This document shows, piece after piece, positions 1-64,000 of a stretch of 64,000 nt of DNA (positions are counted from its first letter, which is position 1; each line of letters opens with the position of its first letter). This stretch comes from Alphaproteobacteria bacterium. GTDB lineage: Bacteria > Pseudomonadota > Alphaproteobacteria > Geminicoccales > Geminicoccaceae. Below the pieces are notes generated by a model. The model searched no databases. It saw only the letters and a program-made list of their open reading frames with translations, and had not been told where the DNA came from. Both the position numbers and the translations under genes were made by a program. Location of the stretch: assembly GCA_026982705.1 (NCBI GenBank), contig JALSGP010000019.1, forward strand, positions 1 through 64,000, written 5' to 3'.

Positions 1-1346
1 CGGAACGCGCGCTCGCGGGCCGCGATCACCGGCCGCAGCAGATAGGCCAGGACCGTGGTCCGGCCCGTCTCGATGTCCACCTCGGCCGTCATGCCGGGAA
101 TGATGGAGAGGGGCTCGCCCCGTTCGTCGCGGAGCTGACCCCGGGTGCGCACGCGGACCACGTAGAAGCTGCCGCCGCGCCCTCCCACCTCCTCGGGGCG
201 CAGCGTCACCGTGTCGGCGGAGATGTACTCCACCTCCCCCTCGAGGGCGCCGTAGCGGGCATAGTCGTAGGCGGTGACGCGCACCCGTGCCGGCTGGCCC
301 GGATGGACGAAGGCGATGTCGCGCGGACGCAGATAGGCCTCGATCAGCAGGGTGTCGTCGAGGGGGACGATCTCGAGGAGCTTCTGGGCCGGCTGGATCA
401 CGCCGCCGATGGTGTTGACGTGGAGCTTCTTGACGATGCCGCGCACGGGCGAACGGATCTCGGTGCGGCGCACCCGCGCCTCACCGGCCTCCACCACCGG
501 CGCGAGCCGGGCCCGCTCGCTCTCGAGCGCGGCCAGTTCCTTGAGCGCGCGGGCGCGGAACTCGGAGCGGGCATTGGCGAGGCGCTGGCGCGCCTCCTCG
601 AGGGCGAAGCGGGCGCGGGGAAGGTCCAGTTCGAGACGGGCGATCTGCGTCTCGAGATCGTTGACCTGGCGGCGCAGGCGCAGGAGATCGGCCCGCGGGA
701 CCACCCGCTGGCGGGCGAGGCGTTCGCTCATGGCCAGCTCCTCGCGCAGCAGCGCGAGGGACTTCCTCTCGAGGGCGATGCGCTTCTCCAGCCCCTCCAG
801 TTCCGCCCGCCGCTGGTCCACCTGCAGGCGCAGGACGGCGAGGCGGCTCTCCAGCTCCGCCCGGCGCGATTCGTAGAGGGCGCGCTCGCTCGCGGCCACC
901 GCCGCCGCATCCCGCTCCACCTCCGGCGGGAAGGCGAGGGGCGTGCCGTCGAGCTCGGCCCGCAGGCGGGCGATGGCCGCCAGCACCGCCAGGTAGCGGG
1001 CGCGCTTCTCGCGATAGTCGGCGGCGGCCCTGGGATCGTCGATGCGCATGAGCACCTGCCCCGCCTCGACGCGGTCGCCCTCGGCCACCAGGATGTCGGC
1101 GACGATGCCCCCCTCCAGGTGCTGGATCACCTGGACCTTGCGTGAGGGGATCACCCGGCCCGTCCCGCGCGCCACCTGATCGAGGGTGGCCCAGGCGGCC
1201 CAGGCGAGGAAGGCCACCACCACGGCGGTGACGGCGAAGAGGAGGACGCGGGCGGCGAAGTGGACCCGCAGGTCCTCCGGGTCCACCACCGCCCCGGCCG
1301 GCCAGTCGCCGCCGGGGGCGTGACGTCCGCGGCCCGGCGCGGTCAC
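1..1346 (-). CDS. HlyD-family type I secretion membrane-fusion (periplasmic adaptor) protein, 3' end cut by window edge
   Basis: This is the adaptor that joins an inner-membrane ABC exporter to TolC in a type I secretion system. The leftward frame stays open to base 1 and ends in a typical HlyD C-terminus (LLRPVIAARERAF), so only a few residues are missing; about 448 codons are visible. The N-terminus is short and cytosolic, followed by one hydrophobic segment (about residues 30-50), then the beta-barrel entry TLDQVARGTGRVIPS and the lipoyl half-motif IQHLEGGIVADILV, and then long Arg/Glu/Ala-rich coiled coil. The chosen start is GTG at 1346, because it overlaps the exporter's stop codon as GTGA, the usual translational coupling. 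It is the second gene of a leftward pair with the ABC exporter. The cargo it serves is not in view. Confidence 0.93.
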   Translation of the reverse strand, partial: MTAPGRGRHAPGGDWPAGAVVDPEDLRVHFAARVLLFAVTAVVVAFLAWAAWATLDQVARGTGRVIPSRKVQVIQHLEGGIVADILVAEGDRVEAGQVLMRIDDPRAAADYREKRARYLAVLAAIARLRAELDGTPLAFPPEVERDAAAVAASERALYESRRAELESRLAVLRLQVDQRRAELEGLEKRIALERKSLALLREELAMSERLARQRVVPRADLLRLRRQVNDLETQIARLELDLPRARFALEEARQRLANARSEFRARALKELAALESERARLAPVVEAGEARVRRTEIRSPVRGIVKKLHVNTIGGVIQPAQKLLEIVPLDDTLLIEAYLRPRDIAFVHPGQPARVRVTAYDYARYGALEGEVEYISADTVTLRPEEVGGRGGSFYVVRVRTRGQLRDERGEPLSIIPGMTAEVDIETGRTTVLAYLLRPVIAARERAF

Positions 1347-3619
1347 GACCCCTCACCCCGACCGCGGCCGGCGAGGCGGCGCAGCACCTCGTCCCGCGGC
1401 CCGTCCATGGCCACCCGCCCCTCGCGGATCACCACCACCCGCTCCACCAGGTCCAGCAGCGAGGGGCGGTGGGTGACCAGCACCAGCGTCCGCCCCCGCA
1501 GGATGCGGGCGAGGCGGGTCTTGAAGCGCAGTTCGCTCTCGAGGTCCATGGCGCTGGTGGGCTCGTCCAGCAGCAGGACGCGTGGGTCGCGCACCAGCGC
1601 GCGGGCGATGGCCACCGCCTGGCGCTGACCGCCGGAGAGGGCCTCGCCCCGCTCCGAGATCACCATGTTGTAGCCATGGGGATGGGCGCCGGCGAAGTCG
1701 TGGACACCGGCGATCCAGGCCGCCCGCATCACCGTCTCGTCGTCGATCTCGGGGGCGGCGAGGGCGATGTTGTCGCGGAGCGTGCCGTGGAACAGCACCA
1801 CGTCCTGCGGCACGTAGCCGATGGCGGCGCGCAGGTCGGCCGGGTCGATCTGGCGCACGTCGGTCCCGTCCACCAGCACCGATCCCTCCTGCGGCTCGTA
1901 GAGGCCCAACAGCAGGCGCGAGAGGGTGCTCTTGCCGGAGCCCACCGGCCCCACCACCGCCACCCGCTCGCCGGGGCGGACGTCGAGGGTGATGCCGCGC
2001 AGGGCCGGCGTGTCCTGGCCGGGATAGGCGAAGACCACGTCACGGAAGGCGAGGGCGCCGGCGAAGTCGCGCCGTCGCACGAAGGGCGCGGCCGGCGGCC
2101 GCTCCAGCGGCCGGCCCATGATGTCGGCGATGGCGCGATAGGCGATGCGGGCCTGGTGCCAGCGGGCGATCACCCCGGCCACCTGGCCGAGGGGGGCCAT
2201 GGCGCGGCCGGCGATGATGCTGCAGGCCACGAGCCCGCCCACGGTGAGGTTGCCGGCGGCGATCTCGTGGACGCCGAGGATCACGACCCCGACGTAGACC
2301 AGATTGGAGGCGAGGGCGGTGAGATTGAGGGCCACCGCCGACCACAGCCGCGCCCGGTTGCCGGACTCGGCCACCGCCGCCACCAACCGCTCGTAGAGCC
2401 GCTGGATGCGGCGTTCGGCGGTGAGGGCCTTGAGGGTCTCGAGACCGGCCACCGCCTCCACCACCACCGCCTGCTTCTGGGCCGATTCGCGGAAGGCACG
2501 GCGGATGGCCCGCTCCAGCGGCCACTGCAGCAGCAGCCCCACCCCCAGCACCGCCGGCACCGCCAGCGCCGGCACCACCGCCACCACCCCGCCGATCCAC
2601 CACACCACCGCCACGAACAGCAGCACGAAGGGGAGATCCACCACGCTCACGATGGTGGCGGAGGAGAAGAAGTCGCGGATACTCTCGAATTCGCGGAGAT
2701 GGTTGGCGAAGGCGCCGGTGGCGCGGGGCCGGTGGGCGAGGCGCATGCCCAGCACGTGCTCGAAGATGCGGGCGGCGAGGCGGATGTCCACCTTGCGGCC
2801 GACGGTGTCGATCACCCAGGCGCGGAGGATCCGCAGGAGGAAGTCGAAGGCGAAGACGGTGAAGGCCCCCACCGAGAGCACCCAGAGGGTCTCGAAGGCC
2901 TGGTTGGGGATCACCCGGTCGTAGACCACCCGCACGAAGAGCGGGCTCACCAGCATGAAGAGATTGACCAGGACCGCCGCCAGGGCCACCTCGGCATAGG
3001 TCCGCCATTCGGCGAGAAAGGCGGACCAGAACCAGTGGCCGGTCCGCTCCCGCGCGATCTCTCCCTCGTGGGCGAGGGCGTCGAAACGGGGGCGCGCCAG
3101 CAACAGCCAGCCCGCGTAGCGTCGGGCCAGTTCCTGGGCCGGCACCAGCTCGGCGCCGGGGGCGAGATCGGGCGGCGAGACCACGAAGCCGTCCGGTCGG
3201 CGCCGATAGAGCACGCGGGCATCGCCCCCCTCGAGGATCAGGATGCAGGGACAATGGGAGTCGTCCACCGCCTCCAGCGGGCGGCGCAGGAGGCGGGCGG
3301 CGAGACCGGCCCGCTCGGCGGCGCGGACGGCGAGGCGCGGGGTGAGGCGTCCCCCCTCCAGCGGCAGGCCGGCGACGAGGCGGCGCGGCGAGACCGGCCG
3401 GTCGAGCTGGCGGGCGAGTTCCACCAGCGCGTCCCGCAGCGGATCCTCCACCAGATCGGGGGCGGTCACGTCGACCGGCGCCGTCCCGGTGCGGGCGCGC
3501 CCGCCCGTCGCCACGGTGCGGGGCGACGCGGTCGCCTCCGCCGCCGCCGACGCGGCCTCGACCGGACCGCCGTCCTGCCGCTCCAAGCGCGATCCTCCGC
3601 CGGCTGCCATCCCGGGCAT
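1343..3619 (-). CDS. Type I secretion ABC transporter, permease/ATPase with inactive C39-like domain (LapB/LssB type)
   Basis: This inner-membrane exporter energises type I secretion of a large, probably RTX-type, protein. From this start it is about 758 residues. An N-terminal C39-like domain (ELARQLDRPVSP to LYRRRPDGFVV) lacks the peptidase cysteine. A six-helix ABC membrane domain follows (VLVNLFMLVSPLFVRVVYDRV and onwards). The C-terminal ATPase has Walker A GPVGSGKST (near base 1940), signature LSGGQRQ (near 1640) and Walker B VLLLDEPTSAMD (near 1560). The frame is open further upstream to 3724, but ATG 3619 or 3610 is preferred because the extra N-terminus has no family resemblance. Known LapB-type exporters have such a peptidase-dead domain that binds substrate. 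It is divergent from tolC. Confidence 0.93.
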   Translation of the reverse strand: MPGMAAGGGSRLERQDGGPVEAASAAAEATASPRTVATGGRARTGTAPVDVTAPDLVEDPLRDALVELARQLDRPVSPRRLVAGLPLEGGRLTPRLAVRAAERAGLAARLLRRPLEAVDDSHCPCILILEGGDARVLYRRRPDGFVVSPPDLAPGAELVPAQELARRYAGWLLLARPRFDALAHEGEIARERTGHWFWSAFLAEWRTYAEVALAAVLVNLFMLVSPLFVRVVYDRVIPNQAFETLWVLSVGAFTVFAFDFLLRILRAWVIDTVGRKVDIRLAARIFEHVLGMRLAHRPRATGAFANHLREFESIRDFFSSATIVSVVDLPFVLLFVAVVWWIGGVVAVVPALAVPAVLGVGLLLQWPLERAIRRAFRESAQKQAVVVEAVAGLETLKALTAERRIQRLYERLVAAVAESGNRARLWSAVALNLTALASNLVYVGVVILGVHEIAAGNLTVGGLVACSIIAGRAMAPLGQVAGVIARWHQARIAYRAIADIMGRPLERPPAAPFVRRRDFAGALAFRDVVFAYPGQDTPALRGITLDVRPGERVAVVGPVGSGKSTLSRLLLGLYEPQEGSVLVDGTDVRQIDPADLRAAIGYVPQDVVLFHGTLRDNIALAAPEIDDETVMRAAWIAGVHDFAGAHPHGYNMVISERGEALSGGQRQAVAIARALVRDPRVLLLDEPTSAMDLESELRFKTRLARILRGRTLVLVTHRPSLLDLVERVVVIREGRVAMDGPRDEVLRRLAGRGRGEGS

Positions 3620-3730
3620 GGCACACGAAGATGAACATTTCCTTACGCGAGTCGCGATCAAGCCACCGGCGCCCACCGCAGCAAATGGATCACACCCGGG
3701 GCCGGCCGCCGGAGGGGGCGCCATCGCGCG

Positions 3731-3760
3731 TTGACGGGCTTCCGGGCACCCGGATAAGGG
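3731..3760 (+). promoter_or_regulatory. Candidate promoter for tolC
   Basis: TTGACGG at 3731-3737 matches the alphaproteobacterial -35 consensus TTGACGS exactly. It is followed after 15 bases by GATAAGGG, which has the TA of the -10 octamer GCTANAWC but is otherwise weak. Transcription would begin near 3767 and leave a leader of about 60 bases before the tolC ATG. This is inferred from motif and spacing only. Confidence 0.45.
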
Positions 3761-3825
3761 GGTGCCGGAGGTTCGTGGGGCGTCCGCGGTCGCGAGGCCG
3801 CACGCGAAGCGAGGCGGATGGGATC

Positions 3826-5682
3826 ATGCGCGAGAGAGGAAGTCCCGGACATCGTCGGCTGCGCGGGCTGCTGCTGGCGTCGGCCTGCCTGCTGGCGCTG
3901 ACGGCGCCGGCCATGGGAGGCACGCTCGTCGAGACCGTGCGCACGGCCATCGCCAACAATCCCGACGTGGCGCTGGTCCGGGCCAACCGGCGGGCGGTGG
4001 ACCAGGAGCTGCGCCAGGCGCGCGCCCGGCTGTTCCCGCAGCTCGACGTGGAGCTGCGCTACGGTCCCGAATGGAGCCACAACGACGCCACCCGCTCCGC
4101 CGTCGACGGCGACGACAGCCGTCTGCTGGCCCGGCGCGAGGCGACGCTGACCCTGCGTCAGCTCCTCTTCGACGGCTTCGAGACGCCGGCCGAGATCGCC
4201 CGCCAGCGGGCGCGGGTGGACAGCGCCGCCCGTCGCGTCCGGCAGAACAGCGAGTTCGTGGCGCTGGATGCCATCCAGGCCCATCTCGAGGTGCTGCGGC
4301 GGCAGGGCATCGTCGATCTCGCCGAGCGCAACGTGCGCCGCCACGAGGAGATCGTGGCCAAGGTGCGGCGTCTCGAGCGGGAGGGGCGGGTGAGCATCGC
4401 CGATCTGCGGCAGGCCGAGGCCCGTCTCGCCCAGGCCCGCGAGGATCTCGCCCGCGCCCGCGGCGATCTCGCCGACGCCCGTGCCGCCTATCTGCGGGTG
4501 GTGGGGGCCGCCCCGGAGAACCTCGTCCTCGATCCCGCCCCTGAGGATGCGCTGCCGGCCGGCCGCGAGGACGCGGCGGCCCGGGCGTCGGTGGCGAATC
4601 CGGCGGTGCTGGTGGCGCTGGCCGACGTGGACGCGGCCGAGGCGGAGCTGCGCAAGGTGCGGGCCGGCTTCTACCCGGATCTCGACCTGCAGCTGGAGGC
4701 CAATTACGGCGAGGGCGTGGCCGGCACCACCCGCCCCGCCGGCCGCGCCGCGGCGCTCTTGGTCCTGCGCTACAACCTCTATCGCGGTGGGGCCGACGTG
4801 GCGGCCGAGCGCGAGGCCCATCACCGGGTCAACGAGGCCCGGGCGCGGCTGGTCAAGGCCCGGCGCGCCGCCGAGGAGGACGCCCGCACCTCCTGGAACG
4901 CCTGGGAGACCGCCCGGGCGCGGGTGGAGGCGCTGCGCACCAAGGCCGAGGCCCAGCGGCGGACCCGCGACGCCTACGCCCAGCAGTTCGAGCTCGGCCA
5001 GCGCAGCCTCCTCGACCTGCTGGACGCCGAGAACGAGCTGTTCCTCGCCCGTGTCTCGCTGCGCACCGCCGAGTTCACGGAGCGCTTCGCCGTCTACCGG
5101 CTGCTGGCGGCCACCGGCGAGCTGCTGGCCACCCTCGACGTGGCGGCCCCGCGCGAGCACGTCAACGTCCGCCGCACGCCCGGGCAGGAGGCGACGCCCG
5201 AGCGGGTGGAAGAGAAGTCCCGCTATCTGGACGATCCGCGCATGGAGCGGCGGGCCCTGCGGGGTGAGGAATCGGGTGAGCCGCCGCGCGAGGACTACGA
5301 CGTCACGCCGCACACCGGTCGGCCGCCGGCCGAGCCGGTGACGGAGACGCCCCCGCCCGCGGCGGCGCCGGCCGCGGCCCCCGAAGCTGGTGGGCCCGCC
5401 GCATCCGAACGGCCCTATCTCCTCCGCTATCTCTTCGGTGGACGGGCGGCGGCGGAGCCGCCCACCGCGCCGGCGTCCGCGGAGCCCGCGAAGACGGTCG
5501 CGGCCGACGGCACACCGGCCGCGGGCGATGCGGCGCCGACGCCCGCGCCCGCCGCGGTGGCCACGGCCGCGACCGGGTCGGCGGCGGCCGGCGTGAGTCC
5601 GGCGGCGGGACCGGCCGCACCGGAGCCGCCGGCGACCCTCGCCACCATGCTCTCGCGCTGGTTCGGCCGCGGTGGCGATTGA
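3826..5682 (+). CDS. tolC: TolC-family outer membrane efflux/secretion protein with long Pro/Ala-rich C-terminal tail
   Basis: This is the outer-membrane exit duct of the type I secretion system, 618 residues. ATG 3826 gives a clear signal peptide (MRERGSPGHRR basic region, LLLASACLLALTAP core, cleavage near AMGG) and has GAGG 11 bases upstream. The longer open frame reaching back to 3631 runs into the divergent exporter gene and is rejected. Two TolC repeats are visible: VRTAIANNPDVALVRANRR and coiled coil, then NPAVLVALADVDAAEAELRK and the second repeat with FELGQRSLLDLLDAENELF. The family normally ends near residue 450; here about 150 more residues follow, rich in Pro, Ala, Glu and Thr and low in complexity. 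That tail has no recognised fold. The divergent exporter and adaptor genes suggest one secretion unit. Confidence 0.93.
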   Translation: MRERGSPGHRRLRGLLLASACLLALTAPAMGGTLVETVRTAIANNPDVALVRANRRAVDQELRQARARLFPQLDVELRYGPEWSHNDATRSAVDGDDSRLLARREATLTLRQLLFDGFETPAEIARQRARVDSAARRVRQNSEFVALDAIQAHLEVLRRQGIVDLAERNVRRHEEIVAKVRRLEREGRVSIADLRQAEARLAQAREDLARARGDLADARAAYLRVVGAAPENLVLDPAPEDALPAGREDAAARASVANPAVLVALADVDAAEAELRKVRAGFYPDLDLQLEANYGEGVAGTTRPAGRAAALLVLRYNLYRGGADVAAEREAHHRVNEARARLVKARRAAEEDARTSWNAWETARARVEALRTKAEAQRRTRDAYAQQFELGQRSLLDLLDAENELFLARVSLRTAEFTERFAVYRLLAATGELLATLDVAAPREHVNVRRTPGQEATPERVEEKSRYLDDPRMERRALRGEESGEPPREDYDVTPHTGRPPAEPVTETPPPAAAPAAAPEAGGPAASERPYLLRYLFGGRAAAEPPTAPASAEPAKTVAADGTPAAGDAAPTPAPAAVATAATGSAAAGVSPAAGPAAPEPPATLATMLSRWFGRGGD

Positions 5683-5710
5683 GCGTCGTTTCGGCGCAGT
5701 CCGGTATGTC

Positions 5711-5748
5711 GCGGGCGCCCGGCTCGATCGGGCGCCCGCGCGGCTTTT
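5711..5748 (+). terminator. Rho-independent terminator after tolC
   Basis: An 11-bp perfect stem, GCGGGCGCCCG at 5711-5721 and its complement at 5729-5739, closes a 7-base loop. It is followed within five bases by TTTT at 5745-5748. It lies 28 bases after the tolC stop. The T-run overlaps the left half of the CtrA-type box that begins at 5747, so terminator and next promoter are fused. Confidence 0.8.
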
Positions 5749-5778
5749 AAGGGGTCGTTAACGTTCGCCTGCTAGATC
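5747..5778 (+). promoter_or_regulatory. CtrA-type promoter: perfect TTAA-N7-TTAAC box plus -10 octamer
   Basis: TTAA at 5747-5750, a 7-base spacer, then TTAAC at 5758-5762 is a perfect full CtrA recognition sequence. Nine bases after the second TTAA comes GCTAGATC at 5771-5778, an exact match to the Caulobacter housekeeping -10 consensus GCTANAWC. The box therefore sits over the -35 position, the usual place for CtrA activation. Transcription would start near 5785, about 34 bases before the ATG at 5819. The same geometry recurs at 12584, 13203, 24824 (minus) and 29622 (minus). Confidence 0.75.
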
Positions 5779-5818
5779 CGTCCGCGAGCGCGACGGGACG
5801 GAACAGCGGGAGACGGAC

Positions 5819-6196
5819 ATGTCGGCATTGCGCGCGTGGCGTCCGCACCGGCGGGAGCGGATCGGGACCGGGGAGAGCGGGGCCGCCGCCGTCGTCGAGG
5901 CGCTGCTGGCGGGACTCGATCCGGTCCTCGGCGGCGCCGGCGAGGCCGGGGCCGTGGTGGTGGAGCTGGAGGACGTGATTCCCGACGAGGCGGGGGAGGC
6001 GGTGCTGCGGCACGGAGGCGACGCCCACCGGCTGGTGGTGCTGGCGAGCCGGACGGTGGAGGAGAGTGGACGCGCCGTTCCCCACATCACCGCCGCCGGC
6101 GAGAACGTCTCGGGCATGCGCTATGTCCGCTTCGCGGGCGGCCCCGTGCTCTACTATCCTGCCACCCTCGAGCTCGAGATCGTGCGGCTGCAGTGA
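5819..6196 (+). CDS. Unrecognised 125-residue protein behind a CtrA-type promoter
   Basis: I do not recognise this protein. It is 125 residues long with no signal peptide, membrane segment or cysteine. The N-terminus is basic (RAWRPHRRERIG), the middle is acidic and hydrophobic (AGAVVVELEDVIPDEAGEAVL), and the end looks like a small beta-rich domain (GMRYVRFAGGPVLYYPATLELEIVRL). ATG 5819 has a GGGAGA ribosome site about 6 bases upstream. Coding is supported by codon use like its neighbours, a promoter at the right distance, and TA-containing codons that the following desert lacks. It stands alone between the tolC terminator and a gene desert. The shared promoter type with flagellar and PAS genes suggests a role in motility or the cell cycle, which is an inference. 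Confidence 0.75.
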   Translation: MSALRAWRPHRRERIGTGESGAAAVVEALLAGLDPVLGGAGEAGAVVVELEDVIPDEAGEAVLRHGGDAHRLVVLASRTVEESGRAVPHITAAGENVSGMRYVRFAGGPVLYYPATLELEIVRLQ

Positions 6197-6754
6197 GACC
6201 GGGCCGTGACCGGGATGGCACGGCGGTCGGGCGTGACGGACCCGCCGGGTGGCGTGGGGCCCGCGTCGTCCGGTGCGATCCGGCCGTGGCGGACGCGGAG
6301 GGGCGGGGCGGTCGGCGGCCCGGAGACGACCGGCGTCGTCGTCGCATGGGCTCCGCGTGGCCGCACCGTCCCGGAGCGGGAGTCCCGCACGCCGGCGGGA
6401 ACGACGGCCCGCGGATCACGCCCGGCGGGGGCGCGTGGGCCCGCCGGAGATGGCGACGGGCCGCACCGCGGCGGGAGCGGGAGATGGATGCGGCGAGGCC
6501 GTCGGGCACGGTGGCGGCGCGTGGTCCCCGTCCCATGCCGGAGCGCGACGGCGGACGGGGGGCGGCGAGCCGGCGGTCGGCCCCTCCCGTTCCGATCGGC
6601 CCGGGGACGGGCGGCGGTCGCGGGCGGGCCCGGCGCGGCGGAGGGAAGGGGAGCGTCGTGCCCGAGGCCACTGGAAAGATGCGGGGGGCCGTGATTATCT
6701 GCGGGATGCGACGCGTGCTGGAGATCGTCGGATCCGCATCCGGAGAGGTCATCC
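6197..6754. other. Gene-free, TA-poor spacer before gpmI
   Basis: I find no gene in these 558 bases. All candidate frames are Arg/Pro/Gly-rich and several run in parallel on both strands, which is what a stretch lacking TAA and TAG produces. By hand count there is only one TA dinucleotide, in GATTATC at about 6693-6699. That site lies about 60 bases before gpmI and could be part of its promoter. GGAGAGG at 6742-6748 is the gpmI ribosome site. The composition matches the larger deserts at 15.1-16.3 and 16.6-19.6 kb. Confidence 0.7.
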
Positions 6755-8323
6755 GTGACGGGGACGCCCTGGTGGACGGTCGGCGGCCGGCGGCCGCGGC
6801 CGGTGGTGCTGTGCGTGCTGGATGGCTGGGGGTATCGTGAGGATCCCCGCGACAATGCCGTGGCCCTGGCCGCGACCCCCGTCTTCGACCGCTGCTGGGC
6901 GACGCTGCCGCGCGCCTTCCTGCGCACCGACGGTCCGGCCGTGGGCCTGCCGGAGGGGCAGATGGGCAACTCCGAGGTGGGCCACATGAACCTCGGGGCC
7001 GGTCGCGTGGTCCTGCAGGATCTCCCCCGCATCGATCGCCTGATCGAGACGGGCGAGCTTGAGCGTTCCGGTCGCATCGACGCCATCGTCGAGCGGGTGC
7101 GGGCGGGCAGCGGCCGGGTCCATCTGCTGGGGCTGGTCTCGCCCGGCGGTGTCCACGCCCACCAGCGCCACATGGCCTGGCTCGCCCGCGTGCTCGCCGG
7201 CCGCGGGCTCACGGTGTGCATCCATGCCTTCACCGACGGCCGCGACACGCCGCCGCGGGCCGCCGTCGAGTATCTGGCGGCGTTGGAGCGGGATCTCGCC
7301 GCCGCCCCCGGTGCCGCCGTCGTCACGGTGATCGGCCGCTACTACGCCATGGACCGCGACCGGCGCTGGGAACGCACGCGTCGGGCCTGGGAGGCCATGG
7401 TCCTGGCCCGGGGCGCGCGGGCGGCGAGCCCGCGGGAGGCGGTGGAGGCGGCCCATGCCGCCGGTCTCGGCGACGAGTTCGTGCCGCCCACGGTGATCGG
7501 CGACTACGCCGGCATGCGCGACGGCGACGGACTCGTGTGCGTCAACTTCCGCGCCGATCGCGTGCGGCAGATCCTTTCGGCCCTGGTGGATCCGCACTTC
7601 GACGCCTTCCCGCGCGAGCGGGTGGTGCGCTTCGCCCACGCCGCCGGCATGATGAGCTATTCGAAGGAGCTGGATCGCTTCCTCGAGGTGCTGGTGCCGC
7701 CGGAGCCGCTCCGCCACGTCTTCGGCGAGGTGGTGGCGGAGGCGGGTCTGCGCCAGTTCCGCATTGCCGAGACGGAGAAGTATCCCCACGTCACCTATTT
7801 CTTCAATGGCGGTCGCGAACGGCCCTTCCCCGGCGAGGACCGGATCCTGGTGCCCTCGCCGAGGGTCCCCACCTACGATCTCCAGCCCGAGATGTCGGCG
7901 GAGCCGGTCACCGACCGGCTGGTGGAGGCGATTCTCTCCGACCGCTACGATTTCGTGCTGGTCAACTACGCCAATCCCGACATGGTGGGCCACACCGGCT
8001 CGCTGGAGGCGGCGATCCGCGCGGTGGAGACGGTGGACTGCTGTCTCGGGCGGCTGCTGGAGGCGGTGGAACGGCGGGGCGGAGTGGCGCTGGTGACGGC
8101 GGATCACGGCAATTGCGAGACCATGCGCGATCCCGGAACCGGGCAGCCCCACACCGCCCACACCCGCAATCCGGTCCCCTGCTTCCTCTTCGGCCTGGAG
8201 CGGCGGGTGCGTCTGCGCGACGGCATCCTGGCCGACGTGGCCCCGACCCTCCTGCCCTTCCTGGGGCTGGATCGACCCGACGAGATGACCGGTGTGCCGC
8301 TGGTGGTGGACGAGGAGGACTGA
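6755..8323 (+). CDS. gpmI: 2,3-bisphosphoglycerate-independent phosphoglycerate mutase
   Basis: This enzyme interconverts 3- and 2-phosphoglycerate in glycolysis and gluconeogenesis, using two Mn ions and a phosphoserine intermediate. It is 522 residues, the normal length. Visible motifs are the N-terminal metal aspartate in LCVLDGWGYRED, the catalytic serine in QMGNSEVGHMNLGAG, the insertion domain with TDGRDTPPRAA, the metal site NYANPDMVGHTG, and VTADHGNCETM with THTR-like AHTRNPVP. GTG 6755 is chosen because GGAGAGG stands 6 bases upstream. It opens the envelope operon gpmI / EnvC-like / ctpA / deacetylase / rppH, an arrangement common in alphaproteobacteria. Confidence 0.97.
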   Translation: MTGTPWWTVGGRRPRPVVLCVLDGWGYREDPRDNAVALAATPVFDRCWATLPRAFLRTDGPAVGLPEGQMGNSEVGHMNLGAGRVVLQDLPRIDRLIETGELERSGRIDAIVERVRAGSGRVHLLGLVSPGGVHAHQRHMAWLARVLAGRGLTVCIHAFTDGRDTPPRAAVEYLAALERDLAAAPGAAVVTVIGRYYAMDRDRRWERTRRAWEAMVLARGARAASPREAVEAAHAAGLGDEFVPPTVIGDYAGMRDGDGLVCVNFRADRVRQILSALVDPHFDAFPRERVVRFAHAAGMMSYSKELDRFLEVLVPPEPLRHVFGEVVAEAGLRQFRIAETEKYPHVTYFFNGGRERPFPGEDRILVPSPRVPTYDLQPEMSAEPVTDRLVEAILSDRYDFVLVNYANPDMVGHTGSLEAAIRAVETVDCCLGRLLEAVERRGGVALVTADHGNCETMRDPGTGQPHTAHTRNPVPCFLFGLERRVRLRDGILADVAPTLLPFLGLDRPDEMTGVPLVVDEED

Positions 8324-8339
8324 GCCGCGCGCGGGGGGC

Positions 8340-9665
8340 GTGCCCCGTGGGCGCGGGACGGCGGTGGCCCGGGGGGGCGCGCTGCTGATGGCGTGGCTGC
8401 TGCTGGTGCCGGCCGCGACGTTGGCGGCGCCTGCCGGAGCACCGTCCCGACCGGTGCCGGCCGTGAGCGCGCCGACCGGGACGCCCGCCGTACGCCTCGC
8501 CCGTACCGTCCGGGCGCTGCTGGTGGTCCGGCGGGAACGGGCGCGGCTGGAGCGGCGCCGCACCGTCCTGGCGCGGGAGGCCGACCGGCTCGGGATCGAG
8601 GCGGCCCGGCACGCCCGGGCGCTCCAGCGACACGTCCGTGCGCGCGCCCGACTCGAGCGCCGGCTGCATCGCCTCGTCCGGCTGGAGCGGGCGGCGGCCA
8701 CGCGTCTCGCCCGCGTCGAACGGCGGGCCGCACGCATGCTGCCGGTGCTGCTGGAACGGCTGCGGCGGGCGGAGGACGGATCGGCGGTGCGGCGGCGGGC
8801 GGCGGTGCTGTGGCGGATGCTGCAGGCCGGCGTGGTGGAGGCGCGCCGCCGCCACGAGGCGGTGCGGGAGGCCCGCGGGACCGTGGCCACGGTGCTCGCG
8901 GACCTCGCGGTGTCCGAGCGCCACGCACGGGTGGCTCGGCGCGAGGTGGAGCGGGCCCGGCACCGCGTCACCGGGGCGGCGGACCGGTTCGCGGCGCTGG
9001 TGGCATCGCGGGCGGTACGGAGCCGCCATCTGTCCCGACGGGTGGCGGCACTGCGGACACTGCTGGCGCGGGCCCGCGCCCTCGCGGCCCGCGATCTGGT
9101 GGCGGCGGCATCTCGGTGGCCGCCCGCCCTGCTGCCATCGCAGGCGGCGGGGCCGCGCCGCCTGCGACCGGATCCCACCCTGGTGGCCGGGGCGGCCGGG
9201 CCACGCGCGCCGCGTCGCCTGGCGTTCCTCCGGCTGCCCCCGCCCGCCCTGCTGCGGGCGGCGGCGGGCCCCGGTCTCGCCCTGCCGCCGGTGGAGGGAC
9301 TCCTGCTCGCCCGCTTCGGCGAGGTGCGGCGCGGCGTGCGGGCACGCGGGCTCACCTTCGCGGTGACGGGGCCGCGGCCGGTGCGGGCGCCGCGGGCGGG
9401 GCGGGTGGTCTTCGCCGGTCCCTTCGGCGACTGGGGGCGCGTGTTGATTCTGGATCACGGTGACGGATATCATACGCTGATCGCCGGCGCCGGCCGGCTG
9501 GACGTCGACCGTGGGGCGCGGGTGGCCGCCGGGACGGCGGTGGGCGCCGCCTGGCCCGTGCGGGGGCGGGCGGGGCATCTCTACGTGGAGTTGCGGTTCC
9601 GGGGTCGTCCCATCGACCCGCTTGCCGGCGTCGCCGTCACCACCGTCAGGGGCCACAGCGGCTGA
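8340..9665 (+). CDS. EnvC-like periplasmic murein hydrolase activator (degenerate M23/LytM domain)
   Basis: This is a periplasmic coiled-coil protein with a C-terminal LytM fold, likely an activator of septal amidases as EnvC is. From GTG 8340 it is about 441 residues with a signal peptide (LLMAWLLLVPAATLAAPA); ATG 8388 is an alternative start. Residues about 45-260 are Arg/Ala/Leu/Glu-rich coiled coil. The LytM domain runs from PVEGLLLARFG through PVRAPRAGRVVFAGPFGDWG and LILDHGDGYHTLIAG to HLYVELRFRGRPIDP. The zinc ligands of active M23 enzymes are not conserved: the first His-Asp region reads RGVRARGLTF and the HxH motif reads YVELR. I infer it is non-catalytic. It follows gpmI by 16 bases and precedes ctpA. 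Confidence 0.88.
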   Translation: MPRGRGTAVARGGALLMAWLLLVPAATLAAPAGAPSRPVPAVSAPTGTPAVRLARTVRALLVVRRERARLERRRTVLAREADRLGIEAARHARALQRHVRARARLERRLHRLVRLERAAATRLARVERRAARMLPVLLERLRRAEDGSAVRRRAAVLWRMLQAGVVEARRRHEAVREARGTVATVLADLAVSERHARVARREVERARHRVTGAADRFAALVASRAVRSRHLSRRVAALRTLLARARALAARDLVAAASRWPPALLPSQAAGPRRLRPDPTLVAGAAGPRAPRRLAFLRLPPPALLRAAAGPGLALPPVEGLLLARFGEVRRGVRARGLTFAVTGPRPVRAPRAGRVVFAGPFGDWGRVLILDHGDGYHTLIAGAGRLDVDRGARVAAGTAVGAAWPVRGRAGHLYVELRFRGRPIDPLAGVAVTTVRGHSG

Positions 9666-9675
9666 GGGGGATTCC

Positions 9676-10956
9676 TTGAAGGCGCGCATCCGCTTCGTTC
9701 TCGCCGTGATCGCGGGGCTGGGCCTGCCGGCGGCGGCCACGGCGGCCGCCACCGGGGCCGACACCGTCCGGGCGCTGAAGCTGTTCGGCGACGTCTTCGA
9801 GAAGGTCAAACGGGACTACGTCGAGGACGTCGACGACGAGAAGCTGATCGAATACGCGATCCAGGGCATGCTGTCGTCGCTGGATCCGCATTCCGGCTAT
9901 CTCGACGCCGACCGCTACCGCGAGATGCAGATCCAGACCCGCGGCGAGTTCGGCGGCCTCGGCATCGAGGTCACCATGGAGAACGGGCTCGTCAAGGTGG
10001 TGGCCCCCATCGACGACACGCCGGCGGCCCGGGCCGGCATCCGGGCCGGCGATCTCATCAGCCACATCGACGGCGAGCCGGTGATGGGCCTCACCCTCAA
10101 CGAGGCGGTGCAGAAGATGCGCGGCCCCGTCGGGACGAAGATCAAGCTGCGCATCCTGCGCAGGGGGGTGGAGAAGCCCATCGACGTCGAGCTCACCCGC
10201 GCGGTGATCCGCATCAGTCCCGTGCGCGCGCGGCTCGAGGGTGACGTGGCCTATGTGCGCGTCACCACCTTCAACGAACGGGCCGCCGACGAACTCGAGG
10301 AAGCGGTGGCGCGGCTGCGCCGCGAGAGCGGCGACGAGCTGGTGGGGCTGGTGCTGGACCTGCGCAACAATCCGGGCGGTCTCCTGGAACAGGCCATCGC
10401 CGTGGCCGACGCCTTCCTCGAGGAGGGGGAGATCGTCTCCACCCGCGGCCGCCGTCCCGACAGCATGCAGCGGTTCAACGCCCGCCCCGGCGACATCACC
10501 GACGGCCTGCCCATGGTGGTGCTGATCAACGGCGGTTCCGCCTCCGCCTCCGAGATCGTGGCGGGGGCCCTGCAGGATCATCGCCGCGCGGTGGTGATGG
10601 GCACCCGTTCCTTCGGCAAGGGGTCGGTCCAGACCATCATCCCGATCCCCGGTCACGGTGCCCTGCGGCTCACCACCGCCCGCTACTACACGCCCTCCGG
10701 CCGTTCCATCCAGGCCCTCGGCATCGAGCCCGACATCGTGGTCCATCAGGCTGAGGTGAAGCCGCTGCTGGAGGAGGAGACGGGCCGGCGGGAAGCGGAT
10801 CTGCGCAACCGTCTCGAGAACGACTCGCCGGTGGATCCCGAGACCGGTCGCCGGGTCGAGGAGGAGGAGCCGCTCGACGTGCGCGACTACCAGCTGGCGC
10901 GGGCGGTGGATCTGCTGCGTGGTCTCGCCTTGATGGAAGCCCGCGGGGGCGGCTGA
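9676..10956 (+). CDS. ctpA: C-terminal processing protease, S41 family
   Basis: This periplasmic serine protease cuts proteins at their C-termini and is linked to envelope remodelling. It has 426 residues. In order: signal peptide (IRFVLAVIAGLGLPAAATAA), the N-terminal motif GMLSSLDPHSGYLD, a PDZ domain (GEFGGLGIEVTMENG to LRRGV), and the S41 catalytic core with LRNNPGGLL, the serine in NGGSASASEIVAGAL and the lysine in SFGKGSVQ. The start is TTG at 9676, since GAGGGGG lies at 9664-9670 and no ATG or GTG fits the signal peptide. In this conserved order it may act with the EnvC-like protein upstream. Confidence 0.95.
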   Translation: MKARIRFVLAVIAGLGLPAAATAAATGADTVRALKLFGDVFEKVKRDYVEDVDDEKLIEYAIQGMLSSLDPHSGYLDADRYREMQIQTRGEFGGLGIEVTMENGLVKVVAPIDDTPAARAGIRAGDLISHIDGEPVMGLTLNEAVQKMRGPVGTKIKLRILRRGVEKPIDVELTRAVIRISPVRARLEGDVAYVRVTTFNERAADELEEAVARLRRESGDELVGLVLDLRNNPGGLLEQAIAVADAFLEEGEIVSTRGRRPDSMQRFNARPGDITDGLPMVVLINGGSASASEIVAGALQDHRRAVVMGTRSFGKGSVQTIIPIPGHGALRLTTARYYTPSGRSIQALGIEPDIVVHQAEVKPLLEEETGRREADLRNRLENDSPVDPETGRRVEEEEPLDVRDYQLARAVDLLRGLALMEARGGG

Positions 10957-10980
10957 GCGGCGCGGGGCGGAGGACCGCCG

Positions 10981-12015
10981 GTGGCGGCGCGGGATGGTCC
11001 GGGACGCGGCCGATCGCCGCGGCTGCCCCTCCTCGTCCTCGCCGGTCTCGCCGTGGGTCTGCTGTTGGGCCTCGCCGCCGCCCGCTTCCTGCTGCCGCCG
11101 GCGCGTCTCGCCTATCGTGATCTGCCGCGGGTGGAGGCCCCACTGCCCGGGGCCGGGGTGGTGCCGCGGGCGGTGGCGGAGACGGCGGCCGCGGGCCCAC
11201 CGCCGCTGGCGGGCGAACGGCCACCCGATCCCGCGGCGCCGCCCCTCGATCCCGAGGACGCCCTGGCGGAGCCGGGACCGTGGGGACTGGTCCCGCGCAT
11301 CGGGCCCGACGGCCGTCGGCCCTTCGACGTCTACCGCCGGCGGGACGGCACGATGGCCGAGGGACCGCGTCTCGCGCTGGTGATTCGCGGCCTCGGTCTC
11401 GACCGCGACGCGACCCTCGCCGCCGCCCGCCTCCCCGCCCCGGTGGCCCTCTCCTTTTCCCCCTATGCGCCGGCGCTGGCGGCTTGGCTGCGCCACGCCC
11501 GCGGGCTCGGCCACGAGGTGCTGGTGGAGGTGCCGTTGAGGGCGGCCGATCCCGCCACCGATCCCGGCCCCCTCGCCGTCGATCCGGCGGCCGGACCGGG
11601 GGGGCTGCTGCGTCTGCTGGCCCGCGCGCCCGGCACCTTCGCCGTCGTCCTGGGATCGCCCCGGGAGGATCTCGTGCGGCTCGATCCCCTGGTGGCGGAA
11701 CTGGGCCGGCGGGGTCTGGGACTGTTGGAGCCGGATCCGGCGGCGCGCCTCGCCCCCCTCGCCGCACGCCACCGCGTGCCCTACGGGGCGGCGGCGGTGG
11801 TGCTGGATGCCGAGCCCGATCCGGCGGCGGTGGATTTCGCCCTCGGACGGCTCGAGACGGCGGCGGAACGGCGGGGGGCCGCGATCGGCGTCAGCGGACC
11901 GCTGCCGCTGGTGCTGGAACGCCTCGTCCAGTGGCTGCCGGGCCTTGCTCCCCGGGGCTTCGTTCTCGTACCACCGGGGCGGATCCTCGCCGAGGGAGCC
12001 CCGGCGTCCCCATGA
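10981..12015 (+). CDS. Divergent polysaccharide deacetylase family protein (YibQ-like)
   Basis: This 344-residue protein belongs to the divergent polysaccharide deacetylase (YibQ) group. One N-terminal membrane anchor is visible (LLVLAGLAVGLLLGLAAARFLL), then a Pro-rich linker, then the deacetylase-like barrel from about residue 130 (LALVIRGLGLDRD, ALSFSPYAPALAAWL, HEVLVEVPL, PRGFVLVPPGRIL). The usual Asp in the first strand (VIDGLG or VIDDLG in relatives) is Arg here and the metal histidines are not evident, so enzyme activity is doubtful. GTG 10981 follows the ctpA stop by 24 bases. It overlaps rppH as ATGA. Its function is unknown; the context says cell envelope. Confidence 0.85.
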   Translation: MAARDGPGRGRSPRLPLLVLAGLAVGLLLGLAAARFLLPPARLAYRDLPRVEAPLPGAGVVPRAVAETAAAGPPPLAGERPPDPAAPPLDPEDALAEPGPWGLVPRIGPDGRRPFDVYRRRDGTMAEGPRLALVIRGLGLDRDATLAAARLPAPVALSFSPYAPALAAWLRHARGLGHEVLVEVPLRAADPATDPGPLAVDPAAGPGGLLRLLARAPGTFAVVLGSPREDLVRLDPLVAELGRRGLGLLEPDPAARLAPLAARHRVPYGAAAVVLDAEPDPAAVDFALGRLETAAERRGAAIGVSGPLPLVLERLVQWLPGLAPRGFVLVPPGRILAEGAPASP

Positions 12016-12554
12016 GCTGCAAGATCTGCGAGAGGCCGCCCGAGGACTATCGTCCCTGCGTGGGCCTGATGGTGCTCGACCCCGCGGGTCGCATCCTGGT
12101 CGGCCAGCGTGCCGACGTGCCCTTTCCCGCCTGGCAGATGCCCCAGGGCGGTATCGATCCCGGCGAGACCCCGCAGGCGGCGGCCCTCCGCGAACTGGAG
12201 GAGGAGGTGGGGATCCCGCCGGAGAAGGTGGAGCTCCTGGCCGAGAGCCGGGTCTGGCGCTGCTACGATCTGCCGGCGGAACTGCGGCGGAAGGTGTGGG
12301 GCGGGCGCTACCGCGGCCAGGCCCAGCGCTGGTTCGCCTTCCGCTTCCACGGCGATGCGCGCGACATCCGCCTCGACGGTCATCCCCCCGAATTCCGCGC
12401 CGTCAAATGGGCGCGGCCGGAGGAGCTGCTGCGCACGGTGGTCTCCTTCAAGCGCGACGTCTACGCCAGCGTGCTGGAGGAGTTCCGCTGGCTGTGGGCG
12501 CCGTCCTCCACCACCGGCGCCGCGTCGCCGCCGACACGGACGGGGCGATCGTGA
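12012..12554 (+). CDS. rppH: RNA pyrophosphohydrolase, Nudix family
   Basis: This enzyme removes pyrophosphate from the 5' end of mRNAs and so triggers RNase E decay. It has 180 residues. The Nudix box is complete (GGIDPGETPQAAALRELEEE followed by VGI). Upstream VGLMVLDPAGRILVGQR and AWQMPQGG, and downstream RGQAQRWFAFRF and VKWARPEELL, are typical of RppH. A short Cys-rich N-terminus (MSCKICERPPEDYRPC) is an addition of unknown meaning. ATG 12012 overlaps the deacetylase stop. It is the last gene of the gpmI operon; the CtrA-type promoter of the next unit begins 30 bases later. Confidence 0.95.
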   Translation: MSCKICERPPEDYRPCVGLMVLDPAGRILVGQRADVPFPAWQMPQGGIDPGETPQAAALRELEEEVGIPPEKVELLAESRVWRCYDLPAELRRKVWGGRYRGQAQRWFAFRFHGDARDIRLDGHPPEFRAVKWARPEELLRTVVSFKRDVYASVLEEFRWLWAPSSTTGAASPPTRTGRS

Positions 12555-12583
12555 CGTTCCGTCGCAGCGGGCCGGGCCCACCG

Positions 12584-12615
12584 TTAACCGGTCGGTAAGG
12601 GGGCGTGCGCATGAT
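12584..12615 (+). promoter_or_regulatory. Candidate CtrA-type promoter of the first PAS gene
   Basis: TTAA at 12584-12587, a 7-base spacer and GTAA at 12595-12598 form a CtrA box with one changed base in the second half-site. Nine bases later CGCATGAT occupies the -10 position; this octamer is weak. Transcription would start near 12622, 27 bases before the ATG at 12649. The left part, TTAACCGGTCG, resembles TTAACCGATCG at the next gene's box. Confidence 0.5.
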
Positions 12616-12648
12616 CCCGCATGAAGCCATCAGCGGGGAGATGTGCCG

Positions 12649-13206
12649 ATGGGCGTCGCGGTCGCGATCGGTGCTGCGCTGGACCTGGGTGGACGCGAAC
12701 GCCGCCTCGGGCCCGACGATCTGGTGGTCAGCAAGACCGATTCGAAGGGGATCATCCGCTACGTCAATTCCACCTTCTGCCGGATCTCCGGTTTCGCCGA
12801 ACACGAGCTGCTGGGACGTCCGCACAACGTCGTCCGCCATCCCTTCATGCCGGCCGTGATCTTCCGCGGCATGTGGCGGTCTTTGAAGGCACGCGAGGAG
12901 GTGTTCGTCTATGTGGTCAACCGCTGCAAGAACGGGGACCATTACTGGGTCCTCGCCCATGTCACCCCGACCATCGCGCCCGGCGGCGAGATCGTCGGCC
13001 ATCACTCCACGCGGCGGGCACCTCCCGGTGGCGTTCCGCGCGAGGTGATCGAGCTCTATCGGGAGCTGTCGAGCCTCGAAGGAGAGGCCCCGTCGCGCCG
13101 GGCGGGCATGGAACGGGCGGCGCCGAGGCTCGAGACGGCCCTCGCCCCGTGGAACGGCGACCTGTCCGCGTGGACCATGACCCTGGCCGGCGGCACCCCG
13201 CGTTAA
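12649..13206 (+). CDS. Stand-alone PAS-domain protein, aerotaxis-receptor type
   Basis: This 185-residue soluble protein carries one PAS domain at about residues 27-120. The domain reads like the sensor of the Aer receptor: SKTDSKGIIRYVNSTFCRIS, then HNVVRHPFMPAVIFRGMW, then KNGDHYWVLAHVTP. Aer binds FAD through such a domain, but whether this one does cannot be seen. The C-terminal 60 residues are a helical tail (PREVIELYRELSSLEGE) and there is no transmembrane or signalling domain. ATG 12649 is preferred to GTG 12643 because GGGGAG at 12635-12640 is 8 bases before it. A CtrA-type promoter precedes it, and a second PAS gene and a chemotaxis signalling gene follow. Confidence 0.9.
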   Translation: MGVAVAIGAALDLGGRERRLGPDDLVVSKTDSKGIIRYVNSTFCRISGFAEHELLGRPHNVVRHPFMPAVIFRGMWRSLKAREEVFVYVVNRCKNGDHYWVLAHVTPTIAPGGEIVGHHSTRRAPPGGVPREVIELYRELSSLEGEAPSRRAGMERAAPRLETALAPWNGDLSAWTMTLAGGTPR

Positions 13207-13234
13207 CCGATCGTTGGGAGACGGCTGCTAGGGT
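13203..13234 (+). promoter_or_regulatory. Candidate CtrA-type promoter of the second PAS gene
   Basis: TTAA at 13203-13206, which includes the TAA stop of the first PAS gene, a 7-base spacer, then TTGG at 13214-13217 gives one good and one poor half-site. Nine bases on, GCTAGGGT at 13227-13234 matches the -10 octamer GCTANAWC in five of seven fixed positions. The spacing is identical to that of the perfect site at 5747. Transcription would start near 13241, about 20 bases before ATG 13262. Confidence 0.5.
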
Positions 13235-13261
13235 CGGCATGGTCGGAGCGCGGAGGTGGCG

Positions 13262-13774
13262 ATGACGACGCGCGATGATCAAGGGGAGGCCGCGGGCGGG
13301 CTTCGGCCGGGGACCGTGACGGTCCTCAAGACCGACGCGCGGGGACGGATCACCTATGTGGACGATGTCTTCCCGCGGGTGACGGGTCGCCCCGCGGCGG
13401 CGCTGCTGGGGGAAGCGCTCGCCGCCGTCTGGCACGAGCGTATCCCGCGGGTGCTCGCCGATCGCGTCCGCGAGGCCGTGCGCGCCGGCGAGGAGGTCTT
13501 CGTCCACCTCCCCCTGCGCCGGCGCGGAGGCGAGGCGTGCTGGATCTTCCTGGATCTCACGCCGACCCTGAACGAAGGCGGTGAGCTGGTCTCCTGCTTC
13601 GCGGTCCACCGTGCCGCGTCGCCGAGGGCGGTGGCGCGCCTCGCACCCCTCTACGACGAGCTGTGCGATCTTGAGCGGACCGGATCGGAGACGGAGGCCG
13701 CCCGGCGACTCGCCGCGGAAGTGGGGAGCTCGCCGGAATCGCTCAGTGCCTACATGTTCGCTCTGAGGGAGTGA
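13262..13774 (+). CDS. Second stand-alone PAS-domain protein
   Basis: This 170-residue protein is a paralogue of the preceding gene. The PAS core is at about residues 20-115 ([76 protein letters not shown]). A helical tail of about 50 residues follows and ends in [14 protein letters not shown]. The Aer-type VVRHP motif is replaced by AVWHERIP, so ligand binding may differ from the first paralogue. ATG 13262 has GGAGG 6 bases upstream. It lies 7 bases before the methyl-accepting protein gene, so the two are probably co-transcribed. Confidence 0.88.
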
Positions 13775-13781
13775 GCCGGTC

Positions 13782-15098
13782 ATGAGGGAAGCCTTTCGGC
13801 GCGGGACGGTGGCGCTGATGTCGCGGCTCCCGACACTCGAGGCGCTGGTGGTGGTGACGGCGGTGGTGCTGGTGGCCACCGTCGCCGGCACGGTGTGGCC
13901 GGCCGCGGTGATCTCCCGGATCGCCGTGGTCGCCGCGGGTCTCGCCTTCCTCCTCGCGATCCACCTCGCGCTCGGGGTGGGCCGGATCCTGCGGGTGGCC
14001 GCCGCCATCCGCCGCGGAGACACGGAGGCGCGGGTGGTGGCGCTCGGTCACGGCGGCCGTCTCGGCCGTCTCGCCGACGAGTTCAACGGTGCGGTGGACC
14101 AGTTCGAGCTCGTCCTCCGCGACATCTGTCTCAGCCTCGATGCGCTGGTGCGTGGCCGGTCGTGGCGGCGGGCGCTGACCGACGGCGTTCACGGCCTGCT
14201 CCGGTCGTGGGGGGAATGGGCCAACTACCTGCTCCAGCAGGCCGACGAACGGCGCCGCCGCTTCGCCCGCGTGACGGACGACTTCGAACGGGACGTGGCC
14301 CGCAGTGTCGAGACCCTGCGGCGCAAGGCCGAGGAGCTGCGCGAGATGGCGACGCGGGTCACGGCGTCGAGCCGCGAGACGGCGCAGGATGTCCAGTCGA
14401 CGGCGGCCGCGGTCGCCGAACTGGGGGCCTCCGTGGAGGAGATCGCCCGCGCATCCGCCCGGGGGGCCGAGGCGGCCACCGCCTGCATGGGCGACACCGA
14501 TCGCGCCAACGAGACGGCACGGTCCTGTCGCGAGACGGCCGGTCGCATCGCCGACATCGTCGAGACCATCCGCGGTTTCGCCGAGGAGACCAATCTGCTG
14601 GCGCTCAACGCCACCATCGAGGCGGCGCGGGCCGGCGAGGCCGGCCGCGGCTTCGCGGTGGTGGCCCGCGAGATCAAGTCGCTGGCCGAGCGCAGTCGCG
14701 AGGCCAGCGAGGAGATCGGCCGCCATCTCGACGAGGTGCGGCGGGCGGTGGAGCAGGTGGACGAGATCGTCCGTCTGCTTTCCGACCGCATGCGCGGTGT
14801 CGAGGAGAGCGCCAGCGCCACCAGTGCGGCGGTGGAGGAACAGACCGCGACGGTACGCGAACTCGGAGAGATCGCCCAGCGGGTGGCCGAGGCGGTGCAG
14901 CAGGTGGCGATCCGTCTCGGCGACGGCGGCGAGGGTGGCGAGACGGGTGTCCAGCGGCTCGTGGAAACGGTGGCGGAACAGGTGGCCGCCCTGGAACGGT
15001 CGTGTCACGGATTCCTGACGGCGGCCCGACGCGAGATCGGTCGAAGCGGAGACGACGGGACCGCCGTCGGAGAGGACGCCACGGCGACGGCGGCGTGA
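13782..15098 (+). CDS. Methyl-accepting chemotaxis protein without periplasmic sensor domain
   Basis: This 438-residue membrane signalling protein would control the CheA kinase. Two closely spaced hydrophobic segments ([21 protein letters not shown] and [20 protein letters not shown], about residues 20-65) leave almost no periplasmic loop. A HAMP-like segment ([19 protein letters not shown]) follows. The cytoplasmic coiled coil contains the conserved signalling hairpin [19 protein letters not shown] with [18 protein letters not shown]. No sensor domain is present, so the two PAS proteins encoded just upstream are the obvious candidates for input. It is the last gene before a 1.2-kb desert. 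Confidence 0.95.
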
Positions 15099-16272
15099 GT
15101 GGCCGACCGGATGGATGGAAGACCGGGGGCCGGAAGGGCCGGGACGGCCTCCGGCGGCCGGACCGGGATCCTCCCCGACGGGGGGATGCGAGCCCGGGGG
15201 TCGGGAACGGACCGAAAGCGGATCGCGGGCGAAGGTGTCCGGGATCGGCCGGGACCATGCCGGCGCCGCGAGGGTCCCGCGCGGGTCGCGCCGGAAGGGT
15301 GGGGCTGCCGGGCGGGCCTTTCCGGTCCGTCCGCTCCCCCACGCCCGGATGGATGAGCGGTGCCGGCGCCCGCGTCCGGGGGTGCCGCCGCCGACGGGGC
15401 GCTGCCGGGCACGGTGGGGACCCGCTCCGGCCCATCCGGCCAGCCGTGTCGGCGCGGGATACCCGGAAAGGATGGGGGCGCCGCCGCGCCGGGTCCGGAG
15501 TCGGCGTGGCGGACGGTCGCGGCCGTGACGGGAAGTACCTTGGCACCGTTCCCGGCGCCGGCCGGGAAAGGGGCCGGGGCCCGGACCATCCGGCCCGACG
15601 GTCCCTGGGAACGGTGGCGGTGGGCGCCCCTCGTCCCGGAGCGTTTCGGCGCGATGGGGGCGGCGGGCACGGCGCGATCGGGGAGCCATGGCTCCGCGCC
15701 TCCTTCCGATGTCGGGGCCGGCCCCGGCCGCGTCCCCACCGGTCGTCCCGGCGGAGGAGTCGCCGGGGGACGGGCGTGGACGGCGCCGGACGCGCCCGGA
15801 TCACGGGCGGGACCACGCCCGCGGTCCCCACGGATCGTCCGTGGACCGCCGCCGGTTCCGGGGCGGAGACATGGTCCGGTCCACCCGGAAACCTGGCCCC
15901 CGGGTGCCGCGGGGCCGATCCGATGGGGAAGACGCCGCCCGTTCCCGGGGCCGGCGCCCGCAGCCGCCGCCCGGGTGCCGTGTGGTGGTCCGCCGGCACC
16001 GGGTCGTCCCGCGCGCCGGTGGGGGAACGCGGCAGGGTGCGGTGCGTGCCCACGGCCGGTGGTCGCTCTTCCCCGGACCGAGGCTCCGCCTAAATCAGGG
16101 ACACGGCGGTGGCTGGCGTGTGCGTCCGGCCGCGCAACGTGCACCTGGGCCAAGTCGTCCCCGAGGGAGCTGTCCCTGTCGTGGCCGTGGTCACGGCAAA
16201 CGGCGCCCACCTGCCGAGCAGGTCCCAGGGACGGGAGTTCCGGCCGACGGCACGCCGGCGCCGCCGTGCCCC
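15099..16272. other. Gene desert, TA-poor, about 1.2 kb
   Basis: I see no supportable gene here. Several long frames are open at once on both strands, including part of a 1072-codon leftward frame, but their translations are Arg/Pro/Gly-rich shadows without family motifs. By hand count there are three TA dinucleotides in 1174 bases (near 15460, 15536 and 16091). The last belongs to a promoter-like octamer, CCTAAATC. Two small hairpins lie near the right end: ACCTGC / GCAGGT at 16209-16223 and GGCACG / CGTGCC at 16249-16270, the latter just past the 3' end of the leftward cupin gene. Confidence 0.7.
16069..16096 (+). promoter_or_regulatory. Orphan promoter-like element inside the desert
   Basis: CCTAAATC at 16089-16096 matches the -10 octamer GCTANAWC in all but the first base. 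It lies 13 bases after a poor -35 (TTCCCCG at 16069-16075). No gene follows on the + strand. A transcript starting near 16103 would run through two hairpins and antisense into the cupin gene. The evidence is a single motif, so confidence is low. Confidence 0.25.
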
Positions 16273-16635
16273 TCACACCCGCCCGTAGTCGTCCTCGCGC
16301 CGTTCGATGTCGTCCTCGTCGAGGTGCGCGCCGGTCTGCACCTCGACGAACTCCAGCGGCCCGTCGCCGGGATTGGCGACACGGTGCCAGCAGCCGAGCG
16401 GGATCACCACGTGCTCGCCGGGACCGAGCTCGATGGTCTCGCCGTCGCGCTCCACCCGCGCCCGTCCCCGCACCACCAGCCAGAACTCGCGGCGATGGCG
16501 ATGGCGCTGCAGGGAGAGACGCTGGCCGGGCCGCACGCGGATGCGCTTGATGCAACTGTGTTCGGTGACGTCCAGCACCTCCCATTCGCCCCACGGCCGA
16601 ACATCGCGCTCGCCCACGGAAAATCGATTGGCCAT
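16273..16635 (-). CDS. Small cupin protein, mannose-6-phosphate isomerase type II-like domain
   Basis: This is a 120-residue single-cupin protein resembling the C-terminal isomerase domain of bifunctional mannose-1-phosphate guanylyltransferase / phosphomannose isomerase. Visible features are RPWGEWEVLD, the metal-binding motif HRHRREFWLVVRG, and the second cupin motif GPGEHVVIPLGCWHRVAN. ATG 16635 is chosen because a GTGGGGA ribosome site precedes it and the protein then begins like the family (MANRFSVGERDVRPWG). It is isolated: deserts lie on both sides and no sugar-nucleotide gene is near. It probably binds a metal and a sugar phosphate, but the substrate is not evident. Confidence 0.9.
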   Translation of the reverse strand: MANRFSVGERDVRPWGEWEVLDVTEHSCIKRIRVRPGQRLSLQRHRHRREFWLVVRGRARVERDGETIELGPGEHVVIPLGCWHRVANPGDGPLEFVEVQTGAHLDEDDIERREDDYGRV

Positions 16636-17576
16636 CGTTCCCCACCTTGCCATGCGACGGCCATCCTTTCCCATTTCCCGCCCGCGGGCTCAAGAGGGGC
16701 GTGGAGCGGACCGCCGGCTGCGCCGCGATGGCCATGAGCCACGGAGACCGCCCTCTCCGGGCCCGTCGGCGGTCGGGGTCGTGCGGCGGCCGCGGTCCGA
16801 GGGCGGAATGGCGGTCGGGCGTCGGGACATCCGCGGGAAGCCCTCGCCGGACGGGCGATCCCGGTGGGCCCGGGAGCGGGATCGGATCGGGGACGGGGCG
16901 TGGCTCGGAAGGTGCGGACCGGTGTCCGGGTGGGGGGAGAGCGGAGCGCGCGGGACTGCCCCGGGCATGTCCGGAGAGGGAACGGAGACATGCCGGCTTC
17001 GCGAAGCTGCGGCCCCGATCGGCCGCACGCGGCGACGGCATCCGGACCGCGCGGGACGGCCGGAGCCCGTGCCGGCTGCACCGGCCCTCTCGCGGTTCCC
17101 TCTTCCCTCCCCCTCGGGGACGTGTCGACCGTGGCATCCCCGGGAAAGACGGCGCGCGGGCCCCTCCACGCGGATCGCCCACCTCGACCCGCGCCCTTCT
17201 CCGCCACGCCTTCCCGCGGGGGTGCCGGGATCGTCCGGATGCTCCCGGAAGCGTGGTGCTTCGTCCGGGGCCGGCCTCGCGGCCGGGAGGGACGGCGATC
17301 GCGCGGTTCGGGGGCGGGGCGGGTGTCGGTTCGTCATGTCCGATCCCGGTGGGGAGTGCGGGGAGCCCTCGCGGGTCGGGGATCCGCCGGTGAAGCCGGA
17401 CGGGGTCGTGGGCCCGGTGCGGTTCCGGCCACGGGTCGGACGGGCACGGAGCTTGTCGGACGGGTCCCGGGGCATCCGACCGCCCGGGAGGACCGTCGTT
17501 CCGTTCGAGGCCCCCGCGCCGCGCCCCTCCCGACGGGGGCTCTGGTCTCGGATCCGGGATCGGGCGCGCGCCGACG

Positions 17577-17618
17577 CCGGGACGTCGCCCGGGGCCCGGG
17601 GCCCGGGCGACGTCCCGG
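17577..17618. repeat. Perfect inverted repeat, 17-bp arms with 8-base centre
   Basis: The left arm at 17577-17593 (CCGGGACGTCGCCCGGG) is the exact reverse complement of 17602-17618. The 8-base centre GCCCGGGG itself holds a CCCGGG palindrome. It lies near the middle of the 3-kb desert with no T-run on either side, so a simple terminator is unlikely. It could be a protein-binding palindrome, a cruciform, or a chance product of extreme G+C, though 17 perfect pairs are many for chance. Confidence 0.85.
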
Positions 17619-19610
17619 GCGATGTGGGGCGGACGCGCGCGATCGGAAGGCGGCGCGGGCGGCCCGTGGGCGCCTGTGCCCTCGAGGGACCCTTCGCCGG
17701 GGTGCGATGGCGCCCTGCGGGAAGGGGGGCCGCATCGGCCGGGGCGGACGGACCGCGGGTGTCCCGTCGCGGCTGTGCGGGGGCCGCGGCTCCCGGCGCG
17801 GGAGCCGGGGACCGCGAGGCGCGGTGAGGGGAGTGTCCGACGAGCGGAGGGAAGCGCGCGATCGCCGGAGGGATCGCGACGGTCGGTGAACGCCCGGGTG
17901 GGAGGGCGACGGGGATGGGAGGCGGGACCCGGAGCCGCTGGCGGTCGCGGTCCTCGACTCCGGGGCCCTGGGAGCGCCCCCGCGTTCGATCCGGGGGCGT
18001 CGCCCCGCCGTCGCCTTCGACGGTGCCCGGCTCGGGCATCCCGGATGTCCCGGACGCGGCGTCTCCGGCCGGGCCGGTGCGACCCGTCGCGCCCGGGCCG
18101 GCCTCGTGCGTCCCGCCCGCGCAGGCGCGCGGCCGGCCTCCCGCCTCGGACCCGGCGGGCGGGCCGATGCCGATCCGCGTCCTCCGCCGCCGTCGCACCC
18201 GTCGGGTCGCGTGCCGTCGGCACGAGTCCCTCTTCGCCGCCATCGCACGGCGCTTCCGGGTTCGTTCCGTCGGCCGGGTGCCCATCGATCCCGCCCGCGA
18301 CCTCGCCGCCCCGTCATTCCGGGGGCGGGACCGGCACCGCACGGGCCGGCCCTGCCCGCATGCCGCGGATTCCGGCCCCGAAGCCCCGCGAGACAGGGCC
18401 GGAGGGACGCGGGGCGGGTGGCACCGTACGTTCCATTCCCGCACCCGGAGCCGGGGAGGTCGCGACCTCCCTCCCCCTCGCCCGAGGTCGCGATGGGACC
18501 GGCAGGGACGAGGCGTCGACGCGCCGCGTCCGGGAGCACGGTGGCGGCGCGGCAGGGACGGACCGGGATCGTCCCGGGGCGGAGCGCCGCTACCACGGCG
18601 GGCGGGGTCTCGGGCCGCCCGATCCCCCGCGGTGGCGAAGCCCCGGACCCGGGGCTCACCGGCAGGCTCGCCCCGTGCCGGGATCGGTGCGGTGGGCCCG
18701 ACGGTGGATCGCGGAGGACCGCGCGCGGCCCCGCCGTGCGTCGAACGGGAGGATCCGACGGGAGGCCCCCTGGGCGATCCCGTCCGGCCCACGGTCCGCG
18801 TCGCAAGGAGATCGCCCCGCCGGGCCGCCCGTGGCGGGGCCGCGGAGCGGGACCGTCTCCGCGGAGGGTGGCCCGTCCATGCCGCAGGGAAGGGGCACGG
18901 CGCCGGCGCCGTGGTTCCGCGCCACGGCCCGCGCGCCCTCCGATCTCCGCGAAGACCGACCCGCCGGGCCGGCTTCCCCGTCTCCCACGTTCCGCGAGTG
19001 CCCCCCGCCCGGGGCGACGGAACCGGGGGAACGATCCCGGCCCTCGGCCGCCGGCTCCTCCGGTCGCTTCCGGAGGTGGCGGTCCCGACGGTGCGACGGT
19101 GTGGTCGGCGGCAATCCCCGTGGCGCCACCGACACCGTCGGGGCCGCGGGAAGCCCGCCGGCACCACGGGCCGGAATCCGTCCCGCCGTGCGGGGCCCGA
19201 CCGATCGACCCCGCCGTGGCCGGACCCCCCGCAGCGGATCCGCCGCCCCGTCCACACCGGGGGCGCCGGAGAACCGTGAGGTGCCGAGGCCGGCCGGAGC
19301 CCGCCGGAAGCCGCGACCCGATGGGCGCGTCATGTCGCGCTCCTTCCCGCGCCCGGGCGATGGGGCCCGTGGGCACACGGTTTCCTGCCATGGCCGCACG
19401 GGAAGCGATGCCGCCGCGGATGGTGATGGCCGGAGGCGGGAGAACCTCCTCCTCCCGCCGATGAGGCGTTCGCCGCAACGCGACCCTGCGGCGTGGAGAC
19501 AACGGATCACAGGGGCGCGGGAGGCGGGTGGCCCGCGCCGGGACGGCGCGAGACGTCGCGATCGCCCCGCCAGGGGTGGAAGATCCCGCCACGCCCGCAT
19601 CGCCACGGAA

Positions 19611-19631
19611 CGCGCCGGAGGCGTCGGCGCG
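19611..19631 (-). terminator. Hairpin just after flhG, possible terminator of the flagellar operon
   Basis: CGCGCCG at 19611-19617 pairs with CGGCGCG at 19625-19631 around a 7-base loop. It begins about ten bases past the flhG stop on the minus strand. There is no T-run, so it may be a weak or Rho-aided end. Confidence 0.35.
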
Positions 19632-19641
19632 CAGGTGCGGT

Positions 19642-20406
19642 CTAGCGCGACGGGCCGGGCGGCGGTATTGGAGCCGGTTCCAGCAGGGTCGCCGCCAGCC
19701 GCTCGATGTCCTCGGCCACCACGCTCCGGGGATGACGGGCGAGAAAGGGCATCTGCACGCGGATGGCATCCGCCACCCGCGGGTCGCGTCGCACCACGCC
19801 GAGCAGGCGCGGTTCCAGTCCCAGGAAGCGCCGGCAGGCGCGGGCCAGCGCCCGGTAGGTCTCGCGTCCACCTTCGCGATCGTCGGCGAAATTGACCACC
19901 ACGCCCACCGGACGGGCGGGGTCGCAGACGACCTTGACGAAGGCATAGGCATCGGTGAGGGCGGTGGGCTCGTCGGTGGTGACCACCACCACCTCGTCGG
20001 CGGCGCGGGCGAGGATGCGGCAGGGCGGCTCGATGCCGGCGGCGAGATCCAGGAGTACCAGATCGTAGGCGGCGGCGAGTTCACGCAGGCGGCCGCCGAG
20101 GGCGGCGACCCGGGCCGGCGGCAGACCGGCGAGGAGACCGGACCCGGACCGCCCCACCACCAGATCGAGTCCGGTGGACGGGTGATGGATCACCGCCTCG
20201 GCCAGATCGATGCGGCCGTGCAGCACCTGAGCGAGATCGACGGCGGCGGCGATGCCGAGCTGGACGTCGAGATTGGCGAGGCCGAGGTCCCCGTCGAAGA
20301 CCAGACAGCGTCGTCCCCGCCGGACGAGGGCGTGGGCGAGGGTGGCGGAGAGGAAGGTCTTGCCCACGCCACCCTTGCCCGAAGCGATGGCCACCATGCG
20401 ACTCAT
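19642..20406 (-). CDS. flhG: Flagellar number regulator, MinD/ParA-type ATPase
   Basis: FlhG (FleN) is an ATPase that limits flagellar number by acting on FlhF and assembly factors. It has 254 residues. The deviant Walker A KGGVGKT is in VAIASGKGGVGKTFLSATLA near the N-terminus, followed by DGDLGLANLDVQLG, the switch region LLDLAAGIEPP and VTTDEPTALTDAYA. All are typical of FlhG. The usual N-terminal DQA-type helix that stimulates FlhF is not evident. Its ATG overlaps the flhF stop as ATGA. It is the last gene of the flagellar operon. Confidence 0.94.
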   Translation of the reverse strand: MSRMVAIASGKGGVGKTFLSATLAHALVRRGRRCLVFDGDLGLANLDVQLGIAAAVDLAQVLHGRIDLAEAVIHHPSTGLDLVVGRSGSGLLAGLPPARVAALGGRLRELAAAYDLVLLDLAAGIEPPCRILARAADEVVVVTTDEPTALTDAYAFVKVVCDPARPVGVVVNFADDREGGRETYRALARACRRFLGLEPRLLGVVRRDPRVADAIRVQMPFLARHPRSVVAEDIERLAATLLEPAPIPPPGPSR

Positions 20407-21332
20407 GCGGCAGTCTCCACGGTCTCGGGACGGGCGAGCTGGATCAGGAGGCGCGCCAGGGCGGCCGGTGTGAGGGACCGCAGCGTACGGGCGAGACGCG
20501 GACCGGTGGTCACCCCGGCGAGGGCCGGGCCCGCGGCCAGCAGGCCCACCACGCCGCCGAGCCGCCGCGCCGTGTCCAGGCGGGTGATCACCGCCCGCTC
20601 ACAGCCGAGGGCGCGGAAGTTGGCGGCGATCTCGAAGGCGTCGAGGGCGTCGTGGAGGGCGGGGAGGACCAGGACCGGCGCCAGTCCCAGCGCGTCCGCC
20701 CGTTCCACCAGCCGGGCGAGGGCCGCACCGTCGAAGGGATCGATGCCCGCCGTATCCAGCAGCACCAGCTCCGCCGGTGCCGAGGCCAGGGCATCGGGTT
20801 CCGCGAGTTCGAGGCCGAGCGGCGCCAGCAGCGCCTCGGTGCGGGCGCGGGTCCCGGCCCGCTCGCCGTCCAGCGTCGCCACACACACGCTGCGACCCTC
20901 GATCCGGGCGGCGGCGGCGAGGCGGGCGAGCAGGCTGGTCTTGCCGCCCCCGGGCTCGCCCACCAGCGCGAAACGGCCGCGGGTCAGGGCCGCCCGCGTC
21001 GCGAAGCGGCCGAGGCGGGCGAGGGCGTGGGCGAGGGCCGCTTCCGGATCGGCGAGGCCGCAGGCGCTCGCCGCCTCCAGGAGCGTGCGGCGGTGTCCGT
21101 CCAGCAGCCGATGGGCGGCGAGCACCCGCGCGAGGGCGGCCGCCACGTCCGGATCGTCGCCCTCTTCCAGCAGATGTCCGGGCGCGGGCTCGTCGAGGGC
21201 CAGCGCCGCCGTCACCCGCGCTCCCTCCGGCCCCTCCCGCGTGCCGAGGATCACCGCGTCCGGTCCCAGCACCCGCCGCATCTCGGCGAGCGCTTCCTGG
21301 ACGGTGGGGGCCTCGAACACGCGCAGCCGCAT
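20403..21332 (-). CDS. flhF: Flagellar biosynthesis GTPase FlhF (SRP-type)
   Basis: FlhF is an SRP-family GTPase that places the flagellum, usually at the pole. It has 309 residues, on the short side for the family. The start MRLRVFEAPTVQEALAEMRR is the conserved basic domain; the middle is helical; the G domain begins near residue 145 with G1 GEPGGGKTSLLARLA and continues with LLDTAGIDPFD and ITRLDTARRLGG. The G1 loop deviates from the usual GPTGVGKT but keeps GKT. The gene is three bases after flhA and overlaps flhG. With flhG it suggests a polar, number-controlled flagellum. Confidence 0.92.
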   Translation of the reverse strand: MRLRVFEAPTVQEALAEMRRVLGPDAVILGTREGPEGARVTAALALDEPAPGHLLEEGDDPDVAAALARVLAAHRLLDGHRRTLLEAASACGLADPEAALAHALARLGRFATRAALTRGRFALVGEPGGGKTSLLARLAAAARIEGRSVCVATLDGERAGTRARTEALLAPLGLELAEPDALASAPAELVLLDTAGIDPFDGAALARLVERADALGLAPVLVLPALHDALDAFEIAANFRALGCERAVITRLDTARRLGGVVGLLAAGPALAGVTTGPRLARTLRSLTPAALARLLIQLARPETVETAA

Positions 21333-21335
21333 GGC

Positions 21336-23432
21336 TCACACCTGTCCGAGCACGCGGATGCGCACGCGCGGGTGGATCTCCGCGTGGCTCAGCACCACCG
21401 TCGCCGGCCGGTAGCGCTCCACCACCGAGCGCACATAGGGTCGGATGCCCGGCGAGGTGACCAGCACCGGCAGCTCGCCGCGGGCGGCCAGCTCCTCGAA
21501 CACCTCCCGCACCCGCTCCAGGAACGCCTGCAGCCGCTCCGGCGGCATGTCGAGGACCCGTTCGTCCTCGGGGCCGGTGAGGGCTCCTTGGAAGGCCTCC
21601 TCCCATTCGGCGGAGAGGGTGACCACCGGGATGTAGCCGCCGGGGCCCCGGCAGGCGAAGCTGATCTGGCGGGCGAGGCGGGTACGCACGTGCTCGACGA
21701 TGCGGACGGGATTGCGGGTCTGCTGGACCGCCTCGCCGATGGCCTCGAGGATGGTGGGGAGATCGCGGATGGAGACCCGCTCGGCCAGCAGTCCCTGCAG
21801 CACCCGCTGGATCTCGGCGACGGTGATGCGGGCGGGGACCAGCTCGTCCACCAGCTTGCGGGTCTCCTCCGGCAGGGTGTCCAGCAGCCGGCGTGTCTCG
21901 GCGAAGCCCAGCAGTTCGGCGAGATGATCCTTGACGATCTCGGTGAGATGGGTGGTGATGACGGTGGCGGCGTCCACCACCGTATGGCCCCGTGCCAGCG
22001 CCTCGTCCCGATAACGGGGCGCCACCCAGCGGGCGGGCAGGCCGAAGGTGGGCTCGCGGGTATCCTCGCCCGGCAGATCGATGCCGTCGCCACGCGGGTT
22101 CATCACCAGCAGCATGGTCGGCCGTACCTCCCCGCGTCCCGCTTCCAGCTCCTTGATCCGCACCACGTAGGTGTCGGCGGGGAGCTGGATGTTGTCCTGA
22201 ATGCGCACGGGCGGCATGAGGAAGCCCAGCTCCACGGCGAGCTGGCGGCGGAGCGCGCGGATCTGGTCGGGCAGGCTCGCGCCCTCGCCACGGCTCGCCA
22301 GGGGCAGCAGACCGTAGCCCAGCTCCAGCCGCACCGGATCGATGGCGAGGGCCCGGGCGGGATCGTCCTCGGGCGCGGGCGCCTTTTCCTCCGCGGCCGC
22401 CTCGGCCGGTGCCGCCTCCGCGGTGGTGGCTGTCCGGCCGGCGAGCATGCGGGCCAGTCCGCCGATGACCGCGGCCAGCAGGAGGAAGGGCCAGGCGGGC
22501 AGGCCCGGCAGCAGGGCCAGCACCGCCACCAGCGCCGCCGTCACCGCCAGCGCCCGCGGGTGGCCGCCCAGCTGGCCCAGCAGCGCCTCGTCGGTGCGGC
22601 CGTCGGTGCCGCCCTTGGAGACCAGCATGCCGGCGGCGGTGGAGATCACGAGGGCCGGGATCTGGGAGACGAGACCGTCGCCGATGGTGAGGACGGAATA
22701 GGTGCGCACCGCCTCGCCCGGGTCGATCCCCATCTGCACCACCCCGATCACCAGCCCGCCCACCAGATTGATGGCGGTGATGAGGAGACCGGCGATGGCA
22801 TCGCCGCGCACGAACTTGGCGGCACCGTCCATGGCGCCGTAGAAGGCGGCCTCTTCCTCCAGCTGGCGGCGGCGGCGGCGGGCCGTCTCCTCGTCGATGA
22901 GCCCGGCGGAGAGGTCGGCATCGATGGCCATCTGCTTGCCGGGCATGGCGTCGAGGGTGAAGCGGGCGGCCACCTCGGCGATACGGCCCGAGCCCTTGGT
23001 GATCACCACGAAATTGACGATCACCAGGATGGCGAAGACGATCAGGCCGATCACCACATTGTCCTGCATCACGAAGCCGCCGAAGGCGGCGATCACCTGG
23101 CCGGCGGCGTCCGGTCCCTCGTGCCCGTTCGCGAGGATCAGGCGCGTGGAGGCGAGATTGAGGGAAAGCCGCAGCATGGTCGCCACCAGCAGCACCGTCG
23201 GGAAGGCGCTGAACTCGAGCGGGCGCGTGACGAAGAGGGTGGTCATCAGCACCAGCACCGAGAAGCCGAGGGAGACGGCCAGCAGCACGTCCAGCAGGGC
23301 CGTGGGGATGGGCAGGATCAGCACCACCAGGATGGCGACCACGCCGAGGCCGAAGAGGATGTCCCGCTGGCCGGCGCCGCGGCGCAGCCAGTCGGCGAGG
23401 CGGGGCGGGACGAGGGTGGCAGGGGTCGGCAC
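21336..23432 (-). CDS. flhA: Flagellar export apparatus membrane protein FlhA
   Basis: FlhA forms the nonameric ring of the flagellar type III export gate and docks late substrates. It has 698 residues, the usual length. The first half is membrane-embedded (eight segments, beginning DILFGLGVVAILVVLILPIP) and contains the conserved FHIPEP-type stretch GSGRIAEVAARFTLDAMPGK with QMAIDADLSAGLI. The second half is the cytosolic domain (ELGYGLLPLASRGEG to PRVRIRVLGQV). GTG 23432 has GGAGGA upstream. It follows flbD by 12 bases in the operon. Confidence 0.97.
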   Translation of the reverse strand: MPTPATLVPPRLADWLRRGAGQRDILFGLGVVAILVVLILPIPTALLDVLLAVSLGFSVLVLMTTLFVTRPLEFSAFPTVLLVATMLRLSLNLASTRLILANGHEGPDAAGQVIAAFGGFVMQDNVVIGLIVFAILVIVNFVVITKGSGRIAEVAARFTLDAMPGKQMAIDADLSAGLIDEETARRRRRQLEEEAAFYGAMDGAAKFVRGDAIAGLLITAINLVGGLVIGVVQMGIDPGEAVRTYSVLTIGDGLVSQIPALVISTAAGMLVSKGGTDGRTDEALLGQLGGHPRALAVTAALVAVLALLPGLPAWPFLLLAAVIGGLARMLAGRTATTAEAAPAEAAAEEKAPAPEDDPARALAIDPVRLELGYGLLPLASRGEGASLPDQIRALRRQLAVELGFLMPPVRIQDNIQLPADTYVVRIKELEAGRGEVRPTMLLVMNPRGDGIDLPGEDTREPTFGLPARWVAPRYRDEALARGHTVVDAATVITTHLTEIVKDHLAELLGFAETRRLLDTLPEETRKLVDELVPARITVAEIQRVLQGLLAERVSIRDLPTILEAIGEAVQQTRNPVRIVEHVRTRLARQISFACRGPGGYIPVVTLSAEWEEAFQGALTGPEDERVLDMPPERLQAFLERVREVFEELAARGELPVLVTSPGIRPYVRSVVERYRPATVVLSHAEIHPRVRIRVLGQV

Positions 23433-23444
23433 CGGTCCTCCTCC

Positions 23445-24758
23445 TCAGCCGCGCGCCGGCGGCACGGCGATGCCCTCCCGGGCGTACTGGCGCAGCTTGT
23501 TGCGCAGGGTGCGGATGGAGATGCCCAGGATCTCGGCGGCACGGGTGCGGTTGCCGTGGGTGCGCTCGAGGGTGCGGAGGATGGCCTCGCGCTCGATCTC
23601 GGCCAGCGGCCGGCAGGCGAGGGGAGCGGTGGCGGCGACGGGACTGGGCGCGGGCACCAGCTCGGCCCCATCGAGGACGATGGCCTCGGGGCCGATGGCG
23701 TCGCCGCCGGCGAGCAGCACCGCGCGGTGCATGCAGTTCTCCAACTCCCGCACATTGCCGGGCCAGTCGTGGGCCAGGAGCTTCTCCAGCGCCGCCGCAT
23801 CCGGCAGGCGTTCGGGAAGCCCGTTCACCCGTGCGTAGCGGCGGGCGAAGTGGCGGGCGAGGGCGGGGATGTCGCCGCGCCGCTCGCGGAGCGGGGGCAG
23901 CGGCAGGTGGAGGACGGCGAGGCGGAAGTAGAGGTCCTGCCGGAAACGGCCGTTCTGGACCTCGCGGGCGAGATCGCGGTTGGTGGTGGCGATGACGCGG
24001 ATGTCCACCGGGACCGGCCGGCCGCCGCCGAGCCGGTCGATCTCCCGCTCCTGCAGCGCCCGCAGCAGCTTGGCCTGCAAGCGGGGCTCCATCTCGCCGA
24101 TCTCGTCCAGGAGCAGCGTCCCGCCATGGGCCTCCTCGAACTTGCCGATGCGGCGGGCGACGGCGCCGGTGAAGGCGCCCTTCTCGTGACCGAAGAGTTC
24201 GGATTCCAGCAGGTGATCGGGGATGGCGGCACAGTTGACGCCGACGAAGGGCCCGTCGGCCCGGCGGCTGTGCCGGTGGACGAAGCGGGCGATCACCTCC
24301 TTGCCGGTGCCGCTCTCGCCGGTGATCAGTACGGCGGCCTCGGCCCGTGCGTAGGTCCGGGCCAGTTCCAGACAGCGGCGCGTGGCCGGATCCTCGGCCA
24401 CCAGTTCCTCCTCGCCGCCGGCCAGGGAATCGAGGATGGCGGCGATGAGCTCGGCGTCCGGAGGGAAGGCGAGGAAGTCGGCGGCCCCCTCGCGGATGGC
24501 CCGGGCCGCCTCGCGCGGGCCGGCGTCGATGCCGAAGGCCACCACCGGCACCAGCATCCGCTCCGCCCTCGTCGCCCGCACCAGGGCGCCCACGTCGGCG
24601 GCGAGATCGCACAGCACCAGATCCGCCCCGCGCCGGCGGAGGTGTTCGAGGGCGGCGGCGCCGTCGGCGACCCGCTCGATGCGCACGCCGCGCCGGCTCG
24701 CCAGCTCCACCGCCTCGGCCAGGTGATCGGCGCCCCGTCCCACCACCAGGATCCGCAT
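23445..24758 (-). CDS. flbD: Sigma-54-dependent flagellar transcriptional regulator FlbD
   Basis: FlbD activates sigma-54 promoters of late flagellar genes. It has 437 residues from ATG 24758, which has GGAGG 10 bases upstream. The further-upstream ATG at 24794 lies inside the candidate promoter and is rejected. Residues 1-110 form a receiver-like domain with Asp51. The AAA+ domain has Walker A GESGTGKE (147-154), the sigma-54 contact loop GAFTGA (194-199), LLLDEIGEM and the arginine finger region VRELENCMHRAV. A Fis-type helix-turn-helix closes the protein (RTRAAEILGISIRTLRNKL). Its place inside the class II operon, behind an internal CtrA-type site, fits the Caulobacter hierarchy. Confidence 0.94.
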   Translation of the reverse strand: MRILVVGRGADHLAEAVELASRRGVRIERVADGAAALEHLRRRGADLVLCDLAADVGALVRATRAERMLVPVVAFGIDAGPREAARAIREGAADFLAFPPDAELIAAILDSLAGGEEELVAEDPATRRCLELARTYARAEAAVLITGESGTGKEVIARFVHRHSRRADGPFVGVNCAAIPDHLLESELFGHEKGAFTGAVARRIGKFEEAHGGTLLLDEIGEMEPRLQAKLLRALQEREIDRLGGGRPVPVDIRVIATTNRDLAREVQNGRFRQDLYFRLAVLHLPLPPLRERRGDIPALARHFARRYARVNGLPERLPDAAALEKLLAHDWPGNVRELENCMHRAVLLAGGDAIGPEAIVLDGAELVPAPSPVAATAPLACRPLAEIEREAILRTLERTHGNRTRAAEILGISIRTLRNKLRQYAREGIAVPPARG

Positions 24759-24792
24759 GTACAGAGATCCTCCCCGTTCCGGACCGGGCCCC

Positions 24793-24824
24793 ATGCTGAC
24801 ACGCCGTGGTTGCCATCCGGTTAA
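24793..24824 (-). promoter_or_regulatory. Candidate internal CtrA-type promoter of flbD
   Basis: On the minus strand TTAA (24824-24821, containing the motA stop) is followed after 7 bases by GCAA (24813-24810). After nine more bases comes GTCAGCAT (24800-24793) at the -10 position. The fliF promoter shows GCCAGCAT at the identical distance. The second half-site and the -10 are degenerate. Transcription would start near 24786, about 28 bases before the flbD ATG. Confidence 0.45.
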
Positions 24825-25603
24825 CGGCCGGTGTCTCCGATGCCGGCCGCCGCTTCCAGACGGCCGCGCAGCAGCGCCGGCGGCTCCCGCCGGGCGAGGG
24901 CGAGGACGGTGAGCCGTTCCAGTTCGGCGAGGAGGCGGGCGCGGCCGGCCAGGGCTTCGGCCCGCCGTGCCAGCGGCAGGAGGACGGCGTGGGCCAGCAC
25001 CACACCGTAGAGGGTGGTGAGCAGGGCCACCGCCATGGCGGGACCGATGTCCGCCGGGCGTTCGAGATCGGCCAGCATCCGCACGAGACCGATCACCGTC
25101 CCCACCAGCCCCATGGCGGGCGCCGTGTCGCCGGCCCGTCGCAGCAGCGCCGCCGCCACCGCGAAGGGACGCCCGGCATGGCTCAGCTCCCGCGCCAGCA
25201 GCTCGGCGAGATCCGCATCGGAGCGGCCCTCGAGCAGGGCGGCGAGACCCCGCCGCAGCAGTCCGTGGGGCGGCAGGCGCGCGAGCTCGCCCTCGAGGGT
25301 CCGGGGATCCTCGCGACGCGCGCGCTCGGCGAAACGGACCAGCTCGGCGATGCGCGCCTCCGGCAGGCCGGTCCCGATCCCGCGCAGCAGCCGCGGCAGC
25401 CCCCGCAGGGCGGCCAGTTCGGCCACGTCGCTGCCGCTCAGGGTGACGGTGAGGGTGCCCGCCACCACCAGCAGTACGGCCCGTGGCTCCAGATAGAGGA
25501 CCGGACGCCCGCCATCGATCAGCACCGTCGCCACCACCGCGAGGGTCGCGAGGATGCCGAGGGTGGCGAGGGGCAGAGGTGTGCCGCGGCCAGCACCCGT
25601 CAT
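24821..25603 (-). CDS. motA: MotA/PomA-type flagellar motor stator protein
   Basis: This is the proton- or sodium-channel stator subunit that drives the flagellar rotor. It has 260 residues. Helices 1-2 lie near the N-terminus (LATLGILATLAVVATVLI and AVLLVVAGTLTVTL). A cytoplasmic part rich in Arg and Glu follows. Then come the conserved pore helices APAMGLVGTVIGLVRMLADL and IGPAMAVALLTTLYGVVLAH. It overlaps fliN by four bases. A MotB partner is normally next door but none is in this window, so it must be elsewhere. Confidence 0.92.
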   Translation of the reverse strand: MTGAGRGTPLPLATLGILATLAVVATVLIDGGRPVLYLEPRAVLLVVAGTLTVTLSGSDVAELAALRGLPRLLRGIGTGLPEARIAELVRFAERARREDPRTLEGELARLPPHGLLRRGLAALLEGRSDADLAELLARELSHAGRPFAVAAALLRRAGDTAPAMGLVGTVIGLVRMLADLERPADIGPAMAVALLTTLYGVVLAHAVLLPLARRAEALAGRARLLAELERLTVLALARREPPALLRGRLEAAAGIGDTGR

Positions 25604-25956
25604 CGTTCGCTCTTGACGATCTCGGTCATGGTGATGCCGAGGTGGTCGTCCACCACCAGCACCTCGCCGCGCGCCACCAGGCGGTTGTTGACGTAGATCT
25701 CCACCGGCTCACCCACCTTGCGGTCGAGCTCCACCACCGCGCCGCGGCCGAGGCGCAGGAGCTGGCCGATGGGCATCACCGCCTTGCCCAGCACCGCCGT
25801 CACCTGGACCGGGATGTCGTAGACGGCGGTGAGCCCCTCGTCGGGACCGGAGGGGCGCGGCGGCGCCGCCGCGGCCGGGGCGTCGTCGGCCGAGGGGGTG
25901 CCGTCGCCGCCTTCCGAGGCGGGCGTCGCTTCGCGGAACTCCTCCTGCTCGCTCAT
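25600..25956 (-). CDS. fliN: Flagellar motor switch protein FliN
   Basis: FliN forms the lower part of the C-ring and binds FliH. It has 118 residues. A Pro/Ala/Glu-rich leader of about 40 residues precedes one SpoA (surface presentation of antigens) domain: YDIPVQVTAVLGKAVMPIGQ, LRLGRGAVVELDRKVGEPVE, IYVNNRLVARGEVLVVDDHL and GITMTEIV. Its ATG overlaps the fliH stop and its stop overlaps the motA ATG. Confidence 0.96.
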   Translation of the reverse strand: MSEQEEFREATPASEGGDGTPSADDAPAAAAPPRPSGPDEGLTAVYDIPVQVTAVLGKAVMPIGQLLRLGRGAVVELDRKVGEPVEIYVNNRLVARGEVLVVDDHLGITMTEIVKSER

Positions 25957-26678
25957 GGCTCCTCCTCACGCCTTCCGTCGCGTTCCTCCGGGGACGACGG
26001 CCCGTCGACGATCGTCCGCAGCGCCGCCACCAGCTCCTCCACCAGTGCGTCGGGTCGGTGATGGATGCGACCGTCCCCCCGCTCCAGCGTCACGCCTCCC
26101 GGCGGCAGGGCCGGATCGGCCACGAACTCGAAGCGCGGAAGGCCCTCCCCGCCGCGGCCGTCGAAGGCGGCGGCGAGGGATTCGCGCACGGTCGGGCGCA
26201 CCCGCACCCGCACCGTCTCCTCCGGCAGCAGCCGCGCGCACCAGTCCTCCAGCAGACGACGCAGATGAGCCGCTTCCAGCCGCTCCAGCAGCACCGGCAC
26301 CAGCCGCCGCAGCGCCGTCTCGAGGATGGCGACGAGCGCCTTCCGGGTTCCGGTCCGATCCCGCGCCACCCGTGCCGCCTCCGCCTCGAGGGCGGCGGCC
26401 ACCCGTGCCACCTCCGCCGACAGCCGCCGCGCCTCCTCCGCCCGCCAGGCGGCCAGAAGCGTCCGCCGCGTCTCCAGGGCGGCGGCGGCCATGGCCCGGG
26501 CCAGTTCGTCCTCCGCGAAGCGGAGCGCCGGCGGTGCCGACGGTTCCACCGGCGGCGCAGGGGCGGATCCGGCGTCCGGCATCTCCGCCTCCAGCCCCGG
26601 GGGTCGCCACGGCCGGGCCGCGCCGGTCGTGGACGGCGGGCGCAGCATGTCGAGACCGGTCTCGAAGGGCACGTCCAC
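25953..26678 (-). CDS. fliH: Flagellar assembly protein FliH (export ATPase regulator)
   Basis: This is the FliH-like stator subunit of the flagellar export ATPase, assigned partly from its place between fliG and fliN. It has 241 residues: a Pro-rich start, an Ala/Arg/Glu-rich coiled coil at about residues 50-110, then the C-terminal domain (AILETALRRLVPVLLERLEA, EETVRVRVRPTVRESLAAAF) ending in the typical DPALPPGGVTLERGDGRIHH. Start GTG 26678 has GAGGAA upstream. Confidence 0.88.
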   Translation of the reverse strand: MDVPFETGLDMLRPPSTTGAARPWRPPGLEAEMPDAGSAPAPPVEPSAPPALRFAEDELARAMAAAALETRRTLLAAWRAEEARRLSAEVARVAAALEAEAARVARDRTGTRKALVAILETALRRLVPVLLERLEAAHLRRLLEDWCARLLPEETVRVRVRPTVRESLAAAFDGRGGEGLPRFEFVADPALPPGGVTLERGDGRIHHRPDALVEELVAALRTIVDGPSSPEERDGRREEEP

Positions 26679-26687
26679 GGTCGTTCC

Positions 26688-27719
26688 TCAGACGATGAGT
26701 TCCTCTTCCTTGCCGTCGAGGATGACGATCTCGCCCTTGGCGGCCAGCTCCTTGGCGAGATTGACCAGATACTGCTGGGCCTCCTCCACGTCGCGCAGGC
26801 GCACCGGCCCCATGGCCGCCATCTCTTCCCTCAGGATCTTGGCGGCCCGCTCCGACATGTTGCGGAAGAACAGTTCCCGCAGCTCCTCGCTGGCGCCCTT
26901 GAGGGCCAGCGCCAGCCGGTCGTTGCCGGCGTTGCGGATCAGGGTCTGGATCCCGCTGGGATCGAGCCTGGACAGGTCCTCGAAGGTGAACATCAGCGAC
27001 TTGATGCGGTCGGCCGCCTCGCGATTGCGCTCCTCCAGCATGGCCATGAATCGGGCCTCGGTGCTGGAGTCGAGATTGTTGAATATCTCTGCGATGACTT
27101 CGTAATTGTCCTTCTGGACCGTCCGGGACAGATTCATGACGAATTCCGTCCGGAGCGTGGCCTCGATCTCCTTGAGGACGTCCTTCTGAATGACGTCCAT
27201 GTTGATCATCCGCATGATCACTTCGATGGCGAAGTCGTCGTTGAACTGTGCCAGGACCCGCGCCGCGTGAGCCGGATCGATGCGTGAGAGGATCGCCGCC
27301 ACTGTCTGCGGATATTCGTTCTTCAGATAGGAGGCCAGCACCGACTCGTTGATGGTGGAGAGCTTCTCCCAGATGGTCCGTCCCTTGGGGCCGCGAATCT
27401 CGGCCAGGACCATCTCCAGCGTCTCGGGATCCAGCACCTTGCGCAGCAGTTTCTCCGTGGCTTCGATGCCGCCGAGTACGCCGCTGGTGTTGCCGAGTTC
27501 GGTGACGAACTCGTCGATCACCGCCTCCACCGTCTCGCTCGGCACCCGTCCCAGCATGGCCATGGTCTGGGACAGTTCCTTCACCTCGGAGAGGTCGAGC
27601 ATGCGCACGATCTTGGTGGCGTGCTCCTCGTCGAGGGCCAGCATCAGGATGGAGGCCTTCTCGGGCCCCGAGAGCGCGCCCTTCGACTTGTCCGGGGTGG
27701 GCAGACGCACCTGCGGCAT
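26688..27719 (-). CDS. fliG: Flagellar motor switch protein FliG
   Basis: FliG is the torque-transmitting C-ring protein that sits on FliF and meets MotA. It has 343 residues. The N-domain begins LSGPEKASILMLALDEEHAT; the middle domain contains the EHPQ-like motif NEYPQTVAAILSRIDP; the C-domain carries charged residues of the motor interface (IKSLMFTFEDLSRLDPSGIQ, GASEELRELFFRNMSERAA, LREEMAAMGPVRLRDVEEAQ). Its codon use is visibly less GC-extreme than its neighbours, as expected for a conserved protein. It lies 15 bases after fliF. Confidence 0.98.
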   Translation of the reverse strand: MPQVRLPTPDKSKGALSGPEKASILMLALDEEHATKIVRMLDLSEVKELSQTMAMLGRVPSETVEAVIDEFVTELGNTSGVLGGIEATEKLLRKVLDPETLEMVLAEIRGPKGRTIWEKLSTINESVLASYLKNEYPQTVAAILSRIDPAHAARVLAQFNDDFAIEVIMRMINMDVIQKDVLKEIEATLRTEFVMNLSRTVQKDNYEVIAEIFNNLDSSTEARFMAMLEERNREAADRIKSLMFTFEDLSRLDPSGIQTLIRNAGNDRLALALKGASEELRELFFRNMSERAAKILREEMAAMGPVRLRDVEEAQQYLVNLAKELAAKGEIVILDGKEEELIV

Positions 27720-27734
27720 GGACCGATCTCCGGT

Positions 27735-29573
27735 CTATTCGTAGAGCCAGTTGCGGATCACGCGCACCGCCTCGTCCGGGTAGCTGTCGACGAGGCGGGC
27801 CACGTCGTGGACGAGCTTGGCCTTCACCTTGCCCTCCACCTGGTCGAGGGTGACGAGCTGGTGGTGCTCCTCCTCGTCCTCCGCGGCGTCCCCGGCGCCG
27901 TCGTCGGCATCCCCGCCCCCGGCCTTCACCAGCCGGGTGGTGCCGTCCTCCTCGGTGATCACCACGCTGGTCTCGCCACCCTCGCGCACCACCACGGGAC
28001 GCCCCTCCTCGTCCACGGCCAGCGCCGTGCCGCTGCGCTCGTGGACCAGGAGCGGCCGGCCGTCCTCGGCCACCACCACCCGGGTCTCACCGCTCTCCAG
28101 CACCGTGCCGCGCGGGGGCGGCAGCAGTCGCCGCAGCAGCGGCCGCAGGCCGAAGAGCACCACCGCCAGCGCCACCAGCGCCCAGACCAGGTTGCGCAGG
28201 AGATCGCCGTAGTCGGCGAGGAGCGTGTCGAGGAGTCCCGGTTCCTCCGCCGGTGCCGGTTCGGGTTCGGCGAAGGGGCGGCTCACGATCTCGAGACGGT
28301 CGCCGCGCTCCTCGTCGAGACCCGCGGCGCTGCGCACCAGCGCCTCGAGCTGGCGCAGCTCCTCCGCCGGCAGTGGCTGGAAGGTCCGTCGGCCGTTGGC
28401 GTCGGTGGTCCAGCGCCCGTCCACCTGCACCGCCACCGACAGCCGCCGCACCCGCGGCGTGCGCGCCCGCACGTTGCGCACCGTCCGCGAGATCTCGTAG
28501 TTGACGATCTCCTCGGTGCGGCCCGATTTCTCCCTGCTGGAGGTGCCGGCGCCGCCGGCGTTGCCGCCCGGCAGATTGGCGGCGGCGGTGACACCCTCCT
28601 CGCGGCTGACCTCGTCGCGATCGGCGGTCTCCTCGACGGTCCGGGTGCTGCGCGCCACCTGCCCCTCGGGATCGAAGATCTCCTCGGTGACGGTCCGCTC
28701 GTCGAAGTCCACCTCGGCGGTGACCTGGGCGTCCACCCGCCCCGGGCCGACGGTCCGCTCCAGCAGCGCCACGATCTTGGCCCGCAGGCGTTCCTCGAAG
28801 GCGCGGCGCCAGGCCTCGGCGTCCTCCAGCACCGGCCCGTCGTCCTCCTCGGCGAGGCGGGCCAGCAGCCGGCCACGGTGGTCGGTCACCGTCACCCGCG
28901 CCGGCTCCAGCCCGGGCACCGCCGCCGCCACCAGCTCGCGGATGGCCCGCACCTGACGGGCCTCGAGGGTGCGACCGCCCACGAGCTCCACCATCACCGC
29001 CGCCGACGGTCGCCGCGTTTCCCGTTCGAACAGCCGCCGGCGCGGGAGATTGAGGTGGACCCGCGCGGTCCGTACCGGCGCCAAGGCGGCGATGGTCCGG
29101 GCCAGCTCCCCCTCCAGCGCCCGTCGCAGATTGACGTTGGCGACGAAGTCGGTGGTGGTGAGCCCGTTCGCGCCATCGAACAGCTCCCAGCCCACCACCT
29201 CGCCGGTGGGCAGCCCCTCCTGGGCCAGCGCCATGCGCAGGCGCGTCACCTCCTCCGCCGGCACCAGCACCGCATCCCCCGAATCGGTGAGGCGGTAGGG
29301 CACGTCCATAGCCTCGAGGCGCTCGACGATGCGGGCCACGTCGGCGCTCTCCAGCCCGCCGAACAGCAGGGTGTAGCGGGGACTCGCCGCCTGCATCACC
29401 GCGAAGGCGAGGAAGGCCAGCAGTCCCAGCAGCACCGTGCCGACGGCGAGGATGCGCCCGGGGCCGAGCGCGCGCACCTGCTCCAGCGCGGCGGCGAGCG
29501 GTGTCGCCCGCGGCGGGGCCGGCGGCGGGCTGTCGGCGGTGGCCTCGACGTCCTGCGCCATGGACGGGGGCAT
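27735..29573 (-). CDS. fliF: Flagellar MS-ring protein FliF
   Basis: FliF makes the MS-ring, the base on which the flagellum is built. It has about 612 residues. Transmembrane helix 1 is ILAVGTVLLGLLAFLAFAVM; ring-building motifs follow (YTLLFGGLESADVARIVERL, ANVNLRRALEGELARTI, ARVHLNLPRRRLFER); helix 2 is near LLRNLVWALVALAVVLFGL. The C-terminal FliG-binding peptide is clear (RLVDSYPDEAVRVIRNWLYE). ATG 29573 has GGAG upstream; 29561 is possible. ATG 29600 lies inside the candidate -10 region and is rejected. It is the first gene of the nine-gene operon. Confidence 0.96.
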   Translation of the reverse strand: MPPSMAQDVEATADSPPPAPPRATPLAAALEQVRALGPGRILAVGTVLLGLLAFLAFAVMQAASPRYTLLFGGLESADVARIVERLEAMDVPYRLTDSGDAVLVPAEEVTRLRMALAQEGLPTGEVVGWELFDGANGLTTTDFVANVNLRRALEGELARTIAALAPVRTARVHLNLPRRRLFERETRRPSAAVMVELVGGRTLEARQVRAIRELVAAAVPGLEPARVTVTDHRGRLLARLAEEDDGPVLEDAEAWRRAFEERLRAKIVALLERTVGPGRVDAQVTAEVDFDERTVTEEIFDPEGQVARSTRTVEETADRDEVSREEGVTAAANLPGGNAGGAGTSSREKSGRTEEIVNYEISRTVRNVRARTPRVRRLSVAVQVDGRWTTDANGRRTFQPLPAEELRQLEALVRSAAGLDEERGDRLEIVSRPFAEPEPAPAEEPGLLDTLLADYGDLLRNLVWALVALAVVLFGLRPLLRRLLPPPRGTVLESGETRVVVAEDGRPLLVHERSGTALAVDEEGRPVVVREGGETSVVITEEDGTTRLVKAGGGDADDGAGDAAEDEEEHHQLVTLDQVEGKVKAKLVHDVARLVDSYPDEAVRVIRNWLYE

Positions 29574-29590
29574 CCTTCGCTCCGCCGGCC

Positions 29591-29622
29591 ATGCTGGCAC
29601 GTCTTCCTGAATCGGAGGTTAA
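29591..29622 (-). promoter_or_regulatory. Candidate CtrA-type promoter of the fliF flagellar operon
   Basis: Reading the minus strand, TTAA (29622-29619), a 7-base spacer and TTCA (29611-29608) make a CtrA box with one altered base. Nine bases later GCCAGCAT (29598-29591) holds the -10 position. Transcription would begin near 29585, about 12 bases before the favoured fliF start. CtrA control of fliF-type operons is established in Caulobacter; here it is inferred from the motif. Confidence 0.55.
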
Positions 29623-29637
29623 CGGCGCCCCCCACCC

Positions 29638-29667
29638 TTGGCGGCCGGGCCGCGCCCGCGCTAGCTT
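29638..29667 (+). promoter_or_regulatory. Candidate promoter of the chorismate mutase / hisC / tyrA operon
   Basis: TTGGCGG at 29638-29644 matches the -35 consensus TTGACGS except one base. GCTAGCTT at 29660-29667 matches the -10 octamer GCTANAWC in five of seven fixed positions after 15 bases. The expected start is near 29674, followed by GGGGAGAGGG and GTG 29694. Confidence 0.55.
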
Positions 29668-29693
29668 CGGGGCGCGCGCAGGGGAGAGGGGCG

Positions 29694-30536
29694 GTGGCGA
29701 CCCTCGACGAGCTCAGGGCCGAGATCGACCGCATCGACGGCGAGATCCTCGAACTGCTGATCCGGCGCATCCGCCTCGCCGGCGACATCGCGCGTCGCAA
29801 GGCCGAACACGGCGACGGTCCGGTGGTGCGACCGGCCCGCGAGGCGGCGATCCTCCGACGGCTGGTGGAGCTCGCGGCCGGGCGCTTTCCCGCCGACGCC
29901 CTGGTGCGGATCTGGCGCGAGCTGTTCGCCGCCACCGGACGCGCCCAGCGGCCCTACGCGGTGGCGGTCCATGCCCGCAGCTGCGCGGAGCGGGAAGTGG
30001 TCCGGGACCATCTGGGCTCGGTGGTGCCGCTGCTCCGCGCCGACTCCTGCGCCCACGCCCTGCGGCTGGTGCGGGACGGCCGAGCGGAGCTGGCGGTGCT
30101 GCCGCTGGACGAGGCGACCGCCGGCTGGTGGTGGCGCTTCGCCGAGGCCGGCGGAGACGGGCTCGGGGCGGCCGCACGGCTGCCCTTTCTCGTCCGCGGC
30201 GACGATCTGCCGCCGCTGTTCCTGGTGGGGCGCGTTCCCCTCGAACCCAGCGGCCGCGACCGCACGCTGCTGGCGCTCCTCACCGAACACGGACTGAGCC
30301 GCTCGCGCCTCGCCGAGGTGCTGGCGCGGGCGGGCGACGTCCCGGCGCTCCTCGCGGCGACGGAGACGCCGGAGGGCACCGTCCATTTCGTGGAGGTGGA
30401 GGGATTCCATTCGGCGGCCGATCCCCGCCTCGGCCCTCTGCTGGCACCGCTCGCCGACCGCCTCTTGCGCCGCGTGGTGCTGGGGGCATATCCACGGCCG
30501 ATGGCGCCGCCGGCGCCGTCCACGCGGACCCCCTGA
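29694..30536 (+). CDS. Chorismate mutase (AroQ) with degenerate prephenate-dehydratase-like extension
   Basis: This enzyme turns chorismate into prephenate for Phe and Tyr. It has 280 residues. Residues 1-90 are an AroQ-type helical mutase (LDELRAEIDRIDGEILELLI, LAGDIARRKAEHG, REAAILRRLVELA, WRELFAATGRAQ). The rest looks like a decayed prephenate dehydratase plus ACT domain (PYAVAVHARSCAEREVVRDH, LRLVRDGRAELAVLPLDEAT, TLLALLTEHGLSRSRLAEVL, VHFVEVEGF) but lacks the dehydratase Thr-Arg-Phe motif. GTG 29694 follows GGGGAGAGGG. The order with hisC and tyrA is typical of alphaproteobacteria. Confidence 0.9.
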   Translation: MATLDELRAEIDRIDGEILELLIRRIRLAGDIARRKAEHGDGPVVRPAREAAILRRLVELAAGRFPADALVRIWRELFAATGRAQRPYAVAVHARSCAEREVVRDHLGSVVPLLRADSCAHALRLVRDGRAELAVLPLDEATAGWWWRFAEAGGDGLGAAARLPFLVRGDDLPPLFLVGRVPLEPSGRDRTLLALLTEHGLSRSRLAEVLARAGDVPALLAATETPEGTVHFVEVEGFHSAADPRLGPLLAPLADRLLRRVVLGAYPRPMAPPAPSTRTP

Positions 30537-30558
30537 AGCGACGGGAACGGAACCACCG

Positions 30559-31662
30559 ATGGCGCCCCCGCGTCCACGCCCCGGCATCCTCGAGATCGAA
30601 CCCTATGTGGGCGGCCGGGCGGAGGTGGCGGGCGGCCGGCCGGCCGCCAAGCTCTCCGCCAACGAGAATCCCCTCGGCCCCAGCCCGCGCGCCGTGGAGG
30701 CCCATCGGGCGGCGGCGGACGGCCTCCATCGCTATCCCGATGGCACCGCCACCGCCCTGCGCCGGGCCATCGGCCGCCGCTTCAACGTGGATCCGGAGCG
30801 GGTGGTGTGCGGAGCCGGCTCCGACGAGCTCATCACCCTGCTGGTACGGGCCTATGCCGGGCCGGGCGACGAGGTGCTGGTGAGCCGTCACGGCTTCCTC
30901 ATGTACCGGCTGGCCGCCCTCGCCGCCGGCTGCCACGTGGTGGCGGCGCCGGAGCGGGACCTGCGCGCCGACGTGGACGCCCTGCTCGCCCGTGTGGGCT
31001 CCCGCACCCGCCTCCTCTTCCTCGCCAATCCCAACAATCCCACCGGCTCCTATCTGACGGGCGAGGAACTGCGGCGGCTCAGGCGGGAGCTGCCGGAGGA
31101 GGTGCTGCTGGTAATCGACGCGGCCTATGCCGAATACGTGGACGTGCCCGACTATGCCGACGGGCTCGATCTCGCCCGCACCCACGACAATGTCGTGGTC
31201 ACCCGCACCTTCTCCAAGCTGTTCGGCCTCGCCGCCCTCCGCCTCGGCTGGATGTACGCCCATCCCGCCATCGTCGACGTGATCCACCGCATCCGCGGGC
31301 CCTTCAACGTCTCCACCCCGGCCCAGCGGGCGGGCGAGGCGGCGCTGGCCGACGTCGACCATCAGGAGCGCTCGCGCCGCCACAACGCCCGCTGGCGGGA
31401 GTGGCTCTTCCGCGAACTCACGGCGCTGGGTCTCAGGGTCCATCCCAGCGTGGCCAATTTCCTGCTGGTGGACTTCCCCCGCGAGCCGGGGCGCGATGCC
31501 GCCGCCGCCGAGGCCTTCCTCGAGCGCGAAGGGCTCATCCCCCGCCGCATGGACGCCTACGGCCTGCCCCATGCGCTGCGCATCAGCGTCGGGCTGGAGG
31601 CCGAGAACCGGCGGCTGGTCGCGGCCCTCGCCCGCTTCCTCGCCGGGGAGGGCGGACGATGA
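30559..31662 (+). CDS. hisC: Histidinol-phosphate / aromatic aminotransferase
   Basis: This PLP enzyme of the aminotransferase I/II family works in histidine synthesis and, in this setting, probably also in aromatic transamination. It has 367 residues. Motifs are KLSANENPLGPSPRAVEA, GAGSDELITLLVRAY, the Asn site NPNNPTGSYL, the Asp-Tyr stretch IDAAYAEYVD, and the PLP lysine in TRTFSKLFGLAALRLGW. Placement between chorismate mutase and prephenate dehydrogenase suggests the dual role. It overlaps the next gene as ATGA. Confidence 0.95.
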   Translation: MAPPRPRPGILEIEPYVGGRAEVAGGRPAAKLSANENPLGPSPRAVEAHRAAADGLHRYPDGTATALRRAIGRRFNVDPERVVCGAGSDELITLLVRAYAGPGDEVLVSRHGFLMYRLAALAAGCHVVAAPERDLRADVDALLARVGSRTRLLFLANPNNPTGSYLTGEELRRLRRELPEEVLLVIDAAYAEYVDVPDYADGLDLARTHDNVVVTRTFSKLFGLAALRLGWMYAHPAIVDVIHRIRGPFNVSTPAQRAGEAALADVDHQERSRRHNARWREWLFRELTALGLRVHPSVANFLLVDFPREPGRDAAAAEAFLEREGLIPRRMDAYGLPHALRISVGLEAENRRLVAALARFLAGEGGR

Positions 31663-32600
31663 CGCCCTTCCGGCGGGTGGCCCTCCTCGGCATCGGCCTC
31701 GTCAACGGCTCGCTGGCGCTGGTGCTCCGCCGCGAGGGCGCGGCGGAGGAGATTGTGGCCTGCGCCCGCCGCGAGGCGACCCGCCGGCGCGCCCTCGAAC
31801 GGGGCCTGTGCGACCGGGCCGTGGCCGATCCGGCCGAGGCGGTGGAGGGCGCCGATCTTGTGGTGCTGGGCGTGCCGCCGGGGGCCATGGGCGAGGTGGC
31901 GCGGGCCATGGCGCCGGGGCTCGATACCGCCGCCATCGTCACCGACGTGGGCTCGGTCAAGGCCCAGATCGTCCACGACGTGGTCCCCCATCTGCCCGAC
32001 CCGTCCCGCTTCGTGCCCGGCCATCCGGTGGCCGGCACCGAGCATTCGGGGCCGGATGCCGCCTTCGACACGCTGTTCGAGCGCCGGCGCGTGATCCTCA
32101 CCCCCATCGAGGACACGGATCCGGCGGCGGTGCGGCGGGTGCGGGAACTGTGGGAGCTCACGGGTGCCGAGGTGGACCTGATGACGCCCGAGCACCACGA
32201 CCGGGTGCTGGCCCTCACCTCCCATCTCCCCCACCTCATCGCCTTCACCATCGTCGGCACCGTCGCCGATCTCGAGAAGCAGACCCGCAGCGAGGTGTTC
32301 AAATACGCCGCCGGCGGCTTCACCGACTTCACCCGCATCGCCGCCTCCGATCCCACCATGTGGCGGGACGTGTTCCTCAACAACCGCGAGGCGGTGCTGG
32401 AGATGCTGGGCCGCTTCACCGAGGATCTGGTGCGGCTGCAGCGCGCCATCCGCTGGGGCGACGGGGACACGCTCTTCGAGCTGTTCTCGCGCACCCGCGC
32501 CATCCGCCGCGCCGTGATCCGGGCCGGACAGGCCTACGAACGGCGGCCGGTGCCCCCGGAGGCGGCCGGCGGGAACGGCGAGGAGGAGAACGGCGGCTGA
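31659..32600 (+). CDS. tyrA: Prephenate/arogenate dehydrogenase
   Basis: This NAD(P)-dependent TyrA-family enzyme gives 4-hydroxyphenylpyruvate or tyrosine. It has 313 residues from ATG 31659, which overlaps the hisC stop. The Rossmann start is VALLGIGLVNGSLALVLRR (the glycine motif is GIGLVNGS, with an Asn where many have Gly or Ile). Further signatures are VTDVGSVKAQIV, FVPGHPVAGTEHSGPDAAF, ALTSHLPHLIAFTIV and YAAGGFTDFTRIAASDPTMW. Whether it takes prephenate or arogenate cannot be told. Confidence 0.95.
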   Translation: MTPFRRVALLGIGLVNGSLALVLRREGAAEEIVACARREATRRRALERGLCDRAVADPAEAVEGADLVVLGVPPGAMGEVARAMAPGLDTAAIVTDVGSVKAQIVHDVVPHLPDPSRFVPGHPVAGTEHSGPDAAFDTLFERRRVILTPIEDTDPAAVRRVRELWELTGAEVDLMTPEHHDRVLALTSHLPHLIAFTIVGTVADLEKQTRSEVFKYAAGGFTDFTRIAASDPTMWRDVFLNNREAVLEMLGRFTEDLVRLQRAIRWGDGDTLFELFSRTRAIRRAVIRAGQAYERRPVPPEAAGGNGEEENGG

Positions 32601-32623
32601 GCCCCGGTCGGCGGGAAATCGCC

Positions 32624-32645
32624 GGGGCGGCCGAAAGGCCGCCCC
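32624..32645. terminator. Strong hairpin between convergent tyrA and multicopper oxidase genes
   Basis: GGGGCGGCC at 32624-32632 pairs perfectly with GGCCGCCCC at 32637-32645 around a GAAA tetraloop. It sits 24 bases after tyrA and 29 bases before the end of the leftward oxidase gene. There is no T-run on either side. Its position between two convergent genes suggests it serves both. Confidence 0.6.
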
Positions 32646-32673
32646 GAATCGTGGCGTCCGTGGAGGAGCGTCG

Positions 32674-34311
32674 TCAGGCCACCACCACGAACTGGCCCAT
32701 CATGCCGGCATCCTCGTGCTCGAGGGTGTGGCAGTGGTACATGTAGGGCAGCTCCGGATCCGTGTAGTCGCGGAAGGAGAGCAGCAGCCGTACCCGCTCC
32801 ATCGGCCACACCAGGACCGTGTCCTTGAGACCGCGTTCGTGCGCCCGTGGCCGGCGACCGTTGCGGTCGAGGATCCGGAACTGGACGTCGTGGACGTGGA
32901 AGGGATGGGGCATGGGGGAGCGGTTGATCACCTCCCAGATCTCGTCGGTGCCGACCCGCACCACCTCGTCGATGCGGTCCATGTCCATGGACTTGCCGTT
33001 GATGGTGAAGGTCATGCCCATGGGTCGACGGCCCGGACCGCCCCCCGGGAGGGGACCGCTGCCCGCCACGGGATCCCCGCCGCCCGGGTCGCCCGGACCG
33101 CCGGGGCCCGCCGGGCCGCCCATACCGCCCATACCGCCCATGCCGTCCATACCGCCCATGCGCCCGCGACCGCCACGGCGCGAGCGATGGCGCATCATCG
33201 GACCGCCCATGCCCATCTCCAGCACGAAGCGCCGGGTGCGCACGGCCCGGGCCGGCTGGGGCGCGGGCAACCACACCAGCCGCCGGGGCGGACGCGGTCC
33301 CGGGTCCAGCACCGGCTCCGGCAGGATGTCCAGGACGCGCAGGCGCCGCAGGATCCGGCCACGGCCACGCCGACGCATCCCCATCATGGGGGACAGGACC
33401 TCGGCCTCGAGGCGGAAGGGACGCCCCGGACGCACCTCCACGAGGATCTGGGCCCGCTCCCCCGGTGCCAGCAGCAGGGCGCGGGTGCGCCGGGGGCGGT
33501 CCAGCAGGCCGCCGTCGCTGGCGATCACGTGGAAGCGGCGGCGGTCGGAGAAGCGGAAGCGATAGAGGGAGGCGTTGGCGCCGTTGAGCAGCCGCAGCCG
33601 CAGCCAGCGCCGACGGGCGACGAAGTGGGGCGAGACGGCGCCGTTCACCACCGCCACGTCACCGACGTAGCCGGTGGCGATGCTCATGGGATCGAGGGCG
33701 TAGACGGGCGCGCCGTCGGCGTCGAAACGGCGGTCCTGGACCACCAGCGGGATGTCGTCGACACCGTAGTCTCTGGGCAGAGGCAGGGCCGCCTCCTCCT
33801 CGTCCTCCACGTAGATGGTCCCCGCCTGCCCGAAGTAGACCTGCCGGCCCGTCGAACCCTCGAGGTGGGAGTGGTACCAGAAGAGGCCCGCCTTCTGCAG
33901 GACGCGGAAGGACGGCGTCCAGACGGTGCCGGGTGCGATGCGCTGATGGGGACCGCCGTCGGCGGCCGCGGGCAGGTGAAAGCCGTGCCAGTGGAGGGTG
34001 GTGGTCTCGTCCAGCCGGTTGGTCACCCGCAGCCGCACCGTTTCGCCGGCACGCATGCGCAAGGTGGGGCCGCCGTAGGTGGCGTCGATGCCGATGGCCG
34101 GTCCGCGCCGGCCGGATCCGAAATCGTGGATGCCGCGACGGATGGTGAGATCGAAGACCCGCACACCGCCCACGAGCCGTCCTTCCTCGAGGGACGGGAC
34201 GGGCAGCGGGGCGGTCGTGGCCGCCCAGCCGAGGTTGCGGCCCGGACGCAGCACGAACGGTGCCGCCGCCAAGGCGGCCGCACCCCGGAGCCATTGCCGA
34301 CGTGAGACCAT
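32674..34311 (-). CDS. Tat-exported multicopper oxidase, CueO-like, with Met-rich insert
   Basis: This periplasmic copper oxidase may oxidise Cu(I) or phenolics. It has 545 residues from ATG 34311, which has GGAGGAA upstream. A twin-arginine signal opens the protein (VSRRQWLRGAAALAAAPFVL). Copper ligands are all present: HWHG, WYHSH, HPFHVHDVQF and YHCHTLEHEDAGMMG. Before the third cupredoxin domain lies a Met/Gly-rich insert (MGGMDGMGGMGGMGG and nearby Pro/Gly-rich sequence), like the Met-rich copper-binding segment of CueO. A zinc-ribbon gene lies 143 bases upstream on the same strand. Confidence 0.94.
   Translation of the reverse strand: MVSRRQWLRGAAALAAAPFVLRPGRNLGWAATTAPLPVPSLEEGRLVGGVRVFDLTIRRGIHDFGSGRRGPAIGIDATYGGPTLRMRAGETVRLRVTNRLDETTTLHWHGFHLPAAADGGPHQRIAPGTVWTPSFRVLQKAGLFWYHSHLEGSTGRQVYFGQAGTIYVEDEEEAALPLPRDYGVDDIPLVVQDRRFDADGAPVYALDPMSIATGYVGDVAVVNGAVSPHFVARRRWLRLRLLNGANASLYRFRFSDRRRFHVIASDGGLLDRPRRTRALLLAPGERAQILVEVRPGRPFRLEAEVLSPMMGMRRRGRGRILRRLRVLDILPEPVLDPGPRPPRRLVWLPAPQPARAVRTRRFVLEMGMGGPMMRHRSRRGGRGRMGGMDGMGGMGGMGGPAGPGGPGDPGGGDPVAGSGPLPGGGPGRRPMGMTFTINGKSMDMDRIDEVVRVGTDEIWEVINRSPMPHPFHVHDVQFRILDRNGRRPRAHERGLKDTVLVWPMERVRLLLSFRDYTDPELPYMYHCHTLEHEDAGMMGQFVVVA
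33116..33160. repeat. Five near-identical 9-bp tandem units in the oxidase gene
   Basis: The unit CCGCCCATA (or CATG) repeats five times in frame and codes for Gly-Gly-Met triplets in the Met-rich copper insert of the oxidase. One unit carries a single change (CCGTCCATA, giving Asp). Such tandem units can change in number by slippage, which would lengthen or shorten the insert without a frameshift. Confidence 0.8.
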
Positions 34312-34454
34312 ACCGTGTCTTCCTCCGTATCCGCTGAACCGATCGGCATGGGGACAACGCGCGAGAGGGCGTTTTCGTCCCGCGATCGGGGCGGATGAGG
34401 GTTGCGCCATGTCGTCACACCCGGATACGATGCGCGCGCGACGGCGCCTCACGA

Positions 34455-34766
34455 TCACGGCCGTGCACGGCGACGGGCTCCCGTCCGCTCACGCCGCCGG
34501 AGGGGCCTCACGCGCGTGCTGCCCTCTCCGGTGGCGAGGTCCGCGGCGGGAGGCGTGACCTCACCGCCGGTATCGGCGGACGCCGGCCGCGGTGTTCCGG
34601 GGACGGGGCAGGCCGGGGTCTCGTGCTCGCGCAACGGCGCTCCCTCGCAGCACAGCACCACCGGCATGTGACAGCGGGCACAGCGGATCTCGCCGTGGAC
34701 CACCACCGGTTCCAGCGGCCGGCCGCACCAGGGGCAGAATTCCCGGGGCTTCCCACGCGGGGCCAT
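34455..34766 (-). CDS. Small zinc-ribbon protein of unknown function
   Basis: This 103-residue protein has a four-cysteine ribbon at its start (CPWCGRPLEPVVVHGEIRCARC, with Cys pairs about 17 residues apart) followed by HMPVVLCCEGAPLREHETPACP. The second half is Pro/Thr/Arg-rich and probably disordered. ATG 34766 is chosen because GGAGGTGGG precedes it and the ribbon then begins at residue 11. It is the only gene between glmS and the multicopper oxidase and reads in the same direction as both. A metal-related role with the oxidase is possible but not shown. Confidence 0.7.
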   Translation of the reverse strand: MAPRGKPREFCPWCGRPLEPVVVHGEIRCARCHMPVVLCCEGAPLREHETPACPVPGTPRPASADTGGEVTPPAADLATGEGSTRVRPLRRRERTGARRRARP

Positions 34767-34871
34767 GACCGCCCACCTCCGCGCGACGACGTCCGCACCC
34801 GGAGCGCGGACGACATGTTCGCCTCCCGTTCTTCCCATCTACGTGGTGCGGGGACGCCCCGCAAGGGCGGG

Positions 34872-36695
<1,824 letters not shown>

Positions 36696-36801
36696 GGATC
36701 CCGCACTCCCGACACCGATCGAACATCGAGGCCGACCATGCCGCGGGCCGCGACCGGCGTCCAGCATCGTCCGGGATCGGACGTATTCTGGGATCGTGCG
36801 C

Positions 36802-37782
36802 TCAGGGGGGAGTCTGCCGCCCCAGCACCTCGCGGTTGACGACGACGGCGGGATCCACGCGGCCGTCCAGCACGTCCAGGGCGTTGCGGACCGCCTCCAC
36901 CGCCATGCGTCGGACCGATTCCGCCGACCAGGCGGCCGCGTGGGGGCTGAGGATCGTGTTCGGTGCCCGGAGCAGAGGATGGTCGGGCGGCGGCGGCTCG
37001 CGGCCGAAGACGTCGATGCCGGCGCCGAAGAGATGGCCGCGGTGCAGCAGCTCGGCGAGGGCCTCCTCGTCCACCAGCGCGCCGCGGGCGGTGTTGACGA
37101 GGATGGCCCCACGCCTGAGCCGGGCGAGGCGGTCGCGATCGAAGAGGGGCGGGGAGCCGGGCCGGTAGGGCAGATGGAGGCTCACGGCGTCCGCCTCGGC
37201 GAGCGCCGCATCGAGCGCCTCCGCCCGCCCCACCCCGGCCGCGGCGAAGACGGCCTCGTCGAGGAAGGGATCGTACGCCACCACCCGCATGCCGAGGGCG
37301 CGGGCCCGCAGCGCCACCTCGCGGCCGATGCGGCCGAGGCCCACCACCAGCAGGGTGCGGCCGTGGAGCTCCACCGCCGGGGCCCGTTCGCGGAGGGCGA
37401 AGTCGCCCCGCCGCACCGCCCGGTCGAAGTCGAGGGCGCGCCTGGCCACCGCCAGCAGCAGGAACAGCGCGTGTTCGGCCACCGCGATGCGGTTGGCGTG
37501 GAGGGTGATCACGAGGGGGATGCGGCGGCGGGTGAGGGCCTCCACGTCCACATTGTCCACGCCCACCCCGTGGCGCGAGACCACTCGAAGACGCGGTGCC
37601 GCCGCGATCACCTCGCGGTCGAAGGGCACCGGCCGCAGGATCACGGCATCGGCCCGGCGCACGGCGGCGCGCACCGCCGCCCGCGCCGGCGCCTCCAGCA
37701 TCTCGAAGGTGACGTCCGGCCGCGCCCGCAGCAGCGCGAGGCCCGCCTCGTGGATGCGTCCCAGGATCACCAGGTGCGGCAC
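36802..37782 (-). CDS. D-2-hydroxyacid dehydrogenase, NAD-dependent
   Basis: This 326-residue enzyme reduces a 2-oxoacid, in the phosphoglycerate dehydrogenase-like family. The NAD-binding motif is LLVVGLGRIGREVALRA; catalytic region VNTARGALVDEEALAELL supplies the Arg, GAGIDVFGREPPPPDHPL the Glu, and LSPHAAAWSAES the His. GTG 37782 is chosen; it overlaps the end of the aldolase gene by 16 bases. The pair suggests a small catabolic unit in which the aldolase and the dehydrogenase handle related oxoacids, but the substrate is unknown. Confidence 0.9.
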   Translation of the reverse strand: MPHLVILGRIHEAGLALLRARPDVTFEMLEAPARAAVRAAVRRADAVILRPVPFDREVIAAAPRLRVVSRHGVGVDNVDVEALTRRRIPLVITLHANRIAVAEHALFLLLAVARRALDFDRAVRRGDFALRERAPAVELHGRTLLVVGLGRIGREVALRARALGMRVVAYDPFLDEAVFAAAGVGRAEALDAALAEADAVSLHLPYRPGSPPLFDRDRLARLRRGAILVNTARGALVDEEALAELLHRGHLFGAGIDVFGREPPPPDHPLLRAPNTILSPHAAAWSAESVRRMAVEAVRNALDVLDGRVDPAVVVNREVLGRQTPP

Positions 37783-38582
37783 GACCCCCGCCCTCGGTCG
37801 CCGGGCCCGCCGTCGCCGTCCCCGCCGCCGCGGAGCGCGTCCAGCAACTCCCGGGCCTTGGCCGCGAGCATGCGGCTGTCGGTCATCAGCGAGACGAAGT
37901 GGAAGCCCAGCCCCCACATGCGCCGGGCGTAGGCGGGGGACATGGTGTGGATGCCCGCCACCTTGCCATGGGCGCGGGCGCGCTCCGCCACCCGCCGGAT
38001 CACCGTCAGCAGCTCCGGCCGTTCGTGATCGAAGCCCGGCGGATGGCCGAGGGCGAGGGCGAGGTCGGCGGGGCCCACGTAGACGCCGTCGAGGCCGTCC
38101 ACGGCGAGGATCTCGTCCAGCCGCTCCACACCCTCCCGGGTCTCGATCATGGCCAGCAGCAGCACCTCGGCGTCGGCACGGGCGAAATAGTCGGACCCGG
38201 CATAGAGATTGGCGCGGACGGGGCCGAAGCTGCGGGTGCCGCGCGGCGGGTAGCGGCCGAAGGCCACCAGCTCCTCGGCCTCCGCCCGGTTGCCCACCAT
38301 GGGGCAGATGATCCCGTAGGCGCCGGCATCCAGCATCTTCATGACGATGCCGGGCTCGCGCCAGGGCACCCGCACCAGCGGCACCACCTCCGGGGTGGAG
38401 ATGGCCTGCAGCATGGCGACGGCGGTGGCCGGGTCGACGAGGCCGTGCTGGAGATCCACCGTGAGGCTGTCGTAGCCCTGATGGGCCATGAGTTCGGCGG
38501 CGAAGGCGCTGGGGATGGCGCACCAGCCGTTGACCGTCCGCCGTCCCTCGCGCCACAGGCGCCGCAGCCGGTTCTCGCGCAT
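37767..38582 (-). CDS. HpcH/HpaI-family aldolase
   Basis: This metal-dependent class II aldolase cleaves 2-oxo-hydroxy acids (relatives act on 4-hydroxy-2-oxoheptanedioate or 2-keto-3-deoxy-rhamnonate). It has 271 residues. Motifs are VDLQHGLVD with the metal and base residues, VRVPWREPGIVMKMLDAGAY, ICPMVGNRAEAEELV, AMIETREGVERLDEIL and VYVGPADLALALG. The last 20 residues are a Gly/Asp-rich tail that overlaps the start of the dehydrogenase gene. A promoter-like pair precedes it. Confidence 0.92.
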   Translation of the reverse strand: MRENRLRRLWREGRRTVNGWCAIPSAFAAELMAHQGYDSLTVDLQHGLVDPATAVAMLQAISTPEVVPLVRVPWREPGIVMKMLDAGAYGIICPMVGNRAEAEELVAFGRYPPRGTRSFGPVRANLYAGSDYFARADAEVLLLAMIETREGVERLDEILAVDGLDGVYVGPADLALALGHPPGFDHERPELLTVIRRVAERARAHGKVAGIHTMSPAYARRMWGLGFHFVSLMTDSRMLAAKARELLDALRGGGDGDGGPGDRGRGSCRTW

Positions 38583-38608
38583 GGGCCGGGCCTCCCCCGT
38601 TCGCGGGG

Positions 38609-38637
38609 AGCCTACGCCCGCGGCCGGGGGCTGTCGA
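38609..38637 (-). promoter_or_regulatory. Candidate promoter of the aldolase / dehydrogenase pair
   Basis: On the minus strand TCGACAG (38637-38631) is followed after 14 bases by CGTAGGCT (38616-38609). The first resembles TTGACGS and the second holds only the TA core of GCTANAWC in register. The start would be near 38602, about 20 bases before the ATG. The 14-base spacing recurs at six other candidate promoters in this window. Confidence 0.4.
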
Positions 38638-38698
38638 GGCGCTGGACGGCACCGCCGCCGCCGGGGCAGAGTGACGGACGGTCGGACGGGGCGGCGTC

Positions 38699-40162
38699 GT
38701 GAGCGGAAGGCACGGGGCCGTGTGGGTGCTGCTGGCGCTCGCGGTGGCGGCGGTGACGGCGTCGGCGTGGGCGGTGACGATCCGCTGCGAGGGCTGTCAC
38801 GCCGGCGGCCCCCGGCTCGTTCACGATCCGCGGCGTGGAGGGGTCCGCGACGTGGCGGTCCCGGTGCGCGATCTCCGCCGCTCCGACCACGCCCGCCTCT
38901 CCTGCCGCGACTGTCACGTGGGGCGCTTCGACCTCTTCCCCCACCCGCCGCGCGCGCGCCGGACCCTGCGCTGCCACGACTGCCATCCCCGTCGTGCGGT
39001 CGGCGAACGCCTCCCCTTTTCCCGCATCGTGCGCGAGGTGGCGGCCTCGGCCCACGGCCGGGTCGCGGGCTTCGCCTGCGAATCGTGCCACGATCCCCAC
39101 ACCACCGGAGTGGTGCCGGCGGAGCTGGAGGCGGCGCTGGTGGCGGGACGACGGCTCTGTCTCGCCTGTCACGGCCCGGGGGCCACGGGGCCGGGGGCCG
39201 ATCCCCTGCGCCCGGACGCGGCGGCGGCGCACGCCCGGCTTCCCCTGGCCCGCCTCCACCTCGCCCGCACCCGCTGCGGCGACTGCCACACGGCGGCGGC
39301 CGCCGATCCCCTCTCCCACACCCTGCCGCCCGACACCGCCGCCCCCTGCCGGGCCTGCCACGGTCGTGCCGGCGCGCTGGCGCTCCGCCTCGCCCGCTGG
39401 CTGCCGCCGGCGCCGCCCACCCTCGCCGGCGGCGAAGTGCTGGCGCTGGGCTGGATCACCGGCGCCATCCTCCCCTGGCCGCTGCATCTCGGGGCCGCGG
39501 CGGCCCTGGCGGTCTCGATGGGCGTGGCCGCGCGCCTGCGCCGGCGATGGTCCGTGGCCGTGGAGCCCCCGACCTGGCTGCGCGCCGTGCACGTCCTCCT
39601 GGCGTGGACGACGCTCGCGCTGCTGGCGAGCGGCGTGGTGCTGCACCTGGGCCTTCCCGGCTTCGCCGCGGCCCACCGCCTCCATCTCGCCGCCGGCCTC
39701 GCGCTGGTGGGGCTGCTGCTGGCGCTCTTCGCCGCCGCGGCGGCGGGCGGTCTCGCCCGCTGGCGGCTCGCGGGCGGTCTCGCCGCCGTGCGGGCGGAAC
39801 TGCGGGCGGCCGCCGCCGGGGCCGCGACGGGGCGGTGCGGGGACGGCGTCGGGCCGCTGCGGGCGCTGGTCTACCGCGTGATGCTGTTCGGCGTGATGCC
39901 GGTGCTGGCGGCGAGCGGCCTGCTGCTGGCGGCGGCGGAGCGCCTCGCCGGGCTTCGGCGCGCGGGCGTGCCGGCGGATGCCGTCACCGCGCTGCTCCAC
40001 CTGGCGGCGGCCTGGGCGGTGGCGGGCTTTCTCGTCCTCCACCTCGCCCTCGCCCTGCGGCTGCCGGAAGCCGGCCGGCGCATCCGCGCCATGCTCGGCC
40101 TCGGACCTCAGCCGTCGAGCCGCCGCAGCCGCGTGCGACAGAGCCGGGCCCGCTCCACGTAG
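38699..40162 (+). CDS. Heptaheme cytochrome c fused to a cytochrome b-type membrane domain
   Basis: This 487-residue protein has seven CxxCH heme c motifs (histidines at about residues 34, 73, 96, 131, 158, 197 and 221), after one N-terminal export or anchor helix ([20 protein letters not shown]). From about residue 245 on there are four to five membrane helices with histidines, like cytochrome b561 or formate/thiosulfate reductase gamma subunits ([60 protein letters not shown]). It would carry electrons between the quinone pool and a periplasmic partner. GTG 38699 has only a weak ribosome site. No reductase or oxidase subunit is next to it. The last 18 codons overlap the convergent carbonic anhydrase gene. 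Confidence 0.88.
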
Positions 40163-40632
40163 ACCCGTGTCCCGCGCCGCATGCGCGCCGCCTGGTCCGG
40201 CGAGACCTCGCCGCGCACGCGGGCGGGAATGCCGAGGGCGAGGGCGCGGGCGGGGATCTCGCGCCCCTCCGGCACCAGCGCCTTGGCGCCGATCAGCGCC
40301 TCGCGGCCGATGCGGGCGCCGTTGAGGATCACCGCGCCGATGCCGACGAGCGCGCCCTCCTCGACGGTGCAGCCATGGAGCATGGCCTGGTGGCCCACCG
40401 TCACCTCCGGACCCACTTCGAGGGGGAAGCCGGGGTCGGTGTGCAGGACGCAGCCGTCCTGGACGTTGGCGTGCTCGCCCACGACGATGGGCTCGTTGTC
40501 GCCGCGCAGCACCGCGCCCCACCAGATGCTGGCGCCGGCCCGCACCACCACCCGCCCGATCAGCACGGCGGTGGGCGCCACCCAGGCGTCGGGGTGGATC
40601 TCGGGCCGGATCCCGTCGAACTCCAGGATCAT
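40108..40632 (-). CDS. Gamma-class carbonic anhydrase family protein
   Basis: This is a left-handed beta-helix hexapeptide protein of 174 residues. Imperfect hexapeptide turns run through [20 protein letters not shown], and the metal histidines are in [12 protein letters not shown] and GHQAMLHGC. Many such proteins are annotated as carbonic anhydrases, but only some are proven to be active. It overlaps matB (ATGA) at its start and the convergent cytochrome gene at its end by 55 bases. Confidence 0.93.
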
Positions 40633-42173
40633 GCCGATGCCTTCCCCGGCCGGAGGTCACGGTAGAGCGCGCGGAAGCGCTCCCGGAGGAGCCGCTTCTG
40701 CACCTTGCCCATGGTGTTGCGGGGCAGTTCCTCCACGAACAGCACCCGCTTCGGGACCTTGTAGCCGGCGAGCCGCGCCCGGCAGGCGTCGAGGATCGTG
40801 CCCTCGTCCACGGCCGTGCCCGGCTCCCGCACCACCACGGCGGTGACCGCCTCGCCGAAGTCGGGATGGGGCAGGCCCACCACGGCGCTCTCCCTCACGC
40901 CGGGCACGGCGTCGATCACGTCCTCCACCTCGCGGGGATAGACGTTGAGGCCGCCGGTGATGATCAGGTCGCGGGCACGGCCCACCAGCGTCAGATAGCC
41001 GTCCTCGGAGAGGAAGCCGAGATCGCCGGTCCGGAACCAGCCATCCTCGGTGAACGCCTCGGCATTCGCTTCCGGATCGCGCCAGTAACCGCGGAAGACG
41101 TTGGGGCCGCGCACCAGCACGTGACCGGGTTGGCCCGGCGGCCGTGCGCGACCGGCGTCGTCCACGATCCTCACCTCCGAGCCGGGGAAGGGCCGCCCCA
41201 CCGTCCCGGGTCGCCGCTCGCCCCGGTAGGGATTGCCGGTGTGCATGAGGATCTCGCTCATGCCGTAGCGCTCGAGGATCTCGTGGCCGGTGCGGGCGCG
41301 GAAGGCCCGCCAGACCTCCGGCGAGAGGGGGGCGGAGCCGGAGACGAACAGACGCATCCCCGCCGTCCGGGCCCGATCCAGCTCCGGCCGCTCCAGGAGC
41401 CGGACGTACATGGTGGGCACGCCCATGAACACCGTCGCCCGCGGCAGCAGCGCCGCCACGCGTTCCGCGTCGAACTTCCGCAGCCACAGCATCCGCGCAC
41501 CCGCCAGCAGCGCACAGTGGGCGGCGACGAAGAGGCCGTGGGCGTGGTAGATGGGGAGCGCGTGCAGCAGCACGTCGTCCTCGCCGAAGGCCCAGGCCTC
41601 CACCAGCACCCGCGCGTTGCTGGCGAGATTGCCGTGGGAGAGGGGGGCGCCCTTGGGCCGGCCGGTGGTGCCGGAGGTGTAGAGCATGGCGCCATGTTCC
41701 TCCGCCGCCACCGGCACCGGCGGGAAGTCGGCGGGGACCTCCGCCGCCATGGCCGCGAGCTCGCCGCCGCCTCCGGCGTCGAGCGCCACCACCCGCCGCA
41801 CGCCGGCCGCCCGTGCCCGCGGGTCCAGCTCGTCGCCACGGGCGGGATCGCGCACGAAGATGGCGGGCTCGGCGTTCTCCAGGATCCACGCCACCTCGTC
41901 CGCGCGATAGGCGGGGTTCAGGGGCAGGAAGACGAGCCCGGCCCGCAGACAGGCGAGATGGACGGCGAGCGCGGCCGGCGATTTCTCCACCTGGACGGCC
42001 ACCCGATCGCCGCGGCGGGCGCCGAGGTCCGTGAGCACGCGGGCGAAGCGGGCGGAGAGGGCGTCGAGATCGGCGAAGCGGTACTCCCGGCCCCGCTCCA
42101 CCTCCTCGAGGGCGACCGCATCCGCCCGCCGGCGGAAGGTCGCCTGCAGCAGCGTGAAGAAGGATCCGGACAT
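40629..42173 (-). CDS. matB: Malonyl-CoA synthetase-like acyl-CoA ligase
   Basis: This ATP-dependent ligase of the ANL superfamily has 514 residues. The P-loop is [17 protein letters not shown]; others are [85 protein letters not shown] and the catalytic lysine region [13 protein letters not shown]. The [21 protein letters not shown] series is characteristic of MatB, so malonate is the likely substrate; methylmalonate is an alternative. It is co-transcribed with the carbonic anhydrase-like gene. Confidence 0.88.
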
Positions 42174-42197
42174 GCGGACTCCCCGACGACCGCCCGG

Positions 42198-42226
42198 AAG
42201 CTAGGCGGCGGGGCCGGCGCTGTCCA
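42198..42226 (-). promoter_or_regulatory. Candidate promoter of matB
   Basis: On the minus strand TGGACAG (42226-42220) and CCTAGCTT (42205-42198) are 14 bases apart. They resemble TTGACGS and GCTANAWC. The start is expected near 42191, 18 bases before the matB ATG. Confidence 0.5.
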
Positions 42227-42241
42227 CGGCGCCCGCGGGGC

Positions 42242-43258
42242 TCACTCGCCGAAGAGACCGCGGCGGAACTCCTCCAGCGCCTCGTCCGGGATGTCCTCGG
42301 GCTTCACGCTCTCGGCGATGCCGCGGGCGATCTCGTCGGCATTCTCCTCGAGGGTCTCCACCACCGCCGCGCCCCCGTTCCCGGCGGAGGCGAGGGGGAA
42401 GTCGGCGAGGGGATCGTCGCGCCGGACCCGTTCGGCGAAGGCCGCCCGTTCGGCGGGCCCGAGACGCGCCCATTCCGTCCGCGTGCCGACCCAGGAGGGA
42501 TAGAGGCCCGGGAACGCCCGTGCCCACTCCTCCCCCTCGGCCAGGGCACGGCGCAACGCCGCCCGCATCGGGCCACGGTCGAGGCCGGCGAAACGGGGAG
42601 GGCGGCCCACCAGCTCGGCGACGAAGCGGTCGAAGGCGAGGAAGGCGTCGAGTTCCCGTTCGGTGATCAGGATGCCCCGCTGCGCATCGGCGGCGATGGG
42701 CGGATAGGCCGCGTGGACCAGGACGAGCGGGGCCGGCCGCCGTTCCGGCGGGAGTCCGCCGAAGGCGAAGTGGAAGGTGGCGATCAGCTGTTGCCGAAGC
42801 ACCGCCCGCAGGACCGGATCCTCCACCGCCTCCACCTGGATCCAGGCCCCCCGCAACTGCAGGAGTTCCCCGAGGAAGGCCTCGGGATCGGCGGTGAAGT
42901 CGCGGCGGATCCAGGCATGGAGCGTCCGCCGCTCCGCCTCCGTCAGCGGCCGGTCGAGGAGGAAGGCCGTGAAGTCCTCGAGCAGCGCCACGTCGTCGCC
43001 GTCGAGCCGGCGGTCGCCGACGGCGATCCCCTCCGGTGGCAGCAGGTCCCGGGAGCTCACGTCCCGCGCGGGGGGCGGTGCCGGAGGTGGCATCGCCGGC
43101 GCCTCGGGGCGGATCCGGATCACACCGGCGGCGGTGCCGCCTCCCTCCGCGCGGACGGTGCCGGCCACGCACAGGGCAAGGAGCGCGAACACCACCAGCA
43201 GCACGGACCGACGCCGCAGGTCCTGTCCCGCGCCTCGTTCCCGGACGGCCGCGACCAT
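42242..43258 (-). CDS. Unrecognised secreted protein, 338 residues
   Basis: I do not recognise this protein. It has a signal peptide (basic RRRS then VLLVVFALLALCVAGTVRA) and a Pro-rich segment ([15 protein letters not shown]). A mainly helical domain with many Arg/Leu/Ala follows (LLEDFTAFLLDRPLTEAERR, RAVLRQQLIATFHFAFGGLP, RGILITERELDAFLAFDRFV, FPGLYPSWVGTRTEWARLGP) and an acidic C-terminus closes it. No catalytic motif is evident and there is no cysteine in the mature part. ATG 43258 has GGAGGGAAGGG upstream. A promoter-like pair precedes it, so it is probably a single-gene unit. Confidence 0.85.
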   Translation of the reverse strand: MVAAVRERGAGQDLRRRSVLLVVFALLALCVAGTVRAEGGGTAAGVIRIRPEAPAMPPPAPPPARDVSSRDLLPPEGIAVGDRRLDGDDVALLEDFTAFLLDRPLTEAERRTLHAWIRRDFTADPEAFLGELLQLRGAWIQVEAVEDPVLRAVLRQQLIATFHFAFGGLPPERRPAPLVLVHAAYPPIAADAQRGILITERELDAFLAFDRFVAELVGRPPRFAGLDRGPMRAALRRALAEGEEWARAFPGLYPSWVGTRTEWARLGPAERAAFAERVRRDDPLADFPLASAGNGGAAVVETLEENADEIARGIAESVKPEDIPDEALEEFRRGLFGE

Positions 43259-43296
43259 GATCCCTTCCCTCCCGGACCGACGGTCACGATGCGGCG

Positions 43297-43325
43297 AACC
43301 TAGGCCGCGTCGGCATCGAGGGCAA
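43297..43325 (-). promoter_or_regulatory. Candidate promoter of the unrecognised secreted-protein gene
   Basis: On the minus strand TTGCCCT (43325-43319) and CCTAGGTT (43304-43297) are 14 bases apart, the same geometry as at matB and dcd. The start would be near 43290, giving a leader of about 32 bases. Confidence 0.45.
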
Positions 43326-43331
43326 GCGGGT

Positions 43332-45140
43332 TCAGGGCTGGGGGGCGAAGGGCCAGACGTGCGGGATCACGGCGACCGCCACCGCCCCCAGGAGCAGGTC
43401 CAGCGGCAGTCCCACCCGCACGAAGTCGCGGAAGCGGTAGTTGCCGGCGGCATAGACGAAGGTGTTGGTCTGATAGCCCACGGGGGTGGCGTAGCCGTTG
43501 CTGGCCGCCACCATCACCGCCACCACGAAGGGGCGCGGGTCGACTCCGAGCTCGCCCGCCACCGCCACCGCCACCGGCGTCATCAGGATGGCGGTGGCGT
43601 TGTGGCTGATGGTCTCGGTGAAGAAGAGGGTGAGCAGATAGAGGAGCGCCAGGACCCCCCAGGGGCCGAGATCGGCGGCGACGACCGCGAGGCCGCGGGC
43701 GGCGAGATCGAGGGCGCCGGTGGCCATGGCGGCGTGGCCCACCGCCAGCATGCCGTAGATGAGCACCAGGATGGACCAGGGTACCGCCTGGTAGACGTCG
43801 TCGGGCTCGAGACAGCCGCCCAGCACCACCGCGGCCGCCGCCAGCAGGGCGAGGGCGGGGATGGGGGCGAGGCCGAGGCCGCCCGCCACCACCACCATCC
43901 CCACCGCCGAGAGCGCCAGCCAGCGACGGTCGCGCCGGTAGGGGCGGAAGGTGGGCGCGGTGAGGCCGATCAGGAACTGGTCGTCGAAGAGCTGGCGGAA
44001 GGCCTCGGGCGGCCCCTCCAGCAGCAGGGTGTCGCCGAAGCGCAGCCGCACCTCGTCGAAGGGACCGCGCACGTTCTCGTTCTGGCGATGGATGGCGACG
44101 ATGGTGACGCCGAAGCGGCGGCCGAGGCCGAGGCTGCCCACCTTGCGCCCCACCCAGCGCGAATTGGGCCCGACGATCCCCTCCATCAGCACCGTGTTGC
44201 GGGCGGCGATGGGCTCCAGGGCGTGGACGTCGCCGTGATGACCCACCACGAGATCGCCCTTGGCCCGCAGCTCCATGAGGTCGCTCACCCGCGTGCGCAG
44301 GAGGATGCGGTCGCCGGGCTCCAGCGGCGTGTGCAGGGCCGCCGCGGCCCCCAGCGAACGGTCGCCGCGGATCAGGTCCACCACCCGCCCGCCCAGCTCG
44401 CCGGGCAGGCCCGTCTCGTCCAGGGTGCGGCCCACCAGCGGCGAGCCCACCGGCACCAGCACCTCGGCCAGGAACTGGCGCTTGCCGGGATCCGGCAGCA
44501 GTTCGGCCAGCGTCTCGCGATGGGGGAGGAGCCGCCGTCCCACCAACACCATGTAGGTGATGCCGGCGAGGGCGACGGGCAGGCCCACGAGGCCGATCTC
44601 GAACAGGCCGAAGGGCGCGAGGCCGAGGGTCCGGGCGACCCCGTCCACCACCAGATTGGTGGAGGTGCCGATCAGGGTCGTGGTGCCGCCCATGATGGCG
44701 GCGTAGGAGAGGGGCAGCAGGAACAGGGAGGCGGGCCGGCCGGTGGCGCGCGCCCAGGCGATCACCAGCGGGGTGAGGGCCACCACCACCGGCGTGTTGT
44801 TGACCACCGCCGAGACCAGGGCGACGCTGGTCATCAGGAGGGCGAGGGCGAGGCCGGTGGGGAGGCGCTCGGCACGGGCGAAGAGGCGGCCGGCGTCCTC
44901 GATGAGGCCGGTGCGTTCGAGGGCGGCGCTCACCACGAACATGCACAGCACGGTGAAGGGGGCGGGGTTGGCCAGCACCCCGAGGGCCTCGTGGATGGGC
45001 AGGATGCCCACCAGCACCAGGAGGGCGGCGGCGCCGAGGGCGACGAACTCCACCCGCGTCCGTTCGCTCACGAACGCCACCAGGATGCCGAGGATCAGGA
45101 GAAGGACGAGCCAGGGCTGGGCCGCCGCGAGCGCACTCAT
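43332..45140 (-). CDS. SLC13/DASS-family membrane transporter with two TrkA-C domains
   Basis: This 602-residue anion or dicarboxylate/sulfate-type carrier has membrane helices at both ends and two TrkA-C (RCK-C) regulatory domains in the middle (about residues 215-380: FLAEVLVPVGSPLVGRTLDE and ILMEGIVGPNSRWVGRKVGS). The two hairpin motifs of the family are VVNNTPVVVALTPL and TISHNATAILMTP; GGTTTLIGTSTNLVVDG is also typical. Such proteins carry sulfate or dicarboxylates, but the substrate here cannot be told. It is divergent from dcd with paired promoters between. Confidence 0.93.
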   Translation of the reverse strand: MSALAAAQPWLVLLLILGILVAFVSERTRVEFVALGAAALLVLVGILPIHEALGVLANPAPFTVLCMFVVSAALERTGLIEDAGRLFARAERLPTGLALALLMTSVALVSAVVNNTPVVVALTPLVIAWARATGRPASLFLLPLSYAAIMGGTTTLIGTSTNLVVDGVARTLGLAPFGLFEIGLVGLPVALAGITYMVLVGRRLLPHRETLAELLPDPGKRQFLAEVLVPVGSPLVGRTLDETGLPGELGGRVVDLIRGDRSLGAAAALHTPLEPGDRILLRTRVSDLMELRAKGDLVVGHHGDVHALEPIAARNTVLMEGIVGPNSRWVGRKVGSLGLGRRFGVTIVAIHRQNENVRGPFDEVRLRFGDTLLLEGPPEAFRQLFDDQFLIGLTAPTFRPYRRDRRWLALSAVGMVVVAGGLGLAPIPALALLAAAAVVLGGCLEPDDVYQAVPWSILVLIYGMLAVGHAAMATGALDLAARGLAVVAADLGPWGVLALLYLLTLFFTETISHNATAILMTPVAVAVAGELGVDPRPFVVAVMVAASNGYATPVGYQTNTFVYAAGNYRFRDFVRVGLPLDLLLGAVAVAVIPHVWPFAPQP

Positions 45141-45187
45141 CGTCCCCCACAGGATCGCATCCCGCCGCCCCGGGGCGGCCGGCGCGC

Positions 45188-45215
45188 ATCATAGGGAGCC
45201 GGAGGACCGGGGCAA
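45188..45215 (-). promoter_or_regulatory. Candidate promoter of the SLC13 transporter
   Basis: On the minus strand TTGCCCC (45215-45209) is followed after 13 bases by CCTATGAT (45195-45188), which matches GCTANAWC at five of its seven fixed positions. The start would be near 45181, 40 bases before the ATG. Confidence 0.45.
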
Positions 45216-45254
45216 GCGGCGCGGTGTCGGGGCGGACGGGCGTGGTCCGCGCGC

Positions 45255-45283
45255 TTGAGCCGGGCCGGGGGCTCCGGTAGGAC
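45255..45283 (+). promoter_or_regulatory. Candidate promoter of the dcd-murA operon
   Basis: TTGAGCC at 45255-45261 and GGTAGGAC at 45276-45283 are 14 bases apart. Five of seven fixed bases of the -10 octamer GCTANAWC are kept. The start would be near 45290, 22 bases before the dcd ATG. Confidence 0.45.
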
Positions 45284-45311
45284 TCGCCCGGCCAGCCGGA
45301 GAGCCCCCGCC

Positions 45312-45866
45312 ATGACGGTGATGCCGGACCACTGGATCCGCCGCATGGCTCTCGAACACGGCATGATCCAACCCTTCGTCGACCGTCAGGAGCGGGCCGG
45401 CGTGGTCTCCTACGGTCTCTCGTCCTACGGCTATGACGCCCGCCTCGCCGACGAGTTCCGGATCTTCACCAACGTCGAGAGCGCGGTGGTCGATCCCAAG
45501 GACTTTCGATCCGAGAGCTTCGTCGAGAAGAAGACGGACGTCTGCACCATCCCGCCCAACAGTTTCGCCCTGGCCCGCACGGTGGAATACTTTCGTATTC
45601 CGCGCGACATCATCGTCGTGTGTCTCGGCAAGTCCACCTACGCCCGCTGCGGCATCATCGTCAACGTGACGCCCCTGGAGCCGGAGTGGGAGGGCCACGT
45701 CACCCTCGAGATCTCCAACACCACGCCGTTGCCGGCGCGGGTCTACGCCAACGAGGGCATCTGCCAGTTCCTGTTCCTCAGGGGCGACTCGCCGCCCGAG
45801 GTCTCCTACGCCGATCGCGGTGGCAAGTACATGCGCCAGACCGGCGTCACCCTGCCGAGGCTGTGA
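45312..45866 (+). CDS. dcd: dCTP deaminase
   Basis: Dcd deaminates dCTP to dUTP for thymidylate synthesis. It has 184 residues. Signatures are [28 protein letters not shown], the active-site stretch [40 protein letters not shown] and [17 protein letters not shown] 45312 is chosen over the upstream frame because the family begins near [10 protein letters not shown]. It opens an operon that continues with murA one base later. Confidence 0.97.
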
Positions 45867-45867
45867 G

Positions 45868-47129
<1,262 letters not shown>

Positions 47130-47133
<4 letters not shown>

Positions 47134-47627
47134 GGGACCGGAAGTTGAAGCTCAGGGCCGAGGACGCGGAGGATCTGGCGGTGTTCGCGGCGCTGCTGCA
47201 GGACGCGCGGGCACCGCTCTCGGAGATGGTCTATCAGCCCGAGGCGCGACGCTTCGCGGGCGTGTTCCGGCGTTACCGGCGCGAGTGTCTGGCCGATCCG
47301 GAGCGCTGCGAGGGGGTGACCGAGGTGGAGACGGCGGTGGTGTTCGAGGACATCGCCCGGGTGCGCCATCGCGGCTTCGAGGCCGTCGATCTGACCCGCG
47401 TCCATCGGCTCCTCACCATCGCCACCCATCCGGGCCGCGACCATCTGCTGCACATCCATCTCGTGTTCGAGGGCGGCGCCGAGATCCAGCTCTGCACCGG
47501 GACCATCCGCGCCCGGCTCGAGGACTTCGGCGAGATCGTCCCGGCCCGCGAGCCGCCGCCCGCGCACGATCTCGGACTTCCGGGCGAGGAGGAGAGGGGC
47601 GGTGCCGCTGTGGCTGAGGACCGCTGA
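47130..47627 (+). CDS. DUF2948 family protein
   Basis: This 165-residue soluble protein is of unknown function and is typical of alphaproteobacteria, where it commonly lies between murA and hisD as here. Features are [49 protein letters not shown] and [20 protein letters not shown]. It overlaps murA by four bases and hisD by 26 bases, so the three are translated together. Confidence 0.9.
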
Positions 47628-48906
47628 TCCCGACTTCGCGGCGCGCTTCGCCGCCTTCGTGGAGCGCCGGCGGGAGGAGGAGGCGGACGTCCGCGCCGCC
47701 GTCGACGCCATCCTCGCCGACGTGCGCCGCCGGGGCGATGCGGCACTCCTCGACCACACCCGCCGCTTCGACCGGCTGGACGCAGAGACGGTGGCGGATC
47801 TGCGGGTGGACGCGGCGGAGCTGGCCCGGGCGCGTGCCGCCTGTTCCAACCGGGAGATCGCCGCCCTCGAGCTCGCCGCCGAGCGCATCCGCGCCTTCCA
47901 CGAGCGCCAGTTGCCGGAGGAGGTGCGGGTGCGCGATGCGGCGGGGGTGGAGGCCGGGGTCCGCTGGACGCCGGTGGACGCGGTGGGCCTCTACGTGCCG
48001 GGCGGCACCGCCGCCTATCCCAGCTCGGTGCTCATGAACGCCATTCCCGCCCGCGTCGCCGGTTGCCGGCGGCTGGTGATGGCGGTGCCCACGCCGGAGG
48101 GGCGGACCAATCCGCTGGTGCTGGTGGCGGCGGAGATCGCCGGCGTGGACGAGATCTGGCGCATCGGCGGCGCCCAGGCCATCGCCGCCCTCGCCTACGG
48201 CACGGAGACCGTTCGTCCCGTCGACAAGATCGTGGGGCCGGGCAACGCCTATGTGGCGGAGGCCAAGCGGCGGGTGTTCGGGCGCGTGGGCATCGACATG
48301 ATCGCCGGCCCCTCGGAACTGGTGGTGGTGGCCGAGGCCGGCCAGGATCCCGCCTGGATCGCGGCGGATCTCCTTTCCCAGGCGGAACACGATCCCCGGG
48401 CGCAGACGGTGCTGGTGACCGACGACGAGACCTTCGCCCGGACGGTGGCGGCGGAGGTGGCGCGCCAGCTCGACGAACTGCCGCGGGCGGAGATCGCCCG
48501 GGCGAGCTGGGAGCGGGAGGGGGCGGTGATCGTGGTGGGCGATCTGATGGCGGAGGCGCCGGGTCTCGTGGACCGGCTGGCCCCGGAGCATCTGGAGCTG
48601 ATGGTGCGGGACGCCGACGCCCTCTTCGCCCGCATCCGCCACGCCGGTGCGGTGTTCCTGGGGCCCCTCACCGCCGAGGTGATCGGCGACTACGTGGGCG
48701 GGCCCAACCACGTCCTCCCCACCGGCCGCACCGCCCGCTTCGCCTCCGGCCTCGGCGTCCACGATTTCCTGAAGCGCACCACCTTCCTGCGGGTGTCCGA
48801 GGCCGCCTTCCGCACCCTGGCACCGGCGGCGGCGACGCTGGCGCGGGCCGAGGGACTCGTGGCCCACGCCCGGGCGGTGGAACGGAGGCTCGGGGAGCGG
48901 TCGTGA
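47602..48906 (+). CDS. hisD: Histidinol dehydrogenase
   Basis: HisD performs the last two oxidations of histidine synthesis, from histidinol to histidine, with Zn and NAD. It has 434 residues. Signatures include VGLYVPGGTAAYPSSVLMNA, IGGAQAIAALAYGTETV, DKIVGPGNAYVAEAKRRVFG, DMIAGPSELVVVAEAG, LLSQAEHDPRAQ, LAPEHLELM, GPLTAEVIGDYVGGPNHVLP and TGRTARFASGLGVHDFLKRT. GTG 47602 is the start by length and by family N-terminus. Confidence 0.97.
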   Translation: MPLWLRTADPDFAARFAAFVERRREEEADVRAAVDAILADVRRRGDAALLDHTRRFDRLDAETVADLRVDAAELARARAACSNREIAALELAAERIRAFHERQLPEEVRVRDAAGVEAGVRWTPVDAVGLYVPGGTAAYPSSVLMNAIPARVAGCRRLVMAVPTPEGRTNPLVLVAAEIAGVDEIWRIGGAQAIAALAYGTETVRPVDKIVGPGNAYVAEAKRRVFGRVGIDMIAGPSELVVVAEAGQDPAWIAADLLSQAEHDPRAQTVLVTDDETFARTVAAEVARQLDELPRAEIARASWEREGAVIVVGDLMAEAPGLVDRLAPEHLELMVRDADALFARIRHAGAVFLGPLTAEVIGDYVGGPNHVLPTGRTARFASGLGVHDFLKRTTFLRVSEAAFRTLAPAAATLARAEGLVAHARAVERRLGERS

Positions 48907-49382
48907 GCGATCCGCGCCGGCGCATCGTCGAGATCACCCTCGACGAGAAGAGCATCGTGCGCTGGTCGCCGGAGATCGAGCACGAACGCAACGTCGCCAT
49001 CTTCGATCTCCTCGAGGCCAACGACTTCCATCTCCGCGACGGCTTCGACGGCCCCTACCGCATCCATCTGTCGCTGCGCGAGTCCACCCTCGTGATGCGG
49101 GTGCGCAACGACGAGGTCGACGAGGAGACGGAGATCACCCTGCCGGTGCGGCCGCTGCGGCGCGTGATCCGCGACTATTTCATGATCTGCGACAGCTATT
49201 TCAAGGCGATCCGCGGGGCCACGCCCAAGCAGATCGAGACCATCGACATGGCCCGCCGCGGACTGCACAACGAGGGATCCGAGATGCTCATGGACATGCT
49301 CGCCGACCGGGTGGAGATGGACCTGGACACCGCGCGCCGCCTCTTCACCCTGGTCTGCGTCCTCCACCTGCGTGGCCGGTGA
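48903..49382 (+). CDS. UPF0262 family protein
   Basis: This 159-residue protein is of unknown function, conserved across alphaproteobacteria directly after hisD. Characteristic stretches are ITLDEKSIVRWSPEIEHERN, VAIFDLLEANDFHL, FMICDSYFKAIRGATPKQIE and MARRGLHNEGSEMLMDML. GTG 48903 overlaps the hisD stop as GTGA and the next gene begins at the base after its stop. Confidence 0.96.
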   Translation: MSDPRRRIVEITLDEKSIVRWSPEIEHERNVAIFDLLEANDFHLRDGFDGPYRIHLSLRESTLVMRVRNDEVDEETEITLPVRPLRRVIRDYFMICDSYFKAIRGATPKQIETIDMARRGLHNEGSEMLMDMLADRVEMDLDTARRLFTLVCVLHLRGR

Positions 49383-49826
49383 ATGGTCGAACGCCCCGGT
49401 TCGGTCCTCTTCGCCTGCACCCTCAACACCGTGCGCTCGCCCATGGCCGAGGCGCTGCTCAAATACCTCCACGGCCACCGCATCTACGTGGACAGCGTCG
49501 GCGTACGGCGGGGCGAGCCCGATCCCTTCGTGGCGGAGGTGATGGACGAGATCGGCATCGACCTCTCCCGCCACGTGCCCAAGACCTTCGACGACCTCGA
49601 GGACGACTTCTTCGACCTGGTGATCTCCCTCTCGCCCGAGGCCCAGCACCGGGCGGTGGAGCTCACCCGCAACAGCGCCACCGAGATCGAGTTCTGGCCC
49701 ACGCCCGATCCCACCTGGACGGAGGGGACGCGGGACCAGCGGCTCGACGCCTATCGGGCGGTGCGCGATCTCCTGTTCCGGCGCATCAAGCGGCGTTTCC
49801 CGCCGGAGGGCAGTCCGGCGCCCTGA
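49383..49826 (+). CDS. Low-molecular-weight protein-tyrosine-phosphatase family protein
   Basis: This 147-residue protein has the P-loop C-x5-R near the start (CTLNTVRSPMAEALL) and an Asp pair near the end (FWPTPDPTWTEG) that supplies the general acid. This is the LMW-PTP / arsenate-reductase fold. The P-loop has Thr-Leu-Asn-Thr-Val where many have Xxx-Gly-Asn. It is the last gene of the dcd-murA operon. Phosphatase activity is likely; the substrate is unknown. Confidence 0.92.
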   Translation: MVERPGSVLFACTLNTVRSPMAEALLKYLHGHRIYVDSVGVRRGEPDPFVAEVMDEIGIDLSRHVPKTFDDLEDDFFDLVISLSPEAQHRAVELTRNSATEIEFWPTPDPTWTEGTRDQRLDAYRAVRDLLFRRIKRRFPPEGSPAP

Positions 49827-49874
49827 GCATCGCGGCATCTTGCGCCGCCGCCGGCCCCTCTCCACTATCTGTCC

Positions 49875-49950
49875 GGGCCCGTAGCTCAGCGGTCAGAGCC
49901 AGCCGCTCATAACGGCCGGGTCGCAGGTTCGAATCCTGCCGGGCCCACCA
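49875..49950 (+). tRNA. tRNA with CAU anticodon, probably tRNA-Ile2 (lysidine type)
   Basis: The 76 bases fold as a tRNA with encoded CCA: acceptor GGGCCCG / CGGGCCC, D-arm GCTC / GAGC, anticodon loop CTCATAA, T-arm GCAGG TTCGAAT CCTGC. The anticodon is CAU. Likeness to known Ile2 tRNAs (TTAGAGCA-type D-arm, CTCATAA, GGTCGC variable region) favours isoleucine read by lysidine, but elongator methionine is possible. The anticodon stem has an A-C mismatch at 27-43. It follows the phosphatase gene by 48 bases; TTGCGCC (49840) and ACTATCTG (49864) upstream may be its own promoter. Confidence 0.93.
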
Positions 49951-49970
49951 TCCCGTCCGCGGAGGCCGCC

Positions 49971-51695
49971 GTGTCCGACACCCTCACCCTCGCCCTCGCC
50001 CAGGCCGATTTCCTCGTCGGCGATCTCGACGGCAATCTGGAGCGCATGCGCCGCTGGCGCGCGCGGGCGCGCGAGGCGGGCGCCGACGTGGTGGTCTTCC
50101 CCGAGCTCGCGCTGTGCGGCTATCCGCCGGAGGATCTGGTCCTCAAGCGGGCGCTCACCGACTACGCCGCCCGCCTCGTCGCCCGCTTCGCCGGTGAGAC
50201 GGCCGACGGCGGGCCGGCGGTGATCCTGGGCGCCCCCCATCGCGGGCCCGGCGCCCCGAGGCCCCGGAACAGCGCCTTCGTGCTGGCGGCGGGCCGGGTG
50301 GTGGCGCGGGTCGACAAGCACGCGCTGCCCAACTACGGCGTCTTCGACGAGGTGCGGGTGTTCGAGCCGGGACCGATCCCGGGTCCCGTGCGCCTCGCCG
50401 CCCGCGGCGGCGACGTCCGCCTCGGCGTCATGATCTGCGAGGACATGTGGGTGGAGGACGTGGCGGAGGGGCTGGAGGAGAGCGGCGCCGAGCTGCTGCT
50501 GGTGCTGAACGGCTCGCCCTTCGAGACGGACAAGCCGGACCACCGCCTCCACCACGCCGTCGCCCGCGTCACCGAGACCGGCCTGCCGCTGGTCTATGTC
50601 AACACCGTGGGCGGACAGGACGAGCTGGTCTTCGACGGGGCCTCCTTCGCCCTCTCCGCCGAACGGCGGCTGGTGGCGCAGGCGCCGTCCTTCGCCGAGC
50701 ATCTGCTGCTGGTGCGCTTCGCCCGCGACGGCGAAGGACGGCTGGTGCCGGCGGGCGACCACGAGATCCACCGGCCGCCGGAGCGGCTCCGGGCCATCTA
50801 CCAGGCGCTGGTGCTGGGCGTGCGGGACTATGTGGAGAAGAACGGCTTTCCCGGCGTGGTGCTGGGACTCTCGGGCGGCATCGATTCCTCCCTCTCCGCC
50901 GTCATCGCCGTGGACGCCCTGGGGCCGGCGCGGGTGCGGGCGCTGGCGATGCCCTCCCGCTTCACCTCCCGGGCCAGCCTCGAGGATGCGCGGACGGTGG
51001 CGGAACGGCTCGGCATCCGCCTCGACGAGATCTCCATCGAGCCGCCCTTTTCCGCCTTTCTCGACACGCTCGCCCCGCTGTTCGACGACCTCCCCTTCTC
51101 CACCGCCGAGGAGAACGTCCAGGCGCGCATCCGCGGCGTGCTGCTGATGGCCGTCTCCAACAAGTTCGGCCCCATGGTGCTCTCCACCGGCAACAAGTCG
51201 GAGATGTCGGTGGGCTACGCCACCCTCTACGGCGACATGGCGGGCGGTTTCTCGGCGCTGAAGGACGTCTACAAGACCACCGTCTTCGAACTGGCGCGGC
51301 TCCGCAACCGCTGGCGGCCGCCGGATGCCCGCGGCCCGGCCGGCGCCCCCATCCCCGAGCGGGTGCTCACCAAGCCGCCCTCGGCGGAGCTGCGGGAGAA
51401 CCAGCGGGACGAGGATGCGCTGCCGCCCTATCCGGTGCTGGACGCCATCCTCCACGGGCTGATCGAGGAGGATCTGGCGCCGCCGGAGCTGGTGGCGCGG
51501 GGTTTCGATCCGGCGACGGTGCGACGCGTCGCCCGCATGCTGGATGCCGCCGAATACAAGCGGCGACAGGCGCCGCCGGGGGTCAAGATCACCTCCCGTG
51601 CCTTCGGGCGCGACCGCCGCTATCCCGTCACCAACGCCTTCCGCCGCACCGGCATCTTCGATTCGGACGGGTCCGCGGAGCGCGGTCAGGGATAG
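49971..51695 (+). CDS. nadE: Glutamine-dependent NAD+ synthetase
   Basis: NadE amidates nicotinate adenine dinucleotide. It has 574 residues. The N-terminal nitrilase-type glutaminase has its Glu-Lys-Cys triad in FPELALCGYPPEDL, VDKHALPNYGVFDE and VMICEDMWVED. The C-terminal ATP-pyrophosphatase has VLGLSGGIDSSLSAVIAVDA, STGNKSEMSVGYATLYGDMA and GGFSALKDVYKT. GTG 49971 begins 20 bases after the tRNA. Its last 10 bases overlap the convergent panE. Confidence 0.97.
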   Translation: MSDTLTLALAQADFLVGDLDGNLERMRRWRARAREAGADVVVFPELALCGYPPEDLVLKRALTDYAARLVARFAGETADGGPAVILGAPHRGPGAPRPRNSAFVLAAGRVVARVDKHALPNYGVFDEVRVFEPGPIPGPVRLAARGGDVRLGVMICEDMWVEDVAEGLEESGAELLLVLNGSPFETDKPDHRLHHAVARVTETGLPLVYVNTVGGQDELVFDGASFALSAERRLVAQAPSFAEHLLLVRFARDGEGRLVPAGDHEIHRPPERLRAIYQALVLGVRDYVEKNGFPGVVLGLSGGIDSSLSAVIAVDALGPARVRALAMPSRFTSRASLEDARTVAERLGIRLDEISIEPPFSAFLDTLAPLFDDLPFSTAEENVQARIRGVLLMAVSNKFGPMVLSTGNKSEMSVGYATLYGDMAGGFSALKDVYKTTVFELARLRNRWRPPDARGPAGAPIPERVLTKPPSAELRENQRDEDALPPYPVLDAILHGLIEEDLAPPELVARGFDPATVRRVARMLDAAEYKRRQAPPGVKITSRAFGRDRRYPVTNAFRRTGIFDSDGSAERGQG

Positions 51696-52669
51696 AGGCC
51701 GGCGACCCGCGCCCTGAGCCGCACCAGATGCAGCACCGTCTCGATGGTGGGGGTGGGCACGCCCACCAGCCGGCCCAGCTCCACCACCGCGCCGACGATG
51801 GCGTCGATCTCCATGGGCCGGCCCCGCTCCAGGTCCTGCAGCATGGAGGTCCGGTGGGGTCCCACTGCCGCCGCGGCGGCGATGCGCCGGTCCACGTCCA
51901 TCGGAAAGCGCACCCCGAGCCGCTCCGCCACCCGCTGCGCCTCCCGCATCATGGGCCGCGCCACCGCCCGCCCGTCCTCCTCGCCGGCGAGGCGGTCGAG
52001 GGTGGCGAGGGTGAGCACGCTCATGGGATTGAAGGCGAGATTGCCCCACAGCTTGACCCAGATCTCGTCGCGGATGCGCGGGCGCACCGGCGCACGGAAG
52101 CCCGCCCGGCCCAGCATCTCCGAGAGGCGCCGCACCCGCGGGCTGCGCGAGCCGTCGGGCTCGCCCAGGGTGAGGCGATCGCCCTCGATCCAGGTGACCA
52201 CGCCCGGCTCCGTCACCTCGGCGGCGGGATAGACCACGCAGCCGATGGCGCGCTCGGGGCCGAGGCGGCGCCAGATGGTCCCGCCCGGATCCACGCTCTC
52301 CAGATGGCGACCGGCCCAGGGCGACTCGATGCCGTGGAAGTACCACCAAGGGATGCCGTTCTGCGTGGTGACCACCGCCGTCTCCGGCCCCAGCAGCGGC
52401 GCGAGGGCGTCCAGCACGCCGGGTACGGCGTGGGCCTTGACGGCGAGGATCACGTAGTCCTGGGGGCCGAACTCGCTGGGATCGTCGCTCGCCCGCACCG
52501 GCACCGTGAAGTGTTCCGTCTCGCTGGCCACGGTGAGGCCGCGGGTGCGCAGGGCCTCGAGCTGGGCGCCGCGGGCGACGAAGCCCACGTCGCCCACCTG
52601 GGCCCGCACCAGCTTGGCGCCGACGAGGCCGCCGATGGCGCCGGCCCCGAAGATGCAGATCCGCGTCAT
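51686..52669 (-). CDS. panE: Ketopantoate reductase family protein (2-dehydropantoate 2-reductase)
   Basis: This NADPH-dependent reductase family works in pantothenate synthesis, though many paralogues have other substrates. It has 327 residues. The Rossmann motif is ICIFGAGAIGGLVGAKL at the very start; VILAVKAHAVPGVLDALAPL, VVTTQNGIPWWYFHG and VKLWGNLAFNPMSVLTLATL with the catalytic Lys follow, then GPHRTSMLQDLERGRPMEID. ATG 52669 overlaps the stop of the upstream acyl-CoA synthetase. That link hints at a CoA or oxoacid pathway rather than housekeeping pantothenate synthesis. Confidence 0.9.
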   Translation of the reverse strand: MTRICIFGAGAIGGLVGAKLVRAQVGDVGFVARGAQLEALRTRGLTVASETEHFTVPVRASDDPSEFGPQDYVILAVKAHAVPGVLDALAPLLGPETAVVTTQNGIPWWYFHGIESPWAGRHLESVDPGGTIWRRLGPERAIGCVVYPAAEVTEPGVVTWIEGDRLTLGEPDGSRSPRVRRLSEMLGRAGFRAPVRPRIRDEIWVKLWGNLAFNPMSVLTLATLDRLAGEEDGRAVARPMMREAQRVAERLGVRFPMDVDRRIAAAAAVGPHRTSMLQDLERGRPMEIDAIVGAVVELGRLVGVPTPTIETVLHLVRLRARVAGLYP

Positions 52670-54198
52670 GTCAGCCCCAGCCGTCGGGCGAGGCCGATCC
52701 GCTGCAGCTTGCCGGTCGGCCCCTTGGGGATCTCGTCGACGAAGACGAAACGGCGCGGTACCTTGAAGTCGGCGAGGCGAGCCGCGGCGAAGGCGCGCAG
52801 CTCCCGCTCGTCCACCGCCGCCCCCTCCCGCGGCACCACCGCCGCCGCCACCTCCTCGCCCAGCACCGGATGGGGCAGGGCGAAGGTGACCACCTGCGCC
52901 ACCGCCGGATGCTCCATCAGGACGTTGTCCACCTCCAGCGGCGCCACCTTCTCGCCGCCGCGGTTGATGATCTCCTTGAGGCGGCCCACCAGGGTCAGAT
53001 AGCCGTCGCCGTCGAAGCGGCCGAGATCGCCGGTGCGGAACCAGCGCCGTCCCTCGGCCTCGAAGAAGGCGGCGGCATTGGCCTCCGGATCGTCCAGATA
53101 GCCCGGCGTCACATTGGGGCCGGAGATCACCACCTCGCCCTCGCCACCGGGGCCGAGGAGGCGTCCCTCCGGATCCGCCACCCGCACCTCCGGTCCCGCC
53201 GGCAGGCCCACCGTCCCCGGTCGCCGCCGGCCCGGCGGCAGGGGATTGCTGGTCATCTGGTGGGCCGCCTCGGTCATGCCGTAGGCCTCGATCACCGGCG
53301 CCCCGAAGATGGCCTCCAGTTCGCGCATCACCCGTGGCGGCAGCGAGGCGGAGGAGGAGCGCAGCAGCCGCAGCCGGCCGCGGACGCCCTCGGCACCGTG
53401 GCGGCGCAGGCGGGCGAGGATCGCCTGGTACATGGTGGGCACCGCCGTGGTCCAGCTCGCCCCGCTCTCCCCGAGCCAGCCCACGAAGCGGAAGGCGTCG
53501 AAGCCCGGCGTGAGGAACAGGGAGGCGCCGGCCGCGAGGCTCGCCAGCACCGCCGCCACCAGCCCGTGGATGTGGAAGAGGGGCATGATCTGGAGGCAGC
53601 GGTCCTCCGGCGCGAGCCGCAGCGTGTCCCGAATGTGGCGGGCCGAGGCGGTGAGATTGCGGTGCAGCAGCGGCACCATCTTGGGGCGGGAGGTGGTACC
53701 GGAGGTATGGAGGATCAGCGCCACCTCCCCGGCAGCGGCGAGTCGTGGCGATCGCGGCGGCCCCGGCGGCGGGCCCTCGACCTCGAGGCCGAAGACGCCG
53801 GCGGGGGCGTCCGCCGGCACCGACAGGCGCAGCACCGCGATGCCCCGCCGGCGGGCCACGGTCACCGCCGGCGTCTCCATCCCCGCCGGCACCACCAGCG
53901 CCCGCGCCGCGAGATCGCCGAGATAGAAGTCGAACTCCTCCTCGCGGTAGGCGGGATTGAGGGGCGCCACCGCGACGGTGGCGGCGAGGGCCACGAAGGC
54001 CGCCGCCATCTCCGGTCCGTTGGGCAGCACCACCGCCACGCGGTCGCCGGGGCCGAGGCCGAGACGGGCCAGCCGCTCGGCGGTCCGCGCCAGCAGATCG
54101 GCGAGGCGGCCGTAGGTGAGGGGCGGGCGCGCCGGGGCGGCGAAGGCCACGGCGGTGGCCGGGGCGCGGGTGACGAGTTCGTGGACGGTGGCGGCCAT
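52666..54198 (-). CDS. Acyl-CoA synthetase, AAE3/oxalyl-CoA synthetase-like
   Basis: This is a 510-residue ANL-superfamily ligase. Motifs are [116 protein letters not shown] and PKGPTGKLQRIGLARRL. The series fits AAE3 (oxalate-CoA ligase) better than fatty-acid ligases, but no oxalyl-CoA decarboxylase is near. ATG 54198 has GGAGAGGATCC upstream. It forms a pair with panE. Confidence 0.88.
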   Translation of the reverse strand: MAATVHELVTRAPATAVAFAAPARPPLTYGRLADLLARTAERLARLGLGPGDRVAVVLPNGPEMAAAFVALAATVAVAPLNPAYREEEFDFYLGDLAARALVVPAGMETPAVTVARRRGIAVLRLSVPADAPAGVFGLEVEGPPPGPPRSPRLAAAGEVALILHTSGTTSRPKMVPLLHRNLTASARHIRDTLRLAPEDRCLQIMPLFHIHGLVAAVLASLAAGASLFLTPGFDAFRFVGWLGESGASWTTAVPTMYQAILARLRRHGAEGVRGRLRLLRSSSASLPPRVMRELEAIFGAPVIEAYGMTEAAHQMTSNPLPPGRRRPGTVGLPAGPEVRVADPEGRLLGPGGEGEVVISGPNVTPGYLDDPEANAAAFFEAEGRRWFRTGDLGRFDGDGYLTLVGRLKEIINRGGEKVAPLEVDNVLMEHPAVAQVVTFALPHPVLGEEVAAAVVPREGAAVDERELRAFAAARLADFKVPRRFVFVDEIPKGPTGKLQRIGLARRLGLT

Positions 54199-54265
54199 GC
54201 CGGATCCTCTCCCCTCTCCGGTCTGGTGGCACGAACCGGACGGCGGCGCAAGCGGGCGGCGGCCC

Positions 54266-54294
54266 TTGCAGGGGCGGGGGCGGTGCCCGATATT
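54266..54294 (+). promoter_or_regulatory. Candidate promoter of the SRP RNA gene
   Basis: TTGCAGG at 54266-54272 and CCGATATT at 54287-54294 are 14 bases apart. The expected start is about 54301, which agrees with the predicted 5' end of the 4.5S RNA. Confidence 0.6.
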
Positions 54295-54300
54295 GGCCGC

Positions 54301-54395
54301 GGAAGGCCGGCCGCGGACGGCGGGCGCGCGAACCGGGTCAGGCCCGGAAGGGAGCAGCCCTAAGCGATGTCCCGCCGGGTCGCGGTCCGGTCTTC
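54301..54395 (+). ncRNA. ffs: Signal recognition particle RNA (4.5S type)
   Basis: The conserved SRP domain is plain at 54335-54360: GGGTCAGGCCCGGAAGGGAG with CAGCCC after it, including the GGAA tetraloop and the asymmetric loop that bind Ffh. Flanking sequences pair into a long hairpin: CCGGCCGCGGAC at 54307-54318 with GTCGCGGTCCGG at 54379-54390, and GGCGGG with CCCGCC further in. The ends are estimated from the pairing. Its place just before dnaX is the usual alphaproteobacterial order. Confidence 0.95.
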
Positions 54396-54414
54396 CGCCC
54401 GCATCCGAGGTCCC

Positions 54415-56079
54415 ATGGCACCGCGCGACGACCGCCCCTCCCCCTACCGCGTGCTGGCCCGCGCCTACCGCCCGCGCCGGCTCTCCGAGCTGGTGGGCCA
54501 GGAGGCGATGGTGCGCACCCTGCGCCACGCCTTCGAGAAGGGCCGCATCGCCCACGCCTTCCTGCTCTCGGGCATCCGCGGCGTGGGCAAGACCACCACC
54601 GCCCGCATCCTCGCGCGCGGCCTCAACTGCACCGGCCCCGACGGCCGCGGCGGGCCCACCACCGAACCCTGCGGCGCCTGCCCCAGTTGTCGTGCCATCG
54701 AGGAGGAGCGCTCCCTCGACGTGATCGAGACGGACGCCGCCTCCCACACCGGCAAGGACGACGTGCGGGAGATCGTGGAGGGCGTGCGCTACGCGCCGGC
54801 GAGCTCGCGTTTCAAGGTCTACATCTTCGACGAGGTGCACATGCTCTCGGAGAAGGCCTGGAACGCGCTGCTCAAGACGGTGGAGGAACCGCCGCCCCAC
54901 GTGGTGTTCATCTTCGCCACCACCGAGATCCGCCGGGTGCCGGTGACGGTGCTCTCGCGCTGCCAGCGCTTCGACCTGCGGCGGGTGGAGGAACCGCGGC
55001 TGGTGGAGCATCTCGCCGCCATCTGCACCAAGGAGGGGATCTCGGCCGAGCCCGAGGCGCTGGCGGTGATCGCGCGGGCGGCCGAGGGCTCGGTGCGGGA
55101 TGCCCTCTCGCTGCTGGACCAGGCCGCCACCGCCGGCGAGGGCCGGGTGGTGCGGCGGGAGGTAGAGGCGATGCTGGCGCTGGCCGACCGTGCCCGCCTC
55201 GTGGAGCTGTTCGAGGGGGTGGTGGCCGGCGAGGCCGGCGTCGTGCTGGACCGCTTCGACGCCCTGTGGCGGGGTGGGGTGGATCCGGCGGCGCTGGTGC
55301 GGGATCTGCTGGATCTGGTCCACCTCCTCACCCGCCTGCGGCTGGAACGGGGAGAGGGGGCGGCGGCCGTGCTGCCGGAGGCGGTGCGGGGGCGGGTGGC
55401 GGCGCTCGCCCGGAGGCTCGATCATCCGCGTCTGCAGCGTTACTGGCAGATGACGCTGCGCGGGCTCGACGAGGTGCGGAGCGCGCCCGACGCCCGGGCC
55501 GCCGCCGAGATGCTGCTGGTCCGCCTGTGCTGCGTGGCCGATCTGCCCCCGCCGGGGGAGCTGGCGCGGCTGCTGCGCGCGCCCGGGACGACGATCGCCG
55601 CGCCCGCCCGTCCGTCCCCCGCACCGGCAGCGCCGCCGGGCGGCGGCCCGGCCTCGGTGACGGCGCCCGCCCGCGCGCCGGCGTCTCCGGTGCCGGCCGC
55701 CTCGCCCCGTGATCTTCGGGAGGTGGTGGCGCTGGTACGGGAGGCGGGGGACGCGCCCCTCGCCGCCTGGCTCTACGAGTGCGGGCGGGTGGTGCGGTTC
55801 GAGCCGGGACGGCTGGAGCTGGCCCACGTGCCGGCCACGCCCGCGGAATACGCCGGCCGGCTCGGCGAGCTCCTGGGCCGCGCCACCGGCCGCCGCTGGC
55901 TCGTGGTCTTCACCCGCGGCGAGGGGGCGCCCACCCTCGCGGAACGCGACCGCGAGGCGAGGGCGCGGCGCCTCGCCGAACTGGCCGAGACGCCGCTGGT
56001 GCGGCGGGCGCTGGAACTGTTCCCGGGCGCGGTGGTGCGCGACCTGCGCCCGGCGGAACCCGAGGAGGGGACGCCATGA
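54415..56079 (+). CDS. dnaX: DNA polymerase III subunit gamma/tau
   Basis: DnaX loads the beta clamp and organises the replisome. It has 554 residues. The AAA+ domain opens YRVLARAYRPRRLSELVGQE, with Walker A GIRGVGKTTTARILARGLNC, four zinc cysteines (LNC, then CGACPSC), Walker B YIFDEVHMLSEKAWNALLKT, LSRCQRFDLRRV and sensor 2 near GSVRDALSLLDQA. A Pro/Ala-rich linker at about residues 395-435 leads to the tau C-domain. ATG 54415 has GAGG upstream; an ATG at 54367 lies inside the SRP RNA and is rejected. It overlaps ybaB as ATGA. Confidence 0.97.
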   Translation: MAPRDDRPSPYRVLARAYRPRRLSELVGQEAMVRTLRHAFEKGRIAHAFLLSGIRGVGKTTTARILARGLNCTGPDGRGGPTTEPCGACPSCRAIEEERSLDVIETDAASHTGKDDVREIVEGVRYAPASSRFKVYIFDEVHMLSEKAWNALLKTVEEPPPHVVFIFATTEIRRVPVTVLSRCQRFDLRRVEEPRLVEHLAAICTKEGISAEPEALAVIARAAEGSVRDALSLLDQAATAGEGRVVRREVEAMLALADRARLVELFEGVVAGEAGVVLDRFDALWRGGVDPAALVRDLLDLVHLLTRLRLERGEGAAAVLPEAVRGRVAALARRLDHPRLQRYWQMTLRGLDEVRSAPDARAAAEMLLVRLCCVADLPPPGELARLLRAPGTTIAAPARPSPAPAAPPGGGPASVTAPARAPASPVPAASPRDLREVVALVREAGDAPLAAWLYECGRVVRFEPGRLELAHVPATPAEYAGRLGELLGRATGRRWLVVFTRGEGAPTLAERDREARARRLAELAETPLVRRALELFPGAVVRDLRPAEPEEGTP

Positions 56080-56399
56080 AGAATCTCGCGAACATGCTGC
56101 GCGAGGCGCAGAAGCTCCAGGAGCGGATGAACGAGCTGCAGGCGAAGCTGGCGGCGCTCGAGGTGGAGGGGCAGGCCGGCGGCGGCCTCGTGCGGGTGGT
56201 GCTGAGCGGCAAGGGCGATCTCCGGAAGGTGGCCATCGACCGCACCCTCGTGGATCCGGACGAGGTGGAGGTGCTGGAGGATCTGATCGTCGCCGCCTTC
56301 GCCGACGCCCGCCGCCGGCTCGAGGCGCGGCTGCAGGAGGAGATGGGCCGCATCACCGGGGGCCTGCCGCTGCCGCCCGGCTTCAAACTGCCCTTCTGA
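56076..56399 (+). CDS. ybaB: Nucleoid-associated protein, YbaB/EbfC family
   Basis: This is a small DNA-binding protein of 107 residues with the family pattern MKNLANMLREAQKLQERMNE, VEGQAGGGLVRVVLSGKGDL, VDPDEVEVLEDLIVAAFADA and MGRITGGLPLPPGFKLPF. It sits between dnaX and recR, the standard order, and starts within the dnaX stop codon. Confidence 0.97.
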   Translation: MKNLANMLREAQKLQERMNELQAKLAALEVEGQAGGGLVRVVLSGKGDLRKVAIDRTLVDPDEVEVLEDLIVAAFADARRRLEARLQEEMGRITGGLPLPPGFKLPF

Positions 56400-56403
56400 G
56401 GCC

Positions 56404-57018
56404 ATGGCCGCCGTCGAGGTGGAGCGCCTGATCCGCCTGCTCCAGCGCCTGCCCGGGCTCGGCCCCCGCTCGGCGCGGCGGGCGGCGCTGGCGCTCCTGG
56501 AGCGGCCGGACACTCTGCTGCGGCCGCTTCTGGACGCGCTCGCCGTCTGCGCCGAGCGGGTGCGGCGCTGTTCGCGCTGCCGCAATCTCGACGTGGGCGA
56601 TCCCTGCGCCGTCTGCGCCGATCCCGAGCGCGACGACACCCTCCTGTGCGTGGTGGAACGGGTGGAGGACCTGTGGGCGCTGGAGCGCGCCGGCAGCTTC
56701 CGCGGCCGCTATTTCGTCCTCGGCGGCACCCTCTCGGCCCTGGACGAGGTGGGCCCGGAGGATCTCGGCGTGGACCTGCTGCTGCGGCGGGTGCGGGAGG
56801 AGGGCGTGCGCGAGGTGGTGCTGGCGCTGGGGGCGACGGTGGACGGTCAGACCACGGCGCATTATCTGGCGGAACGGCTGCGGCCGCTCGCCGTCACCAC
56901 CACCCGTCTCGCCCACGGGGTGCCGATGGGCGGCGAGCTCCACTATCTCGACGAGGGAACGCTGGAGGCGGCGCTCCGGGCGCGCCAGCCCTTCCGAGCC
57001 GGACACGAACCGTCATGA
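56404..57018 (+). CDS. recR: Recombination mediator protein RecR
   Basis: RecR acts with RecFO to load RecA at gaps. It has 204 residues. In order: helix-hairpin-helix (RLPGLGPRSARRAALALLE), a C4 zinc finger (CSRCRNLDVGDPCAVC), the Toprim domain (CVVERVEDLWALERAGSFRG, YFVLGGTLSALDEVGPEDLG, EVVLALGATVDGQTTAHYLA) and the C-terminal Walker-like region (TRLAHGVPMGGELHYLDEGT). It overlaps def as ATGA. Confidence 0.98.
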   Translation: MAAVEVERLIRLLQRLPGLGPRSARRAALALLERPDTLLRPLLDALAVCAERVRRCSRCRNLDVGDPCAVCADPERDDTLLCVVERVEDLWALERAGSFRGRYFVLGGTLSALDEVGPEDLGVDLLLRRVREEGVREVVLALGATVDGQTTAHYLAERLRPLAVTTTRLAHGVPMGGELHYLDEGTLEAALRARQPFRAGHEPS

Positions 57019-57539
57019 CCGTCCTGCGCATCCGCCGATATCCCGATCCGGTCCTGCGTGCCCGCTGCGCGCCGGTGGGCACCGTCGACGAGGAGGTGCG
57101 GCGGTTGCTGGACGACATGCTGGAGACCATGTACGCCGCCCCCGGCATCGGCCTCGCCGCCCCGCAGGTGGGCGTCACCCGACGGCTGGTGGTGGTGGAC
57201 GTGAGCGAGGAGAAGAACGCGCCGCTGCGCCTCGTGGACCCGGAGATCGTCTGGCGCTCGGAGGAGACGGAGGTGGCGGAGGAGGGCTGCCTCAGCCTGC
57301 CCGACATCTACGGCGAGGTGCGGCGGGCACGGGCGATCCGTCTGCGCTATCGCGACGAGACCGGCGCGCTCCGGGAGCTCGCGGCGGAGGGGCTGCTCGC
57401 CCGCTGTCTCCAGCACGAGCTGGACCACCTCGACGGCGTGCTGTTCATCGACCATCTCTCGTCGGTCCGGCGCAATCTGCTGCTGCGCCGCTACCGCAAG
57501 GGCCAGCGGGCGAAGAAGGCCGAGCCGGCGCGGGCCTGA
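57015..57539 (+). CDS. def: Peptide deformylase
   Basis: Def removes the N-formyl group from new proteins. It has 174 residues with all three metal motifs: GIGLAAPQVGV, EEGCLSLPDIYGEV and QHELDHLDGVLFID. The order recR-def-fmt-truA is common in alphaproteobacteria and joins formylation and deformylation. It starts within the recR stop; fmt begins three bases after it. Confidence 0.98.
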   Translation: MTVLRIRRYPDPVLRARCAPVGTVDEEVRRLLDDMLETMYAAPGIGLAAPQVGVTRRLVVVDVSEEKNAPLRLVDPEIVWRSEETEVAEEGCLSLPDIYGEVRRARAIRLRYRDETGALRELAAEGLLARCLQHELDHLDGVLFIDHLSSVRRNLLLRRYRKGQRAKKAEPARA

Positions 57540-57542
57540 GCC

Positions 57543-58466
57543 ATGATCCGGCTGGTGCTGATGGGGACCGGAGCCTTCGGCGTCCCCGCCTTCGACCGCA
57601 TCGCCCGCGACGGCCGCTTCGCGATCCGCGCCGTCTACACCCAGCCGCCGCGGCCCGCCGGTCGCGGCCACCGGCCCCGGCCCACGCCCGTCCACGCCTG
57701 GGCCGAAGGGGCCGGCCTCGGTCCGGTCCGCACGCCGGCGAGCCTGCGCGATCCCGCCGAGATCGCCCGCCTCGCGGAGCTCGACGCCGATCTCGTGCTG
57801 GTGGCGGCCTACGGACTGATCCTGCCGCCGGCGGTGCTGACGGCGCCGCGGCTGGGCTGCGTCAACATCCACGCCTCGCTGCTGCCGCGCTGGCGCGGGG
57901 CCGCGCCCGTCCAGCGCGCCATCGAGGCCGGCGACCGCGAGAGCGGCGTCTCCTTCTTCGTCATGGACGAGGGGATCGACACGGGACCGCTCCTCGCCCG
58001 CTTCCCCCTGCCGCTGCCGCCGCGGATCCGGGCGCCGGAACTGCACGACCGGCTGGCCGCCCTCGCCGCCGAGCGGGTGGTGGAAGTGCTGGAGGACTAC
58101 GCCCGTGGTCGCATCCGTCCGCGCCCGCAGCCGGCGGAGGGGGCCTCCTATGCCGCCAAGGTGCGCAAGGAGGAAGGACATCTCGACTTCACGGCGCCGG
58201 CGGCGCTCCTGGAACGGCGGATCCGCGCCTTCGATCCCTGGCCCGGGACCTGGTGCTTCCACGGCGAGACGCGCCTTCTGGTCCACGAGGCCGAGGTGGT
58301 GGCGGGTGCGGGGACACCGGGGACGGTGATCCGTCCGCCGCTGGTGGTGGCCTGCGGGCGTGACGCCCTCGCCATGACCCGCCTCGCCCGGCCCGGGCGG
58401 CGGGTCATGGCGGTGGAGGCCTTCCTGCGCGGCTTTCCCGTTCCCGTGGGAACGCGGCTGCACTGA
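57543..58466 (+). CDS. fmt: Methionyl-tRNA formyltransferase
   Basis: Fmt formylates initiator Met-tRNA with 10-formyl-THF. It has 307 residues. The catalytic Asn-His-Asp set is in GCVNIHASLLPRWRGAAPVQ and FFVMDEGIDTGPLLAR; VLMGTGAFGVPAFDRI opens the Rossmann domain and YAAKVRKEEGHLDF leads to the C-terminal OB fold (IRAFDPWPGTWCF). It lies between def and truA. Confidence 0.98.
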   Translation: MIRLVLMGTGAFGVPAFDRIARDGRFAIRAVYTQPPRPAGRGHRPRPTPVHAWAEGAGLGPVRTPASLRDPAEIARLAELDADLVLVAAYGLILPPAVLTAPRLGCVNIHASLLPRWRGAAPVQRAIEAGDRESGVSFFVMDEGIDTGPLLARFPLPLPPRIRAPELHDRLAALAAERVVEVLEDYARGRIRPRPQPAEGASYAAKVRKEEGHLDFTAPAALLERRIRAFDPWPGTWCFHGETRLLVHEAEVVAGAGTPGTVIRPPLVVACGRDALAMTRLARPGRRVMAVEAFLRGFPVPVGTRLH

Positions 58467-58468
58467 CC

Positions 58469-59212
58469 ATGCCCCGTTACCGGCTGCTGCTGGAATACGA
58501 CGGCCTCGGCTTCGCCGGCTGGCAGCGCCAACGCAACGGCCTCGGCGTGCAGGAGGTGCTGGAGGGGGCCATCGCCGCCTTCACCGGCGAACGGGTGGAG
58601 GTGGTGGGCGCGGGCCGCACCGATGCCGGCGTCCACGCCACCGGTCAGGTGGCCCACTTCGACCTGTCGCGATGGCTGCCGCCGGAGCGGGTGATGGGGG
58701 CCATCAATGCCCATGTGCGCCCGCATCCGGTGGTGGTGCTGGAGGCGCGGGTGGTCGCCGACGACTTCCACGCCCGTTTCTCGGCGGTGGAGCGGTGCTA
58801 CGTCTACCGCATCCTCAACCGGCGGGCGCCGCCGGTCCTCGCGCGCGGACGGGTGTGGCACGTGATCGCCCCGCTGTCGGTGGCGCGGATGCAGGCGGCG
58901 GCGGAGCTGCTGGTGGGCCGGCACGACTTCTCCAGCTTCCGGGCCGCCGAGTGCCAGGCCCGCTCGCCCGTCAAGACGCTGGACCGGCTGTGGGTGCGGC
59001 GGCTGGGCGAGATGGTGGAGGTCCACGCCGCCGCCCGCTCCTTCCTCCACCACCAGGTGCGCAACATGGTGGGGACGCTGGTGGAGGTGGGCCGGGGCCG
59101 CCGTCCGGTGGACTGGGTGCGGGAGGTGCTGGCGGCCCGCGACCGCCGCGCCGCCGGCCCTGCCGCGCCGGCGGAGGGGCTGTATCTGGTGGCGGTGCGC
59201 TATCCGGAATAG
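58469..59212 (+). CDS. truA: tRNA pseudouridine(38-40) synthase
   Basis: TruA makes pseudouridine at positions 38-40 of the tRNA anticodon arm. It has 247 residues. The catalytic Asp is in GAGRTDAGVHATGQVAHFDL; other patterns are LLEYDGLGFAGWQRQRNG, DDFHARFSAVERCYVYRI, GRHDFSSFRAAECQARSP and FLHHQVRNMVGTLVEVGRG. Its last 13 bases overlap a convergent membrane-protein gene. Confidence 0.98.
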   Translation: MPRYRLLLEYDGLGFAGWQRQRNGLGVQEVLEGAIAAFTGERVEVVGAGRTDAGVHATGQVAHFDLSRWLPPERVMGAINAHVRPHPVVVLEARVVADDFHARFSAVERCYVYRILNRRAPPVLARGRVWHVIAPLSVARMQAAAELLVGRHDFSSFRAAECQARSPVKTLDRLWVRRLGEMVEVHAAARSFLHHQVRNMVGTLVEVGRGRRPVDWVREVLAARDRRAAGPAAPAEGLYLVAVRYPE

Positions 59213-59766
59213 AGCAGGAGGGCCACCAGCCGGTCCACCAGGATGCCGAGGATCACGTCCACCACCACGAAGCCGAAGGCGATGCCGGCGAGGCCCTCGA
59301 GCGCCTGGCGCATCACCAGCCAGCGGTAGAACAGCACCGCCGCCAGCGCCGCCACCAGCAGCAGCGGATCGAGGGGATCGGGCAGTATCAGACTCGCCAC
59401 CACCGCCGCCGCCATCAGGGCGAGCTGGGGCACCGCCGCCCAGTTGACGGTCACCACCAGCGGCACGAAGCGCCGGCCGAGGCCCAGCATGCGCAGCAGC
59501 AGCGCCGCCGCCACCGCGAACACCACCCAGTCGAGGGCATAGCTCACGAGCCGCGCCAGCACGGCCGGAAGCGGCCGCACGGGGGGTGCCAGCATCATCT
59601 CGTGGAGGACGAGGAAGGCGTAGAAGGGGAGCGCCACCACCGCGGCGTAGAAGCTCTTCCAGAAGCCTTCCACCGAGAGATCAAAGAGGTCCAGCGCGCG
59701 GGGATCCTGCCTCAGCAGCAGCCAGGTGCCCCAGAGCGCTCGCTCGATCTCGGCCCGCGTGGGCAT
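59200..59766 (-). CDS. Integral membrane protein of unknown function
   Basis: This 188-residue protein has about five hydrophobic segments (FYAAVVALPFYAFLVLHEMM, YALDWVVFAVAAALLLRML, WAAVPQLALMAAAVVASLIL, LLLVAALAAVLFYRWLV, GFVVVDVILGILVDRLVALL) after a short soluble start. The layout resembles YIP1-type membrane proteins. I do not assign a function. It follows dapE with overlapping TGATG and ends within the convergent truA. Confidence 0.88.
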   Translation of the reverse strand: MPTRAEIERALWGTWLLLRQDPRALDLFDLSVEGFWKSFYAAVVALPFYAFLVLHEMMLAPPVRPLPAVLARLVSYALDWVVFAVAAALLLRMLGLGRRFVPLVVTVNWAAVPQLALMAAAVVASLILPDPLDPLLLVAALAAVLFYRWLVMRQALEGLAGIAFGFVVVDVILGILVDRLVALLLYSG

Positions 59767-60920
59767 CAGCCCCCTCCGAAGACGCGGCGGAGGATCCCTT
59801 CGTAGATGCGGGTGAGCTCCAGCAGATCCGTCACCGCCACCCGCTCGTCCACCTGATGGATGGTGGTGCCCACGAGGCCGAACTCCACCACCGGGCACAG
59901 ATCCCGGAAGAAGCGGGCATCGGAGGTGCCGCCGGCGGTGGAGAGGCGGGGGGTCGTGCCCGTCTCGGCCTCGACGGCGGCGCGCACCGTCTCCACCAGC
60001 GGCCCCGGCTCGGTGAGGAAGGGGAGGGCCGAGACCTCGCAGGCCAGGGTCCAGTCGCCGCCCACCTCGGCGAGCCGCCGGCGCAGCAGGGCCTCCAGGC
60101 CCTCGGGCGTGTGGCGGTCGTTGAAGCGGACGTTGAAGACCGCCCGCGCCCGCGCCGGCACCAGATTGGCGGTGGGATTGCCCACGTCCACCGTGGTGAT
60201 CTGGAGTCCGGAGGGGGCGAAATGGGGGGTGCCGGCATCCAGCGGCTCGTCCAGGAGCCGTGCCAGTAGCCGCACCATGCGGTGGGCGGCGTTGTCGGCC
60301 CGCTCGGCGTAGGCCACGTGGCCCAGCCTTCCCCGCACCTCGAGGGTGCAGGTCATGGAGCCGCGGCGGCCGATCTTGACGGTGTCGCCGAGCCGTTCCA
60401 CGCAGGTGGGCTCGCCCACCAGCGCCATGTCGAGCGGCTCGCCACGCAGGCGCAGGTGCTCCAGCAGGGCGCGGGTGCCGTTGCGGGCCGGCCCCTCCTC
60501 GTCGGCGGTGAGGAGGATCAGCAACGTGCCGGCGGGCGGGCCACCCTCCCGGGCGAGGGCGAGGGCGGCGGCGGTGAAGGCGGCCACCGCGCCCTTCATG
60601 TCGCAGGCCCCCCGCCCCCACAGGAAGCCGTCCGCCACCGTGGCGGCAAAGGGCGGATGGGTCCAGGCTGCCTCCTCCCCCGGCGGCACCACGTCCACGT
60701 GGCCGGAGAAGGCGAAGACCGGGCGGCCCGAACCCAGGCGCGCGTAGAGATTGTCCACCGGCACCGGATGGGGGGCGTGGAAGCGGTGGCGTTCCACGTG
60801 GAAACCCGCCGCCTCCAGCAGACCGCCGAGGAGGTCGAAGCAGCCGGCGTCGTCGGGCGTGACGCTGGGGCGGCGCAGGAGGGCGCGGGCCAGCTCGACG
60901 GGATCGACAGAGCCGCCCAC
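59766..60920 (-). CDS. dapE: Succinyl-diaminopimelate desuccinylase
   Basis: DapE hydrolyses N-succinyl-LL-diaminopimelate in lysine and peptidoglycan synthesis, with two Zn ions. It has 384 residues. Signatures are SVTPDDAGCFDLLGGLLEAA, FSGHVDVVPPGEEAAWTHPP, GRGACDMKGAVAAF, LLTADEEGPARNGTRALLE, GEPTCVERLGDTVKIGRRGS, VDVGNPTANLVPARARAVFN and LSTAGGTSDARFF. GTG 60920 begins one base after the dapD stop. Confidence 0.97.
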   Translation of the reverse strand: MGGSVDPVELARALLRRPSVTPDDAGCFDLLGGLLEAAGFHVERHRFHAPHPVPVDNLYARLGSGRPVFAFSGHVDVVPPGEEAAWTHPPFAATVADGFLWGRGACDMKGAVAAFTAAALALAREGGPPAGTLLILLTADEEGPARNGTRALLEHLRLRGEPLDMALVGEPTCVERLGDTVKIGRRGSMTCTLEVRGRLGHVAYAERADNAAHRMVRLLARLLDEPLDAGTPHFAPSGLQITTVDVGNPTANLVPARARAVFNVRFNDRHTPEGLEALLRRRLAEVGGDWTLACEVSALPFLTEPGPLVETVRAAVEAETGTTPRLSTAGGTSDARFFRDLCPVVEFGLVGTTIHQVDERVAVTDLLELTRIYEGILRRVFGGG

Positions 60921-60921
60921 C

Positions 60922-61764
60922 TCAGTCCCGGAGCAGTTCGTTGATGGAGGTCTTGGCGCGGGTGCGGGCGTCCACCCGCTTGACGATCACCGCGCAGTAG
61001 AGACCGGGACCGGGGGTGCCGTCGGGCAGCGGCCGGCCGGGCAGGGTGCCCGGCACCACCACCGAATAGGGCGGCACCACGCCGCGGTGGACCTCGCCGG
61101 TCTCGCGGTCGACGATCCTGGTGGAGGCGCCGATGTAGACGCCCATGGAGATGACGGCGCCCTCGCCGACGATCACCCCTTCCGCGATCTCGCTGCGGGC
61201 GCCGATGAAGACGCCGTCCTCGACGATGACGGGGTTGGCCTGCAGCGGCTCCAGCACGCCGCCGATGCCCACCCCGCCGGAGATGTGACAGTTGCGGCCG
61301 ATCTGGGCGCAGGAGCCGACGGTGGCCCAGGTGTCGATCATGGTGCCCTCCTCCACCCGGGCGCCCACATTGACGAAGCAGGGCATCAGCACCACGCCCG
61401 GCGCGATGTGGGCGGAGCGGCGCACCAGCGCACCCGGCACCGCCCGGAAGCCGGCGGCGCGGAAACGCGCCGCGTCCCAGCCGGCGAACTTGGGGGGCAC
61501 CTTGTCCCACCAGCGGGCGCCGCCGGGACCGCCCTCCACCGGCACCGTCTCGTGGAGACGGAAGGAGAGTAGCACCGCCTTCTTGAGCCACTGGTGAACG
61601 GTCCAGCGACCGTCCACCTTCTCGGCGACGCGGAAGGTGCCGGCATCGAGCCCGTCCAGCGCCGCCTCCACCGCCTCGCGCACCGGCCCCCGCGTGTCGG
61701 GACCGAGCTCCGCGCGGCGTTCCCAGGCCTCGTCGACGATGCGGGCGAGTTCGCGTGCGTCCAC
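60922..61764 (-). CDS. dapD: 2,3,4,5-tetrahydropyridine-2,6-dicarboxylate N-succinyltransferase
   Basis: DapD succinylates tetrahydrodipicolinate in the diaminopimelate pathway. It has about 280 residues. The N-terminal helical domain ends in [15 protein letters not shown]; a left-handed beta-helix follows with [60 protein letters not shown] and [16 protein letters not shown]. The open frame reaches 61836, but GTG 61764 is preferred since GGGAG stands 8 bases upstream and the length then matches the family. It leads the dapD-dapE-membrane protein operon. Confidence 0.96.
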
Positions 61765-61797
61765 CACGGCCACTCCCGAAGACGGCGGGGCGCGCCC

Positions 61798-61826
61798 GAG
61801 ATGGCCCGCACGCGCGGCGCTGTCAA
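61798..61826 (-). promoter_or_regulatory. Candidate promoter of the dapD operon
   Basis: On the minus strand a perfect TTGACAG (61826-61820) is followed after 14 bases by GCCATCTC (61805-61798), a five-of-seven match to GCTANAWC. The start would be near 61791, 27 bases before the chosen dapD start. This supports rejecting the open frame that reaches 61836, beyond this promoter. Confidence 0.6.
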
Positions 61827-61919
61827 CGCGGGGCACCTGCCGGCGGCGCTACCTCCTGCCGCATCGACAGCGGCGCGCGGACGTGATCGACGGCGCCGGA
61901 TCCCGACGCGGAGACGGCC

Positions 61920-62960
61920 GTGTCGCGCATTCCCGTGACCGTGGTCACCGGCTTCCTGGGCTCGGGCAAGACCACCCTGCTGCGCCATCTGGTGGCGCAC
62001 GCCGGCGGTCGCCGCCTGGCGCTGGTGGTCAACGAGTTCGGCGAGGTGGGCGTGGACGGGGCGCTGCTCCGGGCCTGCGGTCTGCCCGGCTGCGGCGAGG
62101 AGGACGTAGTGGAGCTGGCCAACGGCTGCATCTGCTGCACCGTGGCCGACGACTTCCTGCCCACCATGCGGCGGCTCCTGGAGCGGCTGCGCCCGCCCGA
62201 GCACATCCTGGTGGAGACCAGCGGCCTCGCCCTGCCGCAGCCGCTGGTGCAGGCCTTCGCCTGGCCCGAGGTGCGGACCCGCGCCACCGTCGACGGGGTG
62301 GTGGCGGTGGTGGACGCGCGGGCGGTGGCGGACGGTCTCTTCGCCCCCGACCCGGAGGCCCTCGCCCGCCAGCGGGCCGCGGATCCCGCCCTCGACCACG
62401 ACACGCCGCTGGCGGAACTGTTCGCCGAACAGCTGGGCTGCGCCGATCTGGTGGTGCTCAACAAGGCCGATCTCCTGGACGAGGCGGCGATGGCGCGGGT
62501 GGAGGGGGAGGTGATGCGCCATCTGCGGCCGGGCGTGCGGACGGTGCGGGCGCGCTTCGGACGGGTGCCGGCGGAGGTGCTGCTGGGCCTCGGCGCGGCG
62601 GCGGAGGCGGACGCGGACGGCCGCGGCGGTCATCCCCACGACGACGATCACGACCACGACGCCTTCACCAGCCTGTTCGTGCCGCTGCCGCCGGTGGCGG
62701 ATCCCGCCGCCCTCGCCGCCGCCGTGCGCGATCTGGCGCGGGCGCACCCCGTCTACCGGGTCAAGGGCTTCGTGGCGGTGGCGGGACGGCCGGCGCCGCT
62801 CCTGGTGCAGGCGGTGGGCGATCGCGTCGGCCACTGGTTCGTGCGGGAGGCGCCGGAGCGGCGCGGACTGGTGGTGATCGGGGCCGCCGGTCTCGACGAG
62901 GAGGCGGTCCGGGCGCGGCTCGCGGCGGCCGCGGGATCATTTTCCAATTCCATTTCGTAG
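61920..62960 (+). CDS. cobW: CobW-family (G3E) GTPase, metallochaperone type
   Basis: G3E GTPases of the CobW/ZNG group deliver metals to apo-enzymes. This one has 346 residues. Motifs are Walker [16 protein letters not shown], switch region [10 protein letters not shown], the metal-binding [30 protein letters not shown] and G4 [13 protein letters not shown] His/Asp-rich loop ([10 protein letters not shown], near residue 243) precedes the C-terminal CobW_C domain ([10 protein letters not shown]). No cobalamin gene is near, so the metal (Co or Zn) is open. GTG 61920 is the start. The stop overlaps the promoter region of the peroxiredoxin. Confidence 0.9.
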
Positions 62961-62993
62961 GAATGTGGTGTATATCGAGCTCGAACTGGAAAA
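62940..62993 (+). promoter_or_regulatory. Promoter region and imperfect inverted repeat upstream of the peroxiredoxin
   Basis: This is one of the few AT-rich stretches in the window. TGTATATC at 62969-62976 ends in a perfect TANAWC -10 core. TTCCATT lies 14 bases before it as a poor -35. Around the core, TTTTCCAATTC (62940-62950) and GAACTGGAAAA (62983-62993) form an inverted repeat with 10 of 11 pairs. The poor -35 and the flanking arms suggest an activator- or repressor-controlled promoter, perhaps redox-linked. The regulator is unknown. Confidence 0.5.
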
Positions 62994-63013
62994 CTTCCGG
63001 GAAGGAGGCGAGC

Positions 63014-63664
63014 ATGCAGGCCGAGACCGTCACGGGACCGACCCTGCCCCGGCTCAACGAGCCGGCGCCGGACTTCGAGGCCGTCACCACCCACGGCCCG
63101 CGCCGGCTTTCCGACTATCGGGGGAGCTGGCTGGTGCTGTTCTCGCATCCGGCCGACTTCACGCCGGTGTGCACGACGGAGTTCATCGCCTTCGCCAGGC
63201 GCCACGAGGAGTTCAAGGCTCACAACTGCGAACTCCTCGGCCTGTCGGTGGACAGCAACTTCTCCCACATCGCCTGGGTGCGGACCATCGAGGAGAAGTT
63301 CGGCGTCCGCATTCCCTTCCCCATCATCGCCGATCTCGACATGTCGGTGTCGCAGAAGTACGGGATGATCCATCCAGGGGCCAGCGACACGGCGACGGTG
63401 CGGGCGCTGTTCGTCATCGATCCCCAGGGGATCCTGCGGGCGATGATCTACTATCCGCTCACCAACGGCCGTTCCATCGACGAGGTGCTGCGCGTACTCG
63501 TGGCCCTGCAGACCACCGACACCCACGGCGTGGCGACGCCGGAGGGCTGGAAGCCGGGCGATCCGGTGATCGTGCCGCCCCCCAAGACCATGGAGGAGGT
63601 GGAGGAACGGCTGCAGGCGGGCTACGAGTGCAAGGACTGGTGGTTCTGCACCCGGAGCCTCTGA
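63014..63664 (+). CDS. Peroxiredoxin, Prx6 type with C-terminal cysteine pair
   Basis: This thiol peroxidase reduces H2O2 and organic peroxides. It has 216 residues. The peroxidatic Cys53 is in [13 protein letters not shown]; Thr50 and the later Arg in [14 protein letters not shown] complete the site. The C-terminus, YECKDWWFC, has Cys206 and Cys212, the pattern of archaeal Prx6 enzymes that behave as 2-Cys proteins. ATG 63014 has GGAGG 6 bases upstream. It is a single-gene unit between a controlled-looking promoter and a terminator. Confidence 0.96.
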
Positions 63665-63673
63665 GGCGATGCG

Positions 63674-63698
63674 GGCCCCGGCGCGGCCGGGGCCTTCC
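63674..63698 (+). terminator. Terminator-like hairpin after the peroxiredoxin
   Basis: A 9-bp perfect stem, GGCCCCGGC at 63674-63682 and GCCGGGGCC at 63686-63694, encloses a 3-base loop and is followed by TTCCTT. It lies 9 bases after the stop codon. Confidence 0.7.
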
Positions 63699-63703
63699 TT
63701 CGT

Positions 63704-63723
63704 GGCGTCCCGACGGGGACGCC
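63704..63723. terminator. Second hairpin between convergent genes
   Basis: GGCGTCCC at 63704-63711 pairs with GGGACGCC at 63716-63723. It lies 8 bases from the end of the leftward L,D-transpeptidase gene, so it may terminate that transcript. There is no T-run on the minus side. Confidence 0.45.
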
Positions 63724-63731
63724 CCCGGTCG

Positions 63732-64000
63732 TCAGTAGAGACCGGTCACCGCGGCGGTGGTCTCGCGGCGGCGCCCGGTGACGCGCACCGGATAGCCGCG
63801 GCGGGCCACCAGTTCCGCCTCCACCAGATCCCAGTCGATCTCGTGGGCGCGGGCACCGGCCCTGCGGCGGATGTGGTCGAAGGCGCCGGCGGGCGGCGGC
63901 TTCGGCGTCATGGTGTAGCGGATCTCCAGCTCGTCGAGCTGGTCGTAGTCGGGATGGGCCTCGAGCCAGAGCTCGCCCCCGTGCCAGCCCACCTTGATCG
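63732..64000 (-). CDS. L,D-transpeptidase (YkuD) family protein, C-terminal fragment cut by window edge
   Basis: Only the last 89 or so codons are in view and the frame is open to base 64000. The start of the visible part, KVGWHGGELWLEAHPDYDQL, matches the segment that follows the catalytic domain of periplasmic L,D-transpeptidases. A 70-residue tail follows (MTPKPPPAGAFDHIRRRAGA, DLVEAELVARRGYPVRVTGR). These enzymes make 3-3 peptidoglycan cross-links or anchor proteins. The catalytic Cys-His motif lies outside the window, so the call rests on the tail alone. Confidence 0.65.
   Translation of the reverse strand, partial: IKVGWHGGELWLEAHPDYDQLDELEIRYTMTPKPPPAGAFDHIRRRAGARAHEIDWDLVEAELVARRGYPVRVTGRRRETTAAVTGLY

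Follow-up and report, generated by a model that had tools for sequence, protein, structure and literature searches.

A probable CetA/CetB-type bipartite energy-taxis receptor locus in an alphaproteobacterium, with a second CetB-like PAS gene that lacks the FAD-contact residues

Bipartite receptors are treated as an established class in a 2026 review (PMC13401364), and two of them bear directly on the locus described here. The CetA of C. jejuni contains a two-helix hairpin, and its partner CetB, a peripheral PAS protein, is present at a level that depends on CetA (PMC2628428); a second PAS protein, CetC, is encoded upstream of cetA and can replace CetB (PMC3558505), and CetA/B and CetA/C each complement aerotaxis mutants of E. 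coli (PMC10746189). In M. gryphiswaldense, CetB2 binds FAD, as shown biochemically, and also interacts with CetA2 and brings about a repellent response to oxygen; eight FAD-contact residues of CetB2 were named by Herz et al. (PMC12442639). Our locus, in a 64,000-nt window (the whole stretch of DNA analyzed), consists of two PAS genes, PAS1 and PAS2, followed by an MCP gene. As in C. jejuni CetA/CetB, an Aer-like PAS protein adjoins a hairpin MCP without a periplasmic sensor domain (PMC2628428), and as in CetABC, one CetA-type MCP has two neighboring CetB-type PAS proteins (PMC3558505, PMC10746189). The same parts—FAD-PAS, membrane hairpin, HAMP, and MCP signaling domain—also make up E. coli Aer (PMC9668731; PDB 8dik), where, unlike here, all of them stand in one chain.

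An earlier note on this DNA had proposed a receptor assembled from separate sensor and signaling chains. Homology and gene linkage support that proposal, but as a new idea we rejected it, such receptors having been published as CetA/CetB in C. jejuni and M. gryphiswaldense. Because the split receptor is already known, as are two-PAS versions of it, what the locus adds is limited to PAS2, and it is in PAS2 that it departs from the known kind. The gene order of C. jejuni, with cetB after cetA, is reversed here: PAS1 comes before the MCP gene, and the two are separated by a second, degenerate PAS gene. CetC is a functional near-copy of CetB, 63-64% identical to it (PMC3558505, PMC10746189); PAS2, on the other hand, shares about 32-35% identity with PAS1 and lacks every one of the eight FAD contacts. 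The available text on M. gryphiswaldense CetBA2 describes one CetB per CetA and no degenerate CetB (PMC12442639), and in the accessible portions of the open-access literature on bipartite energy-taxis receptors we found no mention of one. We read the locus as probably coding for a bipartite energy-taxis receptor of the CetA/CetB type, with PAS2 as a CetB paralogue without FAD-contact residues.

The two PAS genes and the adjoining sensorless MCP gene were all found where the earlier note had placed them (Table 1). All three run rightward behind an rppH-like NUDIX gene (12012-12551; 185.6 bits with the NCBIfam RNA pyrophosphohydrolase family, cut-off 116). The gap from PAS1 to PAS2 is 55 nt, and that from PAS2 to the MCP gene is 7 nt. 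The genome (2.66 Mb, 99.66% complete) encodes six MCPs, two strong flagellin matches on contig C42, three COX1-family matches, and four CheW-domain matches on contigs C4 and C5, two of which share one 986-aa frame on C4 that we read as CheA-like. Beyond the MCP gene, positions 15100-16200 and 16700-19500 (about 1.1 and 2.8 kb) are apparently non-coding stretches, long for a genome of 2.66 Mb: GC rises to 0.81, and the three-base periodicity of GC is 0.03-0.17 per 300-base step, compared with 0.26-0.42 in surrounding genes. An Rfam scan of 12000-20500 gave no match, and a tandem-repeat scan of 15090-19650 found none.

Table 1. Features of the PAS1-PAS2-MCP locus, in window coordinates
Feature	Coordinates	Strand	Details
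CtrA-like element TTAACCGGTCGGTAAG	12584-12599	+	65 bp before PAS1
PAS1, CetB-like PAS protein	12649-13206	+	185 aa, ATG 12649; 8/8 published FAD-contact residues
Related, weaker element TTAACCGATCGTTGGG	13203-13218	+	59 bp before PAS2, overlaps PAS1 stop codon
PAS2, divergent CetB-like PAS protein	13262-13774	+	170 aa, ATG 13262; modeled PAS fold and helical tail
CetA-like MCP transducer	13782-15098	+	438 aa, ATG 13782
MCP transmembrane hairpin	13785-14012	+	Hydropathy; modeled helices 2-33 and 38-77
MCP HAMP-like/proximal region	14016-14225	+	Model and family conservation
MCP signaling domain PF00015	14499-14906	+	Pfam match

The MCP carries an MCPsignal domain at residues 240-375 (Pfam, E 4.7e-29) and gave no Pfam match to a sensor domain or to HAMP, the HAMP label coming from the model and from family conservation. 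Hydropathy marks hydrophobic stretches at residues of about 20-36 and 44-66, and an AlphaFold2 model of modest quality (pLDDT 76.5, pTM 0.45) predicts long helices over this region that are joined by a four-residue turn, which leaves almost no periplasmic loop; two membrane helices, hardly any loop, and no sensor domain are what had been described from the sequence. After the hairpin the model has two loop-separated helical segments, which look like two HAMP-like units, and then the signaling hairpin. Among relatives, five CetB-paired CetA-type MCPs (L015, L016, L022, L032, and L036) have a longest frame with its start shortly ahead of the HAMP-like region and hardly any sequence at the position of the membrane hairpin, and may therefore be cytoplasmic.

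A genome scan returned at least 559 loci encoding relatives, of which the best 80 were analyzed; split forms rank at the top partly because the ranking used full-length match. The longest matches run from about residue 5-15 of PAS1 to residue 185 and are with standalone proteins of about 180 aa. Among these best 80, a PAS1-like gene in an open frame under 320 aa was found at 44 loci (L007-L050), and at 40 of these an MCP match follows on the same strand, no more than about 0.8 kb downstream; among the exceptions (L014, L020, L029, and L050), the contig stops 0.9 kb or less from the gene at L020 and L029. At 32 of the 36 loci L051-L086, also among the best 80, PAS and MCP are fused in one open frame, the remainder either running off the available sequence (L055, L073, and L075) or lacking a complete frame (L057). 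Split and fused forms are therefore both common: the fused homologues that the earlier note had thought worth seeking exist, and the linkage of PAS genes to MCP genes on which its proposal hung holds at 40 of 44 loci, though orphan cetB genes exist. Many of the split relatives are titled Alphaproteobacteria, and others carry the titles Planctomycetes, Polyangia, and more.

Those orphans, cetB genes without a neighboring MCP gene (L014 and L146 on the same contig, L050, L152, and L153), would fit a reading in which the PAS genes merely adjoin this MCP gene while their products act with other MCPs or with partners outside taxis. We regard it as highly improbable, given the linkage in 40 of 44 relatives (among the best 80 of at least 559), the overlap of cetB and cetA in the nearest relative (G002), the published CetA-CetB interaction (PMC12442639), and the residues of the MCP itself. 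When this MCP is aligned with 27 linked ones, G79, R84, N102, D106, R113, R129, G138, and N148 are invariant, while the genome's five other MCPs, which align loosely outside the tip, have 5, 3, 5, 2, and 3 of these eight proximal residues; N102 and N148, in a loosely aligned stretch, are absent from all five. Six signaling-tip residues that we checked are, by comparison, common to all five except for one change. At position 114, where E is nearly invariant, this MCP carries D, a point against the CetA/CetB reading. As to the surroundings of orphans in the same family, L152 and L153 precede a glycosyltransferase gene and L146 has DUF72 and formate-THF ligase genes next to it; TTAAC-N6-TTAAC stands upstream of both L146 and L153.

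PAS1 resembles the PAS domain of Aer, as the earlier note had recognized from its VVRHP motif: the motif is present, and the E. coli Aer PAS domain is the best solved relative (8dik, E 3.7e-26). The protein is standalone and presumably soluble, and it aligns with standalone CetB-like proteins, C-terminal tail included. Its residues H59, N60, R63, F72, W76, N91, V105, and R122 are the same eight FAD contacts as in M. gryphiswaldense CetB2 (PMC12442639), to five of which H53, R57, W70, N85, and R115 of E. coli Aer correspond in our reading, so that PAS1 probably binds FAD. PAS2 matches PAS families more weakly than PAS1 (PAS_4, E 6.7e-09), its best solved sequence match again being the Aer PAS domain, at a weak E of 3e-08. 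The alignment of PAS1 and PAS2 is gapless across the PAS core, and at the eight contact columns PAS2 reads L, A, W, A, R, L, L, and H, retaining none. At least seven contacts are kept in 65 of 66 other CetB-like rows, a count in which N or S at position 60 was scored as conserved and the L057 row comes from a truncated contig; the exception, the orphan L139, keeps three. This L139 gene (1835-2359, minus strand) belongs to another family of the same class and is a second CetB-like gene poor in FAD-site residues; no CetA-type match was found near it.

Beyond the contacts, PAS2 keeps 24 of 63 columns that reach at least 85% conservation across 62 canonical rows (L057, L088, L139, and L140 being left out). 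The losses are heaviest in the pocket and neighboring strands: none of seven conserved FAD columns is kept, compared with 24 of 56 non-FAD columns, a modest difference that ignores phylogeny (Fisher two-sided p 0.038). Conserved N-terminal (N-cap) positions are kept at 1/7 in PAS2 and 4/7 in PAS1, and conserved C-tail positions at 3/6 and 5/6; with so few retained in PAS2, loss of an interface is possible. Since PAS2 has none of the eight contacts, the suggestion that the locus holds two alternative redox sensors is unlikely as originally put, and, for the same residue losses, PAS2 is unlikely to be able to replace PAS1 in the manner of CetC.

PAS2 is nonetheless a real, normally coding gene. 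Its 170 codons are uninterrupted, its GC by codon position (0.76/0.54/0.85) is like that of its neighbors, with a third-position value the same as in PAS1, and its codon score is 0.245, next to 0.274 for PAS1, which lies within the reference set; the five other frames across PAS2 score negative. The predicted fold is a PAS core followed by three C-terminal helices, modeled at a pLDDT of 91.8 from an alignment that includes PAS1 and other CetBs and so biases the fold towards theirs, and its best PDB match is 8dik, the Aer PAS domain, with TM-scores of 0.85 by target and 0.65 by query. PAS2 thus combines a position next to a CetA-type gene with a modeled CetB-like fold and helical C-terminal tail. 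In the tree it is an extreme branch, about 10 in length, and the tree does not place it, the branch being long and the support not settled.

These properties bear on two further readings of PAS2. That it is a drifting, functionless duplicate of cetB would account for the extreme branch, for the disappearance of every conserved FAD residue, and for our not finding PAS2 in the three other genomes of the genus examined (completeness 99, 89, and 74%); we think it improbable in view of the open 170-codon frame, the PAS1-like GC3, a codon score positive only in its own frame, the 24 of 56 conserved non-FAD positions still in place, the confident and complete fold model, and the element upstream. The intact modeled fold, normal coding signal, and upstream element of its own would equally suit a genuine second sensor that answers to another cue—a different cofactor or a small molecule—and acts through the same MCP, and losses concentrated in the pocket and neighboring strands are what retuning predicts. 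This reading is somewhat better placed than the relic, but still unlikely: no known pocket signature was recognized in PAS2, and among 31 genomes of the family, which are all those of the order examined, no other gene has PAS2-like losses.

In those 31 genomes, PAS2 apart, every standalone CetB-like gene retains seven or more of the eight FAD residues. G002, the nearest relative (68% identity for PAS1, 61% for the MCP), has no PAS2 separating cetB from cetA, which share a 14-nt overlap, the cetA start codon being our choice; cetB also overlaps cetA in M. gryphiswaldense CetBA2 (PMC12442639). Upstream of cetB, G002 has a related element and what looks by eye to be the tail of the same rppH gene. 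With PAS2 absent between cetB and cetA of G002 and not found in the three other genomes of the genus examined, it was most simply gained between cetB and cetA here, or lost elsewhere. A plasmid search for relatives of PAS2 gave three distant PAS matches of 28-33% identity. CetB-like matches at E <= 1e-12 occur in at least 91 of 385 genomes, many of them PAS domains of larger proteins. By eye, among the matches listed, at least five further genomes contain a pair of standalone CetB-like genes lying within about 2.5 kb, and we accordingly rejected the idea that a two-PAS arrangement is unique. The orders are PAS-PAS-MCP (L138), MCP-PAS-PAS (L137), PAS-MCP-PAS (L141), and PAS-MCP-PAS-MCP (L142 and L143, the latter the same locus as L010); in all these pairs every copy keeps at least seven of the eight FAD residues, and the tree joins the two as sisters.

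The CtrA-type promoters that the earlier note had assigned to these genes fared unevenly: the element before PAS1 (12584-12598) matches TTAA-N7-TTAA at 7/8 positions, but the one before PAS2 (13203) at only 6/8. With at most one mismatch, TTAA-N7-TTAA has three sites in the window, where 0.02 would be expected. The sole perfect site in the window is at 5747-5761, and TTAA itself occurs only six times in 64 kb at 74% GC. TTAACCG stands before both PAS1 (65 bp) and PAS2 (59 bp); of the five other MCP genes, three have it as well, 60, 67, and 82 bp before their likely starts, for which we chose the codons and alternatives are possible. The fuller pattern TTAACCG-N5-TNRG, drawn from some of these sites, has nine occurrences in the genome against three for a reversed control and fits only one of the three other MCP sites. 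A CtrA-family regulator is encoded on contig C46 (376 bits, cut-off 350), and a CtrA-type chemotaxis regulon is plausible from these sequence matches; PAS2 and the MCP gene may have a transcription start of their own. As TTAACCG also lies upstream of the three other MCP genes, a shared regulon explains the PAS1 and PAS2 elements equally well, and we rejected their similarity as proof of a duplication.

By analogy with the published relatives, PAS1, as the CetB of the system, would bind FAD, follow the redox state of respiration, and dock on the HAMP-like region of the hairpin-anchored MCP, its CetA, which would relay the signal to CheA/CheW and the flagella. PAS2, as a CetB paralogue that lost the FAD-contact residues and, as modeled, kept the PAS fold and helical tail, would most likely share or compete for the docking place of PAS1 on CetA, or pair with PAS1, and so tune gain or stoichiometry without itself sensing FAD redox. 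We put forward this tuning role tentatively, and with marginally more reserve its fuller form, in which PAS2 is a dedicated cofactor-free pseudo-sensor subunit that sets receptor gain or stoichiometry by occupying some of the docking sites on CetA or by pairing with PAS1. Bipartite receptors offer a simple setting in which to swap the sensor chain independently of the signaling chain. If the locus does pair one intact with one cofactor-less sensor chain, it would offer a test of how many working sensor subunits are needed per chemoreceptor dimer, and of whether bacteria set receptor gain by means of dead paralogues.
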